From Brevibacterium daeguense (GTDB taxonomy: Bacteria > Actinomycetota > Actinomycetes > Actinomycetales > Brevibacteriaceae), in assembly GCF_021729135.1 (NCBI RefSeq), contig NZ_JAJTWW010000004.1, forward strand, positions 62,001 to 126,000: a stretch of DNA of 64,000 nucleotides, read 5' to 3'. Position 1 is the stretch's first letter, and every line of letters starts with the position of its first letter. Positions 1 to 64,000 of the stretch are shown piece after piece. Both the position numbers and the translations under genes were made by a program. The notes beneath the pieces were generated by a model. It was not told the origin of the DNA. It saw nothing but the letters and a program-made list of their open reading frames with translations, and did not search any database.

Positions 1-2
1 GC

Positions 3-1673
3 GGCTTCTCGCCCGGCGACCGGGTGCAGTTCTCGATTCGGCCGCAGCCACGGGGCATCGTGTTCGCGCTGGGTGTGGTGGCCGCCGGCGGAGTCATCGC
101 CTTCGCCGACCTCGGCGTCGCCGAGGACGTGTTCGCCGCCCGCCGCCGGCGCATCGGGCCCAACCACGTCGCCGCCGAATCCGTTCTCTACTCCGCCGGC
201 CTGCCCGGAGTGCGCAGAATCGCGCGCCGAGCCGGGATCCTGCTGCCGGGACTGCGCGAGCACACGGGCGGGCACTTCCATGCCGGCCCGCGCCTGCCGG
301 GTATGCCGCGGCACAGCGCCGACGTGGAGGCCCTCGCCGCCCGGATCGGGAAGATCGAGGTCGGCGCGGAACCGGACCGGCTGTGCCTGCTGGTGTCGAC
401 CTCGGGAACCACCGCGCACCCGCGGATCGTCGCCCACTCCCGCGGCTCCCTCGACGCGGCCATGCAGCTGTTCTCCGGCGCGGTCGACATCGCGCCCGGC
501 GAGCGCGTGCACTCCGACCAGTTCTTCCTCGGTCTGGCCGCGCTGTGCGCGGGAGCCCACTGGAGCATGCCGGCCGCCGCCGCTCCGCCGCGGAAGGACC
601 CGGCGGGATTCGTGCGCGGGCTGCGCGGTGCGCAGGTGAGCTTCCTCGTGCCGGCCGACGTCGAGCTCGTCACCGACGCCATCGCCGCCGGCGCTCCCGA
701 TCCCCGGCTGCGTTCGATCATCGTCGGGGCCGCCCCGGTGACGGCTTCGCTCCTGGACACGGTCGCGCAGACGATGCCCCGGACCCGGGTGCTCGCCACC
801 TACGGCATGACCGAGGTCCTGCCGATCGCCGTCACCGATGCCGCCGACAAACTCGCTCACCCCGGACCGGGCGACTACGTGGGTCGGCTGCTCCCGGGAG
901 TGGAGGCTCGCGTCGTGCGCGGGCGCCTCGCCCTGCGAGGACCCAACATGATGGTCGGCTACCTCGACGCCGAGGGTGAGCCGACGACCGAGGCGATTTC
1001 GGAAGGCGCACCGAGGGCGGAGGCGGGCGCCGAGGGTGAGCCGACGACCGAGGCGGGTGCCGGTCACGAGGCACACACTCCTCATTTCGACGGAACCTGG
1101 CTGCTGACCACCGACCTCGCCGAGCTGCTGCCCGCTGCGCCCGGCGGGGCGACGCCCCGGACGACGGCGACGCCTCGGACGCCCGGCTCCCCGGGAGGGA
1201 CGCCTGAACCGAGCGGCGCCTCGGCCGGCTCCCACCGGCCCGGCGTCGTCCTGCTCGGCCGCAGCGGTGACATGATCATCCGCGGCAGCACGAATATCTA
1301 CCCCGGTCTCTACGAGCCCGCCCTCGCGGCCCACCCCGCAATCAGCCATGCCGTCCTCGTCGGCATCTCGGACGACTTCGGCGATGAACGAGTCGTCGCC
1401 GTCGTCGTCCCGCGCACCCATGAATCTGCCGGCGGCACCGTCCGGCTGCCCGAGATCGCTGAAGCCCTTCGCACCCGGATCGACCATGACGCCCAGCCGG
1501 ATGCCCTCGTGCTTCTGCCTGCCCTCCCCACGTCCGGCCGCTCCGCGAAGCTCGACCGCCCGGCCGTGCGGCGGGCCGTCGCCGGCCTCCTCGGACTGGT
1601 GCCGACGACATGGGTGGGGGCGGGCGCCTCGGCGCTCCCGGTGTATTCGGAGCTGGACACCGACGAGGGATGA
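3..1673 (+). CDS. oleC: OleC-type AMP-dependent acyl synthetase, 5' truncated by window edge
   Basis: This is an adenylate-forming enzyme of the acyl-CoA synthetase superfamily. The reading frame is open to the window edge (GFSPGDRV precedes the first internal GTG at 24), so the N-terminus lies outside; in actinobacteria OleC is often fused behind OleB. The phosphate-binding loop reads STSGTTAHPR, the A5 region is ATYGMTEV, and the late A8-type region is GRSGDMIIRGSTNIYPG. OleC is known to make a beta-lactone from a 2-alkyl-3-hydroxy acid in long-chain olefin synthesis. The assignment rests on fold plus the next gene, which looks like OleD, 50 bp downstream on the same strand. A low-complexity insert at about residues 315-410 carries an imperfect repeat (GEPTTEA twice) and a Pro/Thr-rich stretch. 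A generic acyl-CoA ligase is the alternative. Confidence 0.7.
   Translation, partial: GFSPGDRVQFSIRPQPRGIVFALGVVAAGGVIAFADLGVAEDVFAARRRRIGPNHVAAESVLYSAGLPGVRRIARRAGILLPGLREHTGGHFHAGPRLPGMPRHSADVEALAARIGKIEVGAEPDRLCLLVSTSGTTAHPRIVAHSRGSLDAAMQLFSGAVDIAPGERVHSDQFFLGLAALCAGAHWSMPAAAAPPRKDPAGFVRGLRGAQVSFLVPADVELVTDAIAAGAPDPRLRSIIVGAAPVTASLLDTVAQTMPRTRVLATYGMTEVLPIAVTDAADKLAHPGPGDYVGRLLPGVEARVVRGRLALRGPNMMVGYLDAEGEPTTEAISEGAPRAEAGAEGEPTTEAGAGHEAHTPHFDGTWLLTTDLAELLPAAPGGATPRTTATPRTPGSPGGTPEPSGASAGSHRPGVVLLGRSGDMIIRGSTNIYPGLYEPALAAHPAISHAVLVGISDDFGDERVVAVVVPRTHESAGGTVRLPEIAEALRTRIDHDAQPDALVLLPALPTSGRSAKLDRPAVRRAVAGLLGLVPTTWVGAGASALPVYSELDTDEG
968..1055 (+). repeat. 28-bp direct repeat inside oleC
   Basis: Positions 968-995 and 1028-1055 are identical 28-bp copies, 60 bp apart and therefore in frame. 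They encode the GEPTTEA element twice in a linker region of the synthetase. Confidence 0.9.
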
Positions 1674-1723
1674 TCGGCACCGGCGGCCGGTCGGTCTAGC
1701 CTAGGGGTGGGGAAAGGAGCACC

Positions 1724-2680
1724 ATGCCGATCGTTGTGACTGGAGCATCCGGATTCATCGGGAAGGCCGTTGCCGTCGAGCTGAGGCGGCAGGGCAAGAC
1801 GGTGGTGAGCGTGGGTCGCACGGACCCGCTGATTCCCGAGGTGGAGCACCTTCACTGGGACATTCGGGAGCCTGCCGGGCCGGAGATCACCGGGCACTTC
1901 CGCTTCCTCGAAGCCGTCGTCCACTGCGCCGCGGATGTCGACGACTGGGGCGACCCTGCCAACCTGCACGCCGTCAACGTCACGGGGACTCGCAATGTGC
2001 TCGACGCGTTTCCGGACGTCCGGATCGTGCACATGTCCTCGGCGAGCATCTACGACCCGAGGGTCCCGCACCACATGCTCCACGAAGAGGCCGGACCGGT
2101 GGAGGAGAAGCGCTACCCGACCGCCTACGAGCTGACCAAGGCCCAGGCCGAGGTGGTGATCCAGCGGGTCCGCCCGCAGGCGGTGGTGCTGCGTCCCCAC
2201 GCCGTGTACGGCCCCGGTGACACGACGCTGATCCCCCGGGTTCAGGCCAACATCAAGAACGGGGTGCTGCGGATTCCCGGCGGCGGCAAGCAGCTCATCA
2301 CGCTCACGCACATCGACAACCTCGTCGGCGCGACAGTCGCGGCCATCGGCAGACCGGACGTGTTCGGGCCGATCAACGTCGGCGACCCCCGCCCGTACGT
2401 GTTCCGCGAGGCGCTCAACACCTTCTTCGCCCGGGAGGGTCATCCGCCGGTGGTCTTCGACGCGGTGGCAGGCGACCTGGCCATGATCCGGGCATGGGCC
2501 TCGGAGCGGCGGGCGAAGATGACGGGCAAGCGCCCCAAGCTCACCCGCTACGCCATCCGCCACCTGATCCACGAACGCACCTACAACCTCGCTCGGCAGG
2601 AGCAGCTGCTCGGCTTCGAAGCGGTTCAGCACCTGGCGCCGCGCCGCGTGATCCCGCCACCGGCGCAGAACGGGGTGTAA
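1724..2680 (+). CDS. oleD: OleD-like NAD(P)-dependent 3beta-HSD/epimerase family reductase
   Basis: A 318-residue extended short-chain dehydrogenase. The N-terminal Rossmann motif is GASGFIG (about residues 7-13), followed by a conserved HCAADVDDWG stretch and the catalytic YELTK (YxxxK). In the Ole pathway OleD reduces the 2-alkyl-3-keto acid made by OleA, giving the substrate of OleC. The start is fixed by AAAGGAG seven to eight bases upstream. A TAGCCT hexamer at 1697-1702 could be a -10 element, so the gene may have its own promoter in addition to read-through from oleC. A generic sugar epimerase is less likely because of the neighbour and the steroid-dehydrogenase-like C-terminus. Confidence 0.75.
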   Translation: MPIVVTGASGFIGKAVAVELRRQGKTVVSVGRTDPLIPEVEHLHWDIREPAGPEITGHFRFLEAVVHCAADVDDWGDPANLHAVNVTGTRNVLDAFPDVRIVHMSSASIYDPRVPHHMLHEEAGPVEEKRYPTAYELTKAQAEVVIQRVRPQAVVLRPHAVYGPGDTTLIPRVQANIKNGVLRIPGGGKQLITLTHIDNLVGATVAAIGRPDVFGPINVGDPRPYVFREALNTFFAREGHPPVVFDAVAGDLAMIRAWASERRAKMTGKRPKLTRYAIRHLIHERTYNLARQEQLLGFEAVQHLAPRRVIPPPAQNGV

Positions 2681-2768
2681 CCAGCGGGTTGCAGACGACA
2701 CCGAACGGGCCCCCGGCCGGCCCTGCCGATCGGATGCGCCGGCCGGATCCACGAACGAAAGGCAGCAT

Positions 2769-4118
2769 ATGAGCGCGGACAACATCACCTCCCAGACGTC
2801 GCCCCTCACCGATGATCAGCGCGAGCGGATCCTCCGTGCGGTCGATGCGGCATTCGACCGGCAGGTCGCGTTCACCCAGGAGCTGATCCGGCATCCCTCA
2901 CTCCGCACCGCGGAGAAGTCCGCGCAGGACCTCCTGTACGGCGCGATGTCCGCCCGCGGCTTCGAGATGGACCGGTGGGACCTCGACCCGGCGGAGCTCG
3001 CCGAGCATCCGGGCGCCGGAGCCGTCGAGGTGTCCTACGACGGGGTCTGCAACGTGGTCGGCACGTACCATCCGCGGGAGCAGCAGGCCGCCCGGGAGCA
3101 GCAGGCCGCTGCGCAGGCCCAGGGCCGCTCGCTCATCCTCAACGGTCACATCGACGTCGTGCCCGAAGGCCCGGAGGACCAGTGGCAGCGCTCGCCGTGG
3201 GACGCGGCTGTCCAGGACGGATGGTTGTACGGCCGCGGCAGCGGCGACATGAAGGCGGGGCTGGTGGCCAACCTGTTCGCCTTCGACGCGGTGCGCGCCG
3301 CCGGGCTGGAGCCGCAGGGCCGAATCCACTTCGAATCCGTGGTCGAGGAGGAGAGCACGGGCAACGGCTCGCTGTCGGCGCTCATGCGCGGCTATACCGC
3401 CGACGCGGTGGTGATCCCGGAGCCGGAGGAGGACATGCTCGTCCGCGCCAATGTCGGCGTGATCTGGTTCCGCGTCCGCGTGGCCGGCCAGCCGACCCAC
3501 CCGCGCGAGATGACCAGCGGCTTCAACGCGATCGACGCCGCCTACTTCGTCCTGTCCGAGCTGCGCACGCTCGAGGAGCGGTGGAACGCGCAGAAGAGCG
3601 AGCACCGCTACTTCGAGGACCTGGACCACCCGATCAACCTCAACGTCGGCAAGATCCAGGGCGGCGACTGGGGCTCCAGCGTCCCCGCGTGGTGCGAGCT
3701 CGACCTGCGCTGCGCCCTGTATCCCGGTGTCACCGCCGAGGACGCCTGGCAGGAGCTGACGGACGCCCTTGCGCGGATCACCCACGACGCGAACGGCAAC
3801 CCGATCGAGGCGACGGCGACGAAGACCGGATTCTTCGCCGAGGGCTACGTCCTGGAGGAGGGCTCCGACGCCGAGGCGGTCCTCGAGCGCACCCACCGTG
3901 CCGTGTTCGGCCAGGAGCTGCGCTCGTTCACCACTCCCGGCTATCTGGACGGGCGGGTGTTCGTCCAGTACGGCGACATCCCGACCCTCGTGTACGGCCC
4001 GATCTCCCGGGCCATCCACGGCTACGACGAATGCGTGGACCTGGAATCGGTCAAGCGCATCACCAAGTCCATCGCCCTGTTCATCGCGGAGTGGTGCGGG
4101 GTCGCGGACGCCCAGTGA
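2769..4118 (+). CDS. M20 family metallohydrolase (ArgE/DapE-like)
   Basis: 449 residues, usual length for M20 deacylases. Metal-ligand motifs are visible in order: NGHIDVVPEG, GRGSGDMKAG (bridging Asp) and VEEESTGNG (catalytic Glu pair), followed by a dimerisation domain with QPTHPREMTSG. These enzymes hydrolyse N-acyl amino acids or related amides in the cytoplasm using a di-zinc centre. The particular substrate cannot be read from the sequence; ArgE (N-acetylornithine) and DapE are family relatives, but no arginine or lysine gene lies nearby. The start follows GAAAGG. The next gene starts 38 bp downstream, so M20, HAD and MaoC probably form one transcript. Two EQQA repeats near residue 103 are a small local duplication. 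Confidence 0.85.
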   Translation: MSADNITSQTSPLTDDQRERILRAVDAAFDRQVAFTQELIRHPSLRTAEKSAQDLLYGAMSARGFEMDRWDLDPAELAEHPGAGAVEVSYDGVCNVVGTYHPREQQAAREQQAAAQAQGRSLILNGHIDVVPEGPEDQWQRSPWDAAVQDGWLYGRGSGDMKAGLVANLFAFDAVRAAGLEPQGRIHFESVVEEESTGNGSLSALMRGYTADAVVIPEPEEDMLVRANVGVIWFRVRVAGQPTHPREMTSGFNAIDAAYFVLSELRTLEERWNAQKSEHRYFEDLDHPINLNVGKIQGGDWGSSVPAWCELDLRCALYPGVTAEDAWQELTDALARITHDANGNPIEATATKTGFFAEGYVLEEGSDAEAVLERTHRAVFGQELRSFTTPGYLDGRVFVQYGDIPTLVYGPISRAIHGYDECVDLESVKRITKSIALFIAEWCGVADAQ

Positions 4119-4156
4119 GCGCCGAACCCGCGAGCACTCGAATCACCGGAGCAGCC

Positions 4157-4888
4157 ATGACCCTCGATCTCACCGCCTTCAGCGCCCTGAGCTTCGACTG
4201 CTACGGCACCCTCATCGATTGGGAGACCGGCATCGCCGCCGTCATCGGCCCCTGGGCCAGGCGCCACGACCCGGCGATCACCGACGAGGAGGCGCTCGTC
4301 GCCTACTCCGAGAACGAGGCCGCGGTGCTGCGGGAGACCCCGGGACTGCTCTACCCCGACGCCCTGCGCGAGGCGTTCCGACGCACCGGCAGGACGCTCG
4401 GGTTCCCGGTGGGCGAGGAGGACGCGGACGCCCTGGGCACCTCGGTGCCGGACTGGCCGGCGTTCCCCGACTCCGCCGAGGCGCTCACCCGCCTCCAGCA
4501 ACACTACGACCTCATCATCCTGTCCAACATCGACCGGGACGGCTTCGCGGCGAGCGGCCGGCGCCTCGGCGTCGAGTTCGACGCGATCCTCACCGCCCAG
4601 GACATCGGCTCCTACAAGCCCGATCCGGCGAACTTCGAGGCGCTGGCCGCGAAGGTCGAGGAGATGGGGCATACGGGGCGCCTGCTGCACGTCGCGCAGT
4701 CGCTGTTCCACGACCACCTGCCGGCGCGGGAGGCCGGGCTGCCCGGCGTCTGGATCAACCGGCGCCATGACACGCCGGGGTGGGGCGCCACCCCGGATCC
4801 GGGGACGGCGGTGCAGCCGGATCTCGAGTTCCCCTCGATGCGCGCCTTCGCGGACGCCGTCGGCGAGGCGTTCGCCCGGATGGACTGA
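4157..4888 (+). CDS. HAD superfamily hydrolase, haloacid dehalogenase type II-like
   Basis: 243 residues. HAD motif I is FDCYGTLIDWE with the nucleophile at about Asp14, motif II is ILSNID, motif III is SYKPDPANF with the Lys. The C-terminal signature VAQSLFHDHLPA followed by GVWINRR is typical of the type II haloacid dehalogenase branch. The protein would cleave a C-halogen or phosphate-ester bond in the cytoplasm; many members annotated as dehalogenases are phosphatases, so substrate is open. The start was chosen at the internal ATG at 4157 because the frame upstream overlaps the M20 gene without similarity. It lies between the M20 hydrolase and a MaoC protein on the same strand. Confidence 0.8.
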   Translation: MTLDLTAFSALSFDCYGTLIDWETGIAAVIGPWARRHDPAITDEEALVAYSENEAAVLRETPGLLYPDALREAFRRTGRTLGFPVGEEDADALGTSVPDWPAFPDSAEALTRLQQHYDLIILSNIDRDGFAASGRRLGVEFDAILTAQDIGSYKPDPANFEALAAKVEEMGHTGRLLHVAQSLFHDHLPAREAGLPGVWINRRHDTPGWGATPDPGTAVQPDLEFPSMRAFADAVGEAFARMD

Positions 4889-4960
4889 GGACCCATCGGG
4901 AAGATCGCCCGTCACCCTCGCTCAATCACGCCCTGCTTCAATCACGAGAGAGTCCCGACC

Positions 4961-5437
4961 ATGAGCAGCAAATCCCCGGAGTACTTCGAAGACCTCGCCG
5001 TCGGCGATCGGTTCAGCAGCATCGAGCATCAGCTCGACACCGGGCAGATCGTCGAATTCGCCCGCCAGTTCGACCCGCAGCCCTTCCACACCGACCCCGA
5101 GGCGGCCGCAGAGTCCTTCTTCGGCGGTCTCGTCGCGAGTGGCTGGCACACCGCCGCGATCACCATGAAACTGATTGTCGATGCGCTGCCGCTCGCCGAC
5201 GGCGTCATCGGAACCGGAGGACACATCGAACGCCCCAATCCCGCCCGACCCGGCGACACGCTTCACGTGGAATGCACCGTCCAGGAGGTGCGACAGTCGC
5301 GCTCGAAGCCGGATCGCGGCCTCGTCAAGGTCGAATGCAGGACGTTGAACCAGAGCGATGAGCTGTGCATGCGCTACGTCACCACGCTCGTGGTGACCCG
5401 CCGACCCGAAGGCGGCGCGGACGCCCTGCAGGTGTGA
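4961..5437 (+). CDS. MaoC family hot-dog dehydratase
   Basis: 158 residues, single hot-dog domain. The hydratase signature FDPQPFHTDPEAA gives the expected Asp and His pair, followed by FFGGLVASGWHTAA. Members add or remove water from enoyl-CoA type substrates. The gene starts 72 bp after the HAD hydrolase and ends 6 bp before the convergent MFS gene. No substrate can be inferred from this small operon. A second MaoC protein with a different sequence occurs at 60132-60590, so the two are unlikely to be recent duplicates. Confidence 0.85.
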   Translation: MSSKSPEYFEDLAVGDRFSSIEHQLDTGQIVEFARQFDPQPFHTDPEAAAESFFGGLVASGWHTAAITMKLIVDALPLADGVIGTGGHIERPNPARPGDTLHVECTVQEVRQSRSKPDRGLVKVECRTLNQSDELCMRYVTTLVVTRRPEGGADALQV

Positions 5438-5443
5438 TCCCCC

Positions 5444-6607
5444 TCAGGTGCGGCTGGTGAGGATCGCGGCTCCTGTGAGCAGAGCGGCCATCACCGCGGC
5501 CATCATCGGGTATCCGCCCAGCAGGCTGGCAACAGCCGGCCCCGCCACCGGGGCGAAGGCCCCGACGAAAGTCATCGGAGCGGTGAAGATGCCGTTGATC
5601 GTTCCGAAGTGCTTCGTTCCCCATCGATCGGAGACAGCGGTGGCCTGGAGCAGCGTGTGGCAGCCGCGCACGGAACCGGCCAGCACGGCAACGGTGATCA
5701 GCAGCCAGCCCGGCCCGGGCAGGAGGGCCAGCGCCCAGAGTCCGACCGCACCGGCAGCGAAGATGACGACCGTCCGCGCTCGCGCGCTGGTGGCTCGGGC
5801 GAACTGCGGATATCCGATCCGACCCACGACCTGGCCGACGCCGATCAGGCCCAGCGCCAGGGCCGCCATGCCATAGGACATCCCGCGTTCCAGGAACATC
5901 GGGATGATGTTGATGGTGACGGCAAAGAGCGTGAAGGTCGCGACCGCCATGGTGACCTGCAGCGTGATGAATTGCCGTGACCGGGTCACGGCCCGGATTT
6001 CGGCGCTCGGGTTCTCGTGCGGGCTCGCACCGACGGTGTCGGTCCAGCGGCCGTTGAGGAACAGCGCGTGCAGAGGCACGGTGACGACAGCGAGGATGCC
6101 GGCAATCACGAGGTAGCTCATCCGCCAGCCGAACTGGTCGATCAGATACGCGACGAACGGCGCGAACACCGTCGAAGCCAGGCCGCCGACCAGCGTCAGG
6201 GTCGTCAGCGGGCCGACGCGCCGCGGCCCGTACCAGCGGGTGATGACGGCGAAGGCAGACGGGTAGAGGACTGCGGACTGGGCCAGGCCCGCGACCAGCC
6301 ACGCGGTGAAGAACATCAGGAGGTTCGGTGACCACGCGACCAGCAGCATCGCCCCGACGCCGAGCACGGAGCCGGTCGTCATGACGGCACGCGGACCATG
6401 GCCGTCGAGGAGCCGTCCCACTCGGATGCCTGCCACCGCGGATACCACCAGACCCGCAGACAGGGCCGCGGTGATGACGGTATGGCTCCACCCGGTCTCC
6501 GCAGAGATCGGCGCGACGGCTACCGGCAATGAGTAGTAGAGCAGCCCCCAGCTGACGATCTGAGCAGCACAGAGCGCGACGAGCCCACCACGAGGACGAT
6601 CAGTCAT
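5444..6607 (-). CDS. MFS transporter of the arsR-arsO operon
   Basis: About 387 residues with a dozen hydrophobic segments, beginning MTDRPRGGLVALCAAQ; a GTG at 6634 would add nine residues. The loop motif after helix 2 (GRLLDGHGPRAVM) is the MFS A-type signature. It lies 97-124 bp downstream of arsO on the same strand and after arsR, so it is most likely the third gene of that operon. MFS pumps in ars operons (for example ArsK, ArsJ) export arsenicals, so this could be an efflux pump for arsenite or an organoarsenical; that role is inferred from context only. No arsJ-type partner gapdh is present. There is no convincing ribosome binding site at either start. Confidence 0.75.
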   Translation of the reverse strand: MTDRPRGGLVALCAAQIVSWGLLYYSLPVAVAPISAETGWSHTVITAALSAGLVVSAVAGIRVGRLLDGHGPRAVMTTGSVLGVGAMLLVAWSPNLLMFFTAWLVAGLAQSAVLYPSAFAVITRWYGPRRVGPLTTLTLVGGLASTVFAPFVAYLIDQFGWRMSYLVIAGILAVVTVPLHALFLNGRWTDTVGASPHENPSAEIRAVTRSRQFITLQVTMAVATFTLFAVTINIIPMFLERGMSYGMAALALGLIGVGQVVGRIGYPQFARATSARARTVVIFAAGAVGLWALALLPGPGWLLITVAVLAGSVRGCHTLLQATAVSDRWGTKHFGTINGIFTAPMTFVGAFAPVAGPAVASLLGGYPMMAAVMAALLTGAAILTSRT

Positions 6608-6730
6608 GGCTGGAATCGTGTCGGAAGATTGCACGGGGATTCATCACTCCAGTAAGTCGATGCCGTCGAGACGGCGATGCCGGGTCGAGCACCAGGGGAT
6701 GGGAGGTCGGACTCAAGAGCTTGTGCGCAG

Positions 6731-7852
6731 TCAGGTTCGAACGTCGGTCGATGATGGCAGGGTCGCGGTCGAGGTGAGGTGCCGGCACTCCGTGATGCCG
6801 GCGACTGTGGCTTTCGCCGTCGATCCGACTCCGATGAGGGTGGCCGAGCCCGGGCCGGTCCAGTCCCCGTAGCCGACGAAGTGGAGACCGGGGATTCGGG
6901 TCGAGGCGGTGCCATCGAGCCCGACGCTGCCGTCGGGCTCGTGGAGATCGAGTTCTCGCAGGTGGCGCAGGGCGGGTCGGAAGCCGGTGCACCAGATCAC
7001 GGCATCGATGCGGCGGGTGCTGCCGTCGGGCCAAGCGACACCGTCGCCGGTGAAGCGCTCGAACATCGGGTTCGGCGTGAGCCGCCCCGCGTCCCGTGCT
7101 GCCCTGACGGGCGGGACGGCAACGATGTCACCGAGGTCTGCAACTCCTCCGGGATCCGGCTCGCCTGCCGCCATTGCGCGCACCCGCTGACTGGCCACGC
7201 GGAAGAGCTCACGCCCGTCGACGTCATCGGGCAGGTAGCGCGGCTTCCCGCGCAGACACCATGTCACGTCCGCCACGCCCGCGAGGTCGGCTGCGATCTG
7301 CGCGCCGGAGTTCGCGCCGCCGACGACGAGGACGGCGCGGTTCTCGAACCGATCGGGGCCGCGATAGGAGGCGCTGTGCAGCTGATCGCCGCGAAAGCTC
7401 CTCTGTCCGGGCATGGTCGGCCAGAACGGCTGGCACCAGGTGCCCGTCGCATTGACGACGACACGTGCCCGCCATTCACCCTGGTCCGTTGCCAATCGGA
7501 AGCCCTCGGGGGCTCGGACGACGTGGTCGACTCGAACCGGCCGCTCGACCGGCAGCGAATAGCGCTCCTCGTAGTCGGCGAGGTACCGGATCACGTGATC
7601 GGCATCGGGGTTGCCGCCGGGCGACCTCGGCATCAGCCGACCGGGCAGGGAGGAGTACTCTGCCGGCGAGAACAGACGCAGCGAGGACCACGTGTGTCTC
7701 CAGGCGCCGCCGGGGGCGTCCTGGTCATCGAGAATCACGAACGACATCCCGGCGCGGCGCAGATAATATCCGGTCGCCAGCCCCGCCTGTCCGCCGCCGA
7801 CGACGGCGACATCCACTCCCGGTGCCGGGTTCACCGCGGGAGCGTCAGTCAA
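6731..7852 (-). CDS. arsO: ArsO-like FAD/NAD(P)-dependent monooxygenase
   Basis: 373 residues. The FAD Rossmann motif is VGGGQAGLATGYYLRRAG near the N-terminus and the NAD(P) motif VVGGANSGAQIAADLA lies at about residues 176-191, with an ATG-type motif CTGFRPAL towards the end. This is the class B flavin monooxygenase/oxidoreductase family commonly placed in ars operons as ArsO; its true reaction is not settled. The start appears to be TTG at 7852, overlapping the end of arsR by 8 bp, so translation is probably coupled; a GTG twelve codons further in is an alternative. It sits between arsR and an MFS pump in one operon. Confidence 0.75.
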   Translation of the reverse strand: MTDAPAVNPAPGVDVAVVGGGQAGLATGYYLRRAGMSFVILDDQDAPGGAWRHTWSSLRLFSPAEYSSLPGRLMPRSPGGNPDADHVIRYLADYEERYSLPVERPVRVDHVVRAPEGFRLATDQGEWRARVVVNATGTWCQPFWPTMPGQRSFRGDQLHSASYRGPDRFENRAVLVVGGANSGAQIAADLAGVADVTWCLRGKPRYLPDDVDGRELFRVASQRVRAMAAGEPDPGGVADLGDIVAVPPVRAARDAGRLTPNPMFERFTGDGVAWPDGSTRRIDAVIWCTGFRPALRHLRELDLHEPDGSVGLDGTASTRIPGLHFVGYGDWTGPGSATLIGVGSTAKATVAGITECRHLTSTATLPSSTDVRT

Positions 7853-8201
7853 GGGCGAGGAACTGGCGCAGCTCGGCGAAGGCCTCGCGGACGACGGTGT
7901 AGTGGGCCCACTTGCCGCGCTGCTCGCGGGTCAGGAGGCCCGCTTCGACGAGCTTCTTGAGGTGGTGGCTGATCGTGGGCTGGCTGATGTCGAGCGTCTC
8001 GGTCAGGTCGCAGGCGCACACGGCGTCGCACCCCTGTGCAGCCACATGCGACAGCACCCGCAGCCGAGTAGGGTCGGACAGCGCCTTGAGTCTTCCCGCC
8101 ATCTGCTCGGCGTCGTCTGCACTCAGCGGTGCGGTCGCCAGCGAACAGCAGTCGCCCGCATGGGGAGCGAGCAGTTTCACGTTCTCCAGTACAGTGCTCA
8201 T
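7845..8201 (-). CDS. arsR: ArsR family arsenic-responsive repressor
   Basis: 118 residues with a winged-helix domain (DISQPTISHHLKKLVEAG). Cysteines fall at 18 and 19 (GDCCS), 58, 62 and 64 (GCDAVCACDL). The N-terminal vicinal pair plus a cysteine at about 58 matches the Corynebacterium glutamicum type of ArsR sensor (Cys15, Cys16, Cys55), while the CACDL near helix 4 resembles the classical ArsR site. The start at 8201 is preferred to 8216 because a TATGCT -10 box ends 6 bp before it, giving a leaderless mRNA. It would repress both its own operon and the divergent acr3 operon until arsenite binds. Confidence 0.9.
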   Translation of the reverse strand: MSTVLENVKLLAPHAGDCCSLATAPLSADDAEQMAGRLKALSDPTRLRVLSHVAAQGCDAVCACDLTETLDISQPTISHHLKKLVEAGLLTREQRGKWAHYTVVREAFAELRQFLALD

Positions 8202-8207
8202 GTGACC

Positions 8208-8237
8208 AGCATACATTGACGCTTATCGAAGTGTCAG
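8208..8237 (-). promoter_or_regulatory. arsR promoter (leaderless)
   Basis: On the minus strand CTGACA (8232-8237) and TATGCT (8208-8213) are spaced by 18 bp. The -10 box is followed after 6 bp by the ATG at 8201, so transcription would begin at the start codon. Confidence 0.6.
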
Positions 8238-8245
8238 GCTACTCT
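8216..8245 (+). promoter_or_regulatory. acr3 operon promoter
   Basis: TTGACG (8216-8221) and TACTCT (8240-8245) are spaced by 18 bp on the plus strand, 34 bp before the acr3 start. The ArsR palindrome covers the -35 box. Confidence 0.55.
8217..8236. promoter_or_regulatory. ArsR operator palindrome
   Basis: The 20-bp element TGACGCTTATCGAAGTGTCA has two 8-bp arms that match as an inverted repeat at 7 of 8 positions around a 4-bp centre. It overlaps the -35 region of the acr3 promoter and the spacer/-35 region of the arsR promoter, the expected position for one ArsR dimer shutting off both directions. Confidence 0.7.
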
Positions 8246-8278
8246 TCGGATAGACATTCATCGATACGAGGAGCTGGG

Positions 8279-9397
8279 ATGAGCACCACTGCAACGACGG
8301 CCGCGCAGAACGCGGTACCGGTGACGAAGGAGATGTCATTCCTCGACCGGTGGCTGGCAGTCTGGATTCTGGCGGCGATGGCCGTCGGTCTGCTGCTGGG
8401 CCGCTTCGTGCCGGGTCTCGACACGGCCCTGGATGCGGTGAAGATCGGCGGGATCTCCGTGCCGATCGCCATCGGCCTGCTGGTCATGATGTACCCGGTG
8501 CTGGCCAAGGTGCGCTACGACGAGATGGATCGGGTGACCGGGGATCGGAAGCTGCTGACGCTGTCGCTGTTCCTCAACTGGATCGTCGGACCGGCGTTCA
8601 TGTTCACGCTGGCCTGGATCTTCCTGCCCGATCTGCCCGAGTTCCGCACCGGCCTGATCATCGTCGGCCTGGCCCGCTGCATCGCAATGGTGTTCATCTG
8701 GAACGATCTGGCCTGCGGCGACCGGGAGGCCGCCGCAGTGCTGGTGGCCATCAACTCCGTGTTCCAGGTCGTGGCGTTCGGTGCGCTGGGCTGGTTCTAC
8801 CTGCAGGTGCTGCCGTCCTGGCTAGGACTGCCGACCACCTCGGCGGACTTCTCGGTGTGGGCGATCGTGGCCTCGGTGCTGGTCTTCCTCGGCATCCCGC
8901 TCCTCGCCGGCTTCCTCACCCGCGTTTTCGGGGAGAAGGCCAAGGGTCGCGAGTGGTACGAGGAGAAGTTCCTGCCGAGGATCGGCCCCTGGGCACTCTA
9001 CGGACTCCTGTTCACCATCGTGCTGCTCTTCGCCATGCAGGGCGAGGCGATCACCTCCCAGCCCCTGGACGTGGCCCGGATGGCGGTGCCGCTGCTGCTG
9101 TACTTCGTTCTGATGTTCGCCCTCAGCCTGTTCGCCTCGAAGGCCGTGGGGCTGAACTACGCGAAGTCGACCAGTGTGGCCTTCACCGCCTCGGGCAACA
9201 ACTTCGAGCTCGCGATCGCGGTGTCGATCGGAGCGTTCGGGATCACTTCCGGGCAGGCGCTGGCCGGTGTGGTCGGCCCGCTCATCGAGGTTCCCGTCCT
9301 CGTCGGACTCGTCTATGTCGCCCTCTGGGTCGGTCCCAAGCTGTTCCCGGGCGACCCGACCCTCCCGAATCGCCGAATTGCAGGAGCGCGCTCATGA
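8279..9397 (+). CDS. acr3: Arsenite efflux permease Acr3
   Basis: 372 residues, about ten membrane segments, the usual Acr3 length. The helix-4 signature [19 protein letters not shown] contains the essential cysteine of the family, and the late [14 protein letters not shown] supplies the conserved Glu. Acr3 exports As(III) through the plasma membrane, driven by proton motive force. The start at 8279 follows GAGGAG. The stop codon overlaps the arsC1 ATG by 4 bp. Regulation by ArsR is expected from the palindrome at 8217-8236. The upstream in-frame extension to 8129 lies in the promoter region and was rejected. Confidence 0.95.
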
Positions 9398-9825
9398 CCC
9401 CCACTGCCGACAGCAAGCCCAGCGTCCTCTTCGTCTGCGTCAAGAACGGCGGCAAGTCCCAGATGGCCGCCGCGCTGCTGCGCCGCCACGCCGGCGACGC
9501 CGTCGAGGTCCACTCGGCCGGCACCAAGCCCGGCAGCTCCCTCAACGGATTGTCCGCCGAAGCGGTCGCCGAGGTCGGAGCCGACATGTCCGAGGATTCG
9601 CCCAAGCCCATCGACCCCGAGCTGCTGCGCCGGGTCGACCAGGTCATCGTCCTCGGCGAGGAGGCCCACGTCGAACCCGTTGACGGTATGCGAGCAGCCA
9701 TCGAGACGTGGACCACCGACGAACCCTCCCACCGCGGCATCGAGGGCATCGAGCGCATGCGGCTGGTGCGCGACGACATCGACGCCCGCGTCCGCGAACT
9801 GCTTCCCGCACTCCTGAACGGCTGA
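9394..9825 (+). CDS. arsC: Arsenate reductase ArsC1 (LMW-phosphatase fold)
   Basis: 143 residues with the catalytic loop [10 protein letters not shown], nucleophile Cys15. It belongs to the low-molecular-weight phosphatase-like arsenate reductases. It is the odd one among the first three copies: the GCGDACPI segment of the other ArsC proteins is absent (the equivalent stretch is VIVLGEEAH), leaving Cys15 as its only cysteine, as expected for a mycothiol-dependent transferase that needs no resolving cysteine. An Asp-Glu-Pro (TTDEPS) occupies the general-acid loop. It is translationally coupled to acr3 by a 4-bp overlap. Confidence 0.88.
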
Positions 9826-9853
9826 CTGCTCTCTCCTACTGATTGGATCGCCT

Positions 9854-10285
9854 GTGACCCCTGCACCCGAAACCACCCCCAGCGTCCTGTTCGTCTGCGT
9901 CCACAACGCGGGCCGCTCCCAGATGGCCGCCGGCTACCTCGCCGAGCTGTCCGACGGCCGGATCGAGGTCCGCTCCGCCGGGTCCGAACCCGCGGATCAG
10001 ATCAACCCCGTCGCCGTGCAGGCGATGGCCGAAGAGGGCATCGACATCACCTCGGCGTCCCCGAAGATCCTCACCACCGAGGCGGTGAAAGCCTCCGACG
10101 TCGTCATCACCATGGGCTGCGGCGACGCCTGCCCGATCTTCCCCGGCAAGCGCTATGAGGACTGGGAGCTCGACGATCCGGCCGGCAAGGGGATCGATGC
10201 CATCCGCCCGATCCGCGACGAGATCAAGTCCCGCATCGAGCGGCTGGTGGCTGAACTGCTGCCGGCGTCGACCAGCTCGTCCTGA
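9854..10285 (+). CDS. arsC: Arsenate reductase ArsC2 (mycothiol-type)
   Basis: 143 residues, GTG start 28 bp after arsC1. Catalytic loop CVHNAGRSQM with nucleophile Cys15, then MGCGDACPIFPGKRYEDW and the acid loop ELDDPAG. This is the canonical actinobacterial arsenate-mycothiol transferase/reductase pattern, reducing As(V) to As(III) for export by Acr3. The similarity to ArsC1 is confined to the fold; the loops differ strongly, so these are old paralogues rather than a fresh tandem duplication. Confidence 0.92.
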   Translation: MTPAPETTPSVLFVCVHNAGRSQMAAGYLAELSDGRIEVRSAGSEPADQINPVAVQAMAEEGIDITSASPKILTTEAVKASDVVITMGCGDACPIFPGKRYEDWELDDPAGKGIDAIRPIRDEIKSRIERLVAELLPASTSSS

Positions 10286-10335
10286 TGCCGCCCTTTCCGC
10301 TCACCGCAGCCACCGCCCACCGACCAGGAGCCGAA

Positions 10336-11682
10336 ATGAACACCAGCGCGACCGCGCCGAACGCCCTGCCCATCGTCGTCATCGGCGCCGGCCCCGTCGG
10401 GCTGGCCGCCGCCGCCCACCTGCGCGAACGCGGCCTGACCCCGCTGGTGCTGGAAGCCGGTGACACCGTCGCGGCCGCGATCCGGGACTGGGGCCACACC
10501 CGCCTGTTCTCCCCGTGGCGGTTCAATATCGACGACGCAGCCCGCCGGCTCCTCGAGTCCGGCGACTGGCAGGCACCGAACCCGGAGATCCTGCCCACCG
10601 GTCACGAACTGGTCGACGACTACCTCACCCCGCTGGCAGCCGCGCTGGGCGAAGTCATCCGCACCGACTCCCGCGTGATCGCCGTCTCCCGGGAGGGCAT
10701 CGACAAGACGCGGAGCGCGGACAGGGAGAACACCCCGTTCCTCGTCCGCATCGCCCACTCCGACGGGACTTCCGAGGACGTGGCGGCACGCAGCGTCATC
10801 GACGCCTCCGGCACCTGGCACCAGCCCAATCCGCTCGGCCGGTCCGGCCTGCCTGCTCCCGGGGAGGCCGAGGCGGCAGCCCGCGGTCTCATCACGAAAC
10901 CCCTGCCTGCCGTCACCGGGGTCGACCGGGACCGGTTCGCCGACCGGCATGTCCTCGTCGTCGGGGCCGGCCACTCGGCGGCGAACGCCCTGCTCGACCT
11001 CGCCGCCGTGGCCGAGGATGAGCCGGGCATGCGAATCAGCTGGGCCGTCCGCTCCCCCGACGTCTCCCGTGCCTTCGGCGGCGAGGACCGTGACGAGCTC
11101 GCCGCCCGCGGCGCCCTCGGCTCCCGCCTCCGGCACCTGGTCGAATCCGGCAGGGTCGACGTCCACACCTCGTTCGTCATCACCGGCTTCGAGACCACGG
11201 GCGAGCAGCTGCGCGTCCACGCCAACGGGCCCGACGGGGCCGAGGAACTGGTTGTCGATGTGCTTGTGCCGGCCACCGGGTTCCGACCCGAGCTGTCCAT
11301 GCTGGCCGAGCTGCGAATCGACCTCGATCCTGCCGTCGACGCCCCCCGCGGGCTCGGCCCGCTCATCGATCCGGAGTTCCACTCCTGCGGCAGCGTGCCC
11401 CCGCACGGCGAACGCCTGCTCGCCCACCCCGAACCGGGCTTCTACATCGTGGGCATGAAGAGCTACGGGCGTGCCCCGACGTTCCTCATGGCCACCGGCT
11501 ACGAACAGGTCCGCTCCATCGCCGCCGCGCTGGCCGGCGACCGCACCGCCGCCGACACAGTCCACCTCGAGCTGCCCGAGACCGGCGTCTGCTCCACCGA
11601 CCTCGGCGGATCCTGCGACGTGCCCGCCGGGCCGATCCCGGTCACCATCGGCGGGGCACCCGCCTCGTCGTGCTGCTCCTGA
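10336..11682 (+). CDS. FAD-dependent oxidoreductase of the ars operon with cysteine tail
   Basis: 448 residues. FAD motif VVIGAGPVGLAAAAHL (about residues 14-29), second nucleotide motif VVGAGHSAANALLDLA in the middle, and PATGFRPEL late. It is the flavoprotein found in many actinobacterial ars operons, related to ArsO and thioredoxin reductase families but lacking a CxxC redox pair in the core. The C-terminus carries GVCSTDLGGSCD and ends SCCS, giving four cysteines in the last 35 residues, a plausible metalloid or redox tail. The start follows AGGAG at 10326-10330. It could recycle an ArsC thiol partner or oxidise an arsenical; neither is shown. Confidence 0.75.
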   Translation: MNTSATAPNALPIVVIGAGPVGLAAAAHLRERGLTPLVLEAGDTVAAAIRDWGHTRLFSPWRFNIDDAARRLLESGDWQAPNPEILPTGHELVDDYLTPLAAALGEVIRTDSRVIAVSREGIDKTRSADRENTPFLVRIAHSDGTSEDVAARSVIDASGTWHQPNPLGRSGLPAPGEAEAAARGLITKPLPAVTGVDRDRFADRHVLVVGAGHSAANALLDLAAVAEDEPGMRISWAVRSPDVSRAFGGEDRDELAARGALGSRLRHLVESGRVDVHTSFVITGFETTGEQLRVHANGPDGAEELVVDVLVPATGFRPELSMLAELRIDLDPAVDAPRGLGPLIDPEFHSCGSVPPHGERLLAHPEPGFYIVGMKSYGRAPTFLMATGYEQVRSIAAALAGDRTAADTVHLELPETGVCSTDLGGSCDVPAGPIPVTIGGAPASSCCS

Positions 11683-11749
11683 AACAGCCGCGGACCCTGC
11701 TGAGAACGTCTCCTCCGAACTTCTGGAACCGCCACGAAAGGACGACGCC

Positions 11750-12379
11750 ATGACCGCCGAAAACCCGCCGCTCGATACCAAAGTCCTGCAGCTCTCCGTC
11801 AGCGACCTCACGCGCAAGTACACGGGCATGTTCTCCGCGGAAACCATCGAGCGCTACGTCTACGAGTCCTACACCACCCTGTCGCGGACCGCGCAGATCC
11901 GTGAGCACTTGGCGATCCTCGCCGAACGGTTCGCGGCCGACCGACTCCGCGCCCTGGCCCTGGCCGAGGGCAAGATCGCGAAGACGGTTCCCCAGGTGCT
12001 GTTCGTCTGCGTCCACAACGTCGGCCGCTCCCAGATCGCGGCAGCACTGCTGGCGCACTATGCGGGAGACAGCGTCGAGGTCCGCTCGGCCGGGTCGCTG
12101 CCCGGATCCGAGGTGCACCCGCTCGTGGTCGACGCGCTGGTCGAGCGCGGCATCGATCTGTCCGGCGCATTCCCCAAGCCGCTGACCGACGACGTCGTCC
12201 GCGCCGCCGACTACGTCATCACCATGGGCTGCGGCGACGCCTGCCCGATCTACCCCGGCAAACGCTACCTGGACTGGGAACTCGACGATCCCGCCGATGA
12301 GACACCGGAACGAGTTCGCGAGATCGTCGACCAGATCGACAGCCGCGTCCACGACCTCTGGACTCAGATCCGGAGCTGA
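11750..12379 (+). CDS. arsC: Arsenate reductase ArsC3 with N-terminal helical domain
   Basis: 209 residues. An N-terminal all-helical bundle (about residues 10-75; YTGMFSAETIERYVYESY) precedes the ArsC domain. Catalytic loop CVHNVGRSQI with Cys87, then MGCGDACPIYPGKRYLDW and the acid loop ELDDPAD, all intact. The extra three-helix domain is known in actinobacterial ArsC proteins; its function is unclear. The start follows GAAAGGA. It is the last gene of the plus-strand ars operon. Its closest visible relative in the window is the divergent copy at 15504-16283, which shares the helical domain. Confidence 0.9.
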   Translation: MTAENPPLDTKVLQLSVSDLTRKYTGMFSAETIERYVYESYTTLSRTAQIREHLAILAERFAADRLRALALAEGKIAKTVPQVLFVCVHNVGRSQIAAALLAHYAGDSVEVRSAGSLPGSEVHPLVVDALVERGIDLSGAFPKPLTDDVVRAADYVITMGCGDACPIYPGKRYLDWELDDPADETPERVREIVDQIDSRVHDLWTQIRS

Positions 12380-12440
12380 GAGCGATCGACCCCAGCCGAC
12401 GAGGCCATCGTGCGAGTGGTCCCGTCAGCGGGGCCGTCGT

Positions 12441-12459
12441 GTTCTACACTGAGTAGAAC
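12441..12459. promoter_or_regulatory. Perfect inverted repeat upstream of copper module
   Basis: GTTCTAC (12441-12447) and GTAGAAC (12453-12459) form a perfect 7-bp inverted repeat with a 5-bp centre. It lies 75-93 bp before the start of the membrane protein. The spacing and TCTAC/GTAGA core resemble BlaI/CopY-family operators, which would fit copper control; this is inference. Confidence 0.5.
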
Positions 12460-12533
12460 CAATCCGATGGTCCCCACGGTGGAGAATTTCGGTCGTCTGG
12501 GCACCGGTTGCGTCGTCGCGGCAGGAGGTGGGC

Positions 12534-13163
12534 ATGTCTGCGCAGTTGCGGTTCGTCCGCGGGCTGCTTGCTGCCGTGATCTCGCTCATCGTCGGCCTGA
12601 TGTTCCACGAGTCGGCCGACGGCGCCGTTCCCGTGCCCGCAGTTGTCGTGTCCCTGGTGATGCTGACCTGGCTGTCGGTGCTGCTGGCCGGTCGCAGGTT
12701 CGGGTACTGGTCGTTGACGGCGATCGTCGCGGCGGCGCAGCTGATGCTCCACTGCACGATGGTGCTGTTCAGCGGTTCTCCGCCGACCCTGCGAGGCCAC
12801 CAGCACGGAGTGAGCCCGGGGGACGCATTGGCTGACGCTCTCGCCTCGTCCGCTGCGGCCGGGCATGTCCACGGGACGGCCGAGGCGACCGCAGCGCATT
12901 CAGCGGCACCTTCAGGGGCCATGGCTCTCGCTCACGTGGCAGCGACCCTGGTCACCGTCCTGGTGCTCAAGCGCGGCGAGGACGCGCTGTTCCGGCTGCT
13001 GGTGCTGATGCTCGGCGCCGGTGTCGTCATCTTCTTCGAACTCGTTCCGATCCCTCAGCCGCCGCGGGTGGCGACGCCTCGGCCTGCACCGCGTCTGACT
13101 GTCACCGATGCGGTGCTCGAGAATTCCTATCGACGCGGGCCGCCCATGTCCTTGGCTGCCTGA
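12534..13163 (+). CDS. Histidine-containing integral membrane protein of copper module
   Basis: 209 residues with about five hydrophobic helices (near 8-25, 32-52, 60-80, 128-147 and 153-172). The loop between helices 3 and 4 contains clustered histidines (GHQHG, GHVHG, AHS), and the tail is proline-rich. I do not recognise a named family. Position directly before a PCu(A)C copper chaperone and a DyP peroxidase, plus the histidines, suggests metal handling at the membrane. The ATG at 12534 is preferred to the GTG at 12528 because AGGAGGT lies at ideal distance. Confidence 0.6.
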   Translation: MSAQLRFVRGLLAAVISLIVGLMFHESADGAVPVPAVVVSLVMLTWLSVLLAGRRFGYWSLTAIVAAAQLMLHCTMVLFSGSPPTLRGHQHGVSPGDALADALASSAAAGHVHGTAEATAAHSAAPSGAMALAHVAATLVTVLVLKRGEDALFRLLVLMLGAGVVIFFELVPIPQPPRVATPRPAPRLTVTDAVLENSYRRGPPMSLAA

Positions 13164-13335
13164 AGACCTTCATCACTCTGCCTGCCGCAGCCGGCTGGGC
13201 CGCAGCCGCTGCTCGCACACCATGCCCGAAGGGCCAGTGAGGCGGCACCGGCGCCAATGGCGACACCGGCCGAGCGGGCACGCGCAGAGAATCCCCCAAT
13301 CGCGAGGCGACTCCTCGCATGCAAAGGACAGACCC

Positions 13336-13890
13336 ATGCGTACTTCTCGACCCCTTTTTCCAGTCATCTCCGCCGGCCTCCTCAGCATCGCGCTGAGCAC
13401 CAGCCTGGCAGCCTGCAGCAGTCCGGCGACTTCACAGGACACCTCCACGCCCGGCAGCACTGTCGCCACGACAGCGAGTGCCGCGCCGCAGCTGACTCTG
13501 ACCGACGGGTGGGTCAAGGCCACCGATGAGGACATGACCTCGATGTTCGGCGTATTGACCAACGGCACTGGTGCCGACATCGTGCTGGAGTCCGCAACCA
13601 GCGAGTCGGCCGGCATGGTCGAGCTGCACGAGACCACCACCGACCCCTCTGGTTCCTCGACGATGCGTCAGGTCGAGGGCGGTTTCACGGTTCCCGCAGG
13701 CGGGCACCTCGCGCTCGAGCCAGGCGGCGACCACATCATGCTGATGGAGCTGCGAGAGCCGATCGAACCGGGCGGCGAGGTCGCCGTCGAGCTGGTGACG
13801 TCGACCGGAGAAACGATCCCGGTGACCGTGGTCGCCAAGGACTACTCCGGCGCTCAGGAGGACTACGACATGCATGAATCGGAGCACTGA
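13336..13890 (+). CDS. PCu(A)C periplasmic-type copper chaperone lipoprotein
   Basis: 184 residues. A signal peptide ends in a lipobox (SLAAC, Cys27), so the protein is predicted to be membrane-anchored outside the cell. The PCu(A)C domain shows the Met/His copper ligands in the family order: MVELHE, a Met in STMRQ, a His in GGHLALEP and DHIMLM. These chaperones carry Cu(I). In Streptomyces the homologous ECuC works with Sco and the DyP peroxidase DtpA; here the DyP gene follows immediately, overlapping or abutting the stop codon. No Sco gene is present. The start follows AAAGGA. A 172-bp gap separates it from the membrane protein. Confidence 0.88.
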   Translation: MRTSRPLFPVISAGLLSIALSTSLAACSSPATSQDTSTPGSTVATTASAAPQLTLTDGWVKATDEDMTSMFGVLTNGTGADIVLESATSESAGMVELHETTTDPSGSSTMRQVEGGFTVPAGGHLALEPGGDHIMLMELREPIEPGGEVAVELVTSTGETIPVTVVAKDYSGAQEDYDMHESEH

Positions 13891-13891
13891 C

Positions 13892-15169
13892 ATGCCGACG
13901 GTGAATCGCCGCGACCTGCTCGGTGCCTCGGTCATCGGATTGGGCGCAGGGTTGGCCGGAATGGGGGCTGGCGCGCTCATCGAGCGCGAGACGTCCGCCC
14001 CGCCGGCGGCTGGGCCGGACACCGCCGGCCTCAACGGCTCCCGACTGGAGCCGTTCCACGGCAGGCATCAGGCCGGGGTGGAGACCAGCCCGCAGACCCA
14101 CGGCCTGTTCCTGTCCCTGTCCCTGCGACCCGAAACCGACCGCAGCGGTGTGACCCGGCTGCTCCGGCTGCTGACCGAGGACGCCGCACGTCTGACGCAG
14201 GGTCGGGCGCCGCTGGCGGATCCGGAACCGGAGCTGGCCGAGGACCCGGCTCGACTGACCATCACCTTCGGCTTCGGACGCGACCTGGTCGCGCGGGCCG
14301 GCAGGCGGCACGTGCCGGACTGGCTGGCGCCGCTGCCTCAGTTCGGCATCGACAGGCTGCGACCGGAGCTGTGCCGCGGGGACCTGCTGCTGCAAGTCTG
14401 CTCGGACGACCCCACGACGGTCGCCCACGCCGCGCGGATGCTGCTCAAGGACGCCGAGGCGTTCACCCGGCCGGCATGGCAGAAGGCCGGATTCCGGCGG
14501 GCCTATGGGTCCGATCCCGCCGGCACCACGGCACGCAACCTGTTCGGCCAGGTCGACGGCACCTCCAACCCGGCCGCCGGATCGGCTGATTTCGCCCGCC
14601 TCGTGTGGGGCGAGACCGGCAGCGGGCAGCAGTTCGGCCCGCGCGGCGCACCGCCGACGGACTTGGCAACCGACTACCCGGATTGGCTGGTCGGCGGCAC
14701 CTCACTGGTGCTGCGCGACATCGCGATGAACCTGGACACCTGGGACGAGGTCGATCGGCCCGGCCGGGAGTTCTCCGTCGGTCGGTCCCTGTCCACCGGG
14801 GCACCGCTGACCGGTGAGCACGAATTCGACATCCCTGATCTGTCGGCAACGACAGAGGCGGGGCTGAAGGTGATCTCGCCGGTGTCACACGTGGCCAGAT
14901 CGCGGAACGTCGACGAGCCGGCCGAACAGATCCACCGGCGCGTCTACAACTACCACTCGATCCCGATCACAGGCGAGGTGTCGGAAGGCGGAATGATGTT
15001 CGCCTCGTATCAGGCCAGCATCCACCGACAGTTCCTGCCGATCCAGCGCCGCCTGGACGAAGCCGACCTCCTCAACGCCTGGACGTCCCCGATCGGGTCA
15101 ACGGTATGGGCGATTCCGCCGGGTTGCGATGCCGGGGACTACATCGGGTCCCGATTGCTTGAGGCGTGA
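13892..15169 (+). CDS. Tat-exported DyP-type heme peroxidase (EfeB/DtpA-like)
   Basis: 425 residues. The N-terminus has a twin-arginine signal, NRRDLLGASVIGLGAG (Arg6-Arg7). The DyP signature GQVDG is at residues 219-223 with the catalytic Asp222; the distal Arg region is GTSLVLRDIAM and the late HVARSRNVDEP is characteristic. DyP enzymes oxidise bulky substrates with peroxide; secreted members also act in iron (EfeB) or copper-dependent (DtpA) processes. The upstream copper chaperone favours the DtpA-like role. The start at 13892 puts the RR motif at the usual place; an ATG at 13874 would overlap the chaperone gene. Confidence 0.9.
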   Translation: MPTVNRRDLLGASVIGLGAGLAGMGAGALIERETSAPPAAGPDTAGLNGSRLEPFHGRHQAGVETSPQTHGLFLSLSLRPETDRSGVTRLLRLLTEDAARLTQGRAPLADPEPELAEDPARLTITFGFGRDLVARAGRRHVPDWLAPLPQFGIDRLRPELCRGDLLLQVCSDDPTTVAHAARMLLKDAEAFTRPAWQKAGFRRAYGSDPAGTTARNLFGQVDGTSNPAAGSADFARLVWGETGSGQQFGPRGAPPTDLATDYPDWLVGGTSLVLRDIAMNLDTWDEVDRPGREFSVGRSLSTGAPLTGEHEFDIPDLSATTEAGLKVISPVSHVARSRNVDEPAEQIHRRVYNYHSIPITGEVSEGGMMFASYQASIHRQFLPIQRRLDEADLLNAWTSPIGSTVWAIPPGCDAGDYIGSRLLEA

Positions 15170-15204
15170 CATCGCAGGTCCTCGCGGGACCTGAACCCGA
15201 CTCC

Positions 15205-15279
15205 CTCCCGCCCGGCAACCTCCTGCCCGGCAACCTCCTGCCCGGCAACCTCCCGCCAAGCAACCTCCCGTCCGGCACG
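15205..15279. repeat. Five 15-bp tandem repeats in an intergenic gap
   Basis: Five consecutive 15-bp units (consensus CTCCYGCCCGGCAAC) lie between the DyP gene and arsC4; units 2 and 3 are identical and units 4 and 5 are diverged. The rest of the 334-bp gap (15170-15503) holds the arsC4 promoter and no gene that I can support. Confidence 0.9.
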
Positions 15280-15435
15280 CACGCTGCCCAGTGTGCGTGC
15301 CGGACCTGCTCGCTCCCCACCACCCGACCGCGGTGATGACCGCACCGTCGGCGACACGCTCCCTGAATCCGGCGCGATCGGTATGCGGGAATACACAATA
15401 TGAATAACAGGTGAACGGCAATCAACCAACCGGTA

Positions 15436-15464
15436 TTGCATAGGTGGAATTCCGGCTCTAGATT
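15436..15464 (+). promoter_or_regulatory. arsC4 promoter
   Basis: TTGCAT (15436-15441) and TAGATT (15459-15464) are spaced by 17 bp, which would start transcription near 15471, just before the GGGAGG ribosome binding site of arsC4. The surrounding A/T-rich stretch stands out from its GC-rich neighbours. Confidence 0.55.
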
Positions 15465-15503
15465 GAGGTGACGAGCAACAGCCACGCTCGGGAGGGAACC
15501 GCC

Positions 15504-16283
15504 ATGACTGAGACTCAGCAGACACGCGCCCACGCGCTGCGCGCGCTGCACGCGAAGCATCCAGCACATCCACTGCACGCCCGCCGAGCACCCGACCCGG
15601 ACACGGCGGTCACGCCCCTGAACCTGCATGTGCTGGAGCAGGTCGTCGAATCCCTCAGCCGCGAGTACGAGGGGATGTTCTCCCCGGAGACCGTCGAGCG
15701 CTACGTCTTCGAGTCCTACAGCTCCCTGGCACGGACGGCCAAGGTCGACACATTCCTCGGGATCCTCACGGAGCACTTCGCGAACGATCGACTGCGGGCA
15801 CTGGCGAAGTCCCAGGGCAAGATCGCCAAGCTGGTGCCCCACGTGCTCTTCGTGTGCGCTCCGAACATCGGCCGCTCACAGATGGCAGCCGCGCTGCTGG
15901 CCCACGCCGCTGGCGATGCCGTCGAGGTGCGCTCGGCCGGCATCACCCCCGGCACTCGCGTCCACCCGCTCACCGCCGAGGTGCTCCGGGAGCGCGGAGT
16001 CGAGCTCACCAAGTCCTATCCCAAGCCGCTCACCGACGATATCGTGCGGGCCACCGATTACGTGGTGACGATCGGCCACGACAACGCCTGCCCCATCTAT
16101 CCCGATAAGCGCTACCTGGACTGGGACATCGCGGGGCCTGATGTCGAGCACCTGGACGACGTCCGGATCGAGGAGGTCCGCGGGATCGTGGACCAGATCG
16201 AGGCGCATGTGCACCAGCTGTGGGCCGAGATCAGGGAGCAGAGTCGAGCGACCGAGGACGAGCAGGCGCGCACAGCCGTCTGA
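15504..16283 (+). CDS. Divergent ArsC4 with altered active site
   Basis: 259 residues: an N-terminal extension, the helical domain (YEGMFSPETVERYVFESY) also present in ArsC3, and an ArsC domain. The catalytic loop is CAPNIGRSQM with Cys118 kept. Two other conserved elements differ: GCGDACPIYPGKRY has become GHDNACPIYPDKRY (first Cys lost), and the acid loop ELDDPAD has become DIAGPDV, so the usual Asp before Pro is Gly. It has its own promoter and is not in the main ars operon. It may have a different substrate, act as a sensor, or be a weak reductase. The ATG at 15504 is chosen for its GGGAGG; a GTG at 15468 is possible. Confidence 0.8.
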   Translation: MTETQQTRAHALRALHAKHPAHPLHARRAPDPDTAVTPLNLHVLEQVVESLSREYEGMFSPETVERYVFESYSSLARTAKVDTFLGILTEHFANDRLRALAKSQGKIAKLVPHVLFVCAPNIGRSQMAAALLAHAAGDAVEVRSAGITPGTRVHPLTAEVLRERGVELTKSYPKPLTDDIVRATDYVVTIGHDNACPIYPDKRYLDWDIAGPDVEHLDDVRIEEVRGIVDQIEAHVHQLWAEIREQSRATEDEQARTAV

Positions 16284-16305
16284 GCACCAGCAGCCCTGCA
16301 GACCG

Positions 16306-16863
16306 TCACTCGTCTTCCGCGGTGCGGGTATGGATCCGCGCGCCCTCTCCGTTGAAGATGCTCAGCACCTCGGCCGACCGCGAGCCCGACGCGAAGATCG
16401 CATGCGGCGTGCGCGTGTCGAACTCGGCTGCCTCGCCCGGCGTCAGGATCAGGTCCTGATCGCCGAGCAGCAGGCGGAGCCTGCCGGTGAGCACGTACAG
16501 CCACTCGAACCCGTCATGCACCTGCAGCTCCGGCACCGTCGACACCGGCGGGTACGAGATCTTGAACGTGTGCACCGGTGACCCGACTGGGGCCAGCGGT
16601 GTGATGATCATGCCGCCGCGCTGGACGGTGGGACGGCGGACACGGGGGTCGGGCACCTCCGGACGCACCAGGTCGTCGATCCGGATGCCGAGCTGACGCG
16701 TCAGCGGCAGGAGCAGCTCCAGGCTCGCCTGTCGTTTCCCGGATTCCAGTCGCGACACCGTGCTCACCGACACCCCCGCCCGCCGCGCGAGGCCTTCGAG
16801 CGTCCAGCCGCGCGCCTTGCGCATCGCCCGCAGGCGGGGCCCCAGGTGCTTGAGCTCGTCCAC
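16306..16863 (-). CDS. XRE-family regulator with cupin sensor domain
   Basis: 185 residues. An N-terminal helix-turn-helix (LEGLARRAGVSVSTVSRLES, about residues 20-40) is followed by a cupin barrel with EWLYVLTGRLRLLLG and DTRTPHAIFA. This architecture is common in regulators that respond to small molecules or redox state. The GTG start at 16863 is chosen because AAAGGA precedes it and the frame upstream runs into the divergent gene. It is transcribed divergently from the reductase-methyltransferase fusion across a 72-bp gap that contains three TTTGC half-sites, so it probably controls that gene and itself. Confidence 0.85.
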   Translation of the reverse strand: MDELKHLGPRLRAMRKARGWTLEGLARRAGVSVSTVSRLESGKRQASLELLLPLTRQLGIRIDDLVRPEVPDPRVRRPTVQRGGMIITPLAPVGSPVHTFKISYPPVSTVPELQVHDGFEWLYVLTGRLRLLLGDQDLILTPGEAAEFDTRTPHAIFASGSRSAEVLSIFNGEGARIHTRTAEDE

Positions 16864-16876
16864 CGCGCCACCATCC

Positions 16877-16903
16877 TTTTGCTGATTCTGCAAAACTGTT
16901 TGC
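16877..16903. promoter_or_regulatory. Three TTTGC/GCAAA half-sites between divergent genes
   Basis: TTTTGC (16877-16882) and GCAAAA (16890-16895) form a perfect inverted repeat with a 7-bp spacer; GCAAA (16890-16894) and TTTGC (16899-16903) form a second one with a 4-bp spacer. The middle half-site is shared. This is the likely binding site of the XRE-cupin regulator. Confidence 0.55.
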
Positions 16904-16935
16904 CGAACCGTCCTTCTCGCGCACACACTACACGC

Positions 16936-18789
16936 ATGAACACCCCGCAGAACACCCTTCACACCACCTCGAACCACTCCAGTGGCTGGGAGGCCGCCGT
17001 CTGGGACGCGATCGTGATCGGCGGCGGCCCGGCAGGACTGTCGGCCGCTCTCATGCTCGGACGAGCTCGTCGCCGCACCCTCGTCATCGACGCGGGCAGC
17101 CCGCGCAACCGCTTCGCAGAGCACATGCACGGAGTCCTCGGCAACGAGGGCACTCCCCCGTCCGAGCTCCTCAGCCGCGGGCGCACCGAGGCCGGAGCCT
17201 ACGGAGTCGAGTTCCTCGGCGCCCGCGTCCAGCGGGTGGACGAGTCCGGTCGGGTGGACGAGCACAGTGGGGATGCCGAACGCTCGGGCCGCCACGACGC
17301 CCACGACGCACGCGGGCAGGCGACCCTCGACGGCACTGCCCTGATCACCACCGACGTCGGCCGGCTGCGGGCGCGCGCCGTCATCGTGGCGACAGGCGCC
17401 CGCGATGAGCTGCCGGCCATCCCCGGCCTGGCCGAGCGCTGGGGCACGACCGTGCTCCACTGTCCCTACTGCCACGGCTGGGAAGTCCGCGACCGGCGCC
17501 TCGGCGTGCTCGTGACCTCGCCGCACGTGCTCCACCTCGCCGAGCTCATCCGCCAGTGGAGCGCCCAGGTCACCGTGTTCACGGCCCCGATCGGCCCGCT
17601 GGACCCCGAGGTGTCCGCTCGGCTGCGATCCCGCGGCATCACCCTGGTCGACGAGCCGGTGAAGGAAGTGCTCGGCGAGGGAACGACGATCGAGGCGGTC
17701 CGACTGGCCGACGGCGGCCAGATCCCGATCGAGGTGATCTTCACCGGAGGACGGCTGCGTCCGCAGGACGAGTTCCTGGCGCACCTGAACCTGGCACGGA
17801 ACGAGAGCCCACTGGGTTCGTTCCTCGCTGTGGACATGTCCGGGAGGACGAGCGCGAAGCACATCTGGGCGATCGGCAATGTCGTGAATCCGACCGCCTC
17901 TGTGCCGATGTCGATCGGGGCCGGCGCCCTCACCGGCGCAGCGGTGAACGGCGCGCTCGTCGCCGAGGAGTTCGATGCGGCGGTGGGCAGTGCGGCGAGC
18001 ACCGGCAGCGCAGGCAGCCCAGGGAGTGCAGGCAGGGGTGGCAGGGGTGGCAGGGGTGGCAGGGGTGGCAGGGGAGGCAAGGGTGGCAGGGGAGGCCGCA
18101 TGAGCAGAGGTGACGGCGGAATGAGGGGAACCGAGGGCGGCACCGATCCCGCTGAGTTCTGGGAGCAGCACTACGCCGGCGAGGATGCCGTCTGGTCGGG
18201 CAGGCCCAATCGGGTGCTCGTCGACGTCGTCTCCGGGCTCCGCCCGGGCCGGGCACTGGACCTGGGCAGCGGCGAAGGGGCGGATGCGATCTGGCTTGCC
18301 ACCCGCGGCTGGGAGGTGACGGGAGTCGACATCTCCGCGACTGCCGCCGGTCACGCGACCGCGGCTGCCCGGGAGGCCGACGTCGAGGCTCGGCTCCGCT
18401 TCGTCGTGGCCGACCTCAGCCGGAATGACCAGGAGCAGAGCACCGAGGGGCCCTTCGACCTCGTGACGGCCAGCTTCTTCCAGTCGCCGGTCGCCCTGGA
18501 GCGCATCCGGATCCTGCGCCGTGTGGCCGCCCGAGTGGCGGCGGGCGGACACCTGCTCATCACCTCGCACGCCGCGCCTCCCCCGTGGACCTCGGGCCTC
18601 GCTGAGCACGATCACGGCGAGGGCAGGGGCCCGGTCTTCCTCCGACCGGAGGAGGAGGTCGCCGCACTCGACCTGGATCCCGCTGCCTGGTCGGTCGAGA
18701 TCTGCGAGATCCGCGAGCGCGACGCGACCGGCCCGGACGGGCAGACGGGCAGGCTCGAGGACTCCGTGGTGCTGCTGCGCAGGCTCTGA
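16936..18789 (+). CDS. Fusion of thioredoxin-reductase-like flavoprotein and class I SAM methyltransferase
   Basis: 617 residues. The first part (to about 360) is a TrxR-like FAD/NAD(P) protein: IVIGGGPAGLSAALMLGRAR, then the redox pair CPYC (Cys176, Cys179), and a C-terminal FAD segment HIWAIGNVVNP. A Gly/Arg-rich linker encoded by 9-bp repeats (about 366-386) joins it to a class I methyltransferase with motif I LDLGSGEGADAIWLATRG at about 441. The methyltransferase half starts FWEQHYAGEDAVWSGRPN, which resembles TehB/thiopurine-type enzymes; it has a single cysteine, so it is not an ArsM arsenite methyltransferase. The combination suggests reduction and methylation of one substrate, perhaps a metalloid or thiol, but this is inference. 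It ends 4 bp before the convergent LCP gene. Confidence 0.82.
   Translation: MNTPQNTLHTTSNHSSGWEAAVWDAIVIGGGPAGLSAALMLGRARRRTLVIDAGSPRNRFAEHMHGVLGNEGTPPSELLSRGRTEAGAYGVEFLGARVQRVDESGRVDEHSGDAERSGRHDAHDARGQATLDGTALITTDVGRLRARAVIVATGARDELPAIPGLAERWGTTVLHCPYCHGWEVRDRRLGVLVTSPHVLHLAELIRQWSAQVTVFTAPIGPLDPEVSARLRSRGITLVDEPVKEVLGEGTTIEAVRLADGGQIPIEVIFTGGRLRPQDEFLAHLNLARNESPLGSFLAVDMSGRTSAKHIWAIGNVVNPTASVPMSIGAGALTGAAVNGALVAEEFDAAVGSAASTGSAGSPGSAGRGGRGGRGGRGGRGGKGGRGGRMSRGDGGMRGTEGGTDPAEFWEQHYAGEDAVWSGRPNRVLVDVVSGLRPGRALDLGSGEGADAIWLATRGWEVTGVDISATAAGHATAAAREADVEARLRFVVADLSRNDQEQSTEGPFDLVTASFFQSPVALERIRILRRVAARVAAGGHLLITSHAAPPPWTSGLAEHDHGEGRGPVFLRPEEEVAALDLDPAAWSVEICEIRERDATGPDGQTGRLEDSVVLLRRL
18031..18093 (+). 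repeat. Seven 9-bp repeats encoding the GGR linker
   Basis: Seven contiguous 9-bp units (consensus GGCAGGGGT) encode a Gly-Gly-Arg-type linker between the reductase and methyltransferase domains. The first four units are identical, so copy number may vary between strains. Confidence 0.92.
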
Positions 18790-18793
18790 CGGC

Positions 18794-19876
18794 TCAGAGG
18801 TGCTGGCTTTCGGCCGCGGCCGCGTACTCGTCCACGGTGTCGTTCTTGAAGGCGTCCCGGACCTTGCCGAGCTCCCCCTCGTCGATCGTGAGGTAGGACT
18901 GCCCGTCCGAGGACGTCCCCAGGCCGGAGACCGGAGCGGAGAAGAACTCGATGTCGCCGGAGCGGATATCGCGCATCCCGAAGGCCATGCTCGCGATCTT
19001 GGAGGCGGACAGCCCGGAGTCCACGGTCATGTAGGGCGAGAAGTCGCGCACCATGCCGGCGACCTTGTTCGGATTGCTCAGCGTGTCGGCCGAGATGATC
19101 TCGTTCATGATCCCGGTGAGGAAGGCCTGCTGATTGCGCACGCGCTGCAGGTCGCCGTCAGCGAACTGCTTGCGGGCGCGGACGAACGCCAGCGCCTCTT
19201 CGCCGTTGAGGTGATTGGTGCCCTCGTCGAACGTGTGTCCGTCGACGCTGAAGGCCTGCTCGGACTCGACGTCGACCCCGCCGAGGGAGTCGGTCAGCGC
19301 CTGGAAGCCCTCGAAGTCGATGACCGCCACATGGTGGATGGGCGCGCCGATGAAGTCGCTGATCGTCGACGTGGCCAGCGACAGGCCGCCGTAGGACATC
19401 GCCGCGTTGATCTTCGCCTGGCCATGGCCTTCGACCTCCACCCAGGCGTCGCGCGGGATCGACATGATCTGGACTCCCGAGCTGTCCTCGGGCAGGTGCA
19501 TGACCATGATCGTGTCGGACCGGCTGCCGCGGGCGTCCTCGAGGTCGTCGCCCTCCGCGCGGGTGTCCGAACCGAGCAGCAGGATGTTGGTGCCGGTGCC
19601 CTCCGGATCCGGACGGTCCCCGCCGAACGCCTCTTCGTCCGTGACGCCCTGCGACCCGGAGTCCCACAGGTTGGCGACGTAGAAGGCATAGACGCCGATT
19701 CCGAGCACTGCCAGCAGCACGAGCACGAGCACCACGATCAGCACATTGCGGCCGGTCTTGCGCTTCTTCCGCGTTCGACCGCCGTCGCCGCGCCGGGAGT
19801 CCAGGTCCCGCTCGTCGACAGGTTCATCCTCAAGGAAGATGCTGTCGAAATCCGAGTGGTTGTGCGATTCGGGCAC
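18794..19876 (-). CDS. LytR-CpsA-Psr (LCP) family cell-wall glycopolymer ligase
   Basis: 360 residues. A charged cytoplasmic N-terminus with basic KKRKTGRN precedes one membrane helix (about 42-68), then an extracellular LCP domain: NILLLGSDTRAEG, GSRSDTIMVMHLP, SIPRDAWVEVEG, KINAAMSYGG and VRARKQFADGDLQR, which contain the Asp and Arg residues that bind the pyrophosphate lipid. LCP proteins attach teichoic-acid-like or arabinogalactan-like polymers to peptidoglycan. GTG start with GGAGG upstream. It is a single-gene unit. Confidence 0.93.
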   Translation of the reverse strand: MPESHNHSDFDSIFLEDEPVDERDLDSRRGDGGRTRKKRKTGRNVLIVVLVLVLLAVLGIGVYAFYVANLWDSGSQGVTDEEAFGGDRPDPEGTGTNILLLGSDTRAEGDDLEDARGSRSDTIMVMHLPEDSSGVQIMSIPRDAWVEVEGHGQAKINAAMSYGGLSLATSTISDFIGAPIHHVAVIDFEGFQALTDSLGGVDVESEQAFSVDGHTFDEGTNHLNGEEALAFVRARKQFADGDLQRVRNQQAFLTGIMNEIISADTLSNPNKVAGMVRDFSPYMTVDSGLSASKIASMAFGMRDIRSGDIEFFSAPVSGLGTSSDGQSYLTIDEGELGKVRDAFKNDTVDEYAAAAESQHL

Positions 19877-19943
19877 GAGGCGCCTCCAGAAGGTCGAGCA
19901 GTATGCTTCCCCTACTTTAGGCCGATTTCGGTTCCGTCACGCA

Positions 19944-20135
19944 TCAGGGTCGGTCGAGTCGGCGCCTGCTCCGTCGGGACATCAGCGTGATGAAGGCGAG
20001 GATGAGCGCCAGGACCCCGACGCCGATCGAGATGTAGCCGGCCATGGTCAGATCCATCACGGACCACGAATCCCGCACCGCGAAGGCGAGGATCGCGCCG
20101 ATGAGAATGAGGAAGATTCCGACTCCGAAACCCAT
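19944..20135 (-). CDS. Small DUF6458-like membrane protein
   Basis: 63 residues with two hydrophobic helices (GFGVGIFLILIGAILAFAV and ISIGVGVLALILAFITLM) and a basic tail (RRSRRRLDRP). This matches the small actinobacterial DUF6458 proteins, whose function is unknown. The internal ATG at 20135 is chosen because AGGAG precedes it and the longer frame adds only hydrophilic, unconserved sequence. Confidence 0.75.
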   Translation of the reverse strand: MGFGVGIFLILIGAILAFAVRDSWSVMDLTMAGYISIGVGVLALILAFITLMSRRSRRRLDRP

Positions 20136-20304
20136 TGCTGGCTCCTGACGTTGGCTGATGCTGGAGGATGCAGGTTCCGCTTCAGTATTCCGGACCCGCT
20201 CGGAAGTCACAACAGGCGCGCCGCGATCGGCCGCAGCCTAACCGCCGGGATCCTCAGCAGCTATCCGCGGCCGTCAGCGGCGACGCGCGCCGATCACACC
20301 CGGC

Positions 20305-21306
20305 TCACAGGCCGACCGAGCGGATCCGCTCCAGCCAGGCCTGCGCCTCCGCGAAGGACTCGTCCGTGTTGTGCGGCGCGACGAAGACCCGGCTGCCGGT
20401 CGCTTCGGGATAGGAGCCGAGGAACTGCAGCCGGCGCGCGACTCGGTGCACGCCGGCGAGCGCCTCGGCGACCCGCGCCTCGGCCAGGTGGCCCTGCGCA
20501 TCGATGGAGAACTGGTAGAGGCCGAGGCCGTCCCCGGTGGGGCGCGATTCGATGCGGGACAGATTCACGCCGCGGGTCGAGAATTGCTCGAGGAGTTCGA
20601 GCAGCGCGCCCGCGCGGTCGCTCGCGAGCTGGGCGACGAGCGTGGTCTTGTCCGCGCCGGTCGGCTCCGGCAGGGCTCCCGGCAGCTTGACCAGGACGAA
20701 CCGGGTGACCGCGCCGGTGATGTCGCCGATGTCCTCGGCGAGCACCTCCAGACCGTAGCGCTCGGCGGCCAGCGCGGGGCAGATCGCCGCCTGATAGCGG
20801 ACATCGCCGGCGGAGCCAGCGCCTGTCGGCTGAGCATCCGCGGCCGGCTGACCGTCCGAGCCGGGAGGCAGCGGTGCCAGATCACGGGCCGCGGCAGCCG
20901 TCGACGAGGCGGGCAGGTAGTGCGCGCCGGGCAGGTTCCGCGCCGTCCAGCCGCGGGTCTGCGCCTCGGCGTGGGGGTGCGTGGAGTAGGTCGTGATGTC
21001 GCCCAGCTGCGTACCCGGGCGGGCGCACAGCACGAACTTCACGTGGACGAGCGTCTCCGCGATGATCTGCAGGTGTCCATGGGAGGTCAGCGCATCGAGC
21101 GTTGCGGGCACACCGCCCTCCACGGAGTTCTCGATCGGCACCACCGCCCCGTCGAGGCGCCCGTTGACCAGTCCGTCGAACGCGGCCTCCGTGTTGTGCA
21201 TGGGGACGCGCTCGGCGTCGGTGTGCCCGCGCGCCTCGAGGAGCTGGATGAGGGCCGCCTCGGTGAAGGTCGCCTCGGGGCCCAGGTAGCCGAAGGCCAA
21301 CGTCAT
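20305..21306 (-). CDS. pheA: Prephenate dehydratase PheA
   Basis: 333 residues, monofunctional. N-terminus GYLGPEATFTEAAL, then PIENSVEGGVP and the catalytic TRFVLVKL, followed by an ACT domain with ESRPTGDGLGLYQF. It converts prephenate to phenylpyruvate in phenylalanine synthesis, with feedback control through the ACT domain. A short Gln/Ala/Pro-rich insert lies near residue 160. The start follows GGAGGAA and overlaps the stop of the upstream glycosyltransferase gene by 4 bp, so glycosyltransferase and PheA are translationally coupled. Confidence 0.95.
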   Translation of the reverse strand: MTLAFGYLGPEATFTEAALIQLLEARGHTDAERVPMHNTEAAFDGLVNGRLDGAVVPIENSVEGGVPATLDALTSHGHLQIIAETLVHVKFVLCARPGTQLGDITTYSTHPHAEAQTRGWTARNLPGAHYLPASSTAAAARDLAPLPPGSDGQPAADAQPTGAGSAGDVRYQAAICPALAAERYGLEVLAEDIGDITGAVTRFVLVKLPGALPEPTGADKTTLVAQLASDRAGALLELLEQFSTRGVNLSRIESRPTGDGLGLYQFSIDAQGHLAEARVAEALAGVHRVARRLQFLGSYPEATGSRVFVAPHNTDESFAEAQAWLERIRSVGL

Positions 21307-22184
21307 GCGTTCCTCCTCATCAGCATCCGCCGGAGGCTCTCGAGCCGGCCGGAGCTCGTCAGCCGCCGGGCGCGGCGCACTGTCAGCGCCCGCAGCACGT
21401 CGCGGTACTGTGCCGCCCGGTGCACCTGCGCCTTGAAGTCCCTGCCGGTGACGCGGTGGTGGAGTTCGCATTCGACCTCGGCGACCCGCAGGCCGGCGTT
21501 GACGACGTCGATGGTCATCGCCGCCTCCACACCCCAGCCGGACGCGAACGGCAGCGCGACCTCGAAGGCCTCCCGGGTCAGGCAGCGCATGCCAGACAGC
21601 GGCTGGGTGGCCTGGAAGCCGGACAGCTCGGCGATGCCCTTCCTCGCCAGTCCGACCACCAGGCCGAAGCCGCCACCGGAGCGCTTCTGCGGCGGCAGGA
21701 TCGCGATCGTCATGTCGGCCTCGCCGGCGAGCACCGGCGTGGCCAGCGGGGCGGTGTTGAGTGCGGAGTCCTCGAGGTCGGCGTCGATGAACAGCAGCGC
21801 ACGGTGGCGCGGCCTCTCCCCCGGCTTGAGGTTCGAGATCTCGCGGTTGCGCACCGCGAACGCGCCGGTCATCATCGCCTGGGCCTTGCCGCGGTTCTTC
21901 CGGTGGGTCATCACCTCGGCGCCGGCCCGCCGCGCCAGCCGGCCTGTGTCGTCGGTCGAGCCGTCGTCGATCACCATGACCAGGTCGACACCCGGGACCT
22001 GCTTGGCCGCGGCCACCGTGGCGGCGATCCGCTGGGCTTCGTCCTTGGCAGGGATGATCACGGCGACGGCACTGGGTGCCTGGGGCACGAGCTCGGCCAT
22101 CGGATGGGGGCCGGCCTCCGGCGCCTGCGGCACCTCGGGACCGGCCGACGCCTCGGGGTCGGGGTTCGCGTCCGCGGCGCTCAT
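21303..22184 (-). CDS. Family 2 glycosyltransferase
   Basis: 293 residues. GT-A fold motifs: VAVIIPAKDEAQRI, VIDDGSTDDTGRLARR and LLFIDADLED (metal-binding DxD-type site). Such enzymes transfer a sugar from an activated donor to a lipid or protein acceptor; the acceptor cannot be told. There are no membrane helices. The start shares one base with the stop of the DUF5926 gene and the stop overlaps pheA, so the three genes form one operon. A low-complexity N-terminus (Ala/Pro/Glu) precedes the catalytic domain. Confidence 0.85.
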   Translation of the reverse strand: MSAADANPDPEASAGPEVPQAPEAGPHPMAELVPQAPSAVAVIIPAKDEAQRIAATVAAAKQVPGVDLVMVIDDGSTDDTGRLARRAGAEVMTHRKNRGKAQAMMTGAFAVRNREISNLKPGERPRHRALLFIDADLEDSALNTAPLATPVLAGEADMTIAILPPQKRSGGGFGLVVGLARKGIAELSGFQATQPLSGMRCLTREAFEVALPFASGWGVEAAMTIDVVNAGLRVAEVECELHHRVTGRDFKAQVHRAAQYRDVLRALTVRRARRLTSSGRLESLRRMLMRRNA

Positions 22185-23065
22185 CAGCGGATGGTGAGCT
22201 GGCGGGAGACTACTCCGGCCTTGGCGCGGCGCTCTTCGAAGCTCAGCGGCTCGGTGCTGGCCATCGCCTCGTCGAGCTGCGTGCGGAACTCGCCGAGCGA
22301 GCCCTCGACCTCGTCGGGCTGCGTGTTGTCCGGCAGCTCCCAGACAGGGATGACGATGCCCTGCGCGCGGAAGCAGCCCAGGTACTTGCCGATCCCGCCG
22401 AGCGTGTTGTCGCCGCGGGCGTGGAGTCGGGCCAGCCCGTTCATCACGGCGTCCTCGCTCTCGGACTGCGCCCAGCGGACGTAGATCCGGCCGCCCATCT
22501 CGGTCCAGTACGCGGCCTCGGCGGAGACGAGCTTCTCGGTGGGGCTGATGTTCTCGTTGGCCTGCTCGAGCCCGGCCTTGAGGTCCTCGTCCTGCTGGTC
22601 GGCATCCTCGGGCAGCCAGTAGTCGAAGGACTCTGCGACGGTGACCTTGAAGGGCACGCTGGTGTCGAGGATGTCCTGCAGGCGCGGTCCGTCGCCGGGG
22701 TTCGTGTCGGCTTCCGCGTAGGTGCCGGGCTCGGCGTCCTTGACCTTGAGGATCGCGGCGGTGACGTCGCGGGAGGCATCCGGTGAGGAGAACGGGACCT
22801 GGAGACCGGCCATGATCTCGCCGTCGGCGCGGTGGAGGGCCTGCCAGGCCGCGGGCAGCAGCGAGGCGAAGGTGATCTCGGTGCCGCCGTACTCCTCGGT
22901 GAGCTTCGCCGAGGCGGTCGCCGCCGGGACCAGCTCGCGGAGGCAGATGAGGTCGGCCTCGAACGGCAGGCCTTCGAACGGCCGCTGCACGAACGCCGCC
23001 GCCTGCGCCTTCGCCAGGCGCTTGGCGATGATGTCTTCTCTGGACTTCTTGGACTTCTTACCCAT
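22184..23065 (-). CDS. DUF5926 family actinobacterial protein
   Basis: 293 residues beginning with a Lys-rich stretch (MGKKSKKSREDIIAKRLAK) followed by FEGLPFEADLICLRELVPAATA, which I recognise as DUF5926, a conserved actinobacterial family of unknown function. A TAGACT -10 box (23073-23078) lies 7 bp before the ATG, so its mRNA is probably leaderless and this is the promoter of the DUF5926-glycosyltransferase-pheA operon. Confidence 0.8.
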   Translation of the reverse strand: MGKKSKKSREDIIAKRLAKAQAAAFVQRPFEGLPFEADLICLRELVPAATASAKLTEEYGGTEITFASLLPAAWQALHRADGEIMAGLQVPFSSPDASRDVTAAILKVKDAEPGTYAEADTNPGDGPRLQDILDTSVPFKVTVAESFDYWLPEDADQQDEDLKAGLEQANENISPTEKLVSAEAAYWTEMGGRIYVRWAQSESEDAVMNGLARLHARGDNTLGGIGKYLGCFRAQGIVIPVWELPDNTQPDEVEGSLGEFRTQLDEAMASTEPLSFEERRAKAGVVSRQLTIR

Positions 23066-23141
23066 GCGGTGCAGTCTACGTGTCCGCCCTGCGCGCCCGG
23101 TATTCAGCCACCGGGCGGCTGCGGCAGGCGAGAGCGCGTGG

Positions 23142-23699
23142 TCAGGCGCGGGTGACGGTGGTGGTCACCGGCGTCGGGTTCTGGAAGATGTCGAGCACGG
23201 GGCAGTGCGCGTCGACAGCGTCCTTGAGCTCCACGTAGCGCTCCTGCGACTCGGGTCCGCTGATCTCGATGCTCAGACGCACCTCGGAGAAGCCGGCCCG
23301 CACGGTTTCGTCGGCGCCGAACAGGCGAGCGGCGTCGAGGTCGCCCTCCGCGGTGATCGCGATCTCGTCGAAGGGGATTCCGAGCTGCTGGGCGTAGAGC
23401 CGGTAGACGACGACCTGGCAGCCGGCGAGCGCTCCGAGCGCGTACTCGACGGGGCTCGGACCGGCATCGTCACCTGCCAGCGGGGCGGGCTCGTCGACGA
23501 TGAAGTTGTGCTTGCCGGCTCGCACGGTGGTCGCGACGGATCCGATGCCTTCGCTCTTGACCCTGTTGACGAGGTGGGAGCTGGTGCGGTCGGCGGCGAT
23601 GCGGTCGGCCCAGGCCGTGCCGGCCTCGGTGAGCCGGGCGGCGCGGTCGTCGGCGGTGATCTCGGGGACTGCGGTCTGTGTCGTTGTTCCAGTAGTCAT
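23142..23699 (-). CDS. OsmC family peroxiredoxin-like protein
   Basis: 185 residues. The two redox cysteines are in ALAGCQVVVYRLYAQ and DAHCPVLDIF, the standard OsmC/Ohr positions. Members reduce organic hydroperoxides in the cytoplasm. A TACAGT -10 box at 23707-23712 lies 7 bp before the ATG, again a leaderless arrangement. It is a single-gene unit. Confidence 0.9.
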   Translation of the reverse strand: MTTGTTTQTAVPEITADDRAARLTEAGTAWADRIAADRTSSHLVNRVKSEGIGSVATTVRAGKHNFIVDEPAPLAGDDAGPSPVEYALGALAGCQVVVYRLYAQQLGIPFDEIAITAEGDLDAARLFGADETVRAGFSEVRLSIEISGPESQERYVELKDAVDAHCPVLDIFQNPTPVTTTVTRA

Positions 23700-23858
23700 G
23701 GTGCCGACTGTAGGAGCGGGCGCCTGCGGAACCGCCTGTCACCCGACATCTGCCGCCATCTGGCGACATGGGCAGTCATCGGGCGACACAAACCGTCACT
23801 TGAGGACGCCGTCGCTGGGTGGCCTTGAAGAGAAGTCTGCCCTCCTGGAGACTGAAGC

Positions 23859-24224
23859 ATGGCGAAATTCGCGACCGTTGACGAATACATCGAGTCCTTC
23901 CCTGCGGAGAAACGGACTCGGCTCCGGGAGCTGCGGATGCTCAGCCAGACCTGCGCCCCCGGCGCCGTGGAAAGCCTCAAGTGGGGCAGCCCCGCGTATT
24001 CGCTCAACACCATCCTCTTCGTATTCGCCGGATACACGAATCACGTGAACTTCGTGTTCACTCCCAGCACCCGGGAAGCATTCGCTGCCGAGTTGTCGCC
24101 GTTCAAGACCGGGAAGGGCTCAGTCCAGATCCCCTATTCCGAACCGGTCCCGGAGGAACTGCTGGGTCGGATGATCGAGCACCGAATCCGCGAGTACAAG
24201 GAAGACGGAGTCCTCTGGATGTAG
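23859..24224 (+). CDS. DUF1801 (YdhG-like) protein
   Basis: 121 residues, a single DUF1801 domain: VDEYIESFPAEKRTRLREL at the N-terminus, ESLKWGSPAY in the middle and a C-terminal HRIREYKEDGVLWM. The family is widespread with no settled function; some members resemble iron-chaperone YdhG. GGAG lies about 8 bp upstream of the ATG. The stop is 16 bp before the convergent AHSA1-type gene. Confidence 0.85.
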   Translation: MAKFATVDEYIESFPAEKRTRLRELRMLSQTCAPGAVESLKWGSPAYSLNTILFVFAGYTNHVNFVFTPSTREAFAAELSPFKTGKGSVQIPYSEPVPEELLGRMIEHRIREYKEDGVLWM

Positions 24225-24240
24225 AGCCTGGAGTGCCGGC

Positions 24241-24954
24241 CTAAGCGGATCGAAGCATCGCCGCGTAGGTGTCGCGCAAGCGCTCCCAGCTGACCTCCAT
24301 GGCGTCGGCCCCGACCACGCGCTGCACCTTCCTGCCCGCGAGCACCAGCTGGAGCATCGCGAAGCAGATGTGCCATCCGGCCGCTGTCAGCGCGGCTTCC
24401 TCCGCCGAGGCGAACCGCTGCTCCAGCCGCAGCTCGGTTCCAGCACCGGACCCTTCCTGCGAACCAGCAGCCGCGCCGGCGCGTTCGGCCGCACCGGTTG
24501 CATCGGCCGCACCGGTTGCATCGGCCGCACTGGAGGCATCGGCCGCACTGGAGGCATCGGCCGCACCGGATGAGTCTGCTGCAACGGAGGAGTCGGCCGG
24601 TGTGAGATCCCAGCGGACTATCCCCGGGCCCCACCGGTGGACGAGCAGCCGCTCCCTTTCAACGGTGAGAACGGTGGCGTCGAGGCCTTCGTCCTCCGGG
24701 TTCTCACGCGCCTCGGCGGGGCCTTCGGAAATCAGCGGGCGATCCGGGACGATCGGCGACCACATGGTCAGCCGGTCGGGTTCGGTCAGGTGGGCCCACG
24801 CCTCGGCGGCTGATGCCGGCAGGGTCAACGTCTGCGTGAGGGTGATCTCCGAGTCGGCGGCGCTGCCCGCCGGGCCCCGGCTCTGGAACTCCGTCCGCAG
24901 CTGCAGCTGATCGATGGCCGCGACCACTTCTTCTCGGGTGGCCTCATCGAGCAT
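24241..24954 (-). CDS. SRPBCC/AHSA1-type lipid-binding-fold protein with Ala-rich repeat
   Basis: 237 residues. The start of a START/SRPBCC fold is seen in ITLTQTLTLPASAAEAWAHLTEPDRLTMW and its end in LRLEQRFASAEEAALTAAGWHICFAMLQL. Such proteins bind hydrophobic ligands or assist stress responses. Between the two halves a run of six-residue units (SSAADA/TGAADA) encoded by 18-bp repeats is inserted at about residues 128-157. The ATG at 24954 has GGAAGG upstream; an ATG at 24978 is less well supported. Confidence 0.75.
   Translation of the reverse strand: MLDEATREEVVAAIDQLQLRTEFQSRGPAGSAADSEITLTQTLTLPASAAEAWAHLTEPDRLTMWSPIVPDRPLISEGPAEARENPEDEGLDATVLTVERERLLVHRWGPGIVRWDLTPADSSVAADSSGAADASSAADASSAADATGAADATGAAERAGAAAGSQEGSGAGTELRLEQRFASAEEAALTAAGWHICFAMLQLVLAGRKVQRVVGADAMEVSWERLRDTYAAMLRSA
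24485..24574. repeat. Five 18-bp tandem repeats inside the AHSA1-type gene
   Basis: Five units of 18 bp starting TCGGCCGCAC; units 1 and 2 are identical, 3 and 4 are identical, and 5 is diverged. They encode the Ala/Ser/Asp-rich insert and keep the frame. Confidence 0.92.
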
Positions 24955-24970
24955 GACGGACCTTCCTTCC

Positions 24971-25010
24971 TTCGGCACTCGCCTTCGCCGTTCGGCACTC
25001 GCCTTCGCCG
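24971..25010. repeat. 20-bp tandem duplication upstream of the AHSA1-type gene
   Basis: TTCGGCACTCGCCTTCGCCG occurs twice head to tail (24971-24990 and 24991-25010). The remaining gap up to the sodC start at 25327 contains an A/T-richer stretch near 25140-25205 that probably holds the sodC promoter; I see no gene in it. Confidence 0.9.
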
Positions 25011-25326
25011 TTCGGGCAACGAGGGAGACCTCCCTCCCAGCGGGGAGATCGGCAGTCGACGTGGCCTTCAGGATACTCGTCCCGCGTGCGGTCGGGCTGC
25101 GGTTCTCGGCCAGCTATCACCCTGCCGGATGGGGATCGATCATCCGGCGGAACAATCCGCATCCGAACACAACCACTGACAACACACCTTGTCGTTGTTA
25201 GATTGATGGCAGGTGCTCAGCGAGGAGCCCGCGGGAACCTTGAGCAGGGTCACCACGGACGTGCAGGCACGCCAAGAAGGCGCACGCGCACGACACCGGC
25301 GAATCCTACGAGTGAGGACGACTGAC

Positions 25327-26078
25327 ATGCGACGCAGCGCAACCCAACCCACCATCACCGGCCCCGATCGAACGAACGGCCCTCGCCGCCGCGGGCCTCG
25401 ACGCCTCGCCGCGGCAGCCCTCGCAGTCGGGACCGCCCTCGCGGTCAGCGCGTGCGGAGCCGAGGGCGACGGAGAGCCCGTCGGCACTCCCATGGGCAGT
25501 GAGACCCAGCAGCCGGAAGCCACGGATCAGGCAGCCGACGCCGGCAGCACCCCGACCGAGGAGAAGGATGCGGGCGGCACCCAGCCCGCCGGCACCTTCC
25601 CGGTGACCGTCCCGCTGGCCGACGGCGGCGGCAACGAGGTCGGCGACGTCACGATCGACGACGCCGGTGCGGGTGTGCGGCTCGAGATCAGCATCGACAA
25701 CATGGATCCCGGCTTCTACGGATTCCACCTGCACGAGATCGGCAAGTGCGAGCCGGACAGTGCGGCGCCGGACGACCCGGCGGACACCGGAGCGTTCAAG
25801 TCAGCCGGCTCCCATATTCCGGGTGAGGACGGCGCCGAACACCCGACCACGCCGGTGACCTGCCGACGCTGCTGGTCAATGAGGACGGAACCGCGACGAT
25901 GACGATCGTCACCCACCGTGTGGATCGGGCCATGCTGCTCGACGACGACGGCAGCTCGGTGATGATCCACGCCGATCCCGACAACTTCGGCAACGTCCCG
26001 GGAGGCGGGGACGAGGACACCGCGTCCACCGGCAACGCGGGTGACAGGCTGGCCTGCGGAGTCGTCGGCGGCGAGTGA
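25327..26078 (+). pseudogene. sodC: Cu/Zn superoxide dismutase lipoprotein, frameshifted
   Basis: The reading frame begins with a signal peptide and lipobox (VSACG, Cys43) and a Ser/Thr/Glu-rich linker, then the SodC domain with GFYGFHLHEIGKCE. After GEDGAEHP the frame is lost and stops at 25902. The correct continuation is in the +2 frame from 25845 (DHAGDLPTLLVNEDGTATM) to a stop at 26078 and includes SSVMIHADPDNFGNVP and GDRLACGVV. Inserting one C in the CCC run at 25842-25844 restores a full protein of about 250 residues. It is either a recent inactivation or a homopolymer sequencing error. The intact enzyme would dismute superoxide outside the membrane. Confidence 0.88.
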
Positions 26079-26091
26079 TTGCCGACCCGGC

Positions 26092-27294
26092 TCACAGCTC
26101 CGGCTGGGCGCGCAGGTAGCGCCCGAAGTGCGGCACGGTGAACGCGATCCGGCCGCGCTCGCCGGAGTACACGAGCCCCTTCTTGATGAGCCCGTCGCGG
26201 GCCGGTGACAGTGACTGCGGCTTGCGACCGAGCACCGAGGCGAGGTCCTTGGTCGCGACCCCGTTCGCATCGGGCGCCTCCTCGAGGATCTCGAGGTCGG
26301 CCAGCGCCTTCATGTACTCGCGCTCGGCCGGGGTGGCACGCTCGTAGCGGGAGCCGAAGAAGCCGACGGCGAGCTCCGTTTGGGCCGCCGGCGCGGCGAC
26401 CGTCACGTCCTCCTCGGTGATCGGCGACTCGGGAGCGACGTCCCAGGCCGACTTCCCGTAGGCCTGCACGAAATAGGGGTAGCCGTCGGTGGCCTTGTAC
26501 AGGGCGGCGAGCGCCTCGGCGGTGTAGTCCGCGCCCTCGGCGAGCGCGGGCGAGCGCAGCGCCCGGTCGGCCTGCTCGCGGTCGAGCCGGTCGATCCGCC
26601 GGTACTGGAACAGGCGCTCGGAGTACGACTTCGACGCCGAGAGCACCGCCGGCAGGTGCGGCAGCCCGGCGCCGACCACGATGAAGGGCAGCCCCAGCTG
26701 CGAGATCTCGTGGCAGGCCGCGCACAGGGCGGAGACATCCGGCGGCTGCAGGTCCTGCATCTCGTCGATGAACACCGCCACGCCCCGGCCGGAGTCCTCG
26801 GCGAGGCCGGCGATGTCGGTGAACAGCTCGACGAGGTCGATCTCGATGTCGCCGGAGTCGGCGCGGCCGGTGATCGCGGGGACGTCGATGCCGGGCTGCC
26901 AGCGGTCGCGCAGCTTCGCGTCCTTGCCGGCGCTGCGCTGGGCGAAGGCCTTGAGCACGCCGAGGACGTAGTCGCGCGAGTCGTCGTCGCGGATCCCGAG
27001 CTCGCGGACCGCCTGGTGCAGCGCGGCCGACAGCGGCCGGCGCAGCTCGATGTCCGGCCGGGCCTCGATCTTGCCGGTTCCCCACCGCTTCCGCACCGCC
27101 GCCGAGCGCAGTGCGTTGAGCAGCACGGTCTTGCCGACCCCGCGCAGTCCGGTGAGCACGAGGGACCGCTCGGGCCGGCCGCGGGCGATCCGCTCGAGCA
27201 CGACGGTGAACATGTCGAGCTCCGTGTCGCGGCCGGCGAGCTCCGGGGGGCGCTGTCCGGCGCCGGGAGCATAGGGATTGCGAATGGGGTCCAT
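26092..27294 (-). CDS. AAA-type P-loop ATPase of unknown role
   Basis: 400 residues. N-terminal RNPYAPGAGQRPPELAGRD is followed by a Walker A (LRGVGKTVLL), Walker B (AVFIDEMQDL), a sensor-like VVGAGLPHLP and a C-terminal winged-helix-like region (KDLASVLGRKPQSLSPARDG). This is the STAND/AAA_16-like family often annotated only as ATP-binding protein. No partner gene sits in the same operon. A TACCGT box ends 6 bp before the ATG, so it may be leaderless. The longer frame to 27936 was rejected because it overlaps the GNAT gene. Confidence 0.8.
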   Translation of the reverse strand: MDPIRNPYAPGAGQRPPELAGRDTELDMFTVVLERIARGRPERSLVLTGLRGVGKTVLLNALRSAAVRKRWGTGKIEARPDIELRRPLSAALHQAVRELGIRDDDSRDYVLGVLKAFAQRSAGKDAKLRDRWQPGIDVPAITGRADSGDIEIDLVELFTDIAGLAEDSGRGVAVFIDEMQDLQPPDVSALCAACHEISQLGLPFIVVGAGLPHLPAVLSASKSYSERLFQYRRIDRLDREQADRALRSPALAEGADYTAEALAALYKATDGYPYFVQAYGKSAWDVAPESPITEEDVTVAAPAAQTELAVGFFGSRYERATPAEREYMKALADLEILEEAPDANGVATKDLASVLGRKPQSLSPARDGLIKKGLVYSGERGRIAFTVPHFGRYLRAQPEL

Positions 27295-27402
27295 GAACCC
27301 ACGGTACCGAGGTCTAAGCATCTCTAGCGCCTGCGACATACGCGCGTCTCCGGGCTGGTTCCCGGCGATTCGGTGTCCGAGCCCCGCGATACGGTGGGGC
27401 TC

Positions 27403-28068
27403 ATGGCGATTCTCTACCCCGGGCTGCACAACGACGCCGTCAAGAAGCGGCACCTCCGCTACGCGCAGGCGCTGGTGGACGACGGGTTCACGTTCGATCT
27501 GCTCGTCGACGACGGCCGGGACGAGGTCTCCGCGCTGATCCGCGAGGTGACGTCGGCTCCCGAGGCGGGCCCGGCTCCCGAGGCGGGCCCGGCTGCCGAA
27601 GTGGGACCGGCTGCCGAGGTGGGACCGGCTCCCGAGACGGGACCGGCATCCACAGCCGCCGGCGCCTCGGCATTCGAGCTCCGGGCCCACGATTCGGGAC
27701 TTGTCGTCCGCGATGGCACCGGTGCGCTCGTCGCGGCCGTCGTCATCACCGCGGTGAGCTACGACAACGGGACCGCCCTGTTCATCCGGGCGCTGGCGAC
27801 CGCGCCCGCCTTCCGCTCCCGCGGCATCGGCACCGTGCTGCTGGGCATGGTGCCGCAGGTCCTCGGTCAGGCCGGACTGCCCACCCGCGCCCTCATCACC
27901 GGCGTGACGCCCCAGGCGCGGGCGAGCTTCGTGCACCGCGCCGGCTTCGTCGTCCTCGAACCCGGCGACGAGCCGCCATTCACCTTCGGCGGGGTCGAGG
28001 CCGAGCTGCTCGACGGTTCGATCGTGGCACCGAACGACCGGTGCTGGTTCTTCAAGGACGTCGCCTGA
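27403..28068 (+). CDS. GNAT family N-acetyltransferase with repeat insert
   Basis: 221 residues. The acetyl-CoA-binding segment is FRSRGIGTVLLGMVPQVL, the usual GNAT motif A. An Ala/Pro/Glu-Gly insert of five APEAGP-like hexapeptides lies at about residues 52-81, encoded by 18-bp repeats. The substrate is unknown. A TACGGT box at 27390-27395 lies 7 bp before the ATG, so the mRNA may be leaderless. The stop shares a base with the start of the DNA glycosylase gene, so both are cotranscribed. Confidence 0.8.
   Translation: MAILYPGLHNDAVKKRHLRYAQALVDDGFTFDLLVDDGRDEVSALIREVTSAPEAGPAPEAGPAAEVGPAAEVGPAPETGPASTAAGASAFELRAHDSGLVVRDGTGALVAAVVITAVSYDNGTALFIRALATAPAFRSRGIGTVLLGMVPQVLGQAGLPTRALITGVTPQARASFVHRAGFVVLEPGDEPPFTFGGVEAELLDGSIVAPNDRCWFFKDVA
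27556..27645 (+). repeat. Five 18-bp tandem repeats inside the GNAT gene
   Basis: Five 18-bp units of the form GCTSCCGARGYGGGMCCG; units 1 and 2 are identical. They encode an in-frame APEAGP-type linker. Confidence 0.92.
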
Positions 28069-29144
28069 TGCCGGAGGGTCATACCGTCCACCGGCTCGCC
28101 TCGGCGTTCGAGGAGGCCTTCGGCGGCGCGCGGGTCGGAGTCACGAGCCCGCAGGGGCGCTTCGCCGCCGGTGCCGCGCGCCTCAACGGGCAGCACCTCG
28201 TGAGCGCCGAGGCCTTCGGCAAGCACCTGTTCCTCGGGTTCGCGCCGGGTGAGGTCGCGGCCGAGGGCGGCCGGGCGCAGGAGTACGCGCACATCCACCT
28301 GGGGCTCTACGGTTCGTGGACGTTCGCCGGTGACTCCGAGTTCGCCCATGTCCACGCGATCGGAGCGCCGAGGCGCCGCCTGGGCGAGCAGGAGACAACA
28401 CTTCCCGCACCGGAGGCTGAGCCCGACCCCGAGGCGAGATCCGCCGAGCACTCCTGGCGGCGCCTCGAGCCGGGTCCCAATGTGCGGATGCGGGTCGTCG
28501 GGCCGCACGGGCTCGCCGACCTCAGCGGGCCCACCGCCTGCGATGTGGTCGACGAGGACGGCCGCGCGGAGATCGTCGCTCGCCTGGGACCCGACCCGCT
28601 CCGCGCCGACGCGGATCCGAACGAATTCGTGCGCCGCGTCCTGAAATCGCGCACCGCGATCGGGGTGCAGCTGATGAACCAGGCGGTGGTGGCCGGCATC
28701 GGCAACATCTACCGGGCGGAGCTGCTGTACCGGGCGCGGCTGGATCCGTTCGTGCCCGGCACCGAGCTGACCGAGGGAATCGTGCGCGGCCTGTGGGAGG
28801 ACCTGGTGCCGCTGATGCGCTACGGCGAACGCACCGGACGCATCGTCACCACCGAACCCGAACACCGCGATATCCACGCCACGATCGTCGAGCGCTCCCG
28901 CGGCACCCGCCAGAACGGCGACGAGGACCCGGACGTGGTGCCGCGCGAGAAGTCCTTCTACGTGTACCACCGGCAGGGTCTGCCGTGCCGGTTGTGCGAC
29001 ACCCGGATCCGGGAGCAGGAGGTCGGCGGCCGCAGCGTCTACTGGTGCCCCCGCTGCCAGATCGTTCGCAAGCGGCGCGCCGCCTCGATCCGCGGTCCCT
29101 GGCTCGCCGAGCCCGTGTCAGAGCCGGTCGGTCAGGGCCGCTGA
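28068..29144 (+). CDS. nei: Fpg/Nei family DNA glycosylase (endonuclease VIII-like)
   Basis: 358 residues. The catalytic N-terminus MPEGHTVHRLA gives Pro2 and Glu3; the helix-two-turn-helix is QAVVAGIGNIYRAELL, and a C-terminal zinc finger CRLCDTRIREQEV ... WCPRC closes the protein. It removes oxidised bases (Nei-type lineage) and cleaves the strand. A Glu/Pro-rich stretch near residues 100-130 interrupts the beta-rich domain. The start overlaps the GNAT stop by 1 bp. The 3' end overlaps the convergent thioesterase gene by 13 bp. Confidence 0.93.
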   Translation: MPEGHTVHRLASAFEEAFGGARVGVTSPQGRFAAGAARLNGQHLVSAEAFGKHLFLGFAPGEVAAEGGRAQEYAHIHLGLYGSWTFAGDSEFAHVHAIGAPRRRLGEQETTLPAPEAEPDPEARSAEHSWRRLEPGPNVRMRVVGPHGLADLSGPTACDVVDEDGRAEIVARLGPDPLRADADPNEFVRRVLKSRTAIGVQLMNQAVVAGIGNIYRAELLYRARLDPFVPGTELTEGIVRGLWEDLVPLMRYGERTGRIVTTEPEHRDIHATIVERSRGTRQNGDEDPDVVPREKSFYVYHRQGLPCRLCDTRIREQEVGGRSVYWCPRCQIVRKRRAASIRGPWLAEPVSEPVGQGR

Positions 29145-29596
29145 CCGACGGCGCGGCCCACCCACTCCGGCCGCGTCGGCTCAGCTCCTCCGGCGGAGTA
29201 CGCCGCGATCCGCTCGGCCACCTCGGGCGCGAACGGGGCCGAGGCGGCAGGCTGTCCCGATACATGCAGGCACAGCACCTCCTCGGTGGCCACGACCTCG
29301 CCGCCGACGCTCATCTCGTGGGCCAGGTGCAGCTTCTTGGCACCGGAGCCGACGATCGTCGTGGTCACCGTGAGCTCCGCGCCCAACGGAACCTCCTGCA
29401 CGTACCGGACGTGCGCCTCGACGGTGTAGAGGGAGGCGCCGGTCGCCTGCCGCACCTCAGGGCCGAGCCCGATCTCGGCCATCACCTGATCGGTGGCGAA
29501 CCCGAACACCAGGACGTAGTACGCCTCGGACAGGTGACCGTTGTAGTCGATCCAGTCCTCGACCACCGGGGTCCGGTAGGCCGGCAGGGAGCTCAC
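29132..29596 (-). CDS. Hot-dog thioesterase of the carnitine operon (probable betainyl-CoA thioesterase)
   Basis: 154 residues, 4HBT-type hot-dog fold with DWIDYNGHLSEAYYVLVFGFATD at the N-terminus, the DxxGH-like active-site region. It is the last gene of the operon after L-carnitine dehydrogenase and the keto acid cleavage enzyme. In the Pseudomonas pathway a thioesterase hydrolyses betainyl-CoA to glycine betaine, so that is the expected reaction here; the substrate is inferred from context. The start overlaps the stop of the dehydrogenase gene by 4 bp. Confidence 0.82.
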   Translation of the reverse strand: MSSLPAYRTPVVEDWIDYNGHLSEAYYVLVFGFATDQVMAEIGLGPEVRQATGASLYTVEAHVRYVQEVPLGAELTVTTTIVGSGAKKLHLAHEMSVGGEVVATEEVLCLHVSGQPAASAPFAPEVAERIAAYSAGGAEPTRPEWVGRAVGQRP

Positions 29597-30693
29597 TGCG
29601 CCTCCCCCGCAGGGCCGCCCACGTCGACTGCGCTGTGCACGCCGGCGGGGCCCGCACCGGTGCGCAGGTCCTCGATCACCTTGCGGATGGCGATGATCGC
29701 CTTGTCGCGCTCGGCGACCAGCTGTGGCACGGTCCGGCCGTTCGCCTCGTCGTCGCAGCCGGCGACGACGGCATCCCGCAGCTCATCGGTCAGCTCGGGC
29801 GCCTCGAGCCGGGTCCACGGCGACTTCAGCGAAGGGCCGAAGTGGTCGAGCATGTGCTTCATGCCGCCGTTGCCGCCGGCCAGGTGGAAAGTCAGCATCG
29901 GGCCCTGCAGCGGCCATCGGAGGCCCGGCCCGTCGGTGATCGAGCGGTCGATCTGCTCGACGGTCGCCTCGCCGTTGCGGACCATGTGCAGGGCCTCCCG
30001 CCACAGGGCCTCCTGCAGCCGGTTGGCGATGAAGCCGGGCACCTCGCGGTCCATCGTGATGACGGACTTGCCCAGGTGCTCGTACCAGCGGGAGGACCAT
30101 TCGATCGCGTCCGGCGCCGAGGCGGTCCCGCCGACCACCTCCACCAGCGGGATCAGATAGGGCGGGTTGAAGGGGTGGCCGACCACCAGCCGCTCCGGGT
30201 GCGCGGCCCTCACCGCCATCTCGGACATCGAGTAGCCGGAGGTCGAGGAGGCGATGATGACGCCGGGGGCGGCGGCCGCGTCGATGTCGGCGAGCAGATT
30301 CTGCTTCATCTCCAGCACCTCGGGCGCGGACTCCTGCACGAACTGCGCGCCGGAGAGCGCCTCGGCGAGGTCCGTGTGGACCGTGATGTTCTCCGGGTCG
30401 GCGCCGTCGGCCAGGCCGAGCTCGGTCAGCGCCGGCCAGGCGGCGGCGATGAGCTCGCGCACCCGGGCGGGCGCCTCGGGCGAGGGATCCCAGGCCTGGA
30501 CGCGATAGCCGCGGGCGAGGAAGTACGCCGCCCAGCCGCCGCCGATGGTGCCGATGCCGACACAGGCGACGGTGGTGACGTCCTCGACAGCGGGCGGGGC
30601 GACCGCCAGGGTCGGAGCGGTGGCATCCGGGCCGGGATCGGCCGGAGCCTGCGTGGTCTGTGTGGCCTGCGTGGCCTGCGTGTTCGACGTCAT
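29593..30693 (-). CDS. lcdH: L-carnitine dehydrogenase
   Basis: 366 residues, 3-hydroxyacyl-CoA dehydrogenase superfamily. The NAD motif is ACVGIGTIGGGWAAYFLARG, followed by FVQESAPEVLEMK, SSTSGYSMSEM, GHPFNPPYLIPLVEVVGG and EVPGFIANRLQEALWREALH, which together match L-carnitine dehydrogenases closely. It oxidises L-carnitine to 3-dehydrocarnitine with NAD in the cytoplasm. The first 12 residues carry QAT repeats encoded by repeated 9-bp words. It overlaps the upstream gene by 1 bp and the downstream thioesterase by 4 bp. Confidence 0.9.
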   Translation of the reverse strand: MTSNTQATQATQTTQAPADPGPDATAPTLAVAPPAVEDVTTVACVGIGTIGGGWAAYFLARGYRVQAWDPSPEAPARVRELIAAAWPALTELGLADGADPENITVHTDLAEALSGAQFVQESAPEVLEMKQNLLADIDAAAAPGVIIASSTSGYSMSEMAVRAAHPERLVVGHPFNPPYLIPLVEVVGGTASAPDAIEWSSRWYEHLGKSVITMDREVPGFIANRLQEALWREALHMVRNGEATVEQIDRSITDGPGLRWPLQGPMLTFHLAGGNGGMKHMLDHFGPSLKSPWTRLEAPELTDELRDAVVAGCDDEANGRTVPQLVAERDKAIIAIRKVIEDLRTGAGPAGVHSAVDVGGPAGEAQ

Positions 30694-31586
30694 CACACCG
30701 TCGCCTTCGTGTCGATCTTCAGGATTTCGCGGGCTTCGTCGGGCGTGGCGACGGACTCGCCGAGGCTGTCGATGATCTCGGCAGCCCTCTCCACCAGCTG
30801 CGCGTTGGTGGCCTTGACGCCCTTGCGCAGGTAGAGGTTGTCCTCGAGTCCCACGCGGACGTGGCCGCCGAGCAGCACCGACTGGGCCACCCACTTGAGC
30901 TGGTCGCGGCCGATCGCGAAGGACGTCCACTCGGTGCCCTCGGGGACCATGTTGACCATCGCGGTGAGCAGACCGGTGTCGACGGGCGCGCCGTACGGGA
31001 TGCCCATGCACAGCTGGTACAGCGGCGGCGGGGCGATCAGCCCCTCCTCAACCATGAGATTGGCGAACCACAGCTGGCCGGTGTCGAAGATCTCCAGCTC
31101 CGGCTTGACGCCGAGCTCCTTGATCCGCGCCGCGCCCTCCCGGAGCATGTCGGGGGTGCTGACGTAGACGAGGCTGCCCTCGCCGAAGTTCAGGCTGCCG
31201 CAGTCGAGGGTGCAGATCTCCGGGCGCAGCTCCTCGACGTGGGGCAGCCGGTCGAGGCCGCTGACCAGGTCGGTGCCGGGCAGCATCTGGGTGGGGTTGT
31301 GCGGGTCGAGCACGAGGTCGCCGCCCATGCCGGCGGTGAGGTTGATGACCGGGTCGACGTCGCTCTCGCCGACCAGGCGCACCACCTCGCGGTACAGGGC
31401 GACGTCGCGGGAGCCCTGGCCGGTCTCCGGGTCGCGGACGTGGATGTGGACCACCGAGGCGCCCGCCCGGGCCGCTGCGATCGCGTTGTCGGCGATCTGC
31501 TCGGGGGTGACGGGGACGTGCTCGCTCTTGCCGACGGTGTCACCGGCGCCGGTGAGGGCGCAGGTGAGGATGACTTTCCGACTCAT
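30693..31586 (-). CDS. Beta-keto acid cleavage enzyme (dehydrocarnitine-cleaving BKACE)
   Basis: 297 residues of the Kce/DUF849 family. The zinc-binding [15 protein letters not shown] and [12 protein letters not shown] motifs are intact, as is [10 protein letters not shown]. These enzymes transfer a beta-keto acid carbon chain to acetyl-CoA, giving acetoacetate and a new CoA ester. Next to carnitine dehydrogenase the expected substrate is 3-dehydrocarnitine and the products are acetoacetate and betainyl-CoA. The start follows AAAGGAA. It is located 25 bp downstream of the XRE-TetR regulator on the same strand. Confidence 0.9.
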
Positions 31587-31611
31587 GGGAGTTCCTTTCG
31601 CTGGGTGGTTC

Positions 31612-32550
31612 TCAGGTGTGTGCTGTGTCTGGTCTCGCTGCCGCCGGTCCTGCCACCAGGCAGCGGTCGATGAACGCGCGGATGTGCTCGCGCATCTTCT
31701 CCACGCTCAGCGCCCCGGTCAGCACTTTGATCCCGAGGCCGTCGATGAGGCTGGTCAGCTGCGTGGACAGGTCCTCGACCGGCTCCGACACGAAGGCGCC
31801 GGCGTCCTGTCCGGCGCGGATCGCCTTGTGGATGGTCTGGTACCAGCGGCGGTAGGCGCGGGCCTGGTTCTCCTGTGACATCGCGCCGACCGCCGCGGCC
31901 GACCAGCTCTGCAGCCAGATCGACCACTCGTCGGCGGTCACGCCGGGGGTCGGCAGCTGCAGGTCGACGAGGTGGCGGAGCCGTTCGAGCGGATCGGCGA
32001 CGGTATCGAGCGAGGCCACCTGCCGGTCGAAGGCAAGCTTGACCGAGTAGCGCAGGCTCTCCTCGAACAGCTCGTCCTTGCGGCTGAAGTAGTAGAGCAC
32101 GTTGGAGCTGCCGGTGCCGCTCGCCTCGGCGATGTCGGCGATCCGGACGGCGTGGAAGCCGTGCTGGGCGAACAGCCGCCACGCCGCCTCGACGATCTGG
32201 TGCCGCTTGCGCCCGTGATCGGGCTCCTCGGCCACGCGCCGCGGCAGGGCCTCCGGGGCCGGCACCGCGGTCGGTGCGCTCGTGGAGTCCGAGCCGGAGA
32301 GCAGCCAGTTGACGGTGACGCCCGCGACTCGGGCGATCCTGATGAGCTCGTCGGGAGTGAACCTGCGGGTGCCGCGCAGCGACTTGGAGAGCTTGGTCTG
32401 GTCGAGGCCGATGAGGTCGGCGAACTCGTACTGCGCCAGTCCGGTCTCGCCGATGCACTCCCGTACGCGCCCACGCACCGCCGCGCCGAGGTCGGGCTCC
32501 TCTCCCGCGGATTCCCCGCCCACGAGGAGTTCTTGCGATTCATCGGCCAC
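31612..32550 (-). CDS. Double-HTH regulator: XRE domain plus TetR domain (carnitine operon)
   Basis: 312 residues. An N-terminal XRE-type helix-turn-helix ([20 protein letters not shown], about residues 42-61) is followed by a TetR HTH ([20 protein letters not shown], about 136-155) and a TetR C-terminal ligand domain. Two DNA-binding domains in one chain is unusual. A paralogue with the same order is at 38052-39350. The GTG at 32550 is chosen because a TACAGT -10 box ends 7 bp before it with a TTGCTG -35 box 17 bp further up, which implies a leaderless start. It leads the BKACE-dehydrogenase-thioesterase genes and probably controls them. Confidence 0.85.
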
Positions 32551-32586
32551 GAACTGAACTGTAGTCAGAAATTGCGATATCAGCAA
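32551..32586 (-). promoter_or_regulatory. Leaderless promoter of the carnitine operon with shared motif
   Basis: On the minus strand TTGCTG (32581-32586) and TACAGT (32558-32563) are spaced by 17 bp, and GTG follows after 7 bp. The plus-strand sequence GAACTGAACTGTAGTCAG (32551-32568), overlapping the -10 box, is repeated with three changes upstream of the paralogous regulator at 39390-39407, so it is a candidate operator. Confidence 0.6.
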
Positions 32587-32609
32587 GAGCGGGAGGTGGG
32601 CTGACAGGA

Positions 32610-32643
32610 GAGGCCGCCCATCCGACAGGAGACGGGCGGCCTC
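32610..32643 (-). terminator. Hairpin after the ABC transporter operon
   Basis: GAGGCCGCCC (32610-32619) and GGGCGGCCTC (32634-32643) form a perfect 10-bp stem with a 14-base loop, 55 bp after the end of the ATPase gene and before the carnitine operon promoter. There is no clear T run. Confidence 0.6.
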
Positions 32644-32658
32644 AGAGCTCCGCCTCGC

Positions 32659-32703
32659 AGGCCGACCTCAGCGAGGCCGACCTCAACGAAGCCGACCTCA
32701 GAG
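32659..32703. repeat. Three 15-bp tandem repeats crossing the ATPase stop codon
   Basis: Three 15-bp units (consensus AGGCCGACCTCARCG) at 32659-32673, 32674-32688 and 32689-32703. The last one contains the stop codon of the ABC ATPase gene. Confidence 0.85.
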
Positions 32704-34545
32704 CTTGGGGACGTTGGTGAGCAGCTCCCTGGTGTACGCGTGCTGGGGGGTGTCGAGCACCTCGTCGACGGGCCCTGCCTCGACGAGCACGCCCTTGTTG
32801 AGAACGGCAACGCGCGAGGCGATGTGGCGCGCGAGCGCGATGTTGTGGGTGACGAACAGCATCGCCAGCCCGCGCTCCTCCTGCAGGGTGCGCAGCAGCG
32901 CGAGGATGCTCGCCTGCACGGACACGTCCAGCGCCGAGGTGATCTCGTCGCAGATCAGCACCGAGGGCATATTGACGAGCGCGCGGGCGATCGCGGCCCG
33001 CTGCCGCTCGCCGCCGGACAGGTCGCCGGGCCTGCGGCTGTAGAACTGGCGGCCCAGGCGGACCGCGTCGAGCGCGTCCTTCACCCGGTCCCGCCGGCCG
33101 GCCGCGTTGAGTTCACCGGACATCTCCAGCGGCACGGCCAGCGACTGCCCGAGCGTGCGCCTGGGGTTCAGGGAGGAGAACGGCGACTGGAAGATGTACT
33201 GGATCTGCTTGCGCTGGTCGAGCGTGCGCTGACGGGTGTTCTTCGCCAGCTCCTCGCCGCGGTAGCAGACCCGCCCGGTGTAGCTGTCGAGGATGCCGGC
33301 GATCGAGCGCGACAGCGTGGTCTTGCCGGACCCCGACTCGCCGAGCAGCAGGGTGCACTCGCCGGCCTCGAGTTCGAGGTCGATCCCGTCGAGCACGGTG
33401 TTCTCGCCATAGGCCAGTCCCAGCTCGCTCACCTCGAGGACCACCGCCGAGGCGCCCGCCGCCCGGACTGCCGCAGCTGCGGAGCCGGCTTCGGGCCGGC
33501 CAGCGAACCCGGCGCTCGACCCAGCCGGCGCCTCGGGCTCGTGGACGGACCCGGCCGGCGCCCCGGGCTCGGCGGTCTCGCCGATCCGGTTCCGACCGGC
33601 GAGATCCGGGACCGCGGCCAGCAGCTTCCGGGTGTAGGCATGCTGGGGCGAGCCGAGGACCTCCTCGGTCGTGTTCTCCTCCACGATCCGACCGCGCAGC
33701 ATCACGGCGACGCGGTCGGCGATCTCGGAGACGACGGCCAGATCGTGGGTGATGTAGAGGCTCGCGACCTGGTGGCGGACGGTCATGTCGCGGACGGTGT
33801 CGAGCACCTGCGCCTGCGTGGTGACGTCGAGGCCCGTGGTGGGCTCGTCGAGGACGAGCACGTCCGGGTACATCGCGAACGCCATCGCGATGCCGATCCG
33901 CTGCTGCTGGCCGCCGGAGAGCTGGTGGGGATAGCGGGCCTGATAGGCGTCGTCCCCCGGCAGTCCGACCTCAGCCAGCACCGAGCGCACCCGTTCGGTG
34001 CGCTCCTCCGCCGACGCGCCGAAGTTGTGGATGTCGAGCACCTCGCGGATCTGCTCGCCCACCCGGATGCCCGGGTTGAGCGAGAGTGCGGGGTCCTGCG
34101 GGATGTAGGTGACGCGGGCCCCGCGCAGGCGGCGCAGCGCGGCGTCGTCGAGGGCGGTCATCTCCGCCGGCCGGTCGGTGTGGGAGGGGTAGAGCGTCAC
34201 GGTGCCGCCGCCGTGGCGCAGCCCGGGGCGGAAGTGCCCCAGCACGGACAGTCCCACGGTCGTCTTGCCCGAACCGGATTCGCCGACGAGGGCGAGGATC
34301 TCGGCGGGGCGGAGGGCCAGGGAGACGTCGTCGATGACCGCGGAACCCGAGGCGACCGCCTCGATCTCCAGGCTGTCGATCTCGAGCACATTCGCGCCGG
34401 ACTCCCGCCGCTCGTGCCAGGCCGAGCCGGAGGACAGGGCAGTGACCTGCACGTCCGGCTGGGCCCGGGAGGCGCCTCGGGGGCCCGAGCCGCGGCCGCC
34501 TCGGGCACCGGGGACGTGCGGGCGCTGCTGTCGGGTGGGGGTCAT
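32698..34545 (-). CDS. Fused dipeptide-type ABC transporter ATPase (DppD-DppF)
   Basis: 615 residues with two complete ATPase cassettes. The first has GESGSGKTTVGLSVL, LSGGQQQRIGIAMA and VLDEPTTGLD; the second has GESGSGKTTLSRSI and LSGGERQRAAIARA with CDEITSALD. Each ends with the oligopeptide-transporter region (QHAYTRKLLAAVPD and QHAYTRELLTNVPK). Fusion of the two ATPases is common in actinobacterial peptide/nickel importers. The cassettes are joined by a Pro/Ala/Glu-rich linker at about residues 325-370. The start overlaps the permease stop by 4 bp. Confidence 0.92.
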   Translation of the reverse strand: MTPTRQQRPHVPGARGGRGSGPRGASRAQPDVQVTALSSGSAWHERRESGANVLEIDSLEIEAVASGSAVIDDVSLALRPAEILALVGESGSGKTTVGLSVLGHFRPGLRHGGGTVTLYPSHTDRPAEMTALDDAALRRLRGARVTYIPQDPALSLNPGIRVGEQIREVLDIHNFGASAEERTERVRSVLAEVGLPGDDAYQARYPHQLSGGQQQRIGIAMAFAMYPDVLVLDEPTTGLDVTTQAQVLDTVRDMTVRHQVASLYITHDLAVVSEIADRVAVMLRGRIVEENTTEEVLGSPQHAYTRKLLAAVPDLAGRNRIGETAEPGAPAGSVHEPEAPAGSSAGFAGRPEAGSAAAAVRAAGASAVVLEVSELGLAYGENTVLDGIDLELEAGECTLLLGESGSGKTTLSRSIAGILDSYTGRVCYRGEELAKNTRQRTLDQRKQIQYIFQSPFSSLNPRRTLGQSLAVPLEMSGELNAAGRRDRVKDALDAVRLGRQFYSRRPGDLSGGERQRAAIARALVNMPSVLICDEITSALDVSVQASILALLRTLQEERGLAMLFVTHNIALARHIASRVAVLNKGVLVEAGPVDEVLDTPQHAYTRELLTNVPKL

Positions 34546-35501
34546 GACTGATCACCTGCATTCGCTGACGCGGAGGCTCGGGCGAGCGAGTCCGCGATGA
34601 GGTTCGTTCCGATCGTGAGCACGGCGATCGCCGCCACGGGCAGCAGCACTCCCCACGGCTGGATCGACAGCGCGATCCGGTTCTCGTTGATCATCAGGCC
34701 CCAGTCCGCCGTCGGCGGCTGCATGCCCAGGCCGAGGAAGGACAGCGAGGCGATGCTGCCGATCGAGTAGGTCAGCCGGAGCCCCGCCTCGACGGCGAGC
34801 GGTCCGGTGATGTTGGGCATGATCTCGCGGACGAGCAGCCGGGACCGGGGCATGGCGTACATCTCCGCGGCGCGGATGTAGTCCTCGCTGATGACTCCCA
34901 GGGTCGCCGAGCGAGCCACCCGGGCGATCCGGGGCGCATGGGTGATGCCGATGACCAGGACGAGCACCCAGCCCTGGGGCCCGAGCACGGTGATCGCCAG
35001 CAGGGCGAACACGAGCTGCGGGATGGCGAGCAGGACGTCGTTGGCACGCATGATCAGCGAGTCGAGCCAGCCGCCGACATAGGCGGCGAGCATGCCGAGG
35101 ATGAGGCCGAGCACCATGCCCAGGGCAGTGGCCAGCGCGGCGTAGTACAGCAGTGTCAGACCGCCGCCGAGGAAGCGGGACCAGACGTCCCGGCCGAGGT
35201 TGTCGGTGCCGAACAGCCCGTCGGGCTGGAACGGCCGCGCGGCGAATTCGGTGGTGGTGTACCCGGTCGCCCACGGCAGCAGGAGCGGGCCGATCAGCGC
35301 CAGGCCGACGACGATCGCGGTCAGGATCACGCCGACCTTCGCCTGCCCCTGCGCCCAGAAGCGGGTCAGCACGGTGTTGCGGCCGCCGGTGTGGGCCTCC
35401 TTGCTCGCGGTGCTGTCCGTGCTCGTCAGCTCGGGATCGCCGGCGAGCACGGCGCGGGTCTCAGGGGACTGCGGCTGCAGCTCCGGTGTCTGCTCTGCCA
35501 T
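34542..35501 (-). CDS. Dipeptide-type ABC transporter permease (DppC-like)
   Basis: 319 residues with a cytoplasmic N-terminus, about six membrane helices and the coupling-loop region RVARSATLGVISEDYIRAAEM. The DppC N-terminal signature GTDNLGRDVWSRFLGG is present. It forms the membrane channel with the next permease. Start and stop overlap its neighbours by 1 and 4 bp. Confidence 0.92.
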   Translation of the reverse strand: MAEQTPELQPQSPETRAVLAGDPELTSTDSTASKEAHTGGRNTVLTRFWAQGQAKVGVILTAIVVGLALIGPLLLPWATGYTTTEFAARPFQPDGLFGTDNLGRDVWSRFLGGGLTLLYYAALATALGMVLGLILGMLAAYVGGWLDSLIMRANDVLLAIPQLVFALLAITVLGPQGWVLVLVIGITHAPRIARVARSATLGVISEDYIRAAEMYAMPRSRLLVREIMPNITGPLAVEAGLRLTYSIGSIASLSFLGLGMQPPTADWGLMINENRIALSIQPWGVLLPVAAIAVLTIGTNLIADSLARASASANAGDQS

Positions 35502-36460
35502 CAGCTCTCACCTCCGGTGCGCAGTTTGGGGTTGGCCAGGATGCCGACGATGTCGGCGAGCAGGTTCACGATCACGTAGATCACCGCGATGATCATCGTC
35601 ACCGCCTGCACGACCTGGACGTCGCGGTAGCTCACGGCGTCGATGAGCGCCTGGCCCAGGCCGGGATAGCGGAAGAGGAACTCGACGACGACCACGCCGC
35701 CGGCCATCCACGCCAGCTGGATCGCGATCACCTGGGCGACCGGGCCGATCGCGTGCGGCAGCGCGTGCCGCAGGACCACGCGGCGCTCGGGCACACCCTT
35801 GAGGCGGGCCATCTCCACGTAGCCGGAGTCGAGCACCTCGATCATCGTCGCCCTCATCATGCGTGCGATGTAGGGGGTGACGACCAGGACGAGGACGGCG
35901 ACCGGCAGCACCAGCTGGAGCGGGAAATCCCACACCTGGGTCCCCGGTGGCTGCATCGTCACGGCCGGCAGGATCGTGAACACGGTGGTGGAGAAGAACG
36001 CCACGAGCGCGATGCCGACGACGAACTCCGGCAGCGCGGCCAGCACCAGCGAGATGCCGGTGATCGCCGAGTCGACGGCCTTGCCGCGGCGGAGCGCGGA
36101 GTAGATACCGAGCAGGATGCCGGCCGGCACGCTGATGAGCGCTGCGGCGACCATGAGGAACACCGAGGCGCCCACCCGCTCGCCGAGCAGCTCGCTGACC
36201 GGCTGGCCGGTGGCGACCGAGGTGCCGAGGTCACCGGTGAAGAGCCCGCCCAGCCACAGGAAGTAGCGGGTCCACGGCGGGGCGTCGAGGTTCATCTGCG
36301 CGTTGATCGCCGCGATCCGCTCCGGGGTCGCCTGCTGCCCGAGGATCGCCCGCGCCGGATCACCGGGCAGGAGCAGCGTGGCGAAGAAGACGATGAGCGA
36401 GACCGCGAAGAGGATGACGATGCTGATGAGGAGTCGGCGGACGACGAGGCGGGCGATCAT
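35501..36460 (-). CDS. Dipeptide-type ABC transporter permease (DppB-like)
   Basis: 319 residues with the family N-terminus RLVVRRLLISIVILFAVSLI, the LPGDPARAILGQQATPE segment and the coupling loop ARMMRATMIEVLDSGYVEMA. The ATG at 36460 is preferred over 36478 because it overlaps the stop of the binding-protein gene by 4 bp, as elsewhere in this operon. Confidence 0.92.
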   Translation of the reverse strand: MIARLVVRRLLISIVILFAVSLIVFFATLLLPGDPARAILGQQATPERIAAINAQMNLDAPPWTRYFLWLGGLFTGDLGTSVATGQPVSELLGERVGASVFLMVAAALISVPAGILLGIYSALRRGKAVDSAITGISLVLAALPEFVVGIALVAFFSTTVFTILPAVTMQPPGTQVWDFPLQLVLPVAVLVLVVTPYIARMMRATMIEVLDSGYVEMARLKGVPERRVVLRHALPHAIGPVAQVIAIQLAWMAGGVVVVEFLFRYPGLGQALIDAVSYRDVQVVQAVTMIIAVIYVIVNLLADIVGILANPKLRTGGES

Positions 36461-38055
36461 GCCAGGTCCCCCATCCACACGCGGTGGAGCTGGAATCCGG
36501 ACAGCGGGACGCCGGTCGCGTTCTCCTTGAGTCCGCCGACGTAGGCCTGGTAGGCGTCGAGCTGGTCCGCGAAGCCCCAGATGATGTTGCCTCCTCGCTC
36601 GTACATGATGCGCTGGGCCTGCTCGATGAGCTGCCCGCGGGCCGCATCGTCGGTCTCCGCGCGGGCGCGGCGGACGAGGTCAATGAATTCCTCGTCGTCG
36701 AAGTGGGTCTCGTTGAACGGCGAATCGGGCAGCATGCTCGAATTGGCCTGCGGCAGGAAGTTGCGGGTGTACCAGAAGCTCTGGGAGAACGGATAGTTGA
36801 GGTAGTCGCCCCAGTAGGCGGTGAGGTCCATCCGGTTGATCGAGACCCGGATCCCCGCCGCCGCAGCCTGCTCGGCGTAGACCTGGGCCGCCTCGACGAC
36901 GCCCGCCTGGATCGGGGCGGTGACGAGCTCGACGTCGATGCCGTCGGGATAGCCCGCCTCGGCGAGCAGCCGCTTGGCCTCCTCGATGTCCTGCGTGCGC
37001 TGCGGGAAGTCGGGATAGGCAGGGTCGAAGGGGGCGAACATGTCGTTGCCGACCCGGCCGTGGCCGGAGAGCACCTGCTCGACCATCCCCTCCCGGTCCG
37101 CCGCCAGCCGGAAGGCCTGGCGGACGCGCTCGTCGTCGAAGGGCTCGACGTCGACCCGCATGGTGAAGGGCAGCCACATGCCGGTCTCGGAGTCGAGGAT
37201 CCGCATCCGGGTGTCTGCGGCGATGACGTCGGCCAGCGCAGACGGGATCTGCGCGACCGCGTCGACCTGGCTCGACAGCAGGGCGTTGATGAGCGCGTCG
37301 GTGTCGTTGAAGTTGAGCAGCGCGATCTCGTCGAGGTAGGGCCCCTCAGCGCCCCAGTAGTGCGGGTTGGCCTTGAGGACCGTCGACTGCGCCGGCGTGA
37401 AGCTGTCGAGCATGAACGGCCCGGTGCCGACCGGGTTCTCGACGTCGAAGTCGGCGGGAACCATGATCAGGCTGTACTGCGCGAAGACCTCGATGAGGGA
37501 GGTGTCCGACGCGTTGAGCCGCAGCTCGACGGTGAGGCGGTCGAGGGCGGTGACCGATTCGAGGTGGGCCAGCGAAGCCGCGCCGCTCTTCGGATCATCC
37601 GGGTCGATGATCCGCTCGACGCTGGCGACGACGTCGTCGGCGGTGAACTCCCGGCCGTCGCAGAACTTCACGCCGTCGCGGAGGGTGACCGTCCAGACGC
37701 TGGCGTCGTCATTGGGCGTCATCTCGGTGGCCAGCATCGGCTGGAGCGTGTAGTCGTCGTCGAAGTGGAAGAGCGTGTCGTACATGTTGATCGCGCGGGC
37801 GATGTCGCCGAGGTTGGTGGCGACCGCGCCGTCGAGGGTGTCCGAGGCGCCGCCGCCGACGAATCCCACGCGCAGCCGCCCTCCCTGCTGGGGAGGGCCG
37901 GTCAATCGGACGTCGGGGCCGGCGACCTGTCCGCCCGCGCAGGCGGACAGCAGACCGGTGATCCCCAGCACGAGCCCGCCGCCGACCACTGCGCGACGGC
38001 TGGGCCGCGCGGCGGGGCTGAGCGAGGCCGGTGGAGTTGGTCGAGAGCGACTCAC
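36457..38055 (-). CDS. ABC transporter family 5 substrate-binding lipoprotein
   Basis: 532 residues. An N-terminal twin-arginine-like segment (SRRAVVGGG) and a lipobox (GLLSAC, Cys39) indicate export and lipid anchoring. The mature domain is a family 5 solute-binding protein: YDTLFHFDDDYTLQPMLAT, SVWTVTLRDGVKFCDG and NPVGTGPFMLDSF. It would capture a peptide-like or other solute outside the cell. The GTG start overlaps the regulator stop. The ligand is unknown; a carnitine-derived or peptide ligand is only a guess from the adjacent operon. Confidence 0.9.
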   Translation of the reverse strand: MSRSRPTPPASLSPAARPSRRAVVGGGLVLGITGLLSACAGGQVAGPDVRLTGPPQQGGRLRVGFVGGGASDTLDGAVATNLGDIARAINMYDTLFHFDDDYTLQPMLATEMTPNDDASVWTVTLRDGVKFCDGREFTADDVVASVERIIDPDDPKSGAASLAHLESVTALDRLTVELRLNASDTSLIEVFAQYSLIMVPADFDVENPVGTGPFMLDSFTPAQSTVLKANPHYWGAEGPYLDEIALLNFNDTDALINALLSSQVDAVAQIPSALADVIAADTRMRILDSETGMWLPFTMRVDVEPFDDERVRQAFRLAADREGMVEQVLSGHGRVGNDMFAPFDPAYPDFPQRTQDIEEAKRLLAEAGYPDGIDVELVTAPIQAGVVEAAQVYAEQAAAAGIRVSINRMDLTAYWGDYLNYPFSQSFWYTRNFLPQANSSMLPDSPFNETHFDDEEFIDLVRRARAETDDAARGQLIEQAQRIMYERGGNIIWGFADQLDAYQAYVGGLKENATGVPLSGFQLHRVWMGDLA

Positions 38056-39350
38056 TCGCGTTCTCCTTCGTTGTGCGACTCGGTGTGGTCAGATGCGGAA
38101 GATTCGGGCTGGTCGAGTGCGGGTGCTGCGTCGTTCGAGGGGGCGAGGACCGCGTGGTGGAGGTAGGAGTCGATCGTCCGGTTCACGTCGAGGTCGGCGT
38201 CGCCCAGAGCCCGGATCACCACGCCGTCGAGGAAGATCGACAGCTCGGCGGCCCCCTCCTCCGGCGGGCGCTCGCAGAACGCCCCGGCGCGCTGACCGGC
38301 GGCCAGGCACGAGGTGAGCATCGTGTTCCAGCTCCGAGCCAGCATCGCGGCGTCGTCCCGGCTGCCCTCGCCGACGGCGATCTCCGCATAGTTCTGCAGC
38401 CAGATCGACCAGTCCCCCGACAGCATCGCGCTCCCGCCCGCAGCAGTCGCGGAGGTCTCATCGTTCCCGTCGGGCTCATCCGATTCCCGACCGCTGCCAT
38501 CCAGGGCCGGGCCGTTCCCGTCGAGCACGGGATCCTCCGCAATGCTCGGCGGCACCTTGAGCTCGATGAGTCGGCGCAGCAGTGCGACGTGATCCGACGC
38601 CGACTCCACCGGAGCCGATCGCCGAATCTCCACCCGATCGCGGTCGACGTTCTCCGCGGAGATGCGCAGGGAGGCGAGGAAGAGCTGGCGCTTGGAGGTG
38701 AAGTGATAATGCACCGCCGCCGGACTGATGCCCGCCTCCGCGGCGATGTCGGCCATCCGCACCCGGTGGAAGCCGCGCTCCGAGAACTGGCGCCAGGCGG
38801 TCTCCGTGATCCTCAGGCGAACCCGGTCGGTGCGCCTGACGGGTTCGCCGATGCGGTCCATCCCCGCTCTCGAGCGGGCACGTGGAACGACGGCGTGCTC
38901 CCTGCCGGCAGGAGAACCACCGGCATTCCGGGGCGTGGGGATCGCGGCTCCGCCTGCGGGCGCCTCGACGGCCCCGCTCGCCGCTCCGCCTGGGGGCGCC
39001 GCAGCGGGTTCCTCCTCGGCGGCGGCCGTGCCGTCACCCTCGCCGAGCCACTCGAGGCTGGCGCCGAGGGTCCTGGCGATCGATGCGAGCTCCTCGATCC
39101 GGAACCTGCGGTCGCCCGCCAGTGACTTCGACAGCTTGGACTTCTCGATTCCGGTGCTCCGCACGAGGTCGGCCTGTGTCAGCCCCCGCTGCTGCAGGGC
39201 CTGGCGAATGCGCTGGGCGATGTCTCGCTGGCCCCGAGGGGCCCGGTGAGCCTGGGAAGGGGGAGCCTGGGGAACCTGCGGAGCCCCCGATTCGGGTCGC
39301 CGACGATCCGCCGCAGAGGGCAGGTCGAACCGCGATCCTGTTTCAGGCAT
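38052..39350 (-). CDS. Double-HTH regulator: XRE domain plus TetR domain (ABC operon)
   Basis: 432 residues. An N-terminal XRE HTH (LTQADLVRSTGIEKSKLSKS, about residues 58-77) and a TetR HTH (MADIAAEAGISPAAVHYHFT) are separated by a long Ala/Pro/Gly-rich linker, and the C-terminal domain contains SGDWSIWLQNYAEIAVG, similar to WSIWLQSW in its paralogue at 31612. It overlaps the first ABC gene by 4 bp and so heads that operon. The ATG at 39350 is preferred to the longer frame because TAGGGT lies 7 bp upstream with TTGCGA 17 bp further up. Confidence 0.82.
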   Translation of the reverse strand: MPETGSRFDLPSAADRRRPESGAPQVPQAPPSQAHRAPRGQRDIAQRIRQALQQRGLTQADLVRSTGIEKSKLSKSLAGDRRFRIEELASIARTLGASLEWLGEGDGTAAAEEEPAAAPPGGAASGAVEAPAGGAAIPTPRNAGGSPAGREHAVVPRARSRAGMDRIGEPVRRTDRVRLRITETAWRQFSERGFHRVRMADIAAEAGISPAAVHYHFTSKRQLFLASLRISAENVDRDRVEIRRSAPVESASDHVALLRRLIELKVPPSIAEDPVLDGNGPALDGSGRESDEPDGNDETSATAAGGSAMLSGDWSIWLQNYAEIAVGEGSRDDAAMLARSWNTMLTSCLAAGQRAGAFCERPPEEGAAELSIFLDGVVIRALGDADLDVNRTIDSYLHHAVLAPSNDAAPALDQPESSASDHTESHNEGERE

Positions 39351-39407
39351 GAGGTCAACCCTAGGAAGCGAGTGCGAAAATCGCAACTGGAACTGCGCTG
39401 CAGTCAG
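39351..39407 (-). promoter_or_regulatory. Leaderless promoter of the ABC operon and shared upstream motif
   Basis: TTGCGA (39381-39386, minus strand) and TAGGGT (39358-39363) are spaced by 17 bp and followed after 7 bp by the ATG. Immediately upstream of the -35 box the plus-strand sequence GAACTGCGCTGCAGTCAG (39390-39407) matches 15 of 18 positions of the motif at 32551-32568. Confidence 0.58.
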
Positions 39408-39579
39408 CTTTTCTGTTCCGGGGGTCACACGATCATTGCCTCCTGCGCTCCTCATGAACAATCGTTCGAGTACCATTCAATGAGCAACCCGATCGTCAGT
39501 GAGCAATCCGTTTGCAGGCCACCTGAGCCCGCGCCACCAGCAGTGCCGCCAGCAGCGTCACCAACTCGAAGGAGAGTAC

Positions 39580-40335
39580 ATGTCACGTCGTTTCGAAAAC
39601 TCCGTCGCCATCGTCACCGGAGCTTCCCGCGGGATCGGCCTGGGAATCGCGCAGCGCCTGGTCGACGAGGGTGCGAAGGTCGCGATCACCGCCCGCGGAC
39701 AGGAAGCCCTCGACGCGGCGGTCGAGCAGCTGGGCGGGCCGGAGCACGCGATGGCGATCGCCGGCAAGGCCGACCAGCCGGATCATCAGGACGAGGTGAT
39801 CGCGAAGGTGACGGAGAACTTCGGCCCCATCGACATCCTCGTCAACAACACCGGCATCAACCCGGTCTACGGGCCGATGATCGATCTGGACCTCGGCGCC
39901 GCGCGCAAGGTCGTCGAGGTCAACGACATCTCGACCCTGTCCTGGACGCAGAAGGTCTACCGAGCCTCGTTCGCCGAGCGCGGCGGCCGGGTGGTCAATG
40001 TCGCCTCGGTCGCGGGCCTGGGCCAGCCGGAGGGCATCGGCTTCTACGGGTCCTCCAAGGCGATGCTCATCCACATCACCAAGCAGCTCGCCTACGAGCT
40101 GGGTCCGGACATCCGCGTCAACGCGGTGGCACCGGCGGTGGTCAAGACCCGGTTCGCCGAGAAGCTGTACACCCATGACGAGGAAGGCGTCGCCGCGGGC
40201 TACCCCCTCAAGCGCCTCGGCACGCCGGAGGACATCGCCGCAGCCGCAGCCTTCCTGCTCTCCGACGAGGCCAGCTGGATCACCGGCCAGGTGCTCGTCC
40301 TCGACGGCGGAAAGGGCCTCGTCGGCGGAGTGTGA
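39580..40335 (+). CDS. SDR family oxidoreductase (FabG-like)
   Basis: 251 residues. Cofactor motif TGASRGIGLGIAQRL, NNTGINPVYG, then the catalytic Ser in NVASVAG and YGSSK (YxxxK). A second SDR of the same class is at 57287-58030 with clear differences. The substrate is unknown. The start is fixed by AAGGAGA. It is divergent to the XRE-TetR regulator and 36 bp upstream of the esterase gene, so it may be controlled by that regulator. Confidence 0.87.
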   Translation: MSRRFENSVAIVTGASRGIGLGIAQRLVDEGAKVAITARGQEALDAAVEQLGGPEHAMAIAGKADQPDHQDEVIAKVTENFGPIDILVNNTGINPVYGPMIDLDLGAARKVVEVNDISTLSWTQKVYRASFAERGGRVVNVASVAGLGQPEGIGFYGSSKAMLIHITKQLAYELGPDIRVNAVAPAVVKTRFAEKLYTHDEEGVAAGYPLKRLGTPEDIAAAAAFLLSDEASWITGQVLVLDGGKGLVGGV

Positions 40336-40370
40336 TCTGAGCGCGGAGTGCCCTGGGGTAGGTTGAAAGC

Positions 40371-41438
40371 ATGGCGCAACAGACTTTCGAGGACATTCCC
40401 GCGTACATCCGCACTGCGTTCACTCCGCAGATGCGAGAGGTCGTCGAACACCAGCTGGCCCGCAGGGCCGGCCTGGCATCTCAGGCCTCACCTCCAGCGG
40501 AGCCGGTCGACCCGATCGCGCTGGCCGCCCGGATGCGTGAGGACTACCGCGACGAGCGGTCGTTCTGGAACGTCGGTGGACCGCAGCCCTTCCGCACCGA
40601 GGATCTGCACATCAGAGCCGCCGGCGTGGACGTGCCGGTGCGGATCCACCGCCCCTCGGACAGCGACTCGCTCCCGGCGATCGTGTACTTCCACGGCGGC
40701 GGCTTCAACGTCGGCGATCTCGACACCCACGACCGCATCACCCGGGTGCTCGCCGACGTCAGCGGAGCCGCCGTCGTCAGTGTCGACTACTCGCTGTCAC
40801 CGGAGGCGAAGTTCCCGCAGGCGCTGCACGAATGCGCGGGCGTCGTCGCCCAGTTGGCGGTGAACGGGCACAGCTTCGGCATCGACCCGGACAGGCTGGC
40901 CGTGGCCGGTGACTCCGCAGGGGCGATGCTGTCGGTGGCCACCGCCCTGCTGCTGCGCGACGACCCGCAGTCGGTGCCGGAGCTGCCGGCAGGTGCAGCC
41001 GACCGCGCCTTCAGCTCCGTGCGGGCGATGGTGCTCTACTACGGCGGACACGGCCTGGCCGACTCCGCCTCGGCACGGCTGTACGGCGGCTTCTGGGACG
41101 ACATGGGTCCCGCCGACCTGGATCAGCCGGACCTGAGCCCGTTCTCCGGCCCGGAAGACCGACGGAGCCCCTACGTCGACCACCTCTCCGCGGACCTGTC
41201 GGCACCCCTGCCCTCGGCCTACATCATCGGTGCTGAGCTCGACCCGCTGGCCGATTCCACTCGGGCGTTCGGCACCCTGCTGGCCCACCACGGGCACGAC
41301 GTCTCCTGGCGGATTGTGCCGGGCGTCCTGCACTCCTTCATCCACTTCGGCCGGATGCTCGACGAGGCCAATGAGGTGCTGGCCGGCGGAGCCGCCTTCG
41401 TCCGCTCCCGGTTCGAGGCAGCCGCACCCCAAGCCTGA
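40371..41438 (+). CDS. HSL-type alpha/beta hydrolase (esterase)
   Basis: 355 residues with the hormone-sensitive-lipase motifs FHGGGFNVGDLDTHD (oxyanion hole) and VAGDSAGAML (nucleophile elbow), a late acid at about AELDPLADS and HSFIHFGRML for the catalytic His. It would hydrolyse short-chain esters. A TAGGTT box ends 6 bp before the ATG (40359-40364), so it may also be transcribed leaderless on its own. Confidence 0.88.
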   Translation: MAQQTFEDIPAYIRTAFTPQMREVVEHQLARRAGLASQASPPAEPVDPIALAARMREDYRDERSFWNVGGPQPFRTEDLHIRAAGVDVPVRIHRPSDSDSLPAIVYFHGGGFNVGDLDTHDRITRVLADVSGAAVVSVDYSLSPEAKFPQALHECAGVVAQLAVNGHSFGIDPDRLAVAGDSAGAMLSVATALLLRDDPQSVPELPAGAADRAFSSVRAMVLYYGGHGLADSASARLYGGFWDDMGPADLDQPDLSPFSGPEDRRSPYVDHLSADLSAPLPSAYIIGAELDPLADSTRAFGTLLAHHGHDVSWRIVPGVLHSFIHFGRMLDEANEVLAGGAAFVRSRFEAAAPQA

Positions 41439-41533
41439 CCACCGAGGCGCGCGCCGCCCCGGAAAGTGACGCGTCCCGCCGAGCAGCGGCCCTGCCGGCG
41501 GCAGCGCCTCCGCGCGTGGCCGCGGCTTCGCCG

Positions 41534-42943
41534 CTACCGGTTCGCGCGCGCCGGAACCTGTCCGGCCGGTCCGCCGATGACGGTGGTCAGCAGTGCGATG
41601 AGGGCCACCGCGGCGGCTCCGCCGTACAGCAGCACCGTGTTTCCCAGCGGATAGATCAGCGCGGCCCATGCGTACCCGGTGGCCAGGCCCATGAACCGCG
41701 CCGTGTTGTGGATCCCGAAGGCCATGGAATTCTGGGCGGCGGCGGAGCGGGAGATCGCGAAGGCGGCGATGCTCTGCCCGGCGTTGATGCCGACCCCGAT
41801 CACCAGCAGGATCAGCACGACACCCGCCACCTGCACAGCTGTCGAGGACAGGCCCGCCACCGCGGGCGCCTCGAACCCGGTCCACCAGCCCAGCGCCAGC
41901 GGCGCGATGATGAGCACCCCGAGACCCAGCTCGATGACGAGCCGAGTCGACAGCTTCTCCGACAGCCATGACGTCAGCCGCCCGGACAGCGCCATCGACA
42001 GCGCCATCGCGAACACCACGAGCCCGACCGGACCGGGGGTGAGGCCGAGGTGCTCGCCCAGGTACAGCGGCAGGGTGACCAGGCACACGCCCATCACCAG
42101 CATCGTGGTCCCCGCGGACACCGTGCCGCGGATGTAGCGCTTCTCCAGCAGCGAGCGCGGCTCCAGCAGCTTCTCCGGGTAGCGGGTGGCGAGGAAGGCG
42201 TAGACCGCCAGGCCCGCCGAGGCGATGATCGCCACCACGATCTCCGTGACCGGGTCCGCCCGCTGGCCGATCAGGGTGATCGTCAGCACCGTGGCGCCCA
42301 TCGCGATCATCAGCATCATCATTCCGAGGCCGTGGATCGGCGCGTTGACGCCCTCGACCTTCGGCACGAATGCGACGATCGCGATCGCGAAGAGCACGCA
42401 CAGCACGGCCTGGAAGACGAACACCGAGCGCCAGCCGAACAGCTCCGACACCAGACCGCCGACGGGAGGGCCGATCGCCTGCCCGACGCCGATCGCCGAC
42501 GCCCACGCGGCCATCGCCGCCTGGCCCTTCGACGGCCACAGCGCCGCCAGGGCGCGCTGCACGCCGGGTGGATAGGCCGAGCAGGCGATGCCCTGCACCG
42601 CCCGCAGCGCGATGAGCATCTCGAGATTGACCGAGAACGCCGCCAGGGCCTGCGCCACGACCATGACGACGAGACCGGCCAGCACCACCCGCACCGGCCC
42701 GAACCGGTCGCACAGCCAGCCGGTGAGCGGCACGAACACCACCATGGAGATGGTGAACGCCGCCACCGCCAGCACTGTCTGGCTGTCGGTCGCGCCGAAG
42801 TCCTGCTGAATCCGGTGCAGGGGTGCGTTGATGACATTGCCGGACAGCGTCCCGACCGAGGTCGTGCCCAGCAGGGCCAGGTATGCCACCCGGCCCGGCT
42901 CGCGCACCGCCGAGGCGCCCGCTCCCGTGCTCACAGCCGGCAC
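41534..42943 (-). CDS. MFS transporter, DHA2 (EmrB/QacA-like)
   Basis: 469 residues with about fourteen hydrophobic segments. The family loop motif is GWLCDRFGPVRVVLAGL and a second is GQAIGPPVGGLVSELFGWRS. It would export a drug-like or organic acid compound. It lies 28 bp after a CaiB/BaiF gene on the same strand, so it may export or import a compound handled by that CoA locus. Confidence 0.85.
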   Translation of the reverse strand: MPAVSTGAGASAVREPGRVAYLALLGTTSVGTLSGNVINAPLHRIQQDFGATDSQTVLAVAAFTISMVVFVPLTGWLCDRFGPVRVVLAGLVVMVVAQALAAFSVNLEMLIALRAVQGIACSAYPPGVQRALAALWPSKGQAAMAAWASAIGVGQAIGPPVGGLVSELFGWRSVFVFQAVLCVLFAIAIVAFVPKVEGVNAPIHGLGMMMLMIAMGATVLTITLIGQRADPVTEIVVAIIASAGLAVYAFLATRYPEKLLEPRSLLEKRYIRGTVSAGTTMLVMGVCLVTLPLYLGEHLGLTPGPVGLVVFAMALSMALSGRLTSWLSEKLSTRLVIELGLGVLIIAPLALGWWTGFEAPAVAGLSSTAVQVAGVVLILLVIGVGINAGQSIAAFAISRSAAAQNSMAFGIHNTARFMGLATGYAWAALIYPLGNTVLLYGGAAAVALIALLTTVIGGPAGQVPARANR

Positions 42944-42971
42944 CCTCCCCCGCTGCTCAGCTGTCCGGTGG

Positions 42972-44213
42972 TCACCTGCCGGCCGGGCTCGCCTCGGCGG
43001 CGGCGCCCTCGTCGCCGCGCTGGTAGTCCTGGCCCAGCCACTGGCGGACGAGCTCGCTGTCCTGTCCCAGCTCGGGCGGCGCGAGGTCGTAGCTGACCGG
43101 CGACTTCGACAGGAAGATCGGGTTGCGGACGGTGGGGACCGTGCGGTCGCCCGTGGTCACCTCGACGACGGGCTCCAGGCCGATCCGCTCGGCCAGCTGC
43201 ACGCCCTGCTCGATCGTGTTGATCGGAGCGCAGGGCAGCCCGCCGGCGGTCAGGAGCTCGTACCACTCCTGCGCGCTCTTGTGCGAGAGCGCCTCGATGA
43301 GCACCGGCTCGAGCAGTTTGCGATTGGTGTTGCGCGGACCGGCGGTGGCGAAGCGATCGTCGGCGAGCCATTCCGGCCGGTCGAGCACGGTCGCCAGCAC
43401 CTTGAACTGCCGGTCGTTGCCGCAGGCGATGATGAGGTCGCCGTCGGCGGTCGGCATCGGCTGGTAGGGGTAGAGGCTCGGGTGCTCGTTGCCCATCCGG
43501 TGCGGCACCACGCCGCCCGCGACGTACGCGGACGTCTGGTTGACCAGTCCGGACAGCGCCGAGGACAGCAGGTTGGTGTCGACCTTCTGACCCTCGCCCG
43601 TGTTCGTGCGGTGCTGCAGCGCTGCCAGGATGCCCACGGTGGTGTGCAGCCCGGTCATCACGTCGAAGATCGCCACGCCGGCCCGGAAGGGCGGGCCATC
43701 CGGCTCGCCCGTCAGGCTCATGAAGCCCGACAGGCCCTGGACCAGCAGGTCGTAGCCCGGCTGCGGATTGTTCGGCCCGAATCCCGTCACCGAGGAGTAG
43801 ATGACGTTCGGGTTGGCGCGCGACACCGACTCGTAGTCGAGCCCGAACTTCGCGAGTCCGCCCGGCTTGAAGTTCTCCACCACGACATCGGCGCGCCGGG
43901 CCAGCTCCTGCGCCAGCGCCAGATCACCCTCGTCGTTGAAGTCGAGCACGACGTCGACCTTGTTGCGGTTGACCGACAGATAGTAGGTGGCATCCTCGCC
44001 GCGCACCGGCGGCTTCCAGATGCGGGTGTCGTCGCCGCCGGGCCCCTCGACCTTGATCACGGTCGCGCCGAGATCGGCGAGCAGCATCGTCGCGTACGGA
44101 CCCGCCAGCACCCGCGCGAAATCGGCGACGAGAATTCCCGCCAGGGGTCCGCTGCCGGTCCGGCCGAACATCTCGCGCAGCTCTTGTGCCTTCTGATCCA
44201 CGTCTCTCCTCAT
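42972..44213 (-). CDS. CaiB/BaiF family CoA-transferase
   Basis: 413 residues. N-terminus GILVADFARVLAGPYATMLLADLGATVIKVE, then SVNRNKVDVVLDFNDEGD and the region around GEGQKVDTNLLSSALSG that contains the catalytic Asp of family III CoA-transferases. It moves CoA between carboxylic acids. It is third in the minus-strand arm with the two-subunit CoA-transferase upstream and an MFS pump downstream. The acid substrate is unknown. Confidence 0.9.
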   Translation of the reverse strand: MRRDVDQKAQELREMFGRTGSGPLAGILVADFARVLAGPYATMLLADLGATVIKVEGPGGDDTRIWKPPVRGEDATYYLSVNRNKVDVVLDFNDEGDLALAQELARRADVVVENFKPGGLAKFGLDYESVSRANPNVIYSSVTGFGPNNPQPGYDLLVQGLSGFMSLTGEPDGPPFRAGVAIFDVMTGLHTTVGILAALQHRTNTGEGQKVDTNLLSSALSGLVNQTSAYVAGGVVPHRMGNEHPSLYPYQPMPTADGDLIIACGNDRQFKVLATVLDRPEWLADDRFATAGPRNTNRKLLEPVLIEALSHKSAQEWYELLTAGGLPCAPINTIEQGVQLAERIGLEPVVEVTTGDRTVPTVRNPIFLSKSPVSYDLAPPELGQDSELVRQWLGQDYQRGDEGAAAEASPAGR

Positions 44214-44304
44214 TCCTCTGTCTTCACCAAGTCCTGCGGCCCGTCCTGGGCAGCCGGGTGAGCACTCCGCCGGGCCCGGCAGCTGACCGAACCCGCGCGC
44301 ACGC

Positions 44305-45186
44305 TCAGCGCAGGTACAGCCGCACCGTGTCGATCTCGTCGCGCAGCAGGCGGACCTCTTCGACGGTCGGCTCGGCCGTCACCCGGACGTCCTCGGCGAC
44401 CGCAAGATCCCAGCCGGTGTTCGCGCGCACCTGCTCGACGGTGACGCCGGGGTGCACGTGCGTGAGCACGAGCTCGCCGAACTTGTCCTCGCGGCGCAGC
44501 ACGCCCAGCGGGGTGATGACCACGCTGACCCCGTGGCCCTGCGGCTGGATGCCGACGCCTGCCTCGCGGGCGAGCACCGGCGACGGCGAGGTCACGAAGT
44601 CGACCGCCTCGGGGAACGCCGACAGGTCATGGCGGCGGATGATGACGAAGACCTCGCCGGCGTTGGCCGCGATGTCGGTGGCGCCACCGGACCCGGGCAG
44701 CCGCACCTTGGGCTTGTCCCAGTCGCCGATCACCGTGGTGTTGAGCGAGCCGAACCGGTCGATCTGCGCCGCCCCCAGGAAGCCGACGTCGACGTTGCCG
44801 CCCTGGAGCACGTAGCCGAACAGGGCCTGCATCGACACGACCGCCTCCGCGCCGGACACGACCACGGAGTCCGCGATCCCCTCGGCCATCGCCTCCGGGT
44901 GGGCGCCGGAGACGCCGGATTCGTAGATCAGCTGGATGTCCTGGTTGACAGTCCGGTGGGCCAGGTCCACAGCCAGCGTGGGCAGGCCGATCCCGGCGAA
45001 CACCGTGCGCTTGCCGGCGAGCATCTTCGCGGCCGCGCACACGATGAGCTCGGTCTGCGAGTAGTCGGGCGCCACGGCGCCGGCACCGGACTCGCCGGCC
45101 ACGGCCTGCTCACCGGCCACGGTCTGCTCCGCCGTCGTCTGCTCAGGTGTCGTCTGCTCAGGTGTCGTCTGCTCAGGTGTCATCAT
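44305..45186 (-). CDS. CoA-transferase subunit B (GctB/IpdB-like family I)
   Basis: 293 residues. After a repeat-rich N-terminus (TPEQT three times) the family I beta fold appears: ELIVCAAAKMLAGKRTVFAGIG, LIYESGVSGAHPEAMAEG with the likely catalytic Glu, and FGSLNTTVIGDWDKPKVRLPG. It pairs with the subunit encoded upstream. The start is fixed by GGAGG; its ATG overlaps the subunit A stop by 4 bp. Glutaconate, 3-oxoadipate or ring-cleavage intermediates are possible substrates; none can be chosen from sequence alone. Confidence 0.87.
   Translation of the reverse strand: MMTPEQTTPEQTTPEQTTAEQTVAGEQAVAGESGAGAVAPDYSQTELIVCAAAKMLAGKRTVFAGIGLPTLAVDLAHRTVNQDIQLIYESGVSGAHPEAMAEGIADSVVVSGAEAVVSMQALFGYVLQGGNVDVGFLGAAQIDRFGSLNTTVIGDWDKPKVRLPGSGGATDIAANAGEVFVIIRRHDLSAFPEAVDFVTSPSPVLAREAGVGIQPQGHGVSVVITPLGVLRREDKFGELVLTHVHPGVTVEQVRANTGWDLAVAEDVRVTAEPTVEEVRLLRDEIDTVRLYLR
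45136..45180. repeat. Three 15-bp tandem repeats at the start of the CoA-transferase B gene
   Basis: Three identical 15-bp units (coding ACACCTGAGCAGACG) directly follow the start codon and encode TPEQT three times. Identity of all three indicates recent expansion. Confidence 0.95.
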
Positions 45187-46253
45187 GCCTGTCCTCCATC
45201 CTTGTCCGCGCCCGCTCCGGAGCCGGCTGTCGAACCCACGCCCGAGGCGAGCGCCGCCCGGGCATCGGCCTCGGTGCCTCCGCTGCGGGCGGCGGCATGC
45301 TCGCCGGCGGCGGCTGCGGCCGTCTCCGTGCCCAGGAGCCGGCGGCCGTAGTCGACCGAGCCCGAGGGCCGGGGGCCGACTGCCAGCCCTGCCATCCGCT
45401 CGCGGCCGAGCACGTCGAGGTACTCCTCGTGATCCCGGGTGCTCCGGATGTGGGTGTCGAGCCATTCCCGCAGCTTCTGCGGATCCTTCGAGATCGGCGT
45501 CCACTCGCGGTAGAAGGCACAGTCGCGGTCGTAGGATCCCTGCACATAGGACGGATGGGCGCCCTGCGGCACCACGCACACGGCATCCACGGCATGAGCC
45601 GGGATCAGCGTCCGGTTCGGATCCGCGCGGACGACCTCGCGGTCCACGATCTCCTCGACGAGCACGATCGCGCGGTCGGCGGCGTAGACGGCCTCCTGCT
45701 GCACACCCGTGATGCCCCACATCTGCACATTGCCGTCCGCGTCGGCGCGCTGGGCATGGACGATCGTGACATCCGGGTTCAGGGGCGGCACGACGTAGGT
45801 GGTGCCCCCCGAGTAGGGGTCCTCGACGAGCTTGATCTGCGGGTTGATCTTGGGGATGTCGGAGCCGGCGAAGGACCGGATCGGCAGGAACGGCAGCCGT
45901 GCCGCACCCGCGTGATAGCGCAGGACCATGGCGTGGTGGCTGTACTCCTCGACCTCCAGCGGCGCCGGATCGTGCTGCTCGAGCCGGCGGCGGATCTCGT
46001 AGAGACTGCCGGCCGAACCCGAGGCGAAGAACGAGCACACGAGCTTCGACACGGCGCCGGCGGCCAGCATCATGTCGCAGATCAGGTCCGGCGTCATCCG
46101 GCAGAAGGTCAGGTCGTCGATCCCCTGCCGGATGATCTCGTGGCCGGCCGCGAAGGGGATGAGGTGCGAGAAGCCCTCGATGGCGATGGTGTCACCGGAG
46201 TGAACATGGGCGGCGATCGCGTCGTGCAGATCGACAACTTTGTCCGTGTACAT
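45183..46253 (-). CDS. CoA-transferase subunit A (GctA/IpdA-like family I)
   Basis: 356 residues. The N-terminus MYTDKVVDLHDAIAAHVHSG is followed by IEGFSHLIPFAAGHEIIRQG, TPDLICDMMLAAGAV and SYVQGSYDRDCAFYREW, the pattern of glutaconate-type alpha subunits. An Ala/Gly-rich tail follows the domain. The ATG at 46253 is chosen because GAAAG lies upstream; an ATG at 46286 would place the start within the regulatory region. Confidence 0.85.
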   Translation of the reverse strand: MYTDKVVDLHDAIAAHVHSGDTIAIEGFSHLIPFAAGHEIIRQGIDDLTFCRMTPDLICDMMLAAGAVSKLVCSFFASGSAGSLYEIRRRLEQHDPAPLEVEEYSHHAMVLRYHAGAARLPFLPIRSFAGSDIPKINPQIKLVEDPYSGGTTYVVPPLNPDVTIVHAQRADADGNVQMWGITGVQQEAVYAADRAIVLVEEIVDREVVRADPNRTLIPAHAVDAVCVVPQGAHPSYVQGSYDRDCAFYREWTPISKDPQKLREWLDTHIRSTRDHEEYLDVLGRERMAGLAVGPRPSGSVDYGRRLLGTETAAAAAGEHAAARSGGTEADARAALASGVGSTAGSGAGADKDGGQA

Positions 46254-46305
46254 GAGCGCTTTCGATAGTGCGGATGAAGTGTGCACCTAAGATTAAGTCA
46301 TAAAC

Positions 46306-46333
46306 GGCACAAATACCACTGGCATTTTGTGTC
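46306..46333. promoter_or_regulatory. LysR-type operator candidate
   Basis: CACAAAT (46308-46314) and ATTTTGTG (46324-46331) form an inverted repeat in which only one inserted T breaks perfect pairing. It lies between the divergent CoA-transferase and LysR genes in an A/T-richer stretch. LysR regulators bind such interrupted dyads. Confidence 0.55.
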
Positions 46334-46604
46334 GCTCGTGCAATAATAGGCGGAGTTCCGCTGATCACGAGGCCCGTTCGCAGGCACGCGGTCGCAAGGA
46401 AGTGACCGGAGCGCCCCTCGGACCGACCCCACCAGGCCGGACCGATCCAGATCAACCGGACAGGGCCAACCGGAACGGATCAACCGATCCAGGCCAACCG
46501 GACCGGACCGACGATCGAACCGGGCCACGGCGGGCGATCCACATCGCCGGGTCGGCCGGAGTCCCCGGCACCTGCAGATTACCCGCATCGGAAGCAAGGA
46601 CGTC
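46334..46604. other. Intergenic stretch upstream of lysR
   Basis: 271 bp of GC-rich sequence with degenerate repeats of an ACCGGAYC-type word. I see no gene. With the operator it completes the 351-bp gap between subunit A and lysR. Confidence 0.7.
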
Positions 46605-47531
46605 ATGGAGATCCACCAGATTCGCGCATTCCTGGCAGTCGCCGAGGAGCTGCACTTCGGCCGCGCCGCCGAGAAGCTCGGGATGGCGCAGCCTCCGCTG
46701 AGCCGCACCATCCGTCAGCTGGAGCGGGAACTCGGCACCGACCTGTTCCACCGCACCACCCGCTCGGTGACGCTGTCACCGGCCGGCAAAGCGCTCATCG
46801 CTCCCGCTCGGGCAGTCCTCGACAGCGCCGAGACCGCGCGCGAATCCATCAAGCTCGCCACCCTCGGCGAGATCGGCCACGTCCGCTTCGGCTTCGCCGG
46901 CGCCTCCTCGAACAAGCTCGTCGCCCGCCTCGCCTACACGGCCCGTCAGCGCAAGCCCGGGATCACCCTCGACCTCGAGTCGACGACATTCGCCACCGAG
47001 GCGCTGTCCCGGGTCATCGACGGGACTCTCGATCTGGCGCTGGTCCGCTGGCAGGCCAAGCCCCCTCGGATCACCGGTCGGCCGGTGATGATCGAGCGGC
47101 CGGTTGTGGCGATGTACAGCGATCACCCCTTCGTCGGCCGGCCCTCCCTGGAGATCTCGGACATCGCCGACGAGGAGCTGGTGCTGCTGCCGGGCGCCTC
47201 GGGCTCGGCCATGCGGGAGCTGATCTTCCACTGGTTCTTCCGCGCCGGCCACACCCCGAAGGTGGTCCAGGAGGCGCCGGACTCGTGGATGGTCGGCGCC
47301 CTCGTGTCGGCCGGGATGGGCATCTCCATCACCTACGACTCGGTGATCGCGAGCTTCAACGACCCCAACCTGGTGACCGTCCCCCTGAAGGTCGACCACG
47401 ATCCGATCAAGGTCTACCTCGCCCATCGCGAGGACGATGACAACCCCGCCCTGCACGAGGTGCTCGCCGCCGCCGAGATCGCGCTGCCGACCGTCAGCGA
47501 TGCGGCCGTCACCGCAGCGGCAGCCGGCTGA
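46605..47531 (+). CDS. LysR family transcriptional regulator
   Basis: 308 residues. The N-terminal winged HTH is MEIHQIRAFLAVAEELHFGRAAEKLG and the rest is a LysR effector domain. It lies divergently to the CoA-transferase arm and upstream of the thiolase arm on its own strand, so it probably controls one or both. AAGGA precedes the start. The effector is probably an acid or CoA ester of the same pathway. Confidence 0.92.
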   Translation: MEIHQIRAFLAVAEELHFGRAAEKLGMAQPPLSRTIRQLERELGTDLFHRTTRSVTLSPAGKALIAPARAVLDSAETARESIKLATLGEIGHVRFGFAGASSNKLVARLAYTARQRKPGITLDLESTTFATEALSRVIDGTLDLALVRWQAKPPRITGRPVMIERPVVAMYSDHPFVGRPSLEISDIADEELVLLPGASGSAMRELIFHWFFRAGHTPKVVQEAPDSWMVGALVSAGMGISITYDSVIASFNDPNLVTVPLKVDHDPIKVYLAHREDDDNPALHEVLAAAEIALPTVSDAAVTAAAAG

Positions 47532-47888
47532 GCAGCGGCAACGACCGGCTGAGCGGCCGCAGCGGCGGCCTCGCCCAGCGGCAGCGGCAGGCTTGAGCAG
47601 CGGCAACCGGACCGGTTGTCATGCGAAGCCCGGGGGCGCCTCGGGCACGGCCAGTCATTATTTCGGATACCTGCATCAATCAAACCTGACTACCCACTAG
47701 ACAGGTATAGATGACCCGTGACAGAGTATGGGTCATACGGTCGCAACGACGGGACACCGCGCGCACCGGGCCCGGCTCAGCAGCCGGCGGCACTCCAGCC
47801 CACGGCTGAGCCGCCTCCGCCCGACAGCGCGCACGAACCGGCGACAGCAACCGGAGAGCATCCGATCTCATCGCCACAAGGAGAACAC
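47532..47888 (+). promoter_or_regulatory. Intergenic region with inverted repeat before the thiolase
   Basis: 357 bp without a gene. ATACCTG (47667-47673) and CAGGTAT (47702-47708) form a perfect 7-bp inverted repeat 28 bp apart. TATAGA (47706-47711) could be a -10 box. Upstream is repetitive GC-rich sequence from the lysR tail. An in-frame extension of thiolase to 47718 was not accepted because AAGGAG fits the ATG at 47889. Confidence 0.5.
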
Positions 47889-49112
47889 ATGTCCGAAGAC
47901 ATCGTCATCTGCGAACCCGTCCGCTCGGCAGTAGGCGGCTACGGCGGCCAGTTCAAGGACATCGCCCCGGAGGAGCTGGGCACCCAGGTCGTCACCGCCC
48001 TCCTCGAGCGCACCGGCATCGACCCCGAGGTCGTCGACGACGTCATCTTCGGCCAGTGCTACCCGCAGATGGAGGCCCCGGCCCTCGGCCGTGTCGTCGC
48101 CCTGAACTCCGGCATGCCCGTCACCGTGCCCGGCCGCCAGGTCGACCGCCGCTGCGGCTCCGGCCTGCAGGCCGTCATCGACGGCATGGCCGCGATCGTC
48201 ACCGGGGGCGCCGAGGTCGTCATCGCAGGCGGCGCGGAGACCATGAGCCGTGCGAGCTTCTTCAACGAGAACATCCGCTGGGGCATCCGCGGCGGCAACG
48301 TCGAGCTCAAGGACAGCCTGGTCCGCGGCCGGCTGACCGCAGGCGGCAAGAACTACCCGGTGCCCGGCGGCATGATCGAGACCGCTGAGAACCTGCGCCG
48401 CGAATACGGCATCTCCCGCGAGGAGCAGGACCGGCTCGCCGTCGAATCCCACCGCCGCGCCGCCGCCGCAGCGGAGAACGGCACCTTCGCCGAGGAGATC
48501 GTCCCGATCACCATCCCGGCCACCCGCAAGAAGCCCGAGCAGCAGATCACCCTCGATGAGCACATCCGCCCGGACTCCAGCCTGGAGACCCTGGCCAAGC
48601 TCAAGCCGATCATGGGCAAGCAGGACTCCGAGGCCACCGTCACCGCCGGCAACGCCTCCGGCCAGAACGACGGCGCCGCGGCCTGCATCGTGACCACGCG
48701 CTCGAAGGCCGAGGAGCTCGGCCTGAAGCCGCTGGCCCGCTTCGTCAGCTGGGGCCTGGGCGGCGTCGAGCCCAGCCGGATGGGAATCGGCCCGGTGCCG
48801 GCCGTCGCGCGCGCCCTCGACCGCGCCGAGCTCACCATCAAGGACATCGACCTCATCGAGCTCAACGAGGCCTTCGCCGCGCAGGCGCTGGCATGCACGC
48901 GCGAGTGGAACTTCGGCGAGAAGGACTTCGAGCGGATGAACGTCAACGGCTCCGGCATCTCGCTGGGCCACCCGGTCGGCGCGACCGGCGTGCGCATCCT
49001 CACCACCCTGCTGCGCGAGATGGACCGCCGAGGCGCCCGCTACGGTGTGGAGACCATGTGCATCGGCGGCGGCCAGGGCCTGGCAGCCGTGTTCGAGCGG
49101 GTCGAGGCCTGA
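47889..49112 (+). CDS. Acetyl-CoA acetyltransferase (thiolase II type)
   Basis: 407 residues. The nucleophilic Cys89 is in VDRRCGSGLQAVIDG, the His region is GSGISLGHPVGATG, and the second Cys is in CIGGGQGLAAVF. NEAFAAQAL is also present. It cleaves or makes beta-ketoacyl-CoA. It overlaps the following CaiB/BaiF gene by 1 bp, so the two steps are tightly linked. Confidence 0.93.
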   Translation: MSEDIVICEPVRSAVGGYGGQFKDIAPEELGTQVVTALLERTGIDPEVVDDVIFGQCYPQMEAPALGRVVALNSGMPVTVPGRQVDRRCGSGLQAVIDGMAAIVTGGAEVVIAGGAETMSRASFFNENIRWGIRGGNVELKDSLVRGRLTAGGKNYPVPGGMIETAENLRREYGISREEQDRLAVESHRRAAAAAENGTFAEEIVPITIPATRKKPEQQITLDEHIRPDSSLETLAKLKPIMGKQDSEATVTAGNASGQNDGAAACIVTTRSKAEELGLKPLARFVSWGLGGVEPSRMGIGPVPAVARALDRAELTIKDIDLIELNEAFAAQALACTREWNFGEKDFERMNVNGSGISLGHPVGATGVRILTTLLREMDRRGARYGVETMCIGGGQGLAAVFERVEA

Positions 49113-50320
49113 TGCCGGTCCAGCCGCTCGCCGGAGTCACCGTCTTCGAGAACGACTCCTTCGTCGCCGGCCCATCGGCCTGCCTGGCGCTGAGCCAGCT
49201 CGGCGCTCAGGTCATCAAGATCGACCCCATCAAGGGCGGACCCGACATCGACCGCTGGCCGATCACCCCGGAAGGCCGCTCCATCTACTGGGGCTCGCTC
49301 AACCGCAACAAGCGCTCCGTCGCGATCGACCTGCGCAGCGAGGAGGGCCAGGAGCTCGCCCAGGCGCTCATCACCTCGCCCGGCGACGACTCCGGGGTGT
49401 TCGTCGAGAACAACGTCGGCCGCCCGTTCCTGTCGGATGAGGTGCTGCGCGCCAAGCGCGCCGACCTCGTCCACGTCAAGGTGCAGGGCTCGGCCGACGG
49501 CGGTCCGGGAGTGGACTACACCGTCAACGCCGAGGCCGGCATCCCGATGATCACCGGCCCGACCGGGGTCGAGGGGCCGAGCAACCACGCCCTGCCCGCG
49601 TGGGACCTCGTGTGCGGGCAGGCCGCGGTGACGGCGGTCGTGACGGGCCTCTACCATCGCCGGGCGACCGGTGAGGGCCTCTACCAGGAGATCGCGCTCA
49701 AGGACATCGCGCTGGCGGCCGTGGCCAACCTCGGCTGGTACACGGAGACCCTGCAGCCGGCCGGCGAGCGGACCAAGCACGGCAACCACATCTTCGGATC
49801 CTTCGGCACGAACTTCGCCACCGGGGACGAGCGCCACGTCATGGTCACCGCGATCACCAGGCGTCAGTGGTCCAACCTCGTCAAGGTCACCGGGATGTCG
49901 GACGTGGTGGCGGCGCTCGAGCGCTCGCTGAGCACCGACTTCACCGAGGAGACCAACCGGTACACCTACCGCGAGGTTCTCGAAGCGCTGCTCAAGCCGT
50001 GGTTCGCCTCGCGGACCGCGAACCAGATCACTGCCGACCTCGAGGGCTCGGGAGTCCTGTGGGCCCCCTACTCCTCACTCGGCGAAGTGACACAGGACGC
50101 CCTCGCGGGCGACGGGGCCGGCGTGCTGCGCACGCTGGAATCCGATGCACTGGGCACCATGCTGGTCGGCGCCTCGCCGATCCGGGTGGACGGCGAATAC
50201 CTCGCCGACGAGAAGCCGACCGTGTTCGGGGCGGACACCGCCGAAGTGCTCTCCGAACGCCTCGGCTTGGGATCTGCTGAGATCGGCCGACTCTGTGATG
50301 AAGGCATCATCGCCAGTTGA
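49112..50320 (+). CDS. CaiB/BaiF family CoA-transferase
   Basis: 402 residues. N-terminus VTVFENDSFVAGPSACLALSQLGAQVIKIDP, SLNRNKRSVAIDLRSEEG and PAWDLVCGQAAVTAV, which contains the catalytic Asp of family III enzymes. It differs substantially from the other copy at 42972. Coupled to thiolase by a 1-bp overlap and followed after 87 bp by etfB. It would activate a carboxylic acid by CoA exchange. Confidence 0.9.
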   Translation: MPVQPLAGVTVFENDSFVAGPSACLALSQLGAQVIKIDPIKGGPDIDRWPITPEGRSIYWGSLNRNKRSVAIDLRSEEGQELAQALITSPGDDSGVFVENNVGRPFLSDEVLRAKRADLVHVKVQGSADGGPGVDYTVNAEAGIPMITGPTGVEGPSNHALPAWDLVCGQAAVTAVVTGLYHRRATGEGLYQEIALKDIALAAVANLGWYTETLQPAGERTKHGNHIFGSFGTNFATGDERHVMVTAITRRQWSNLVKVTGMSDVVAALERSLSTDFTEETNRYTYREVLEALLKPWFASRTANQITADLEGSGVLWAPYSSLGEVTQDALAGDGAGVLRTLESDALGTMLVGASPIRVDGEYLADEKPTVFGADTAEVLSERLGLGSAEIGRLCDEGIIAS

Positions 50321-50407
50321 TAACGTAAGAGAACTATTCCCATTCGACTGTGCGCACGCGTGCGCTCGAACGGGTGACACGATCCTTAGGAAAGGACACA
50401 GCTCCAC

Positions 50408-51199
50408 ATGCGGATTGTAACTTTTGTCAAGTACGTCCCGGACGCAGCCGGCGACCGCTCCTTCGAGTCGGACAACACCGTCGATCGCTCGGTCGACGGT
50501 CTGCTCTCCGAGCTCGACGAGTACGCGGTGGAGGCCGCCCTGCAGATCGCAGACGACGCTGATGACGCCGAGGTCATCGCCCTGACCGTGGGTCCGGACG
50601 ATGCCGTCGACGCCGTGCGCAAGTCCCTGCAGATGGGCGCGGACATGGGCGTGCACGTCCTCGACGACGCCCTCGAGGCCACCGATGCGCTCGGCACCTC
50701 GAAGACGCTGGCCGCTGCGGTCAGGAAGGTCGAGGAAGAGGAGGGACCGGTCGACCTCATCATCACCGGTCTGTCCTCCACCGACGGCCAGATGTCCGTC
50801 GTCCCGGTGCAGGTCGCCGAGCTGCTCGGCCGCCCCGCCGCCACCCAGGCCTCCGCGCTGGAGGTGACCGGCAGCACCGCCAAGATCCGCCGTGACGGTG
50901 ACACCGCCTCGGAGCACATCGAGGTCGCGCTGCCGGCCCTGGTCTCCGTGACCGACCAGATCAACGACCCGCGCTACCCCTCCTTCAAGGGCATCATGGC
51001 CGCCAAGAAGAAGCCGCTCGAGGAGTACGACCTCGAAGAGCTCGGCCTGGACGCCTCCGAGGTCGGAACCGCCGGCGCCGCCACCGAGGTCGTCGAAGTC
51101 GTCGCTGCTCCCCCGCGCACCGCCGGTGAAGTCGTCACCGACGAGGGCGACGGCGGCACCAAGCTGGTCGAATGGCTGGCCTCCAAGAAGCTCGTCTGA
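50408..51199 (+). CDS. etfB: Electron transfer flavoprotein beta subunit
   Basis: 263 residues. The start MRIVTFVKYVPDAAGDRSFE and the AMP-binding region KSLQMGADMGVHVLDD, followed by the ETF-beta signature VEVALPALVSVTDQINDPRYPS, are typical. It forms the heterodimer with EtfA that accepts electrons from acyl-CoA dehydrogenases. GAAAGGA lies upstream. Confidence 0.95.
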   Translation: MRIVTFVKYVPDAAGDRSFESDNTVDRSVDGLLSELDEYAVEAALQIADDADDAEVIALTVGPDDAVDAVRKSLQMGADMGVHVLDDALEATDALGTSKTLAAAVRKVEEEEGPVDLIITGLSSTDGQMSVVPVQVAELLGRPAATQASALEVTGSTAKIRRDGDTASEHIEVALPALVSVTDQINDPRYPSFKGIMAAKKKPLEEYDLEELGLDASEVGTAGAATEVVEVVAAPPRTAGEVVTDEGDGGTKLVEWLASKKLV

Positions 51200-51259
51200 T
51201 CAGCGCCCGACGCTCTCGATACGCACAGACCCCACCTGCAAAGGGATTGATTACACACC

Positions 51260-52210
51260 ATGTCTGAAGTTCTCGTTCTCGTAGACCATGTGGGCGGCGA
51301 GGTCCGCAAGTCCACCCTCGAACTGCTCACCATCGCCAAGCCACTCGGCGAGCCCGTCGCAGTCTTCATCGGCGATGCCGCCGCAGGCGAGGCCGCTGCC
51401 GGCCGACTCGGAGAGTACGGCGCCGAGAAGGTGCTCGTCGCCTCGGACCCGGCTTACTCGGAGTACCTCGTGGCACCCCACGCCGAGCTGCTGGCCAACC
51501 TCATCGAGACCCGCCAGCCCGCCGGCGTGCTCGTCCCGGCCACCGCCGACGGCCGTGAGATCGCAGCACGGGCCGCCGTTCGCACCAACTCCGGCGTGAT
51601 CACCGACGCCAACGCGGTGGCAGACGGCTTCGTCGCCACCCAGTCGGTCTTCGCCGGCTCCTACACCGTGACCGGCAGGGTCATCAAGGGCACCCCGATC
51701 GTGGCAGTCAAGCCGAACTCGGTCGCCCCGGAGGCCAACGCCGGCGCAGGCACCGTCGAGACGGTCGACTTCGCGCCGTCCGACGCGGCGAAGACCGCCA
51801 AGATCGTCTCCGTCGAGGAGAAGCCGGCATCCGGTCGCCCGCAGCTGACCGAGGCGCCCATCGTGGTGTCCGGCGGCCGCGGCACCAACGGCGACTTCGG
51901 CCCCGTCGAGGAGCTCGCCGACGCTCTCGGCGCTGCCGTCGGCGCCTCGCGCGCGGCAGTCGACGCGGGCTGGTACCCGCACGCCAACCAGGTCGGCCAG
52001 ACCGGCAAGACGGTCTCGCCGCAGCTGTACGTGGCCGCCGGCATCTCCGGCGCCATCCAGCACCGCGCGGGCATGCAGACCTCGAAGAACATCGTCGCCA
52101 TCAACAAGGACGACGAGGCTCCGATCTTCGAGCTCGCCGACTTCGGCGTGGTGGGCGACCTGTTCCAGGTCCTCCCCCAGGCCACCGAGGCGGTCAAGGC
52201 CCGCAAGTGA
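51260..52210 (+). CDS. etfA: Electron transfer flavoprotein alpha subunit
   Basis: 316 residues. The FAD-binding C-terminus [20 protein letters not shown] (written [16 protein letters not shown] here) and [22 protein letters not shown] are the family signature. It is the partner of EtfB with 60 bp between the genes. An intrinsic terminator follows at 52293-52323. Confidence 0.96.
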
Positions 52211-52292
52211 TCCTGCGCGGGTGACCCCACGGGGGTGACCCGCGCGGGTGGCTTGCGCGAGCCACCCCCACCCCACCGAATAGTGGTCAGAG

Positions 52293-52323
52293 AAGTCCGG
52301 TTTTCCACGTGAAAGCCGGACTT
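52293..52323 (+). terminator. Intrinsic terminator after etfA
   Basis: AAGTCCGGTTTTC (52293-52305) and GAAAGCCGGACTT (52311-52323) pair over 13 bp with one G-T wobble around a CACGT loop and are followed by a short T-rich stretch. It lies 83 bp after etfA. Confidence 0.8.
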
Positions 52324-52443
52324 TTCTGCCCTTCAGATCGACGATTTCGGACTTCTCTGACCTTCGGATTCGCAGTTTCGAACGTTTCTGACCTTTCGAT
52401 TGGATCTACAGTTTCGAACGTTTCTGACCTTCGGATCTGCGCT
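52321..52443. repeat. Four imperfect tandem repeats (about 26-36 bp) after etfA
   Basis: Units begin near 52321, 52351, 52382 and 52418 and share TTTCTGACCTTYSGAT and CAGTTTCGA words; units 3 and 4 begin identically for 15 bp. Part of unit 2, CGGACTTCTCTGAC (52348-52361), is a perfect reverse complement of GTCAGAGAAGTCCG at 52286-52299. The block sits between the convergent etfA and glgC-like genes. Confidence 0.8.
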
Positions 52444-52452
52444 CACGGGGTT

Positions 52453-53706
52453 TCAGCCCTGGTCGTCTGTCAGGCGGGGCAGGGGCGAGTCGGGGTCGAA
52501 CTCAGCCACCGAGTCGACTTCGCCGTTCGCGCCGATCAGGGTGATCCGTCCCGGCTCCCCCATCTGCCAAGCCGTGCCCAGCTGTCCAACCTCCCCATGC
52601 TTCCCAGCCTTGCCCAGCCGCACGGCTTCCCCCAGCCCAGCCTCCCGCGGTGCCCGCACGTGGGCGCCGGCTGCCACAATGCAGTTGCGCAGCCGCACCC
52701 CGGAATCGATCCTCACGCTCTCCAGCAGCACACTGTCGATCACCTCGGCATCCGCAGCCACCTCGCCGTCGACGCCGACGACCGAGTGCTCCACTCGCCC
52801 GTCGACGAAGGCTCCGCCGGCCACGAACGAGTCCCTGACCTGAGCCCGAGCCCCCAGGTGTGCGGGCGTGCGCTGGGGCTGCGCCGACAGCAGCGGCCAG
52901 CCGGCATCGGAGAGGTCGAGCGCATCGCCGTCGATGAGCTGCAGGTTGGCGGTCCAGTAGGACTGCAGAGTGCCCAGGTCCATCCAGTACCCGCCCAGCT
53001 CATGAGCGACGACCTTCTTCGCCTCCAGGACGTGCGGAAGGAGCTCGGCGCCGTAGTCGCTGAGCTGCTCGTACTCCTCGAGCAGCGACTGGAGCGCGGA
53101 GAACAGCGCCTCTGCCCGGTAGAGGAAGACCTCGGTGACGACGGAGCCGTCGCGGCGACCTTCGGGCTTGTCGGCGAAGTCGACCACCACACCCTCGGAA
53201 TCGACCTCGACCACGCCGTAACGCGAGATGTCGCCGCTGCGATCAGTGGTGACGATCGTGAGATCGGCGGCTGCCGCCTCGTGGGTGTCGAAGACGTCGA
53301 GGAAGTTCAGCCGGTAGAGGTGGTCGGCGCTGAGCACCAGCACGTGGTCGGGGTCGAATTCCCGCATCGCCTCAAGCTGCCGGGCCAGGGAGTCCGCGTT
53401 GCCGCGGGCGAATCCCTCTCCCTGGGCGCCCTCGAACGGCGGCACCACCACGAGGCCGCCGTGCGAGCGGTCGAGGTCCCAGGGTCTGCCGTTGTCCAGA
53501 TAGGAGTTGAGTCGGCGGGCCTGGTACTGCTCGACGATCCAGACATCCCTGATGTGGGAGTGAGCGAGATTGCTCAGCGATACGTCGATCAAGTTGTATG
53601 TTCCCCCGATCGGCAGCGTCGGCTTGGGCCGGCTATCGGTCAGCGCTTCGAGCCCGCCGCCTCTGCCGCCGGCGAGGATGACTGCGAGTATCCGGGGGAT
53701 TTTCAT
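52453..53706 (-). CDS. glgC: GlgC-like glucose-1-phosphate adenylyltransferase family protein
   Basis: 417 residues. The nucleotidyltransferase head ILAGGRGGGLEALTDSRPKP is followed by YNLIDVSLSNLAHSHIRDVW, VLSADHLYRLN and a left-handed beta-helix C-terminus. GlgC makes ADP-glucose for glycogen. The normal GGxGxRL signature has Gly in place of Arg (GGRGGGL), so catalytic or substrate behaviour could differ. A repeated Gly/Leu/Lys/Glu-rich stretch lies near the C-terminus at about residues 355-390. A TAGCAT box ends 7 bp before the ATG, so it may be leaderless. The frame continuing to 54810 was rejected as a shadow of yihY. Confidence 0.8.
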   Translation of the reverse strand: MKIPRILAVILAGGRGGGLEALTDSRPKPTLPIGGTYNLIDVSLSNLAHSHIRDVWIVEQYQARRLNSYLDNGRPWDLDRSHGGLVVVPPFEGAQGEGFARGNADSLARQLEAMREFDPDHVLVLSADHLYRLNFLDVFDTHEAAAADLTIVTTDRSGDISRYGVVEVDSEGVVVDFADKPEGRRDGSVVTEVFLYRAEALFSALQSLLEEYEQLSDYGAELLPHVLEAKKVVAHELGGYWMDLGTLQSYWTANLQLIDGDALDLSDAGWPLLSAQPQRTPAHLGARAQVRDSFVAGGAFVDGRVEHSVVGVDGEVAADAEVIDSVLLESVRIDSGVRLRNCIVAAGAHVRAPREAGLGEAVRLGKAGKHGEVGQLGTAWQMGEPGRITLIGANGEVDSVAEFDPDSPLPRLTDDQG

Positions 53707-53713
53707 AGCGGCA

Positions 53714-53778
53714 ATGCTACTTGGCAGAACCCTGCACGGCGGGCAGTGTCGCGGGGCCGGCAGCTGCCGCCGTAGACT
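53714..53778. promoter_or_regulatory. Divergent leaderless promoters between glgC and yihY
   Basis: TAGCAT (minus strand, 53714-53719) lies 7 bp before the glgC ATG and TAGACT (plus strand, 53773-53778) lies 6 bp before the yihY GTG. Neither gene has a ribosome binding site. I do not see convincing -35 boxes. Confidence 0.5.
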
Positions 53779-53784
53779 GCCAGC

Positions 53785-54891
53785 GTGGGTACGCAGAAGC
53801 GCAGGAGCAGCAGGAGACTTGGCCGAAGAGCGCGCAGCAGCGCTGCGGACAGCCGGACGGCCCGCGGCAGCAGCGCCGGCGGGCCGCGGACCGCTCCCCG
53901 CCGGCTCACCAAGACGTCCTGGAAGTACGCCTGGGCGCGCACGGTGCAGCAGTTCCGGCTCGATCGCAGGACTCATACCGCCGCACAGCTGTCGTTCTAC
54001 TTCCTCCTGGCTGCGGTGCCCGGCCTGACCGCGATCCTCTCGATCTTCAATGTGTTCGGCGAGGGGCCCGAGACCGTCACGCGGATTCTCGATCGGGTTG
54101 AGCAGGCGTCCGGGCAGGAGGCCGCCGCCCAGCTCGAGCAGCCCCTCATGGACCTGGTGCAGTCGCCGGCCGGCGGTGCCGCCTTCGTCATCGGCATCCT
54201 CGTCGCGCTGTGGTCGGCGAGCAAGTACGTGTCCGCGTTCGGCCAGGACATCAACGACGTCTACGACATGCCCGAAGGCCGTCCGCTGTGGCTGCGTCGC
54301 CTGCAGACCTTCCTGGTCACCATCCTCGCGATCGTCATGGTCGTCGCAATCGTCGCCTGCGTCGTCGGATCCAGCAGCCTCGTCGAAGCGCTGGGCTTCA
54401 GCGGCACCGCCGCCACCGTCTGGATGTGGACCCGCTTCCCGCTGGCGGTGATCCTCACCCTGCTGCTGATCGCGCTGCTCTACCTGACCACCAGCAACGT
54501 CAAGCGCCCCGCCCTCAACCCGGCCACGCTCGGCGCTCTGATCGCGCTGCTGTCCTGGATCGTCCTCAGCGGCGCTCTGTATCTCTACGCGGTCGTGATC
54601 GGCGGATTCAGCTCGACCTACGGCTCGATGGCCGGCGTCCTCATCATCCTGTTCTGGCTCTGGCTGTCCAATATGGCGCTGCTGTTCGGCGCGCAGTTCG
54701 ACGCCGAGGTGGAACGCGTCCGCCAGCTCCAGGCCGGCATCCGAGCCGAGGATGTCATCCAGCTGGCGCCTCGGTCCCGGAAGAAGATCGTCCGCGATGC
54801 CCGCACCCACGCCCGCTTCCAGGGCCGTGGGCGAGCCCTGCGGGAGAGCGCAGGGGCCACGGACGGCGACGAGAAGGCGCTGCCGGTATAG
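53785..54891 (+). CDS. YihY/BrkB family inner membrane protein
   Basis: 368 residues with an Arg/Ser-rich cytoplasmic start (about 45 residues), six membrane helices and a basic tail. The family signature is HTAAQLSFYFLLAAVPGLTAI, and the late YGSMAGVLIILFWLWLSNMALLFGAQFDAE is also typical. The function of YihY is not settled; BrkB-like members have been linked to serum resistance. It is followed after 107 bp by the YtxH-like gene, with a strong terminator after that. Confidence 0.9.
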   Translation: MGTQKRRSSRRLGRRARSSAADSRTARGSSAGGPRTAPRRLTKTSWKYAWARTVQQFRLDRRTHTAAQLSFYFLLAAVPGLTAILSIFNVFGEGPETVTRILDRVEQASGQEAAAQLEQPLMDLVQSPAGGAAFVIGILVALWSASKYVSAFGQDINDVYDMPEGRPLWLRRLQTFLVTILAIVMVVAIVACVVGSSSLVEALGFSGTAATVWMWTRFPLAVILTLLLIALLYLTTSNVKRPALNPATLGALIALLSWIVLSGALYLYAVVIGGFSSTYGSMAGVLIILFWLWLSNMALLFGAQFDAEVERVRQLQAGIRAEDVIQLAPRSRKKIVRDARTHARFQGRGRALRESAGATDGDEKALPV

Positions 54892-54998
54892 ACTGAATCA
54901 CGAACCGGCAAGCGCTTTCGCGCAGATCCGCGAAGGCAAGGACCCTTGCCGTGGACGACAGCGCGTCGACAGCGGCGCCGAACCCCTTGGGAGGGACA

Positions 54999-55499
54999 GT
55001 GAAGAAGCGTCTCATACTGCTGGCAGGTATCGGAGCCGGGTTCGTCCTCGGTTCGCGTGCGGGCCGGCAGAGCTACGAAAAGCTCAAGAGCCAGGTCGAG
55101 GAATGGTGGAGTGACCCACGGGTGCAGGACTCGATCCACAAGGCCACGGACACCGTGAAGGAACAGGCTCCCGCTGTCGCCGGCAAGGTGCAGAGCGCGG
55201 CAGGATCCGCCGCCGGCACAGTCCAGGGCAAGGTCGAGGACTTCAAGGCCGGCCGCGAGCAGAAGAAGGCCGAGAAGGCAGGCGACGACGCCGACGAGGC
55301 TGCGGAATCGGCTCCCTCGGAGGAGGACGCGAAAGCCGCTCTCGGGGTCGACGTCACCGAAGCCGACCTCACCGGAGCCGATGACCGGCCGATCACGCTC
55401 GACGACGTCGAGAACGAGGACGAGCTGATCCTCGACGACTCGATCTCCCAGCCGCGCACCGGACCGGTCGACGCCGGACCCGGCGCAGAACGCGACTGA
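54999..55499 (+). CDS. YtxH-like small membrane-anchored protein
   Basis: 166 residues. One N-terminal membrane segment (KKRLILLAGIGAGFVLGSRAG) is followed by an amphipathic region with WWSDPRVQDSIHKATDTVKE, an Ala/Lys-rich helix and an acidic tail. This resembles YtxH/DUF3618-type actinobacterial proteins of unknown role, sometimes linked to stress. The GTG at 54999 is chosen for its GGGAGG; the frame is open to 54951. Confidence 0.65.
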   Translation: MKKRLILLAGIGAGFVLGSRAGRQSYEKLKSQVEEWWSDPRVQDSIHKATDTVKEQAPAVAGKVQSAAGSAAGTVQGKVEDFKAGREQKKAEKAGDDADEAAESAPSEEDAKAALGVDVTEADLTGADDRPITLDDVENEDELILDDSISQPRTGPVDAGPGAERD

Positions 55500-55516
55500 G
55501 ACGCAGCAGGACCGAG

Positions 55517-55551
55517 CCCCGGCGGGATTTCTCCCGCCGGGGCAGTTTTTT
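55517..55551 (+). terminator. Strong intrinsic terminator
   Basis: CCCCGGCGGGA (55517-55527) and TCCCGCCGGGG (55532-55542) form a perfect 11-bp stem with a TTTC loop, followed by CAGTTTTTT. It ends the yihY-YtxH transcript. Confidence 0.92.
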
Positions 55552-55655
55552 CCGGCACTGGCCTTCTGGTCGCCGGCGATGCCGCGTGGACTCCTGCGAT
55601 CAGTCTTCCGCGGGGACGACCGCTCTCCCGCACTGTCGTCCCGCCGGCGAGAGCG

Positions 55656-57143
55656 CTACTGCAGGGAACTCGTCAGGCGGGCGAGGCTTTCCACGTACTT
55701 CCTCCCGATCGACCGCTCGCGCCACGCCGCGACATCGAGTTCGACCGAGTTCTCGCGGTAGTCGTCGAGCTCGAGCTGATACATCCGGGCGGTGAACTCC
55801 TTGTCGACGATGAACAGCGACACCTCCATGTTCAGCGCGAACGACCGCTCGTCCATATTCGAGGACCCGATGATCGTCACCTCGTCATCGATGAGGACGA
55901 ACTTCGAGTGGAGCACCGTGGGCGCGTGGTATTCGAAGATGCGCACTCCGGCGTCGACCAGATCGTCATAGTAGGACTGCTGCGCCTTCTGGGTGATCGC
56001 GTTGTTGCTCGTCGCTCCGACGTACAGGCGGACGTCGACCCCCGAGCGCGATTCCGTGACCATCGCCTTCATCAGCGACTCATCGGGCACGAAGTACGGC
56101 GAGCAGATCACCACAGAGTGATTGGCGTTGTAGATCAGGTGGTTGAACAGCATCAGGTTATTCTCGAGCTCGAATCCGGGGCCGCTGGGCACCACCTGCG
56201 CCATCACCCCCGAGTCGTGTGACGACTCGATCGTCTCCTCGTATTCGTCGGCCAGGATGTCTCCGGTCTCCGCGTACCAGTCCGAGGCGAACACCGCGTT
56301 GAGCTCGGCCACCACCGGCCCGGTGCACCTGACCGCCAGGTCCTTCCACTGGAAGCCCTTGCGCACGTTGGACTTCTTGTTGTACGAGCGGTCGATGACG
56401 TTGAGCGAACCCGTATACGCGACCTCACCGTCGACGACCAGGATCTTCCGATGGTTGCGCAGATCGGGCCGTTGGTACTCCAACCGCCAGGGCCTGATCG
56501 GCAGGCACCGGCGCCATGAGATGCCCGAGGCGTCGAGCTGCTTGACGAGCTCGGAGTACCCCGGGTAACCGGCCGAGCCGAGGTGATCGATGAGGATCCG
56601 CACCTTGACCCCGCGCGCATGGGCGGCGAACAGGGACTCCAGCAGAGGAGCCGTGGTCTCGTCCATCGCCACGATGTAGAACTCGAAGTGGACGTATGTC
56701 GTGGCCCTGTCAACCTCGGCGGCCATGTCGAGGTAGCACTGGTGGTTGTCCTCCTGGAGGGAGAACTCGTTGCCATGCGTCATGGGCAGAGCGCCGAGGG
56801 AGTAATTCAGCTGTGCCGAGGTGGCCAGCGGCAGGGGAAGGTGCTCGGATCGACCGAGGATCGCCTTCTCCTCGGTCCCCTCACGGATGTAGTCGTTGAT
56901 CCTGCTCTGCTTCTCGCGCCTGCTGCGAGGCAGCTTCGTGGAGCCGAAGATGAGGAATGCGAGGATGCCGACGTAGGGAATCAGGAAGATCGCCATCAGC
57001 CAGCCGAGTGCCGTCGTCGGCTTGCGCCGGTACGGGATCCATCCGAGGGCGACGAAGCGGATCACGAGGTCCACCGCGATGATGATGCCCGCCACCCAGG
57101 TGGGCCAATCAGCGCTGGCGGTAATGAGGAACAAGGGATCCAC
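55656..57143 (-). CDS. cls: Cardiolipin synthase
   Basis: 495 residues. Two N-terminal membrane helices (about 15-35 and 46-68), then two phospholipase D-type motifs: NHRKILVVDGEVAYTGSLNV and HSKFVLIDDEVTIIGSSNMD. It condenses two phosphatidylglycerols into cardiolipin in the membrane. The start is GTG at 57143. A hairpin at 57195-57232 separates it from the upstream SDR gene. Confidence 0.92.
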   Translation of the reverse strand: MDPLFLITASADWPTWVAGIIIAVDLVIRFVALGWIPYRRKPTTALGWLMAIFLIPYVGILAFLIFGSTKLPRSRREKQSRINDYIREGTEEKAILGRSEHLPLPLATSAQLNYSLGALPMTHGNEFSLQEDNHQCYLDMAAEVDRATTYVHFEFYIVAMDETTAPLLESLFAAHARGVKVRILIDHLGSAGYPGYSELVKQLDASGISWRRCLPIRPWRLEYQRPDLRNHRKILVVDGEVAYTGSLNVIDRSYNKKSNVRKGFQWKDLAVRCTGPVVAELNAVFASDWYAETGDILADEYEETIESSHDSGVMAQVVPSGPGFELENNLMLFNHLIYNANHSVVICSPYFVPDESLMKAMVTESRSGVDVRLYVGATSNNAITQKAQQSYYDDLVDAGVRIFEYHAPTVLHSKFVLIDDEVTIIGSSNMDERSFALNMEVSLFIVDKEFTARMYQLELDDYRENSVELDVAAWRERSIGRKYVESLARLTSSLQ

Positions 57144-57194
57144 GGGGTCTCGTCACTTCTGAAGCGGACTGGGGCATCTTCGTCATCCTATCCG

Positions 57195-57232
57195 GCTGAT
57201 GCCCCGGATCGGACTCGATCCGGGGCATCAGC
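57195..57232 (-). terminator. Perfect 17-bp hairpin between SDR and cls
   Basis: GCTGATGCCCCGGATCG (57195-57211) and CGATCCGGGGCATCAGC (57216-57232) form a perfect 17-bp stem with a 4-base loop. There is no T run on either side, as in many actinobacterial terminators. It would end the maoC-to-SDR transcript. Confidence 0.75.
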
Positions 57233-57286
57233 AGAGCGCTCGCGGCCGCAGGAGGCGCCGGCGACTCCGAGGAGCAGCGCAGGTGA

Positions 57287-58030
57287 TCAGATGTGGCGGC
57301 CGCCGGCGATCTCCAGCACGGTGCCGGACATGTACGACGACATGTCGGAGGCCAGGAACACCACCACCGAGGCGACCTCGCTGGGCTCACCGGCGCGGCC
57401 CATCGGGATCTCGGCGAGCTTGGCGTCGATGACGTCCTGACGCATCGCAGCGGTCATCGCGGTGTTGATGAAGCCGGGCTGGATGGCGTTGACGCGCACG
57501 TTCTTGAATCCGACCTCCTTCGCGGCGGCCTTGGTCATGCCGACGATCCCGGCCTTGGCGGCCGAGTAGTTGGTCTGGCCGAGCATGCCGACCTTGCCGG
57601 AGATCGAGGACACGTTGATGATCGAGCCGCCGCTGTCCTGCTCGCGCATGATCCCCGAGGCGGTCTTCAGGCCGTTCCAGGTACCGCGCACGTGCACGGC
57701 GATGACCTGGTCGAACTGCTCCTCGGTCATCTTCCGCATGGTGGCGTCGCGGGTGATGCCGGCGTTGTTGACCATGACATCGAGCGAGCCGAACCGGTCC
57801 ACGGCGGTCTGGGCGAGCGCCTCGACCTGGCCCAGGTCGACGACGTTGCATGCCTGACCGACGGCGCGGTCGCCCACGCCGAGCTTCTCGGCGGCGGCGG
57901 CGACGGCTTCCTCATTGAGGTCACCGAGGACGACGTTGGCGCCTTCGGCGACGAACGCCTCGGCGATCGCGTAGCCCAGGCCCTGTGCGGCTCCGGTGAT
58001 GACAGCGGTGCGGCCTTCGAGCAGACCCAT
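57287..58030 (-). CDS. FabG-like 3-oxoacyl reductase (SDR)
   Basis: 247 residues. [33 protein letters not shown], then the catalytic Ser in [15 protein letters not shown] and YSAAK, with a [16 protein letters not shown] end. It is a 3-ketoacyl-CoA/ACP reductase by family. AAGGAG precedes the ATG. It lies 121 bp downstream of the enoyl-CoA hydratase gene on the same strand and is probably part of the fatty acid or acyl-CoA operon. Confidence 0.88.
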
Positions 58031-58151
58031 AGTGACTCCTTAAGTTTCGAGCGCGGCCGGATCCCGGCCTGTGCAATGTATGTGACGAGTGGAGGGAGGG
58101 TGGTGTGCGGAGCAGTGCGGTGACGGGCGGAGGCGCCTCAGCGGACCAGGA

Positions 58152-58916
58152 TCAGCGTCCGCTGAAGCGCGGGCTGCGCTTCTCGAAGAAGGCGGCCTTG
58201 CCCTCGGTGAAGTCGGCGGTGAAGAACAGCTCCCGCTGGCCTGCCGCCTCGGCGGCCAGCGCCTCTTCGAGAGTCGGGGTGCCCCCGGCGAGCGCCTGCT
58301 TGATCCAGCTCACGGAGCCCGGCGCCCGCTGGGCCATCCGGCCCGCGGTCTCGAGTGCGACGGGAAGCGCCTGACCGTCCTCGACCAGCTGGTCGACGAG
58401 GCCCCACGCTGCTCCGTCCTCAGCACCGATCGGGTCACCGGCGAGCATGAGCCGACGGGCCCGTGCCGACCCCACCCGGGCGGGCAGCAGCGAGAGCAGC
58501 CCGCCGTCGGGCACGATGCCCAGCCGCGAGAACGGCAGCAGGAACTTCGCGCCGGCGCCGGCCACGACCACGTCGCAGGCGCACGCCAGCCCCACCGAGG
58601 CGCCCGCGGCAGCCTTCTCCACAGCCGCGACGGTGATGACCGGAAGGCCGGCGACCAGCCGGATGAATTCCGCGACCGCCCCCATCCGCTCATCACTGGC
58701 CCCGGGGCTGGGCGGCGGCATGGTCGCCAGGTCGCCGCCGGCGGAGAACACGCCCTCGGCCCCGGTGAAGACCACGGCGCGCACCCCGGCCGGCAGAGGG
58801 TCGAGTGCCGCGACGATCTCGCTGCGCATCTCCGCGCCCAGCGGATTGCGCCGCGCCGGCTCGTTGAAGGTGACGGTCAGAATGCCGTCGGCCACCTCGG
58901 TGAGGATCAGGCTCAT
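58152..58916 (-). CDS. Enoyl-CoA hydratase/isomerase family protein
   Basis: 254 residues of the crotonase fold. The oxyanion hole is FSAGGDLATM, and the region GASVGLACACDVVVAGAGAKFLLPFSRLGIVPDGGLLSLLP contains the active-site loop. The typical pair of Glu residues is replaced (IVPDGGL has Asp), so it may be an isomerase rather than a hydratase. It overlaps the acyl-CoA dehydrogenase stop by 4 bp. The frame continuing to 59333 is a shadow. Confidence 0.88.
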   Translation of the reverse strand: MSLILTEVADGILTVTFNEPARRNPLGAEMRSEIVAALDPLPAGVRAVVFTGAEGVFSAGGDLATMPPPSPGASDERMGAVAEFIRLVAGLPVITVAAVEKAAAGASVGLACACDVVVAGAGAKFLLPFSRLGIVPDGGLLSLLPARVGSARARRLMLAGDPIGAEDGAAWGLVDQLVEDGQALPVALETAGRMAQRAPGSVSWIKQALAGGTPTLEEALAAEAAGQRELFFTADFTEGKAAFFEKRSPRFSGR

Positions 58917-60076
58917 GCCGAATGCACGTCCTTGTGGGCTCCCTTGAGGAGCTGGCGGGCGATGACGAGCTTCTGGATCTCCGAGGTGCCCTCGTAGATC
59001 CGGAACAGCCGGGCGTGGCGGTAGAAGCGCTCGATCGAGGTCTCGCGCATGTAGCCCATGCCGCCGAACACCTGCACGCCCCGGTCCGCGACGCGGCCGA
59101 GCATCTCGGAGGCGAACAGCTTGCAGGAGCTGGGACCGAGCTTGCGGTCGGCGCCCTCGTCCCAGCGCCTGGCTGCGGCGAGCACCATCTCGCGAGCTGC
59201 GGACAGCTCGGCGTAGGACTCCGCCAGCAGTGCCTGGACGAGCTGGAACTCGCCGATCGGGGTCCCGCCCTGCTTGGCGACCTTGGCGTGCTCGACGGAG
59301 TCGTCGAGGATGCGGGTGGCCTGGCCCACGCACATCGCGGCGATGTGCAGGCGGCCCTTGTTGAGCGAGGCCATGGCGGCCTTGAAGCCGACTTCCTCCT
59401 GGCCGCCGACGAGGTACTTCGACGGGACGCGCACGTCATCGAAGAAGATCTCGGAGGTCCAGGCGCCGGCCTGACCCATCTTCTTATCCTTGGGCCCGAC
59501 GGTGACGCCCTGGGACTCGGTGGGCACGAGGAAGACGGAGATGCCCTTGGTGCCGGTCGCATCGGGGTTGGTGCGGGCGAAGACCATGAGCACGTCGGAC
59601 ATCGCGGCGTTGGTGATGAACCGCTTGGAGCCGTTGATGATGTAGTCGTCGCCGTCCTTGACCGCCTTGGTGGTCAGACCGGAGGGGTCCGATCCGGCGT
59701 CCGGCTCGGTGAGCGCGAAGGAGGCGATCGCCTCGCCCGAGGCGATCTTGGGCAGCCATTCCTGCTTCTGCTGGTCGGTGCCGTAGTTGACGAGCACCTG
59801 ACCGGCGATTCCGTTGTTGGTGCCGAACAGCGAGCGGAACGACGGCGTGGTGTAGCCGAGCTCGAAGGCGAGCATCGCGTCCTGGTAGGCGTTGAAGCCC
59901 AGCCCGCCGAACTCCTCGGGGATCGCCCAGCCGAACAGGCCCATCTCGGCGGACTGCTCGCGGATCTCCGCGGGGATCTCGTCGGTGTCCTCGATTTCGA
60001 GTTCGCGGGGAACGACCTGTTCGCGCACGAATTCGCGCACCGTGGTCAGAATGTGCTTGAGATCGGAATCGTCCAT
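58913..60076 (-). CDS. Acyl-CoA dehydrogenase
   Basis: 387 residues. FAD-binding and catalytic motifs: FALTEPDAGSDPSGL, YIINGSKRFITNA, VQVFGGMGYMRET and YEGTSEIQKLVIARQLL, with the Glu before GTSEIQ as the likely catalytic base. It oxidises acyl-CoA and passes electrons to ETF, whose genes lie at 50.4-52.2 kb. It follows the MaoC gene with a 55-bp gap. Confidence 0.94.
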   Translation of the reverse strand: MDDSDLKHILTTVREFVREQVVPRELEIEDTDEIPAEIREQSAEMGLFGWAIPEEFGGLGFNAYQDAMLAFELGYTTPSFRSLFGTNNGIAGQVLVNYGTDQQKQEWLPKIASGEAIASFALTEPDAGSDPSGLTTKAVKDGDDYIINGSKRFITNAAMSDVLMVFARTNPDATGTKGISVFLVPTESQGVTVGPKDKKMGQAGAWTSEIFFDDVRVPSKYLVGGQEEVGFKAAMASLNKGRLHIAAMCVGQATRILDDSVEHAKVAKQGGTPIGEFQLVQALLAESYAELSAAREMVLAAARRWDEGADRKLGPSSCKLFASEMLGRVADRGVQVFGGMGYMRETSIERFYRHARLFRIYEGTSEIQKLVIARQLLKGAHKDVHSA

Positions 60077-60131
60077 GTTCTTCTTTCTCTTCGTGCTCTT
60101 CGAGTGGTGCTTACGTGCGCGAGGCGCCTGC

Positions 60132-60590
60132 TCAGTCCTCTTCGACCATGAGGGTCACGGCTTCGGCGATGCACGCCGGGCGGTCCGAGCCCTCGATCTC
60201 GATGACGTGGTTCATGACCACCTGGACGCCGGAGCTCTTCCGCTCGACCTCCTTCAGGGAGACGACGTCACGGACCTTCGAACCGGCAGGCACCGGCTTC
60301 GGGAAGCGGACCTTGTTGAGGCCGTAGTTGATCTTCATCTTCATGCCGGAGACGTCCATGACCTCGGCGCCCAGGCGGGGCAGCAGCGAGAGGGTCAGGA
60401 AGCCGTGGGCGATCGTCGAACCGAACGGACCGGCCTTGGCCCTCTCCTCGTCGATGTGGATCCACTGGTGATCACCGGTGGCGTCGGCGAACAGGTTGAT
60501 CATCTCCTGATCGATCGTCACCCACGAGCTCTCACCGAGCTGCTGGCCGATGAGGGTCTCGAGTTCGGCCATTCCCTGGATTGTTCGCAT
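60132..60590 (-). CDS. MaoC family (R)-enoyl-CoA hydratase-like protein
   Basis: 152 residues, single hot-dog domain with the hydratase motif FADATGDHQWIHIDEERA and GSTIAHGFLTLSLL. It hydrates enoyl-CoA and is the first gene of a four-gene acyl-CoA operon. GAGGAG lies upstream of the ATG. The 315-bp gap before it separates it from the divergent NUDIX gene. Confidence 0.9.
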   Translation of the reverse strand: MRTIQGMAELETLIGQQLGESSWVTIDQEMINLFADATGDHQWIHIDEERAKAGPFGSTIAHGFLTLSLLPRLGAEVMDVSGMKMKINYGLNKVRFPKPVPAGSKVRDVVSLKEVERKSSGVQVVMNHVIEIEGSDRPACIAEAVTLMVEED

Positions 60591-60905
60591 CTTTGCGTCT
60601 CCTCAGACGTAGTAGTTGGCACTGACGGCGGCTCCGCGCAGGGGCCAGAGTGCAGCCTCCACGCATTCTTGCCTGAACCAGTATTAATGAAGTCGGACTA
60701 TTTGTGTTTTCGGTAACAGTGTAGCCTGCAGGGAAGAAGTTCGGTAGTCATCGTCCGCGCTGGACACGCACCCCGCCTCGTCATGGGCCGGGGTACAGTA
60801 TCGAACAGGCACGCGATCCCGCGAGGCACGGGCGCCTCGGGGACAAGAGACCGCGATCGGCCCTCGCCTCAGCGGGTGGTGGGCAGGCCGCACGAGGAGG
60901 ACCAG
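60591..60905. promoter_or_regulatory. Divergent intergenic region between maoC and NUDIX
   Basis: 315 bp. The A/T-rich stretch at about 60675-60730 contains AGTATTAATGAAGT and TTTTCGGTAACAGTGTAGCCT and probably holds both promoters; I cannot assign clean -35/-10 pairs. The rest near 60780-60900 is GC-rich and is only the leader of the NUDIX gene. I see no gene here. Confidence 0.5.
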
Positions 60906-61622
60906 ATGGTGCGTGAACTCAAGACCGAGGGCAGTGATCGTTCGGATCAGGTGGGCATGAGGACGGGAGTCTCGCTCGCGAGCAACCTGGCAGCCCCCGG
61001 CGTCGAGATGCCGGTCCGACCGGCCGTCAGCGTCATCGTCGCCCGCGACACCGCTCGCGGGCTCGAGGTGTTCGTCCAGCACCGGGTGAAGACCATGGAC
61101 TTCGCCGCCGGCGTCGTCGTGTATCCCGGCGGCCGGGTCGATCCGCAGGACCACGAGGCGGCCGCCGCCCTGGATGTGCCCGATTCCCTCGTCGAGGAGC
61201 ACGTGGCCGCATGGTCGCGCACCGAGCTCGGAGCCGATCCGACGTTCGCCAGGGCACTCATCGCCACCGCCCAGCGCGAGGTCGGCGAGGAAGCCGGCGC
61301 CACCATCCCGCCGTCGGCGCTCAAGCCATGGGCGAACTGGATCACCCCGCCCGGCCGCACCAAGCGCTTCGACACGTACTTCTACGTCGCCCGCGGCGAT
61401 CAGATCGGCGATATGCGCCATCAGACCACCGAGGCGACCATGTCGGAGTGGATGAACGTCGAGCAGATCCTCCGCGAGGAGGCCGCCGAGCGCCTCAAGC
61501 TCATGCGTCCGACCCTCGTCCTGCTCAACGAAGTGCACCACCTCGGCTCGGTCGACGCGCTCATCAGCGCGCAGCGCGAGATCGAGCCGGTGCGGCCGTT
61601 CATGCCCGGCAAGCACGGCTGA
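60906..61622 (+). CDS. NUDIX hydrolase
   Basis: 238 residues. The NUDIX helix is ALIATAQREVGEEAG, preceded by VVVYPGGRVD with about 48 residues between the first Gly and the REVGEE, more than the classical 23-residue box, as in NUDT19-like enzymes. It hydrolyses a nucleoside-diphosphate-linked compound, possibly a CoA derivative. GAGGAGG precedes the ATG at 60906. It ends before a bidirectional hairpin at 61633-61669. Confidence 0.85.
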   Translation: MVRELKTEGSDRSDQVGMRTGVSLASNLAAPGVEMPVRPAVSVIVARDTARGLEVFVQHRVKTMDFAAGVVVYPGGRVDPQDHEAAAALDVPDSLVEEHVAAWSRTELGADPTFARALIATAQREVGEEAGATIPPSALKPWANWITPPGRTKRFDTYFYVARGDQIGDMRHQTTEATMSEWMNVEQILREEAAERLKLMRPTLVLLNEVHHLGSVDALISAQREIEPVRPFMPGKHG

Positions 61623-61632
61623 GGCAGCGTCT

Positions 61633-61669
61633 CGGGGCGCCTCGCCCGAGCAGGGGACGAGGCGCCCCG
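61633..61669. terminator. Bidirectional hairpin between NUDIX and polysaccharide deacetylase genes
   Basis: CGGGGCGCCTCG (61633-61644) and CGAGGCGCCCCG (61658-61669) form a perfect 12-bp stem with a 13-base loop, between convergent genes. There is no T run. Confidence 0.75.
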
Positions 61670-61723
61670 TGAGAAGCGCGTCAGAGGCGGCGCGGCCGAG
61701 GCCGATCGACTTCCGCCGCGCGC

Positions 61724-62626
61724 TCAGTACGCCGGCGGGCGCTCCTGCGAGTCGTACGGATAGCGGCGGCGGAAGTCGTCGGCGATGTCGTTGAAGGTCG
61801 CCCAGCGCACCCCGTCATGGCCGCTGATGTACTCGATGAGCCGCTCGAGCATGAGCAGCACCTGCGGTCGGCCCGACACGTCCGGGTGGATGGTGATCGG
61901 GAAGACCGCGTAGTCGAGCTCCCGGTAGACCCAGTCGAACTGGTCCTTCCAGAGCTGCTCGATGACCTGCGGGCTGACGAAGCCGTGGCTGTTGGCGCTG
62001 TTCTTGATGTACATCATCGGCGGCAGGTCGTCGACGTACCAGTTCGCGGCGATCTCGACGAGGTCGACATCCGTGCCGAATTCCAGCGGCTTCATCCACT
62101 CGGCCGCGGATTTCGAGTAGTCGATGTTCGTCCAGGTCTCCCCCACTCGCGCGTAGTACGGCACGAAATCGCCGTGACTCTGGGAGTGGTCGTAGGAGAA
62201 GCCGAACTCCTTGAGGAGTTCGGCGGTGCGCACGGACATCTCCCACCAGGGGGCGACGTAGCCGCGCGGCGACGTCCCGGTCAGCGCGGACAGCACCTCG
62301 ACCGACTTCTCCATCACATCGCGCTCCTGCTGGGCAGTCATGTCGACCGGATTCTCGTGCGAATAGCCGTGGGCGCCGATCTCGTGCCCGGCGTCGACGA
62401 TCATCTTCATCTGGTCCGGAAAGGTCTCGGCGGAGTGACCGGGGACGAACCACGTGGCCGGGAGGTCCCGGCGCCCCAGCATCTTGAGCAGCCGGGGCAC
62501 CCCCAGCTCACCGGCGAAGATGCCGCGCTGGATGTCGTTGGGCGAGTCCTGCCCGCCGTAGGAGCCCAGCCAGCCGCCGACGGCGTCGATGTCGATTCCG
62601 AATGCGCAGTAGATTTCCTTGGCCAT
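61724..62626 (-). CDS. Polysaccharide deacetylase family protein (PuuE/NodB-like)
   Basis: 300 residues with a NodB-like fold. [37 protein letters not shown] and [14 protein letters not shown] contain the Asp and His ligands of the metal site, and a later APWWEMS and [13 protein letters not shown] complete it. Cytosolic (no signal peptide), so more like allantoinase PuuE or an N-acyl hydrolase than a peptidoglycan deacetylase. The ATG at 62626 is preceded by GAGAGGA. It is divergent to the AMP-ligase gene. Confidence 0.83.
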
Positions 62627-62872
62627 TCGAGATGTCCTCTCTCTGTGGGAAGCGCTCCACTCCACGTGGGAGCTCTGCTCCCAGCCAACATGGGACGGCT
62701 GCCTGATGCAAGGACCACCCGCGACCCAGGACCACGTACTCCCGCACTCCGGCGGAGGCGTTGGCCCCGCGGAGCCGAAGTCTGACGAGGCTCGGAGACC
62801 GCGCCGAGGGACTGCACAGGCGCGCACTGTTAGCCTGGGGGAGATCTGCGTCACAATCGGAAGGGGGTACCG

Positions 62873-64000
62873 GTGGGCACTCTTGCTGCACTGTGGTCAG
62901 CGACCGTGCACTCCAGACCCGGATCCCCCTTCCTCACCTTCCTGTCCCGCTCCGGCGAATCCAACACCTGGTCGTATCGCCAGTTCGACCAGATCGTCGA
63001 GCTGACCGCGGGCCGACTGCACCGCCTGGGAGTGGGCAAGGGCGACGCAGTCCACCTCAACCTCCGGAACTCACCAGCCTTCATCATGTGCCTGCTGGCC
63101 TGCTCTCGGCTGGGAGCCTGGATCGTGTCGACGGATCCCGGCTCCGCGGCTCGGCAGATCTCCGAGCAGATCTCGCGCACGCAGCCGAGAGTCGGCGTCG
63201 TCGGGGTGGACCGACGCTCGGCCTATCACACCGGGGTCGCCCTATCGGACCTGCCGAATCTCACCGTCATCGAGGTCTCCGAGGACGAGCCCGACACCCT
63301 CGCCGGCTCCCCGCTGTACTTCGACGGTCGGACAGCAGGTCGGCGAGCAGCCGCCGAGGTGGTGCCCGAGGATCGCCTGGCCGTCGTCTTCACCCCCGGA
63401 GCAGACGAACGACAGCGCGCCGTCGTGCTCACCCAGGGCAACTACGCGCGGACGGCGCGACTGGCCGCGAAGCTCGCCGAGCTGCGCCCCGAGCACCGCT
63501 GGTTCATCACGCTGCCGCTCTTCCATCCCCACTCCCAGCTGCGCTCCCTGGCGTCTGCGGTGGTGCGCGGCGCCTCGGTCGTCCTCGCCGGGGAGTTCTC
63601 GGCATCGACGTGGCAGGCCCAGGCCCGCCGGACGGAGGTCACCCACGCCGCACTGTTCGCGGCACCGATGCGGATGGTGCTTGCCCGCTCCCCTGCGGGG
63701 GCGCAGCCGCTCACCCTCGAACACGTGTGGCTCACCGCAGGAGTGGACGCCGAGCAGTCCGGGCGATTCGCACGACTCGTCGGCACCACGCCCCAGGCGG
63801 TGTTCGGCACCCCGGAGACCTGCTCCCTCATCACCTGCGGCGACGGCGCGATCGGCGACGCGCTGGGCAGGCCGATTCCCGGTCGGCCGGCATATCTGGC
63901 GGACCCCGAATCGCGTGAGCCCGTCCCGGCGGGAACGATCGGCAGCATCGCGATGACGGGACGCCGCGGCGTGGAGCTCTTCGCCGGATACCTCGACGAG
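62873..64000 (+). CDS. AMP-dependent acyl-CoA ligase, 3' truncated by window edge
   Basis: The frame is open from a GTG at 62873 to the window end (376 codons). The early motif [35 protein letters not shown] resembles CaiC/acyl-CoA synthetase family proteins. The phosphate-binding loop normally reads TSGTTGxPKG; here it is [17 protein letters not shown], with the second Gly and the Lys absent, so adenylation activity is in doubt. The [16 protein letters not shown] and [11 protein letters not shown] region corresponds to the A5 motif. A ligase for carnitine-like acids is possible but not proven. Confidence 0.7.

Follow-up and report, generated by a model that had tools for sequence, protein, structure and literature searches.

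Does the fourth arsC gene in an arsenic resistance region of Brevibacterium daeguense still encode an arsenate reductase? The window, that is, the whole stretch of 64,000 nucleotides analyzed here, contains four arsC genes (the names arsR, acr3, arsO, and LCP, used below for other genes, were assigned by reading of the translations alone):

9394..9825, forward strand: arsC1, single-domain, of the CVKNGGKSQ type without relay cysteines, resembling the mycothiol class
9854..10285, forward strand: arsC2, single-domain, with GCGDAC
11750..12379, forward strand: arsC3, intact two-domain paralog, with GCGDAC and DDP
15504..16283, forward strand: arsC4 coding sequence, 259 amino acids, PF21234 and PF01451 both above the curated cut-offs

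The original prediction was that ArsC4 has lost conserved active-site residues and may be a repurposed ArsC. ArsC4 belongs by descent to the two-domain ArsC family, and the residues tested set it apart from standard thioredoxin-coupled reductases. Probably it either serves another purpose or is being lost.

Protein layout and known arsenate reductases

The arsC4 gene starts with ATG, preceded by the purine-rich GGGAGGG. The following segments were distinguished within it:

15504..15611, forward strand: N-terminal extension of 36 residues, five histidines within the first 27 residues, low-confidence in the model
15633..15806, forward strand: three-helix dimerisation domain (PF21234 / NF046112), residues 44-101
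15855..15881, forward strand: P-loop CAPNIGRSQ, residues 118-126, nucleophile Cys118 kept, CX5RS pocket
16068..16094, forward strand: relay loop TIGHDNACP, residues 189-197, His192 where the first relay cysteine would be, Cys196 kept
16122..16139, forward strand: acid loop W207-D-I-A-G-P212, Gly211 in place of the Asp before Pro
16140..16169, forward strand: region with a five-residue insertion beside the acid loop, absent from the ArsC3 proteins of the genus

The N-terminal domain bears the NCBIfam name three-helix bundle dimerisation domain, and the second domain is the low-molecular-weight phosphatase domain PF01451. Both termini are extended relative to ArsC3, the later start of ArsC3 in the window and in congeners being an apparent one, with start codons assigned by reading only. 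Alignments differ in placing the insertion at residues 218-222 or at 213-217. The AlphaFold2 model of ArsC4, built from five sequences, has a mean pLDDT of 77.7, and the predicted fold gives no sign of damage as far as such a model goes.

The closest solved relative is Cg_ArsC1' from Corynebacterium glutamicum (PDB 3t38; sequence E-value 5e-70; for the model, Z 25.0 and rmsd 2.0 over 199 residues). Both proteins have the two-domain layout, the fold, and the CX5RS pocket, whereas in ArsC4 neither the first relay cysteine nor the acid-loop Asp is present; ArsC4 also carries the insertion after the acid loop, the His-rich N-terminal extension, and a longer C-terminus. Villadangos et al. 2011 reportedly found that the helical bundle of Cg_ArsC1' contacts the active site of the partner subunit. 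Cg_ArsC1' uses the thioredoxin pathway (PMC4360819, in its available part). In the ArsC proteins of S. aureus and B. subtilis, as described in the accessible portion of PMC6193951, Cys10 attacks arsenate and then forms a disulfide with Cys82, which is attacked by Cys89 before thioredoxin regenerates the enzyme.

The S. aureus pI258 ArsC (PDB 1jf8, 1lju, and others) resembles ArsC4 in the nucleophile, the second relay cysteine, and the fold (Z 17.5 for 1jf8), whereas ArsC4 has nothing equivalent to its Cys82 or acid Asp (mapping via ArsC2). Cg_ArsC2 (PDB 3rh0), like ArsC4, has no cysteine at the Cys82 position and shares the PTP fold (Z 17.2), but differs in having another P-loop, no N-terminal domain, no cysteine at position 196, and Glu before the acid-loop Pro. 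The mycothiol-dependent ArsC1/C2 of Corynebacterium are single-cysteine enzymes.

Of the features of the thioredoxin-coupled type (pI258 and Cg_ArsC1'), ArsC4 has the CX5R(S) P-loop cysteine and the second relay Cys196, but neither the first relay cysteine (the Cys82 equivalent) nor the acid-loop Asp before Pro. It lacks the CVxNGGKSQ P-loop of the mycothiol-dependent type and is not single-domain, and of the low-molecular-weight protein tyrosine phosphatase type it has the CX5R(S/T) P-loop without the general-acid Asp before Pro. The TIGR02691 model (cut-off 174.3) gives ArsC4 51.2, ArsC3 59.8, and ArsC2 88.8 bits; its cut-off does not serve this subfamily.

Loss of the relay cysteine and the acid-loop aspartate

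For the alignment, 193 frames were collected, rows without the [FLIYV][VIL]C...[RK]SQ motif or with fewer than 80 residues ahead of it were excluded, and identical rows were reduced to one. With a profile of the N-terminal domain, of which one training row (L008_m482) is a wrong frame, hmmsearch listed 104 rows, 91 of them with a score above 15. Manual curation then took out eight of the 91: in six single-domain frames the upstream part was taken for an out-of-frame reading of a different gene, and two rows were truncated by their locus. The final alignment has 83 rows. Since the motif was a condition for inclusion, the near-invariance of C118, R124, S125, and Q126 is partly by construction, while C192, C196, and D211 played no part in the selection. 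All 83 rows entered through their relatedness to ArsC4 or ArsC3, and remote ArsC lineages are therefore under-sampled.

Cys10, Cys82, and Cys89 of S. aureus ArsC align to Cys118, residue 192, and Cys196 of ArsC4, respectively. The predicted retention of the nucleophile agrees with the P-loop CAPNIGRSQ, and the two predicted losses are confirmed: the relay loop TMGCGDACP of ArsC3 reads TIGHDNACP in ArsC4, turning GCGDAC into GHDNAC, and the acid loop LDWELDDP reads LDWDIAGP, with Gly211 in place of the Asp. Both C192 and D211 are present in 82/82 other aligned two-domain homologs and missing in ArsC4 alone; they are kept even in five rows with end branches longer than that of ArsC4 (0.85-1.36). 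That the relay loop reflects a sequencing error was considered and rejected, as there are several in-frame substitutions (ggc cac gac aac gcc tgc in arsC4, ggc tgc ggc gac gcc tgc in arsC3) and the frame is open throughout.

Of 60 columns conserved at 85% or more in the 83-row alignment, ArsC4 retains 51, the nine losses being V119A, S147I, A184T, M190I, C192H, G193D, D194N, G201D, and D211G. Six of the nine fall within residues 189-215, a stretch with 16/60 conserved columns (hypergeometric P 0.008, a modest value for a loop whose limits were set after the finding had been read). Variants of the test give likewise modest P values: 0.012 if the four columns that the row filter fixes are omitted, 0.016 if the loop limits are drawn more tightly, and 0.034 if the test is confined to the catalytic domain. 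The same test on nine of the other 82 rows found no clustering in 189-215, whether in six rows with 4-8 losses (P 0.19 to 1) or in three ArsC3 rows of the genus with 0-2 losses. All nine widely conserved columns of the dimerisation domain are kept. The P-loop carries V119A and Pro120, a proline found there in 1/83 rows.

At columns unanimous in five ArsC3 rows of the genus, ArsC4 keeps 45/54 of the widely conserved ones and 52/74 of the others, a difference short of significance (P 0.10); outside 189-215, the counts are 36/39 and 48/68, and the difference is significant (P 0.013). Raw ArsC4-ArsC3 identity in 189-215 (59.3%) is about equal to that in the N-terminal domain (60.3%), which counts against a loop-specific reading. 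What sets the stretch apart is the agreement of five ArsC3 orthologs with one another there (78-100%).

Origin of arsC4

Both domains and the tree position place ArsC4 among the two-domain actinobacterial ArsC proteins (PF21234 plus PF01451). In the tree of 83 rows, it falls inside the seven-row ArsC3 clade of the genus (support 96/97), together with ArsC3 of the window and of the congeners G036, G029, G010, and G027, which, unlike ArsC4, keep GCGDAC and the Asp-Pro acid loop and are encoded in or beside an arsR/acr3 set. Its end branch of 0.72 is the longest of the clade, the other six being 0.012-0.31. ArsC4 is 59% identical to ArsC3 of the window at the protein level and 40% to ArsC1, and the arsC4 and arsC3 DNA is about 71% identical over 607 aligned positions. 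ArsC4 is a rapidly evolving duplicate of the Cg_ArsC1'-type reductase that belongs to the genus itself, represented in the window by ArsC3. The DNA similarity does not end with the arsC3 stop codon and runs on for some 12 bases (about 16242-16253 against 12380-12391), so the C-terminal tail of ArsC4 may come from former downstream sequence by stop loss; this is a hint only, as the similarity may be due to chance.

Arrival of arsC4 from another genus is disfavored by its placement inside the ArsC3 clade, and acquisition from an unsampled congener is possible. A tree holding ArsC4 and the window's ArsC3 together was not rejected (p-AU 0.42), nor was the slightly better tree with the six other clade members together and ArsC4 outside (p-AU 0.63).

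Search for relatives with the same substitutions

A check proposed with the original prediction was whether the same substitutions recur as a clade among close homologs. Protein searches of the other 59 family, 395 order, and 393 class genomes found no ortholog. These samples (60, 396, and 394 genomes including its own) overlap and hold one genome per species; up to six candidates were scored per genome in the order and class searches, while in the family search the best places were read as loci, which covers a minority of the lower-scoring single-domain matches. Among the candidates scored, the best matches outside the own genome reach at most 62% identity in the family, 59% in the order, and 54% in the class. 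The DNA pattern for G-H-[GD]-[ND]-A-C-P matched in nine of 396 phylum genomes, the sole ArsC match being in the window's own genome, and the peptide pattern was found at three loci in GTDB species genomes. Viral contigs contained no relative, and all 194 plasmid records, judged by overall identity, were below 60%.

Selection or decay

Substitutions unique to this sequence had been regarded in advance as a sign of decay, and the sequence is indeed unique in the sets searched, which points that way; the open frame and the dN/dS values fit poorly with decay ever since the duplication. Decay would mean that arsC4 is redundant and at an early stage of erosion: three other arsC genes suffice, selection is relaxed, and the active site degrades before any stop codon or frameshift has appeared. 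We regard this as rather unlikely, though it ranks second among the explanations. In its favor are the occurrence of arsC4 in one genome only among those searched, the longest end branch of the clade, and an own-branch dN/dS of about 0.50 for ArsC4, compared with 0.34 for ArsC3 (calculated by hand from three points, L008 being the third gene).

The NG86 estimates for arsC4 against arsC3 are dN 0.334 and dS 0.770, a dS at which the method is rough. Pairwise dN/dS ratios, computed by hand, are 0.19-0.44 for arsC4 against five ArsC3 genes of the genus and 0.08-0.35 among those five. In neutral simulations, which ignore indels, 0.45 changes per site left 1.0% of 500 runs stop-free starting from arsC4 and 2.2% starting from arsC3, whereas about 70% of frames stay open at 0.02 changes per site. 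Since neutral drift along the whole branch would rarely leave the frame open, decay ever since the duplication is unlikely; it fits poorly with the open frame, with dN/dS of 0.19-0.44, and with the concentration of conserved-column losses in the relay and acid loops rather than scattered, none of the nine conserved dimer-domain columns being lost. The GC3 of arsC4 (86.2%) is also like that of its neighbors (80.7-91.7% in 11 other window genes). Small recent drift is what the frame would survive, and recent decay is possible.

Possible functions of ArsC4

An altered function fits better than decay ever since the duplication, given a retained pocket and dimer domain, changed relay and acid loops, and an open frame. 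We suggest, tentatively but ahead of the other readings, that ArsC4 may be a dimer-forming, oxyanion-binding ArsC paralog, that is, a pseudoenzyme unable to run the thioredoxin-coupled cascade. A duplicate of a two-domain Cg_ArsC1'-type reductase would have given up the thioredoxin-coupled reaction, while the fold, the dimer domain, and the oxyanion pocket stayed. Cys118 and the P-loop could still bind arsenate or phosphate, and the first Cys-arsenate adduct might form at Cys118; with no cysteine at 192, the Cys10-Cys82-Cys89 cascade would not be able to proceed, and with Asp211 gone, any phosphatase chemistry should be weak. The simplest way for such an oxyanion-binding pseudoenzyme to dimerise would be with ArsC3 via the three-helix domain; a low-turnover arsenate binder is a similarly speculative alternative. 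It is doubtful, although conceivable, that ArsC4 serves as a regulatory pseudo-subunit in mixed dimers with ArsC3, held together by this domain, tuning arsenate reduction or reporting arsenate or phosphate status, a role that the His-rich tail and His192 could make metal-dependent. Several observations count against the pseudoenzyme reading: the sets searched contain one such sequence and no independent lineage maintaining the changed loops, the pairwise dN/dS of arsC4 runs above that among the ArsC3 genes of the genus, widely conserved columns as a whole are retained no better at a significant level than the rest, and the P values for clustering are modest. The predicted repurposing, favored by the lost relay and acid residues beside a kept pocket and dimer domain, is possible and unproven; in the sets searched, no clade shares the changes.

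Alternatively, ArsC4 could still reduce arsenate with an outside thiol, for instance mycothiol with mycoredoxin, or with Cys196 directly, instead of Cys192. The nucleophile, the P-loop, and Cys196 are all retained, the window also contains a full set of ars genes, and a precedent is provided by the mycothiol-dependent ArsC1/C2 of Corynebacterium, in which an arseno-mycothiol adduct is formed and reduced by mycoredoxin (PMC4360819, again for the part available). We consider this improbable and place it third: CAPNIGRSQ is unlike the P-loop of that class (CVKNGGKSQ or CVGNGGKSQ), ArsC4 is closer to ArsC3 than to the window's ArsC1 (see above), and the residue before the acid-loop Pro, Gly in ArsC4, is Glu in ArsC1 and in 3rh0.

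Least probable is that ArsC4 has become a phosphatase again, similar to the low-molecular-weight PTPs, or acts on another oxyanion. Among the forms of repurposing, the proposed reduction of another oxyanion has the least in its favor, and no observation supports it: the resolving cysteine of the known cascade is gone. The PTP-fold pocket is intact, Asp208 and Asp213 stand on either side of the lost acid, and some ArsC enzymes have a side phosphatase activity independent of the redox cascade (PMC8949286, from the portion accessible). But Gly replaces the acid-loop Asp before Pro, and no candidate substrate for a phosphatase stood out nearby. In the open library, we found no paper on ArsC as a pseudoenzyme and none joining arsenate reductase, mycothiol, and the three-helix bundle.

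If ArsC4 is functional, it shows that a thioredoxin-coupled arsenate reductase can be retained after the loss of its relay, its role then most likely being that of a subunit for binding or regulation. Counting arsC genes would in that case overestimate the capacity to reduce arsenate. A true pseudo-subunit would be a pseudoenzyme partner within an arsenate reductase; if decaying, ArsC4 is an ordinary redundant duplicate. The label "arsenate reductase ArsC" can include a protein without the relay cysteine.

Genomic neighborhood and upstream region

Several arsC genes per ars region are common in Actinobacteria (PMC6514093, according to the part available). The order arsR / acr3-arsC1-arsC2-arsO-arsC3 is repeated in genomes G036, G029, and G027, and G010 has the same ars order without a close arsC1 and without any arsO match. 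No arsC4 was found near the ars sets of these four congeners in the 20-kb stretches read. G027 has two near-identical ars regions (L080 and L081), each with a divergent second two-domain ArsC.

The interval between arsC3 and arsC4 (12543-15169) contains one gene without an assigned family, a PCu(A)C copper chaperone, and a DyP peroxidase. The PCu(A)C-DyP pair was found in 7/7 other congener loci read with the DyP query, five of which also have the gene without an assigned family, and no arsC4 match was present in the 0.7-1.5 kb downstream of these seven DyP loci. To the right of arsC4, an XRE-cupin regulator (16306-16944, reverse strand) is divergent from a gene (16999-18789) that encodes a pyridine-nucleotide-disulfide oxidoreductase joined to a SAM methyltransferase via a Gly/Arg-rich low-complexity linker. 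The XRE-cupin, oxidoreductase-methyltransferase, and LCP-like genes to the right of arsC4 adjoin in 2/5 congeners (L119 and L120, chosen for their closely spaced matches).

The DyP peroxidase gene and arsC4 are separated by a gap of 334 bp with two features:

15270..15305, forward strand: 17-base inverted repeat forming a strong hairpin, -33.2 kcal/mol, z -6.2
15395..15469, forward strand: A/T-rich stretch, 42-46% G+C, upstream of arsC4

The hairpin is possibly the end of the upstream transcript; it is absent from the list of a terminator scan that requires a T run. The A/T-rich stretch is a possible promoter region of arsC4, and no sigma-70-type match was found in 15170-15520. Separate transcription from an A/T-rich promoter, as originally proposed, is a plausible prediction, with the gap, the hairpin, and the base composition in line with it. 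Cg_ArsC1' is said, after Villadangos et al. 2011, to have a low constitutive promoter of its own. Finally, an imperfect tandem repeat of 15 bases, CCCGGCAACCTCCTG-like, with four copies in register, follows the DyP stop codon (15196-15277).
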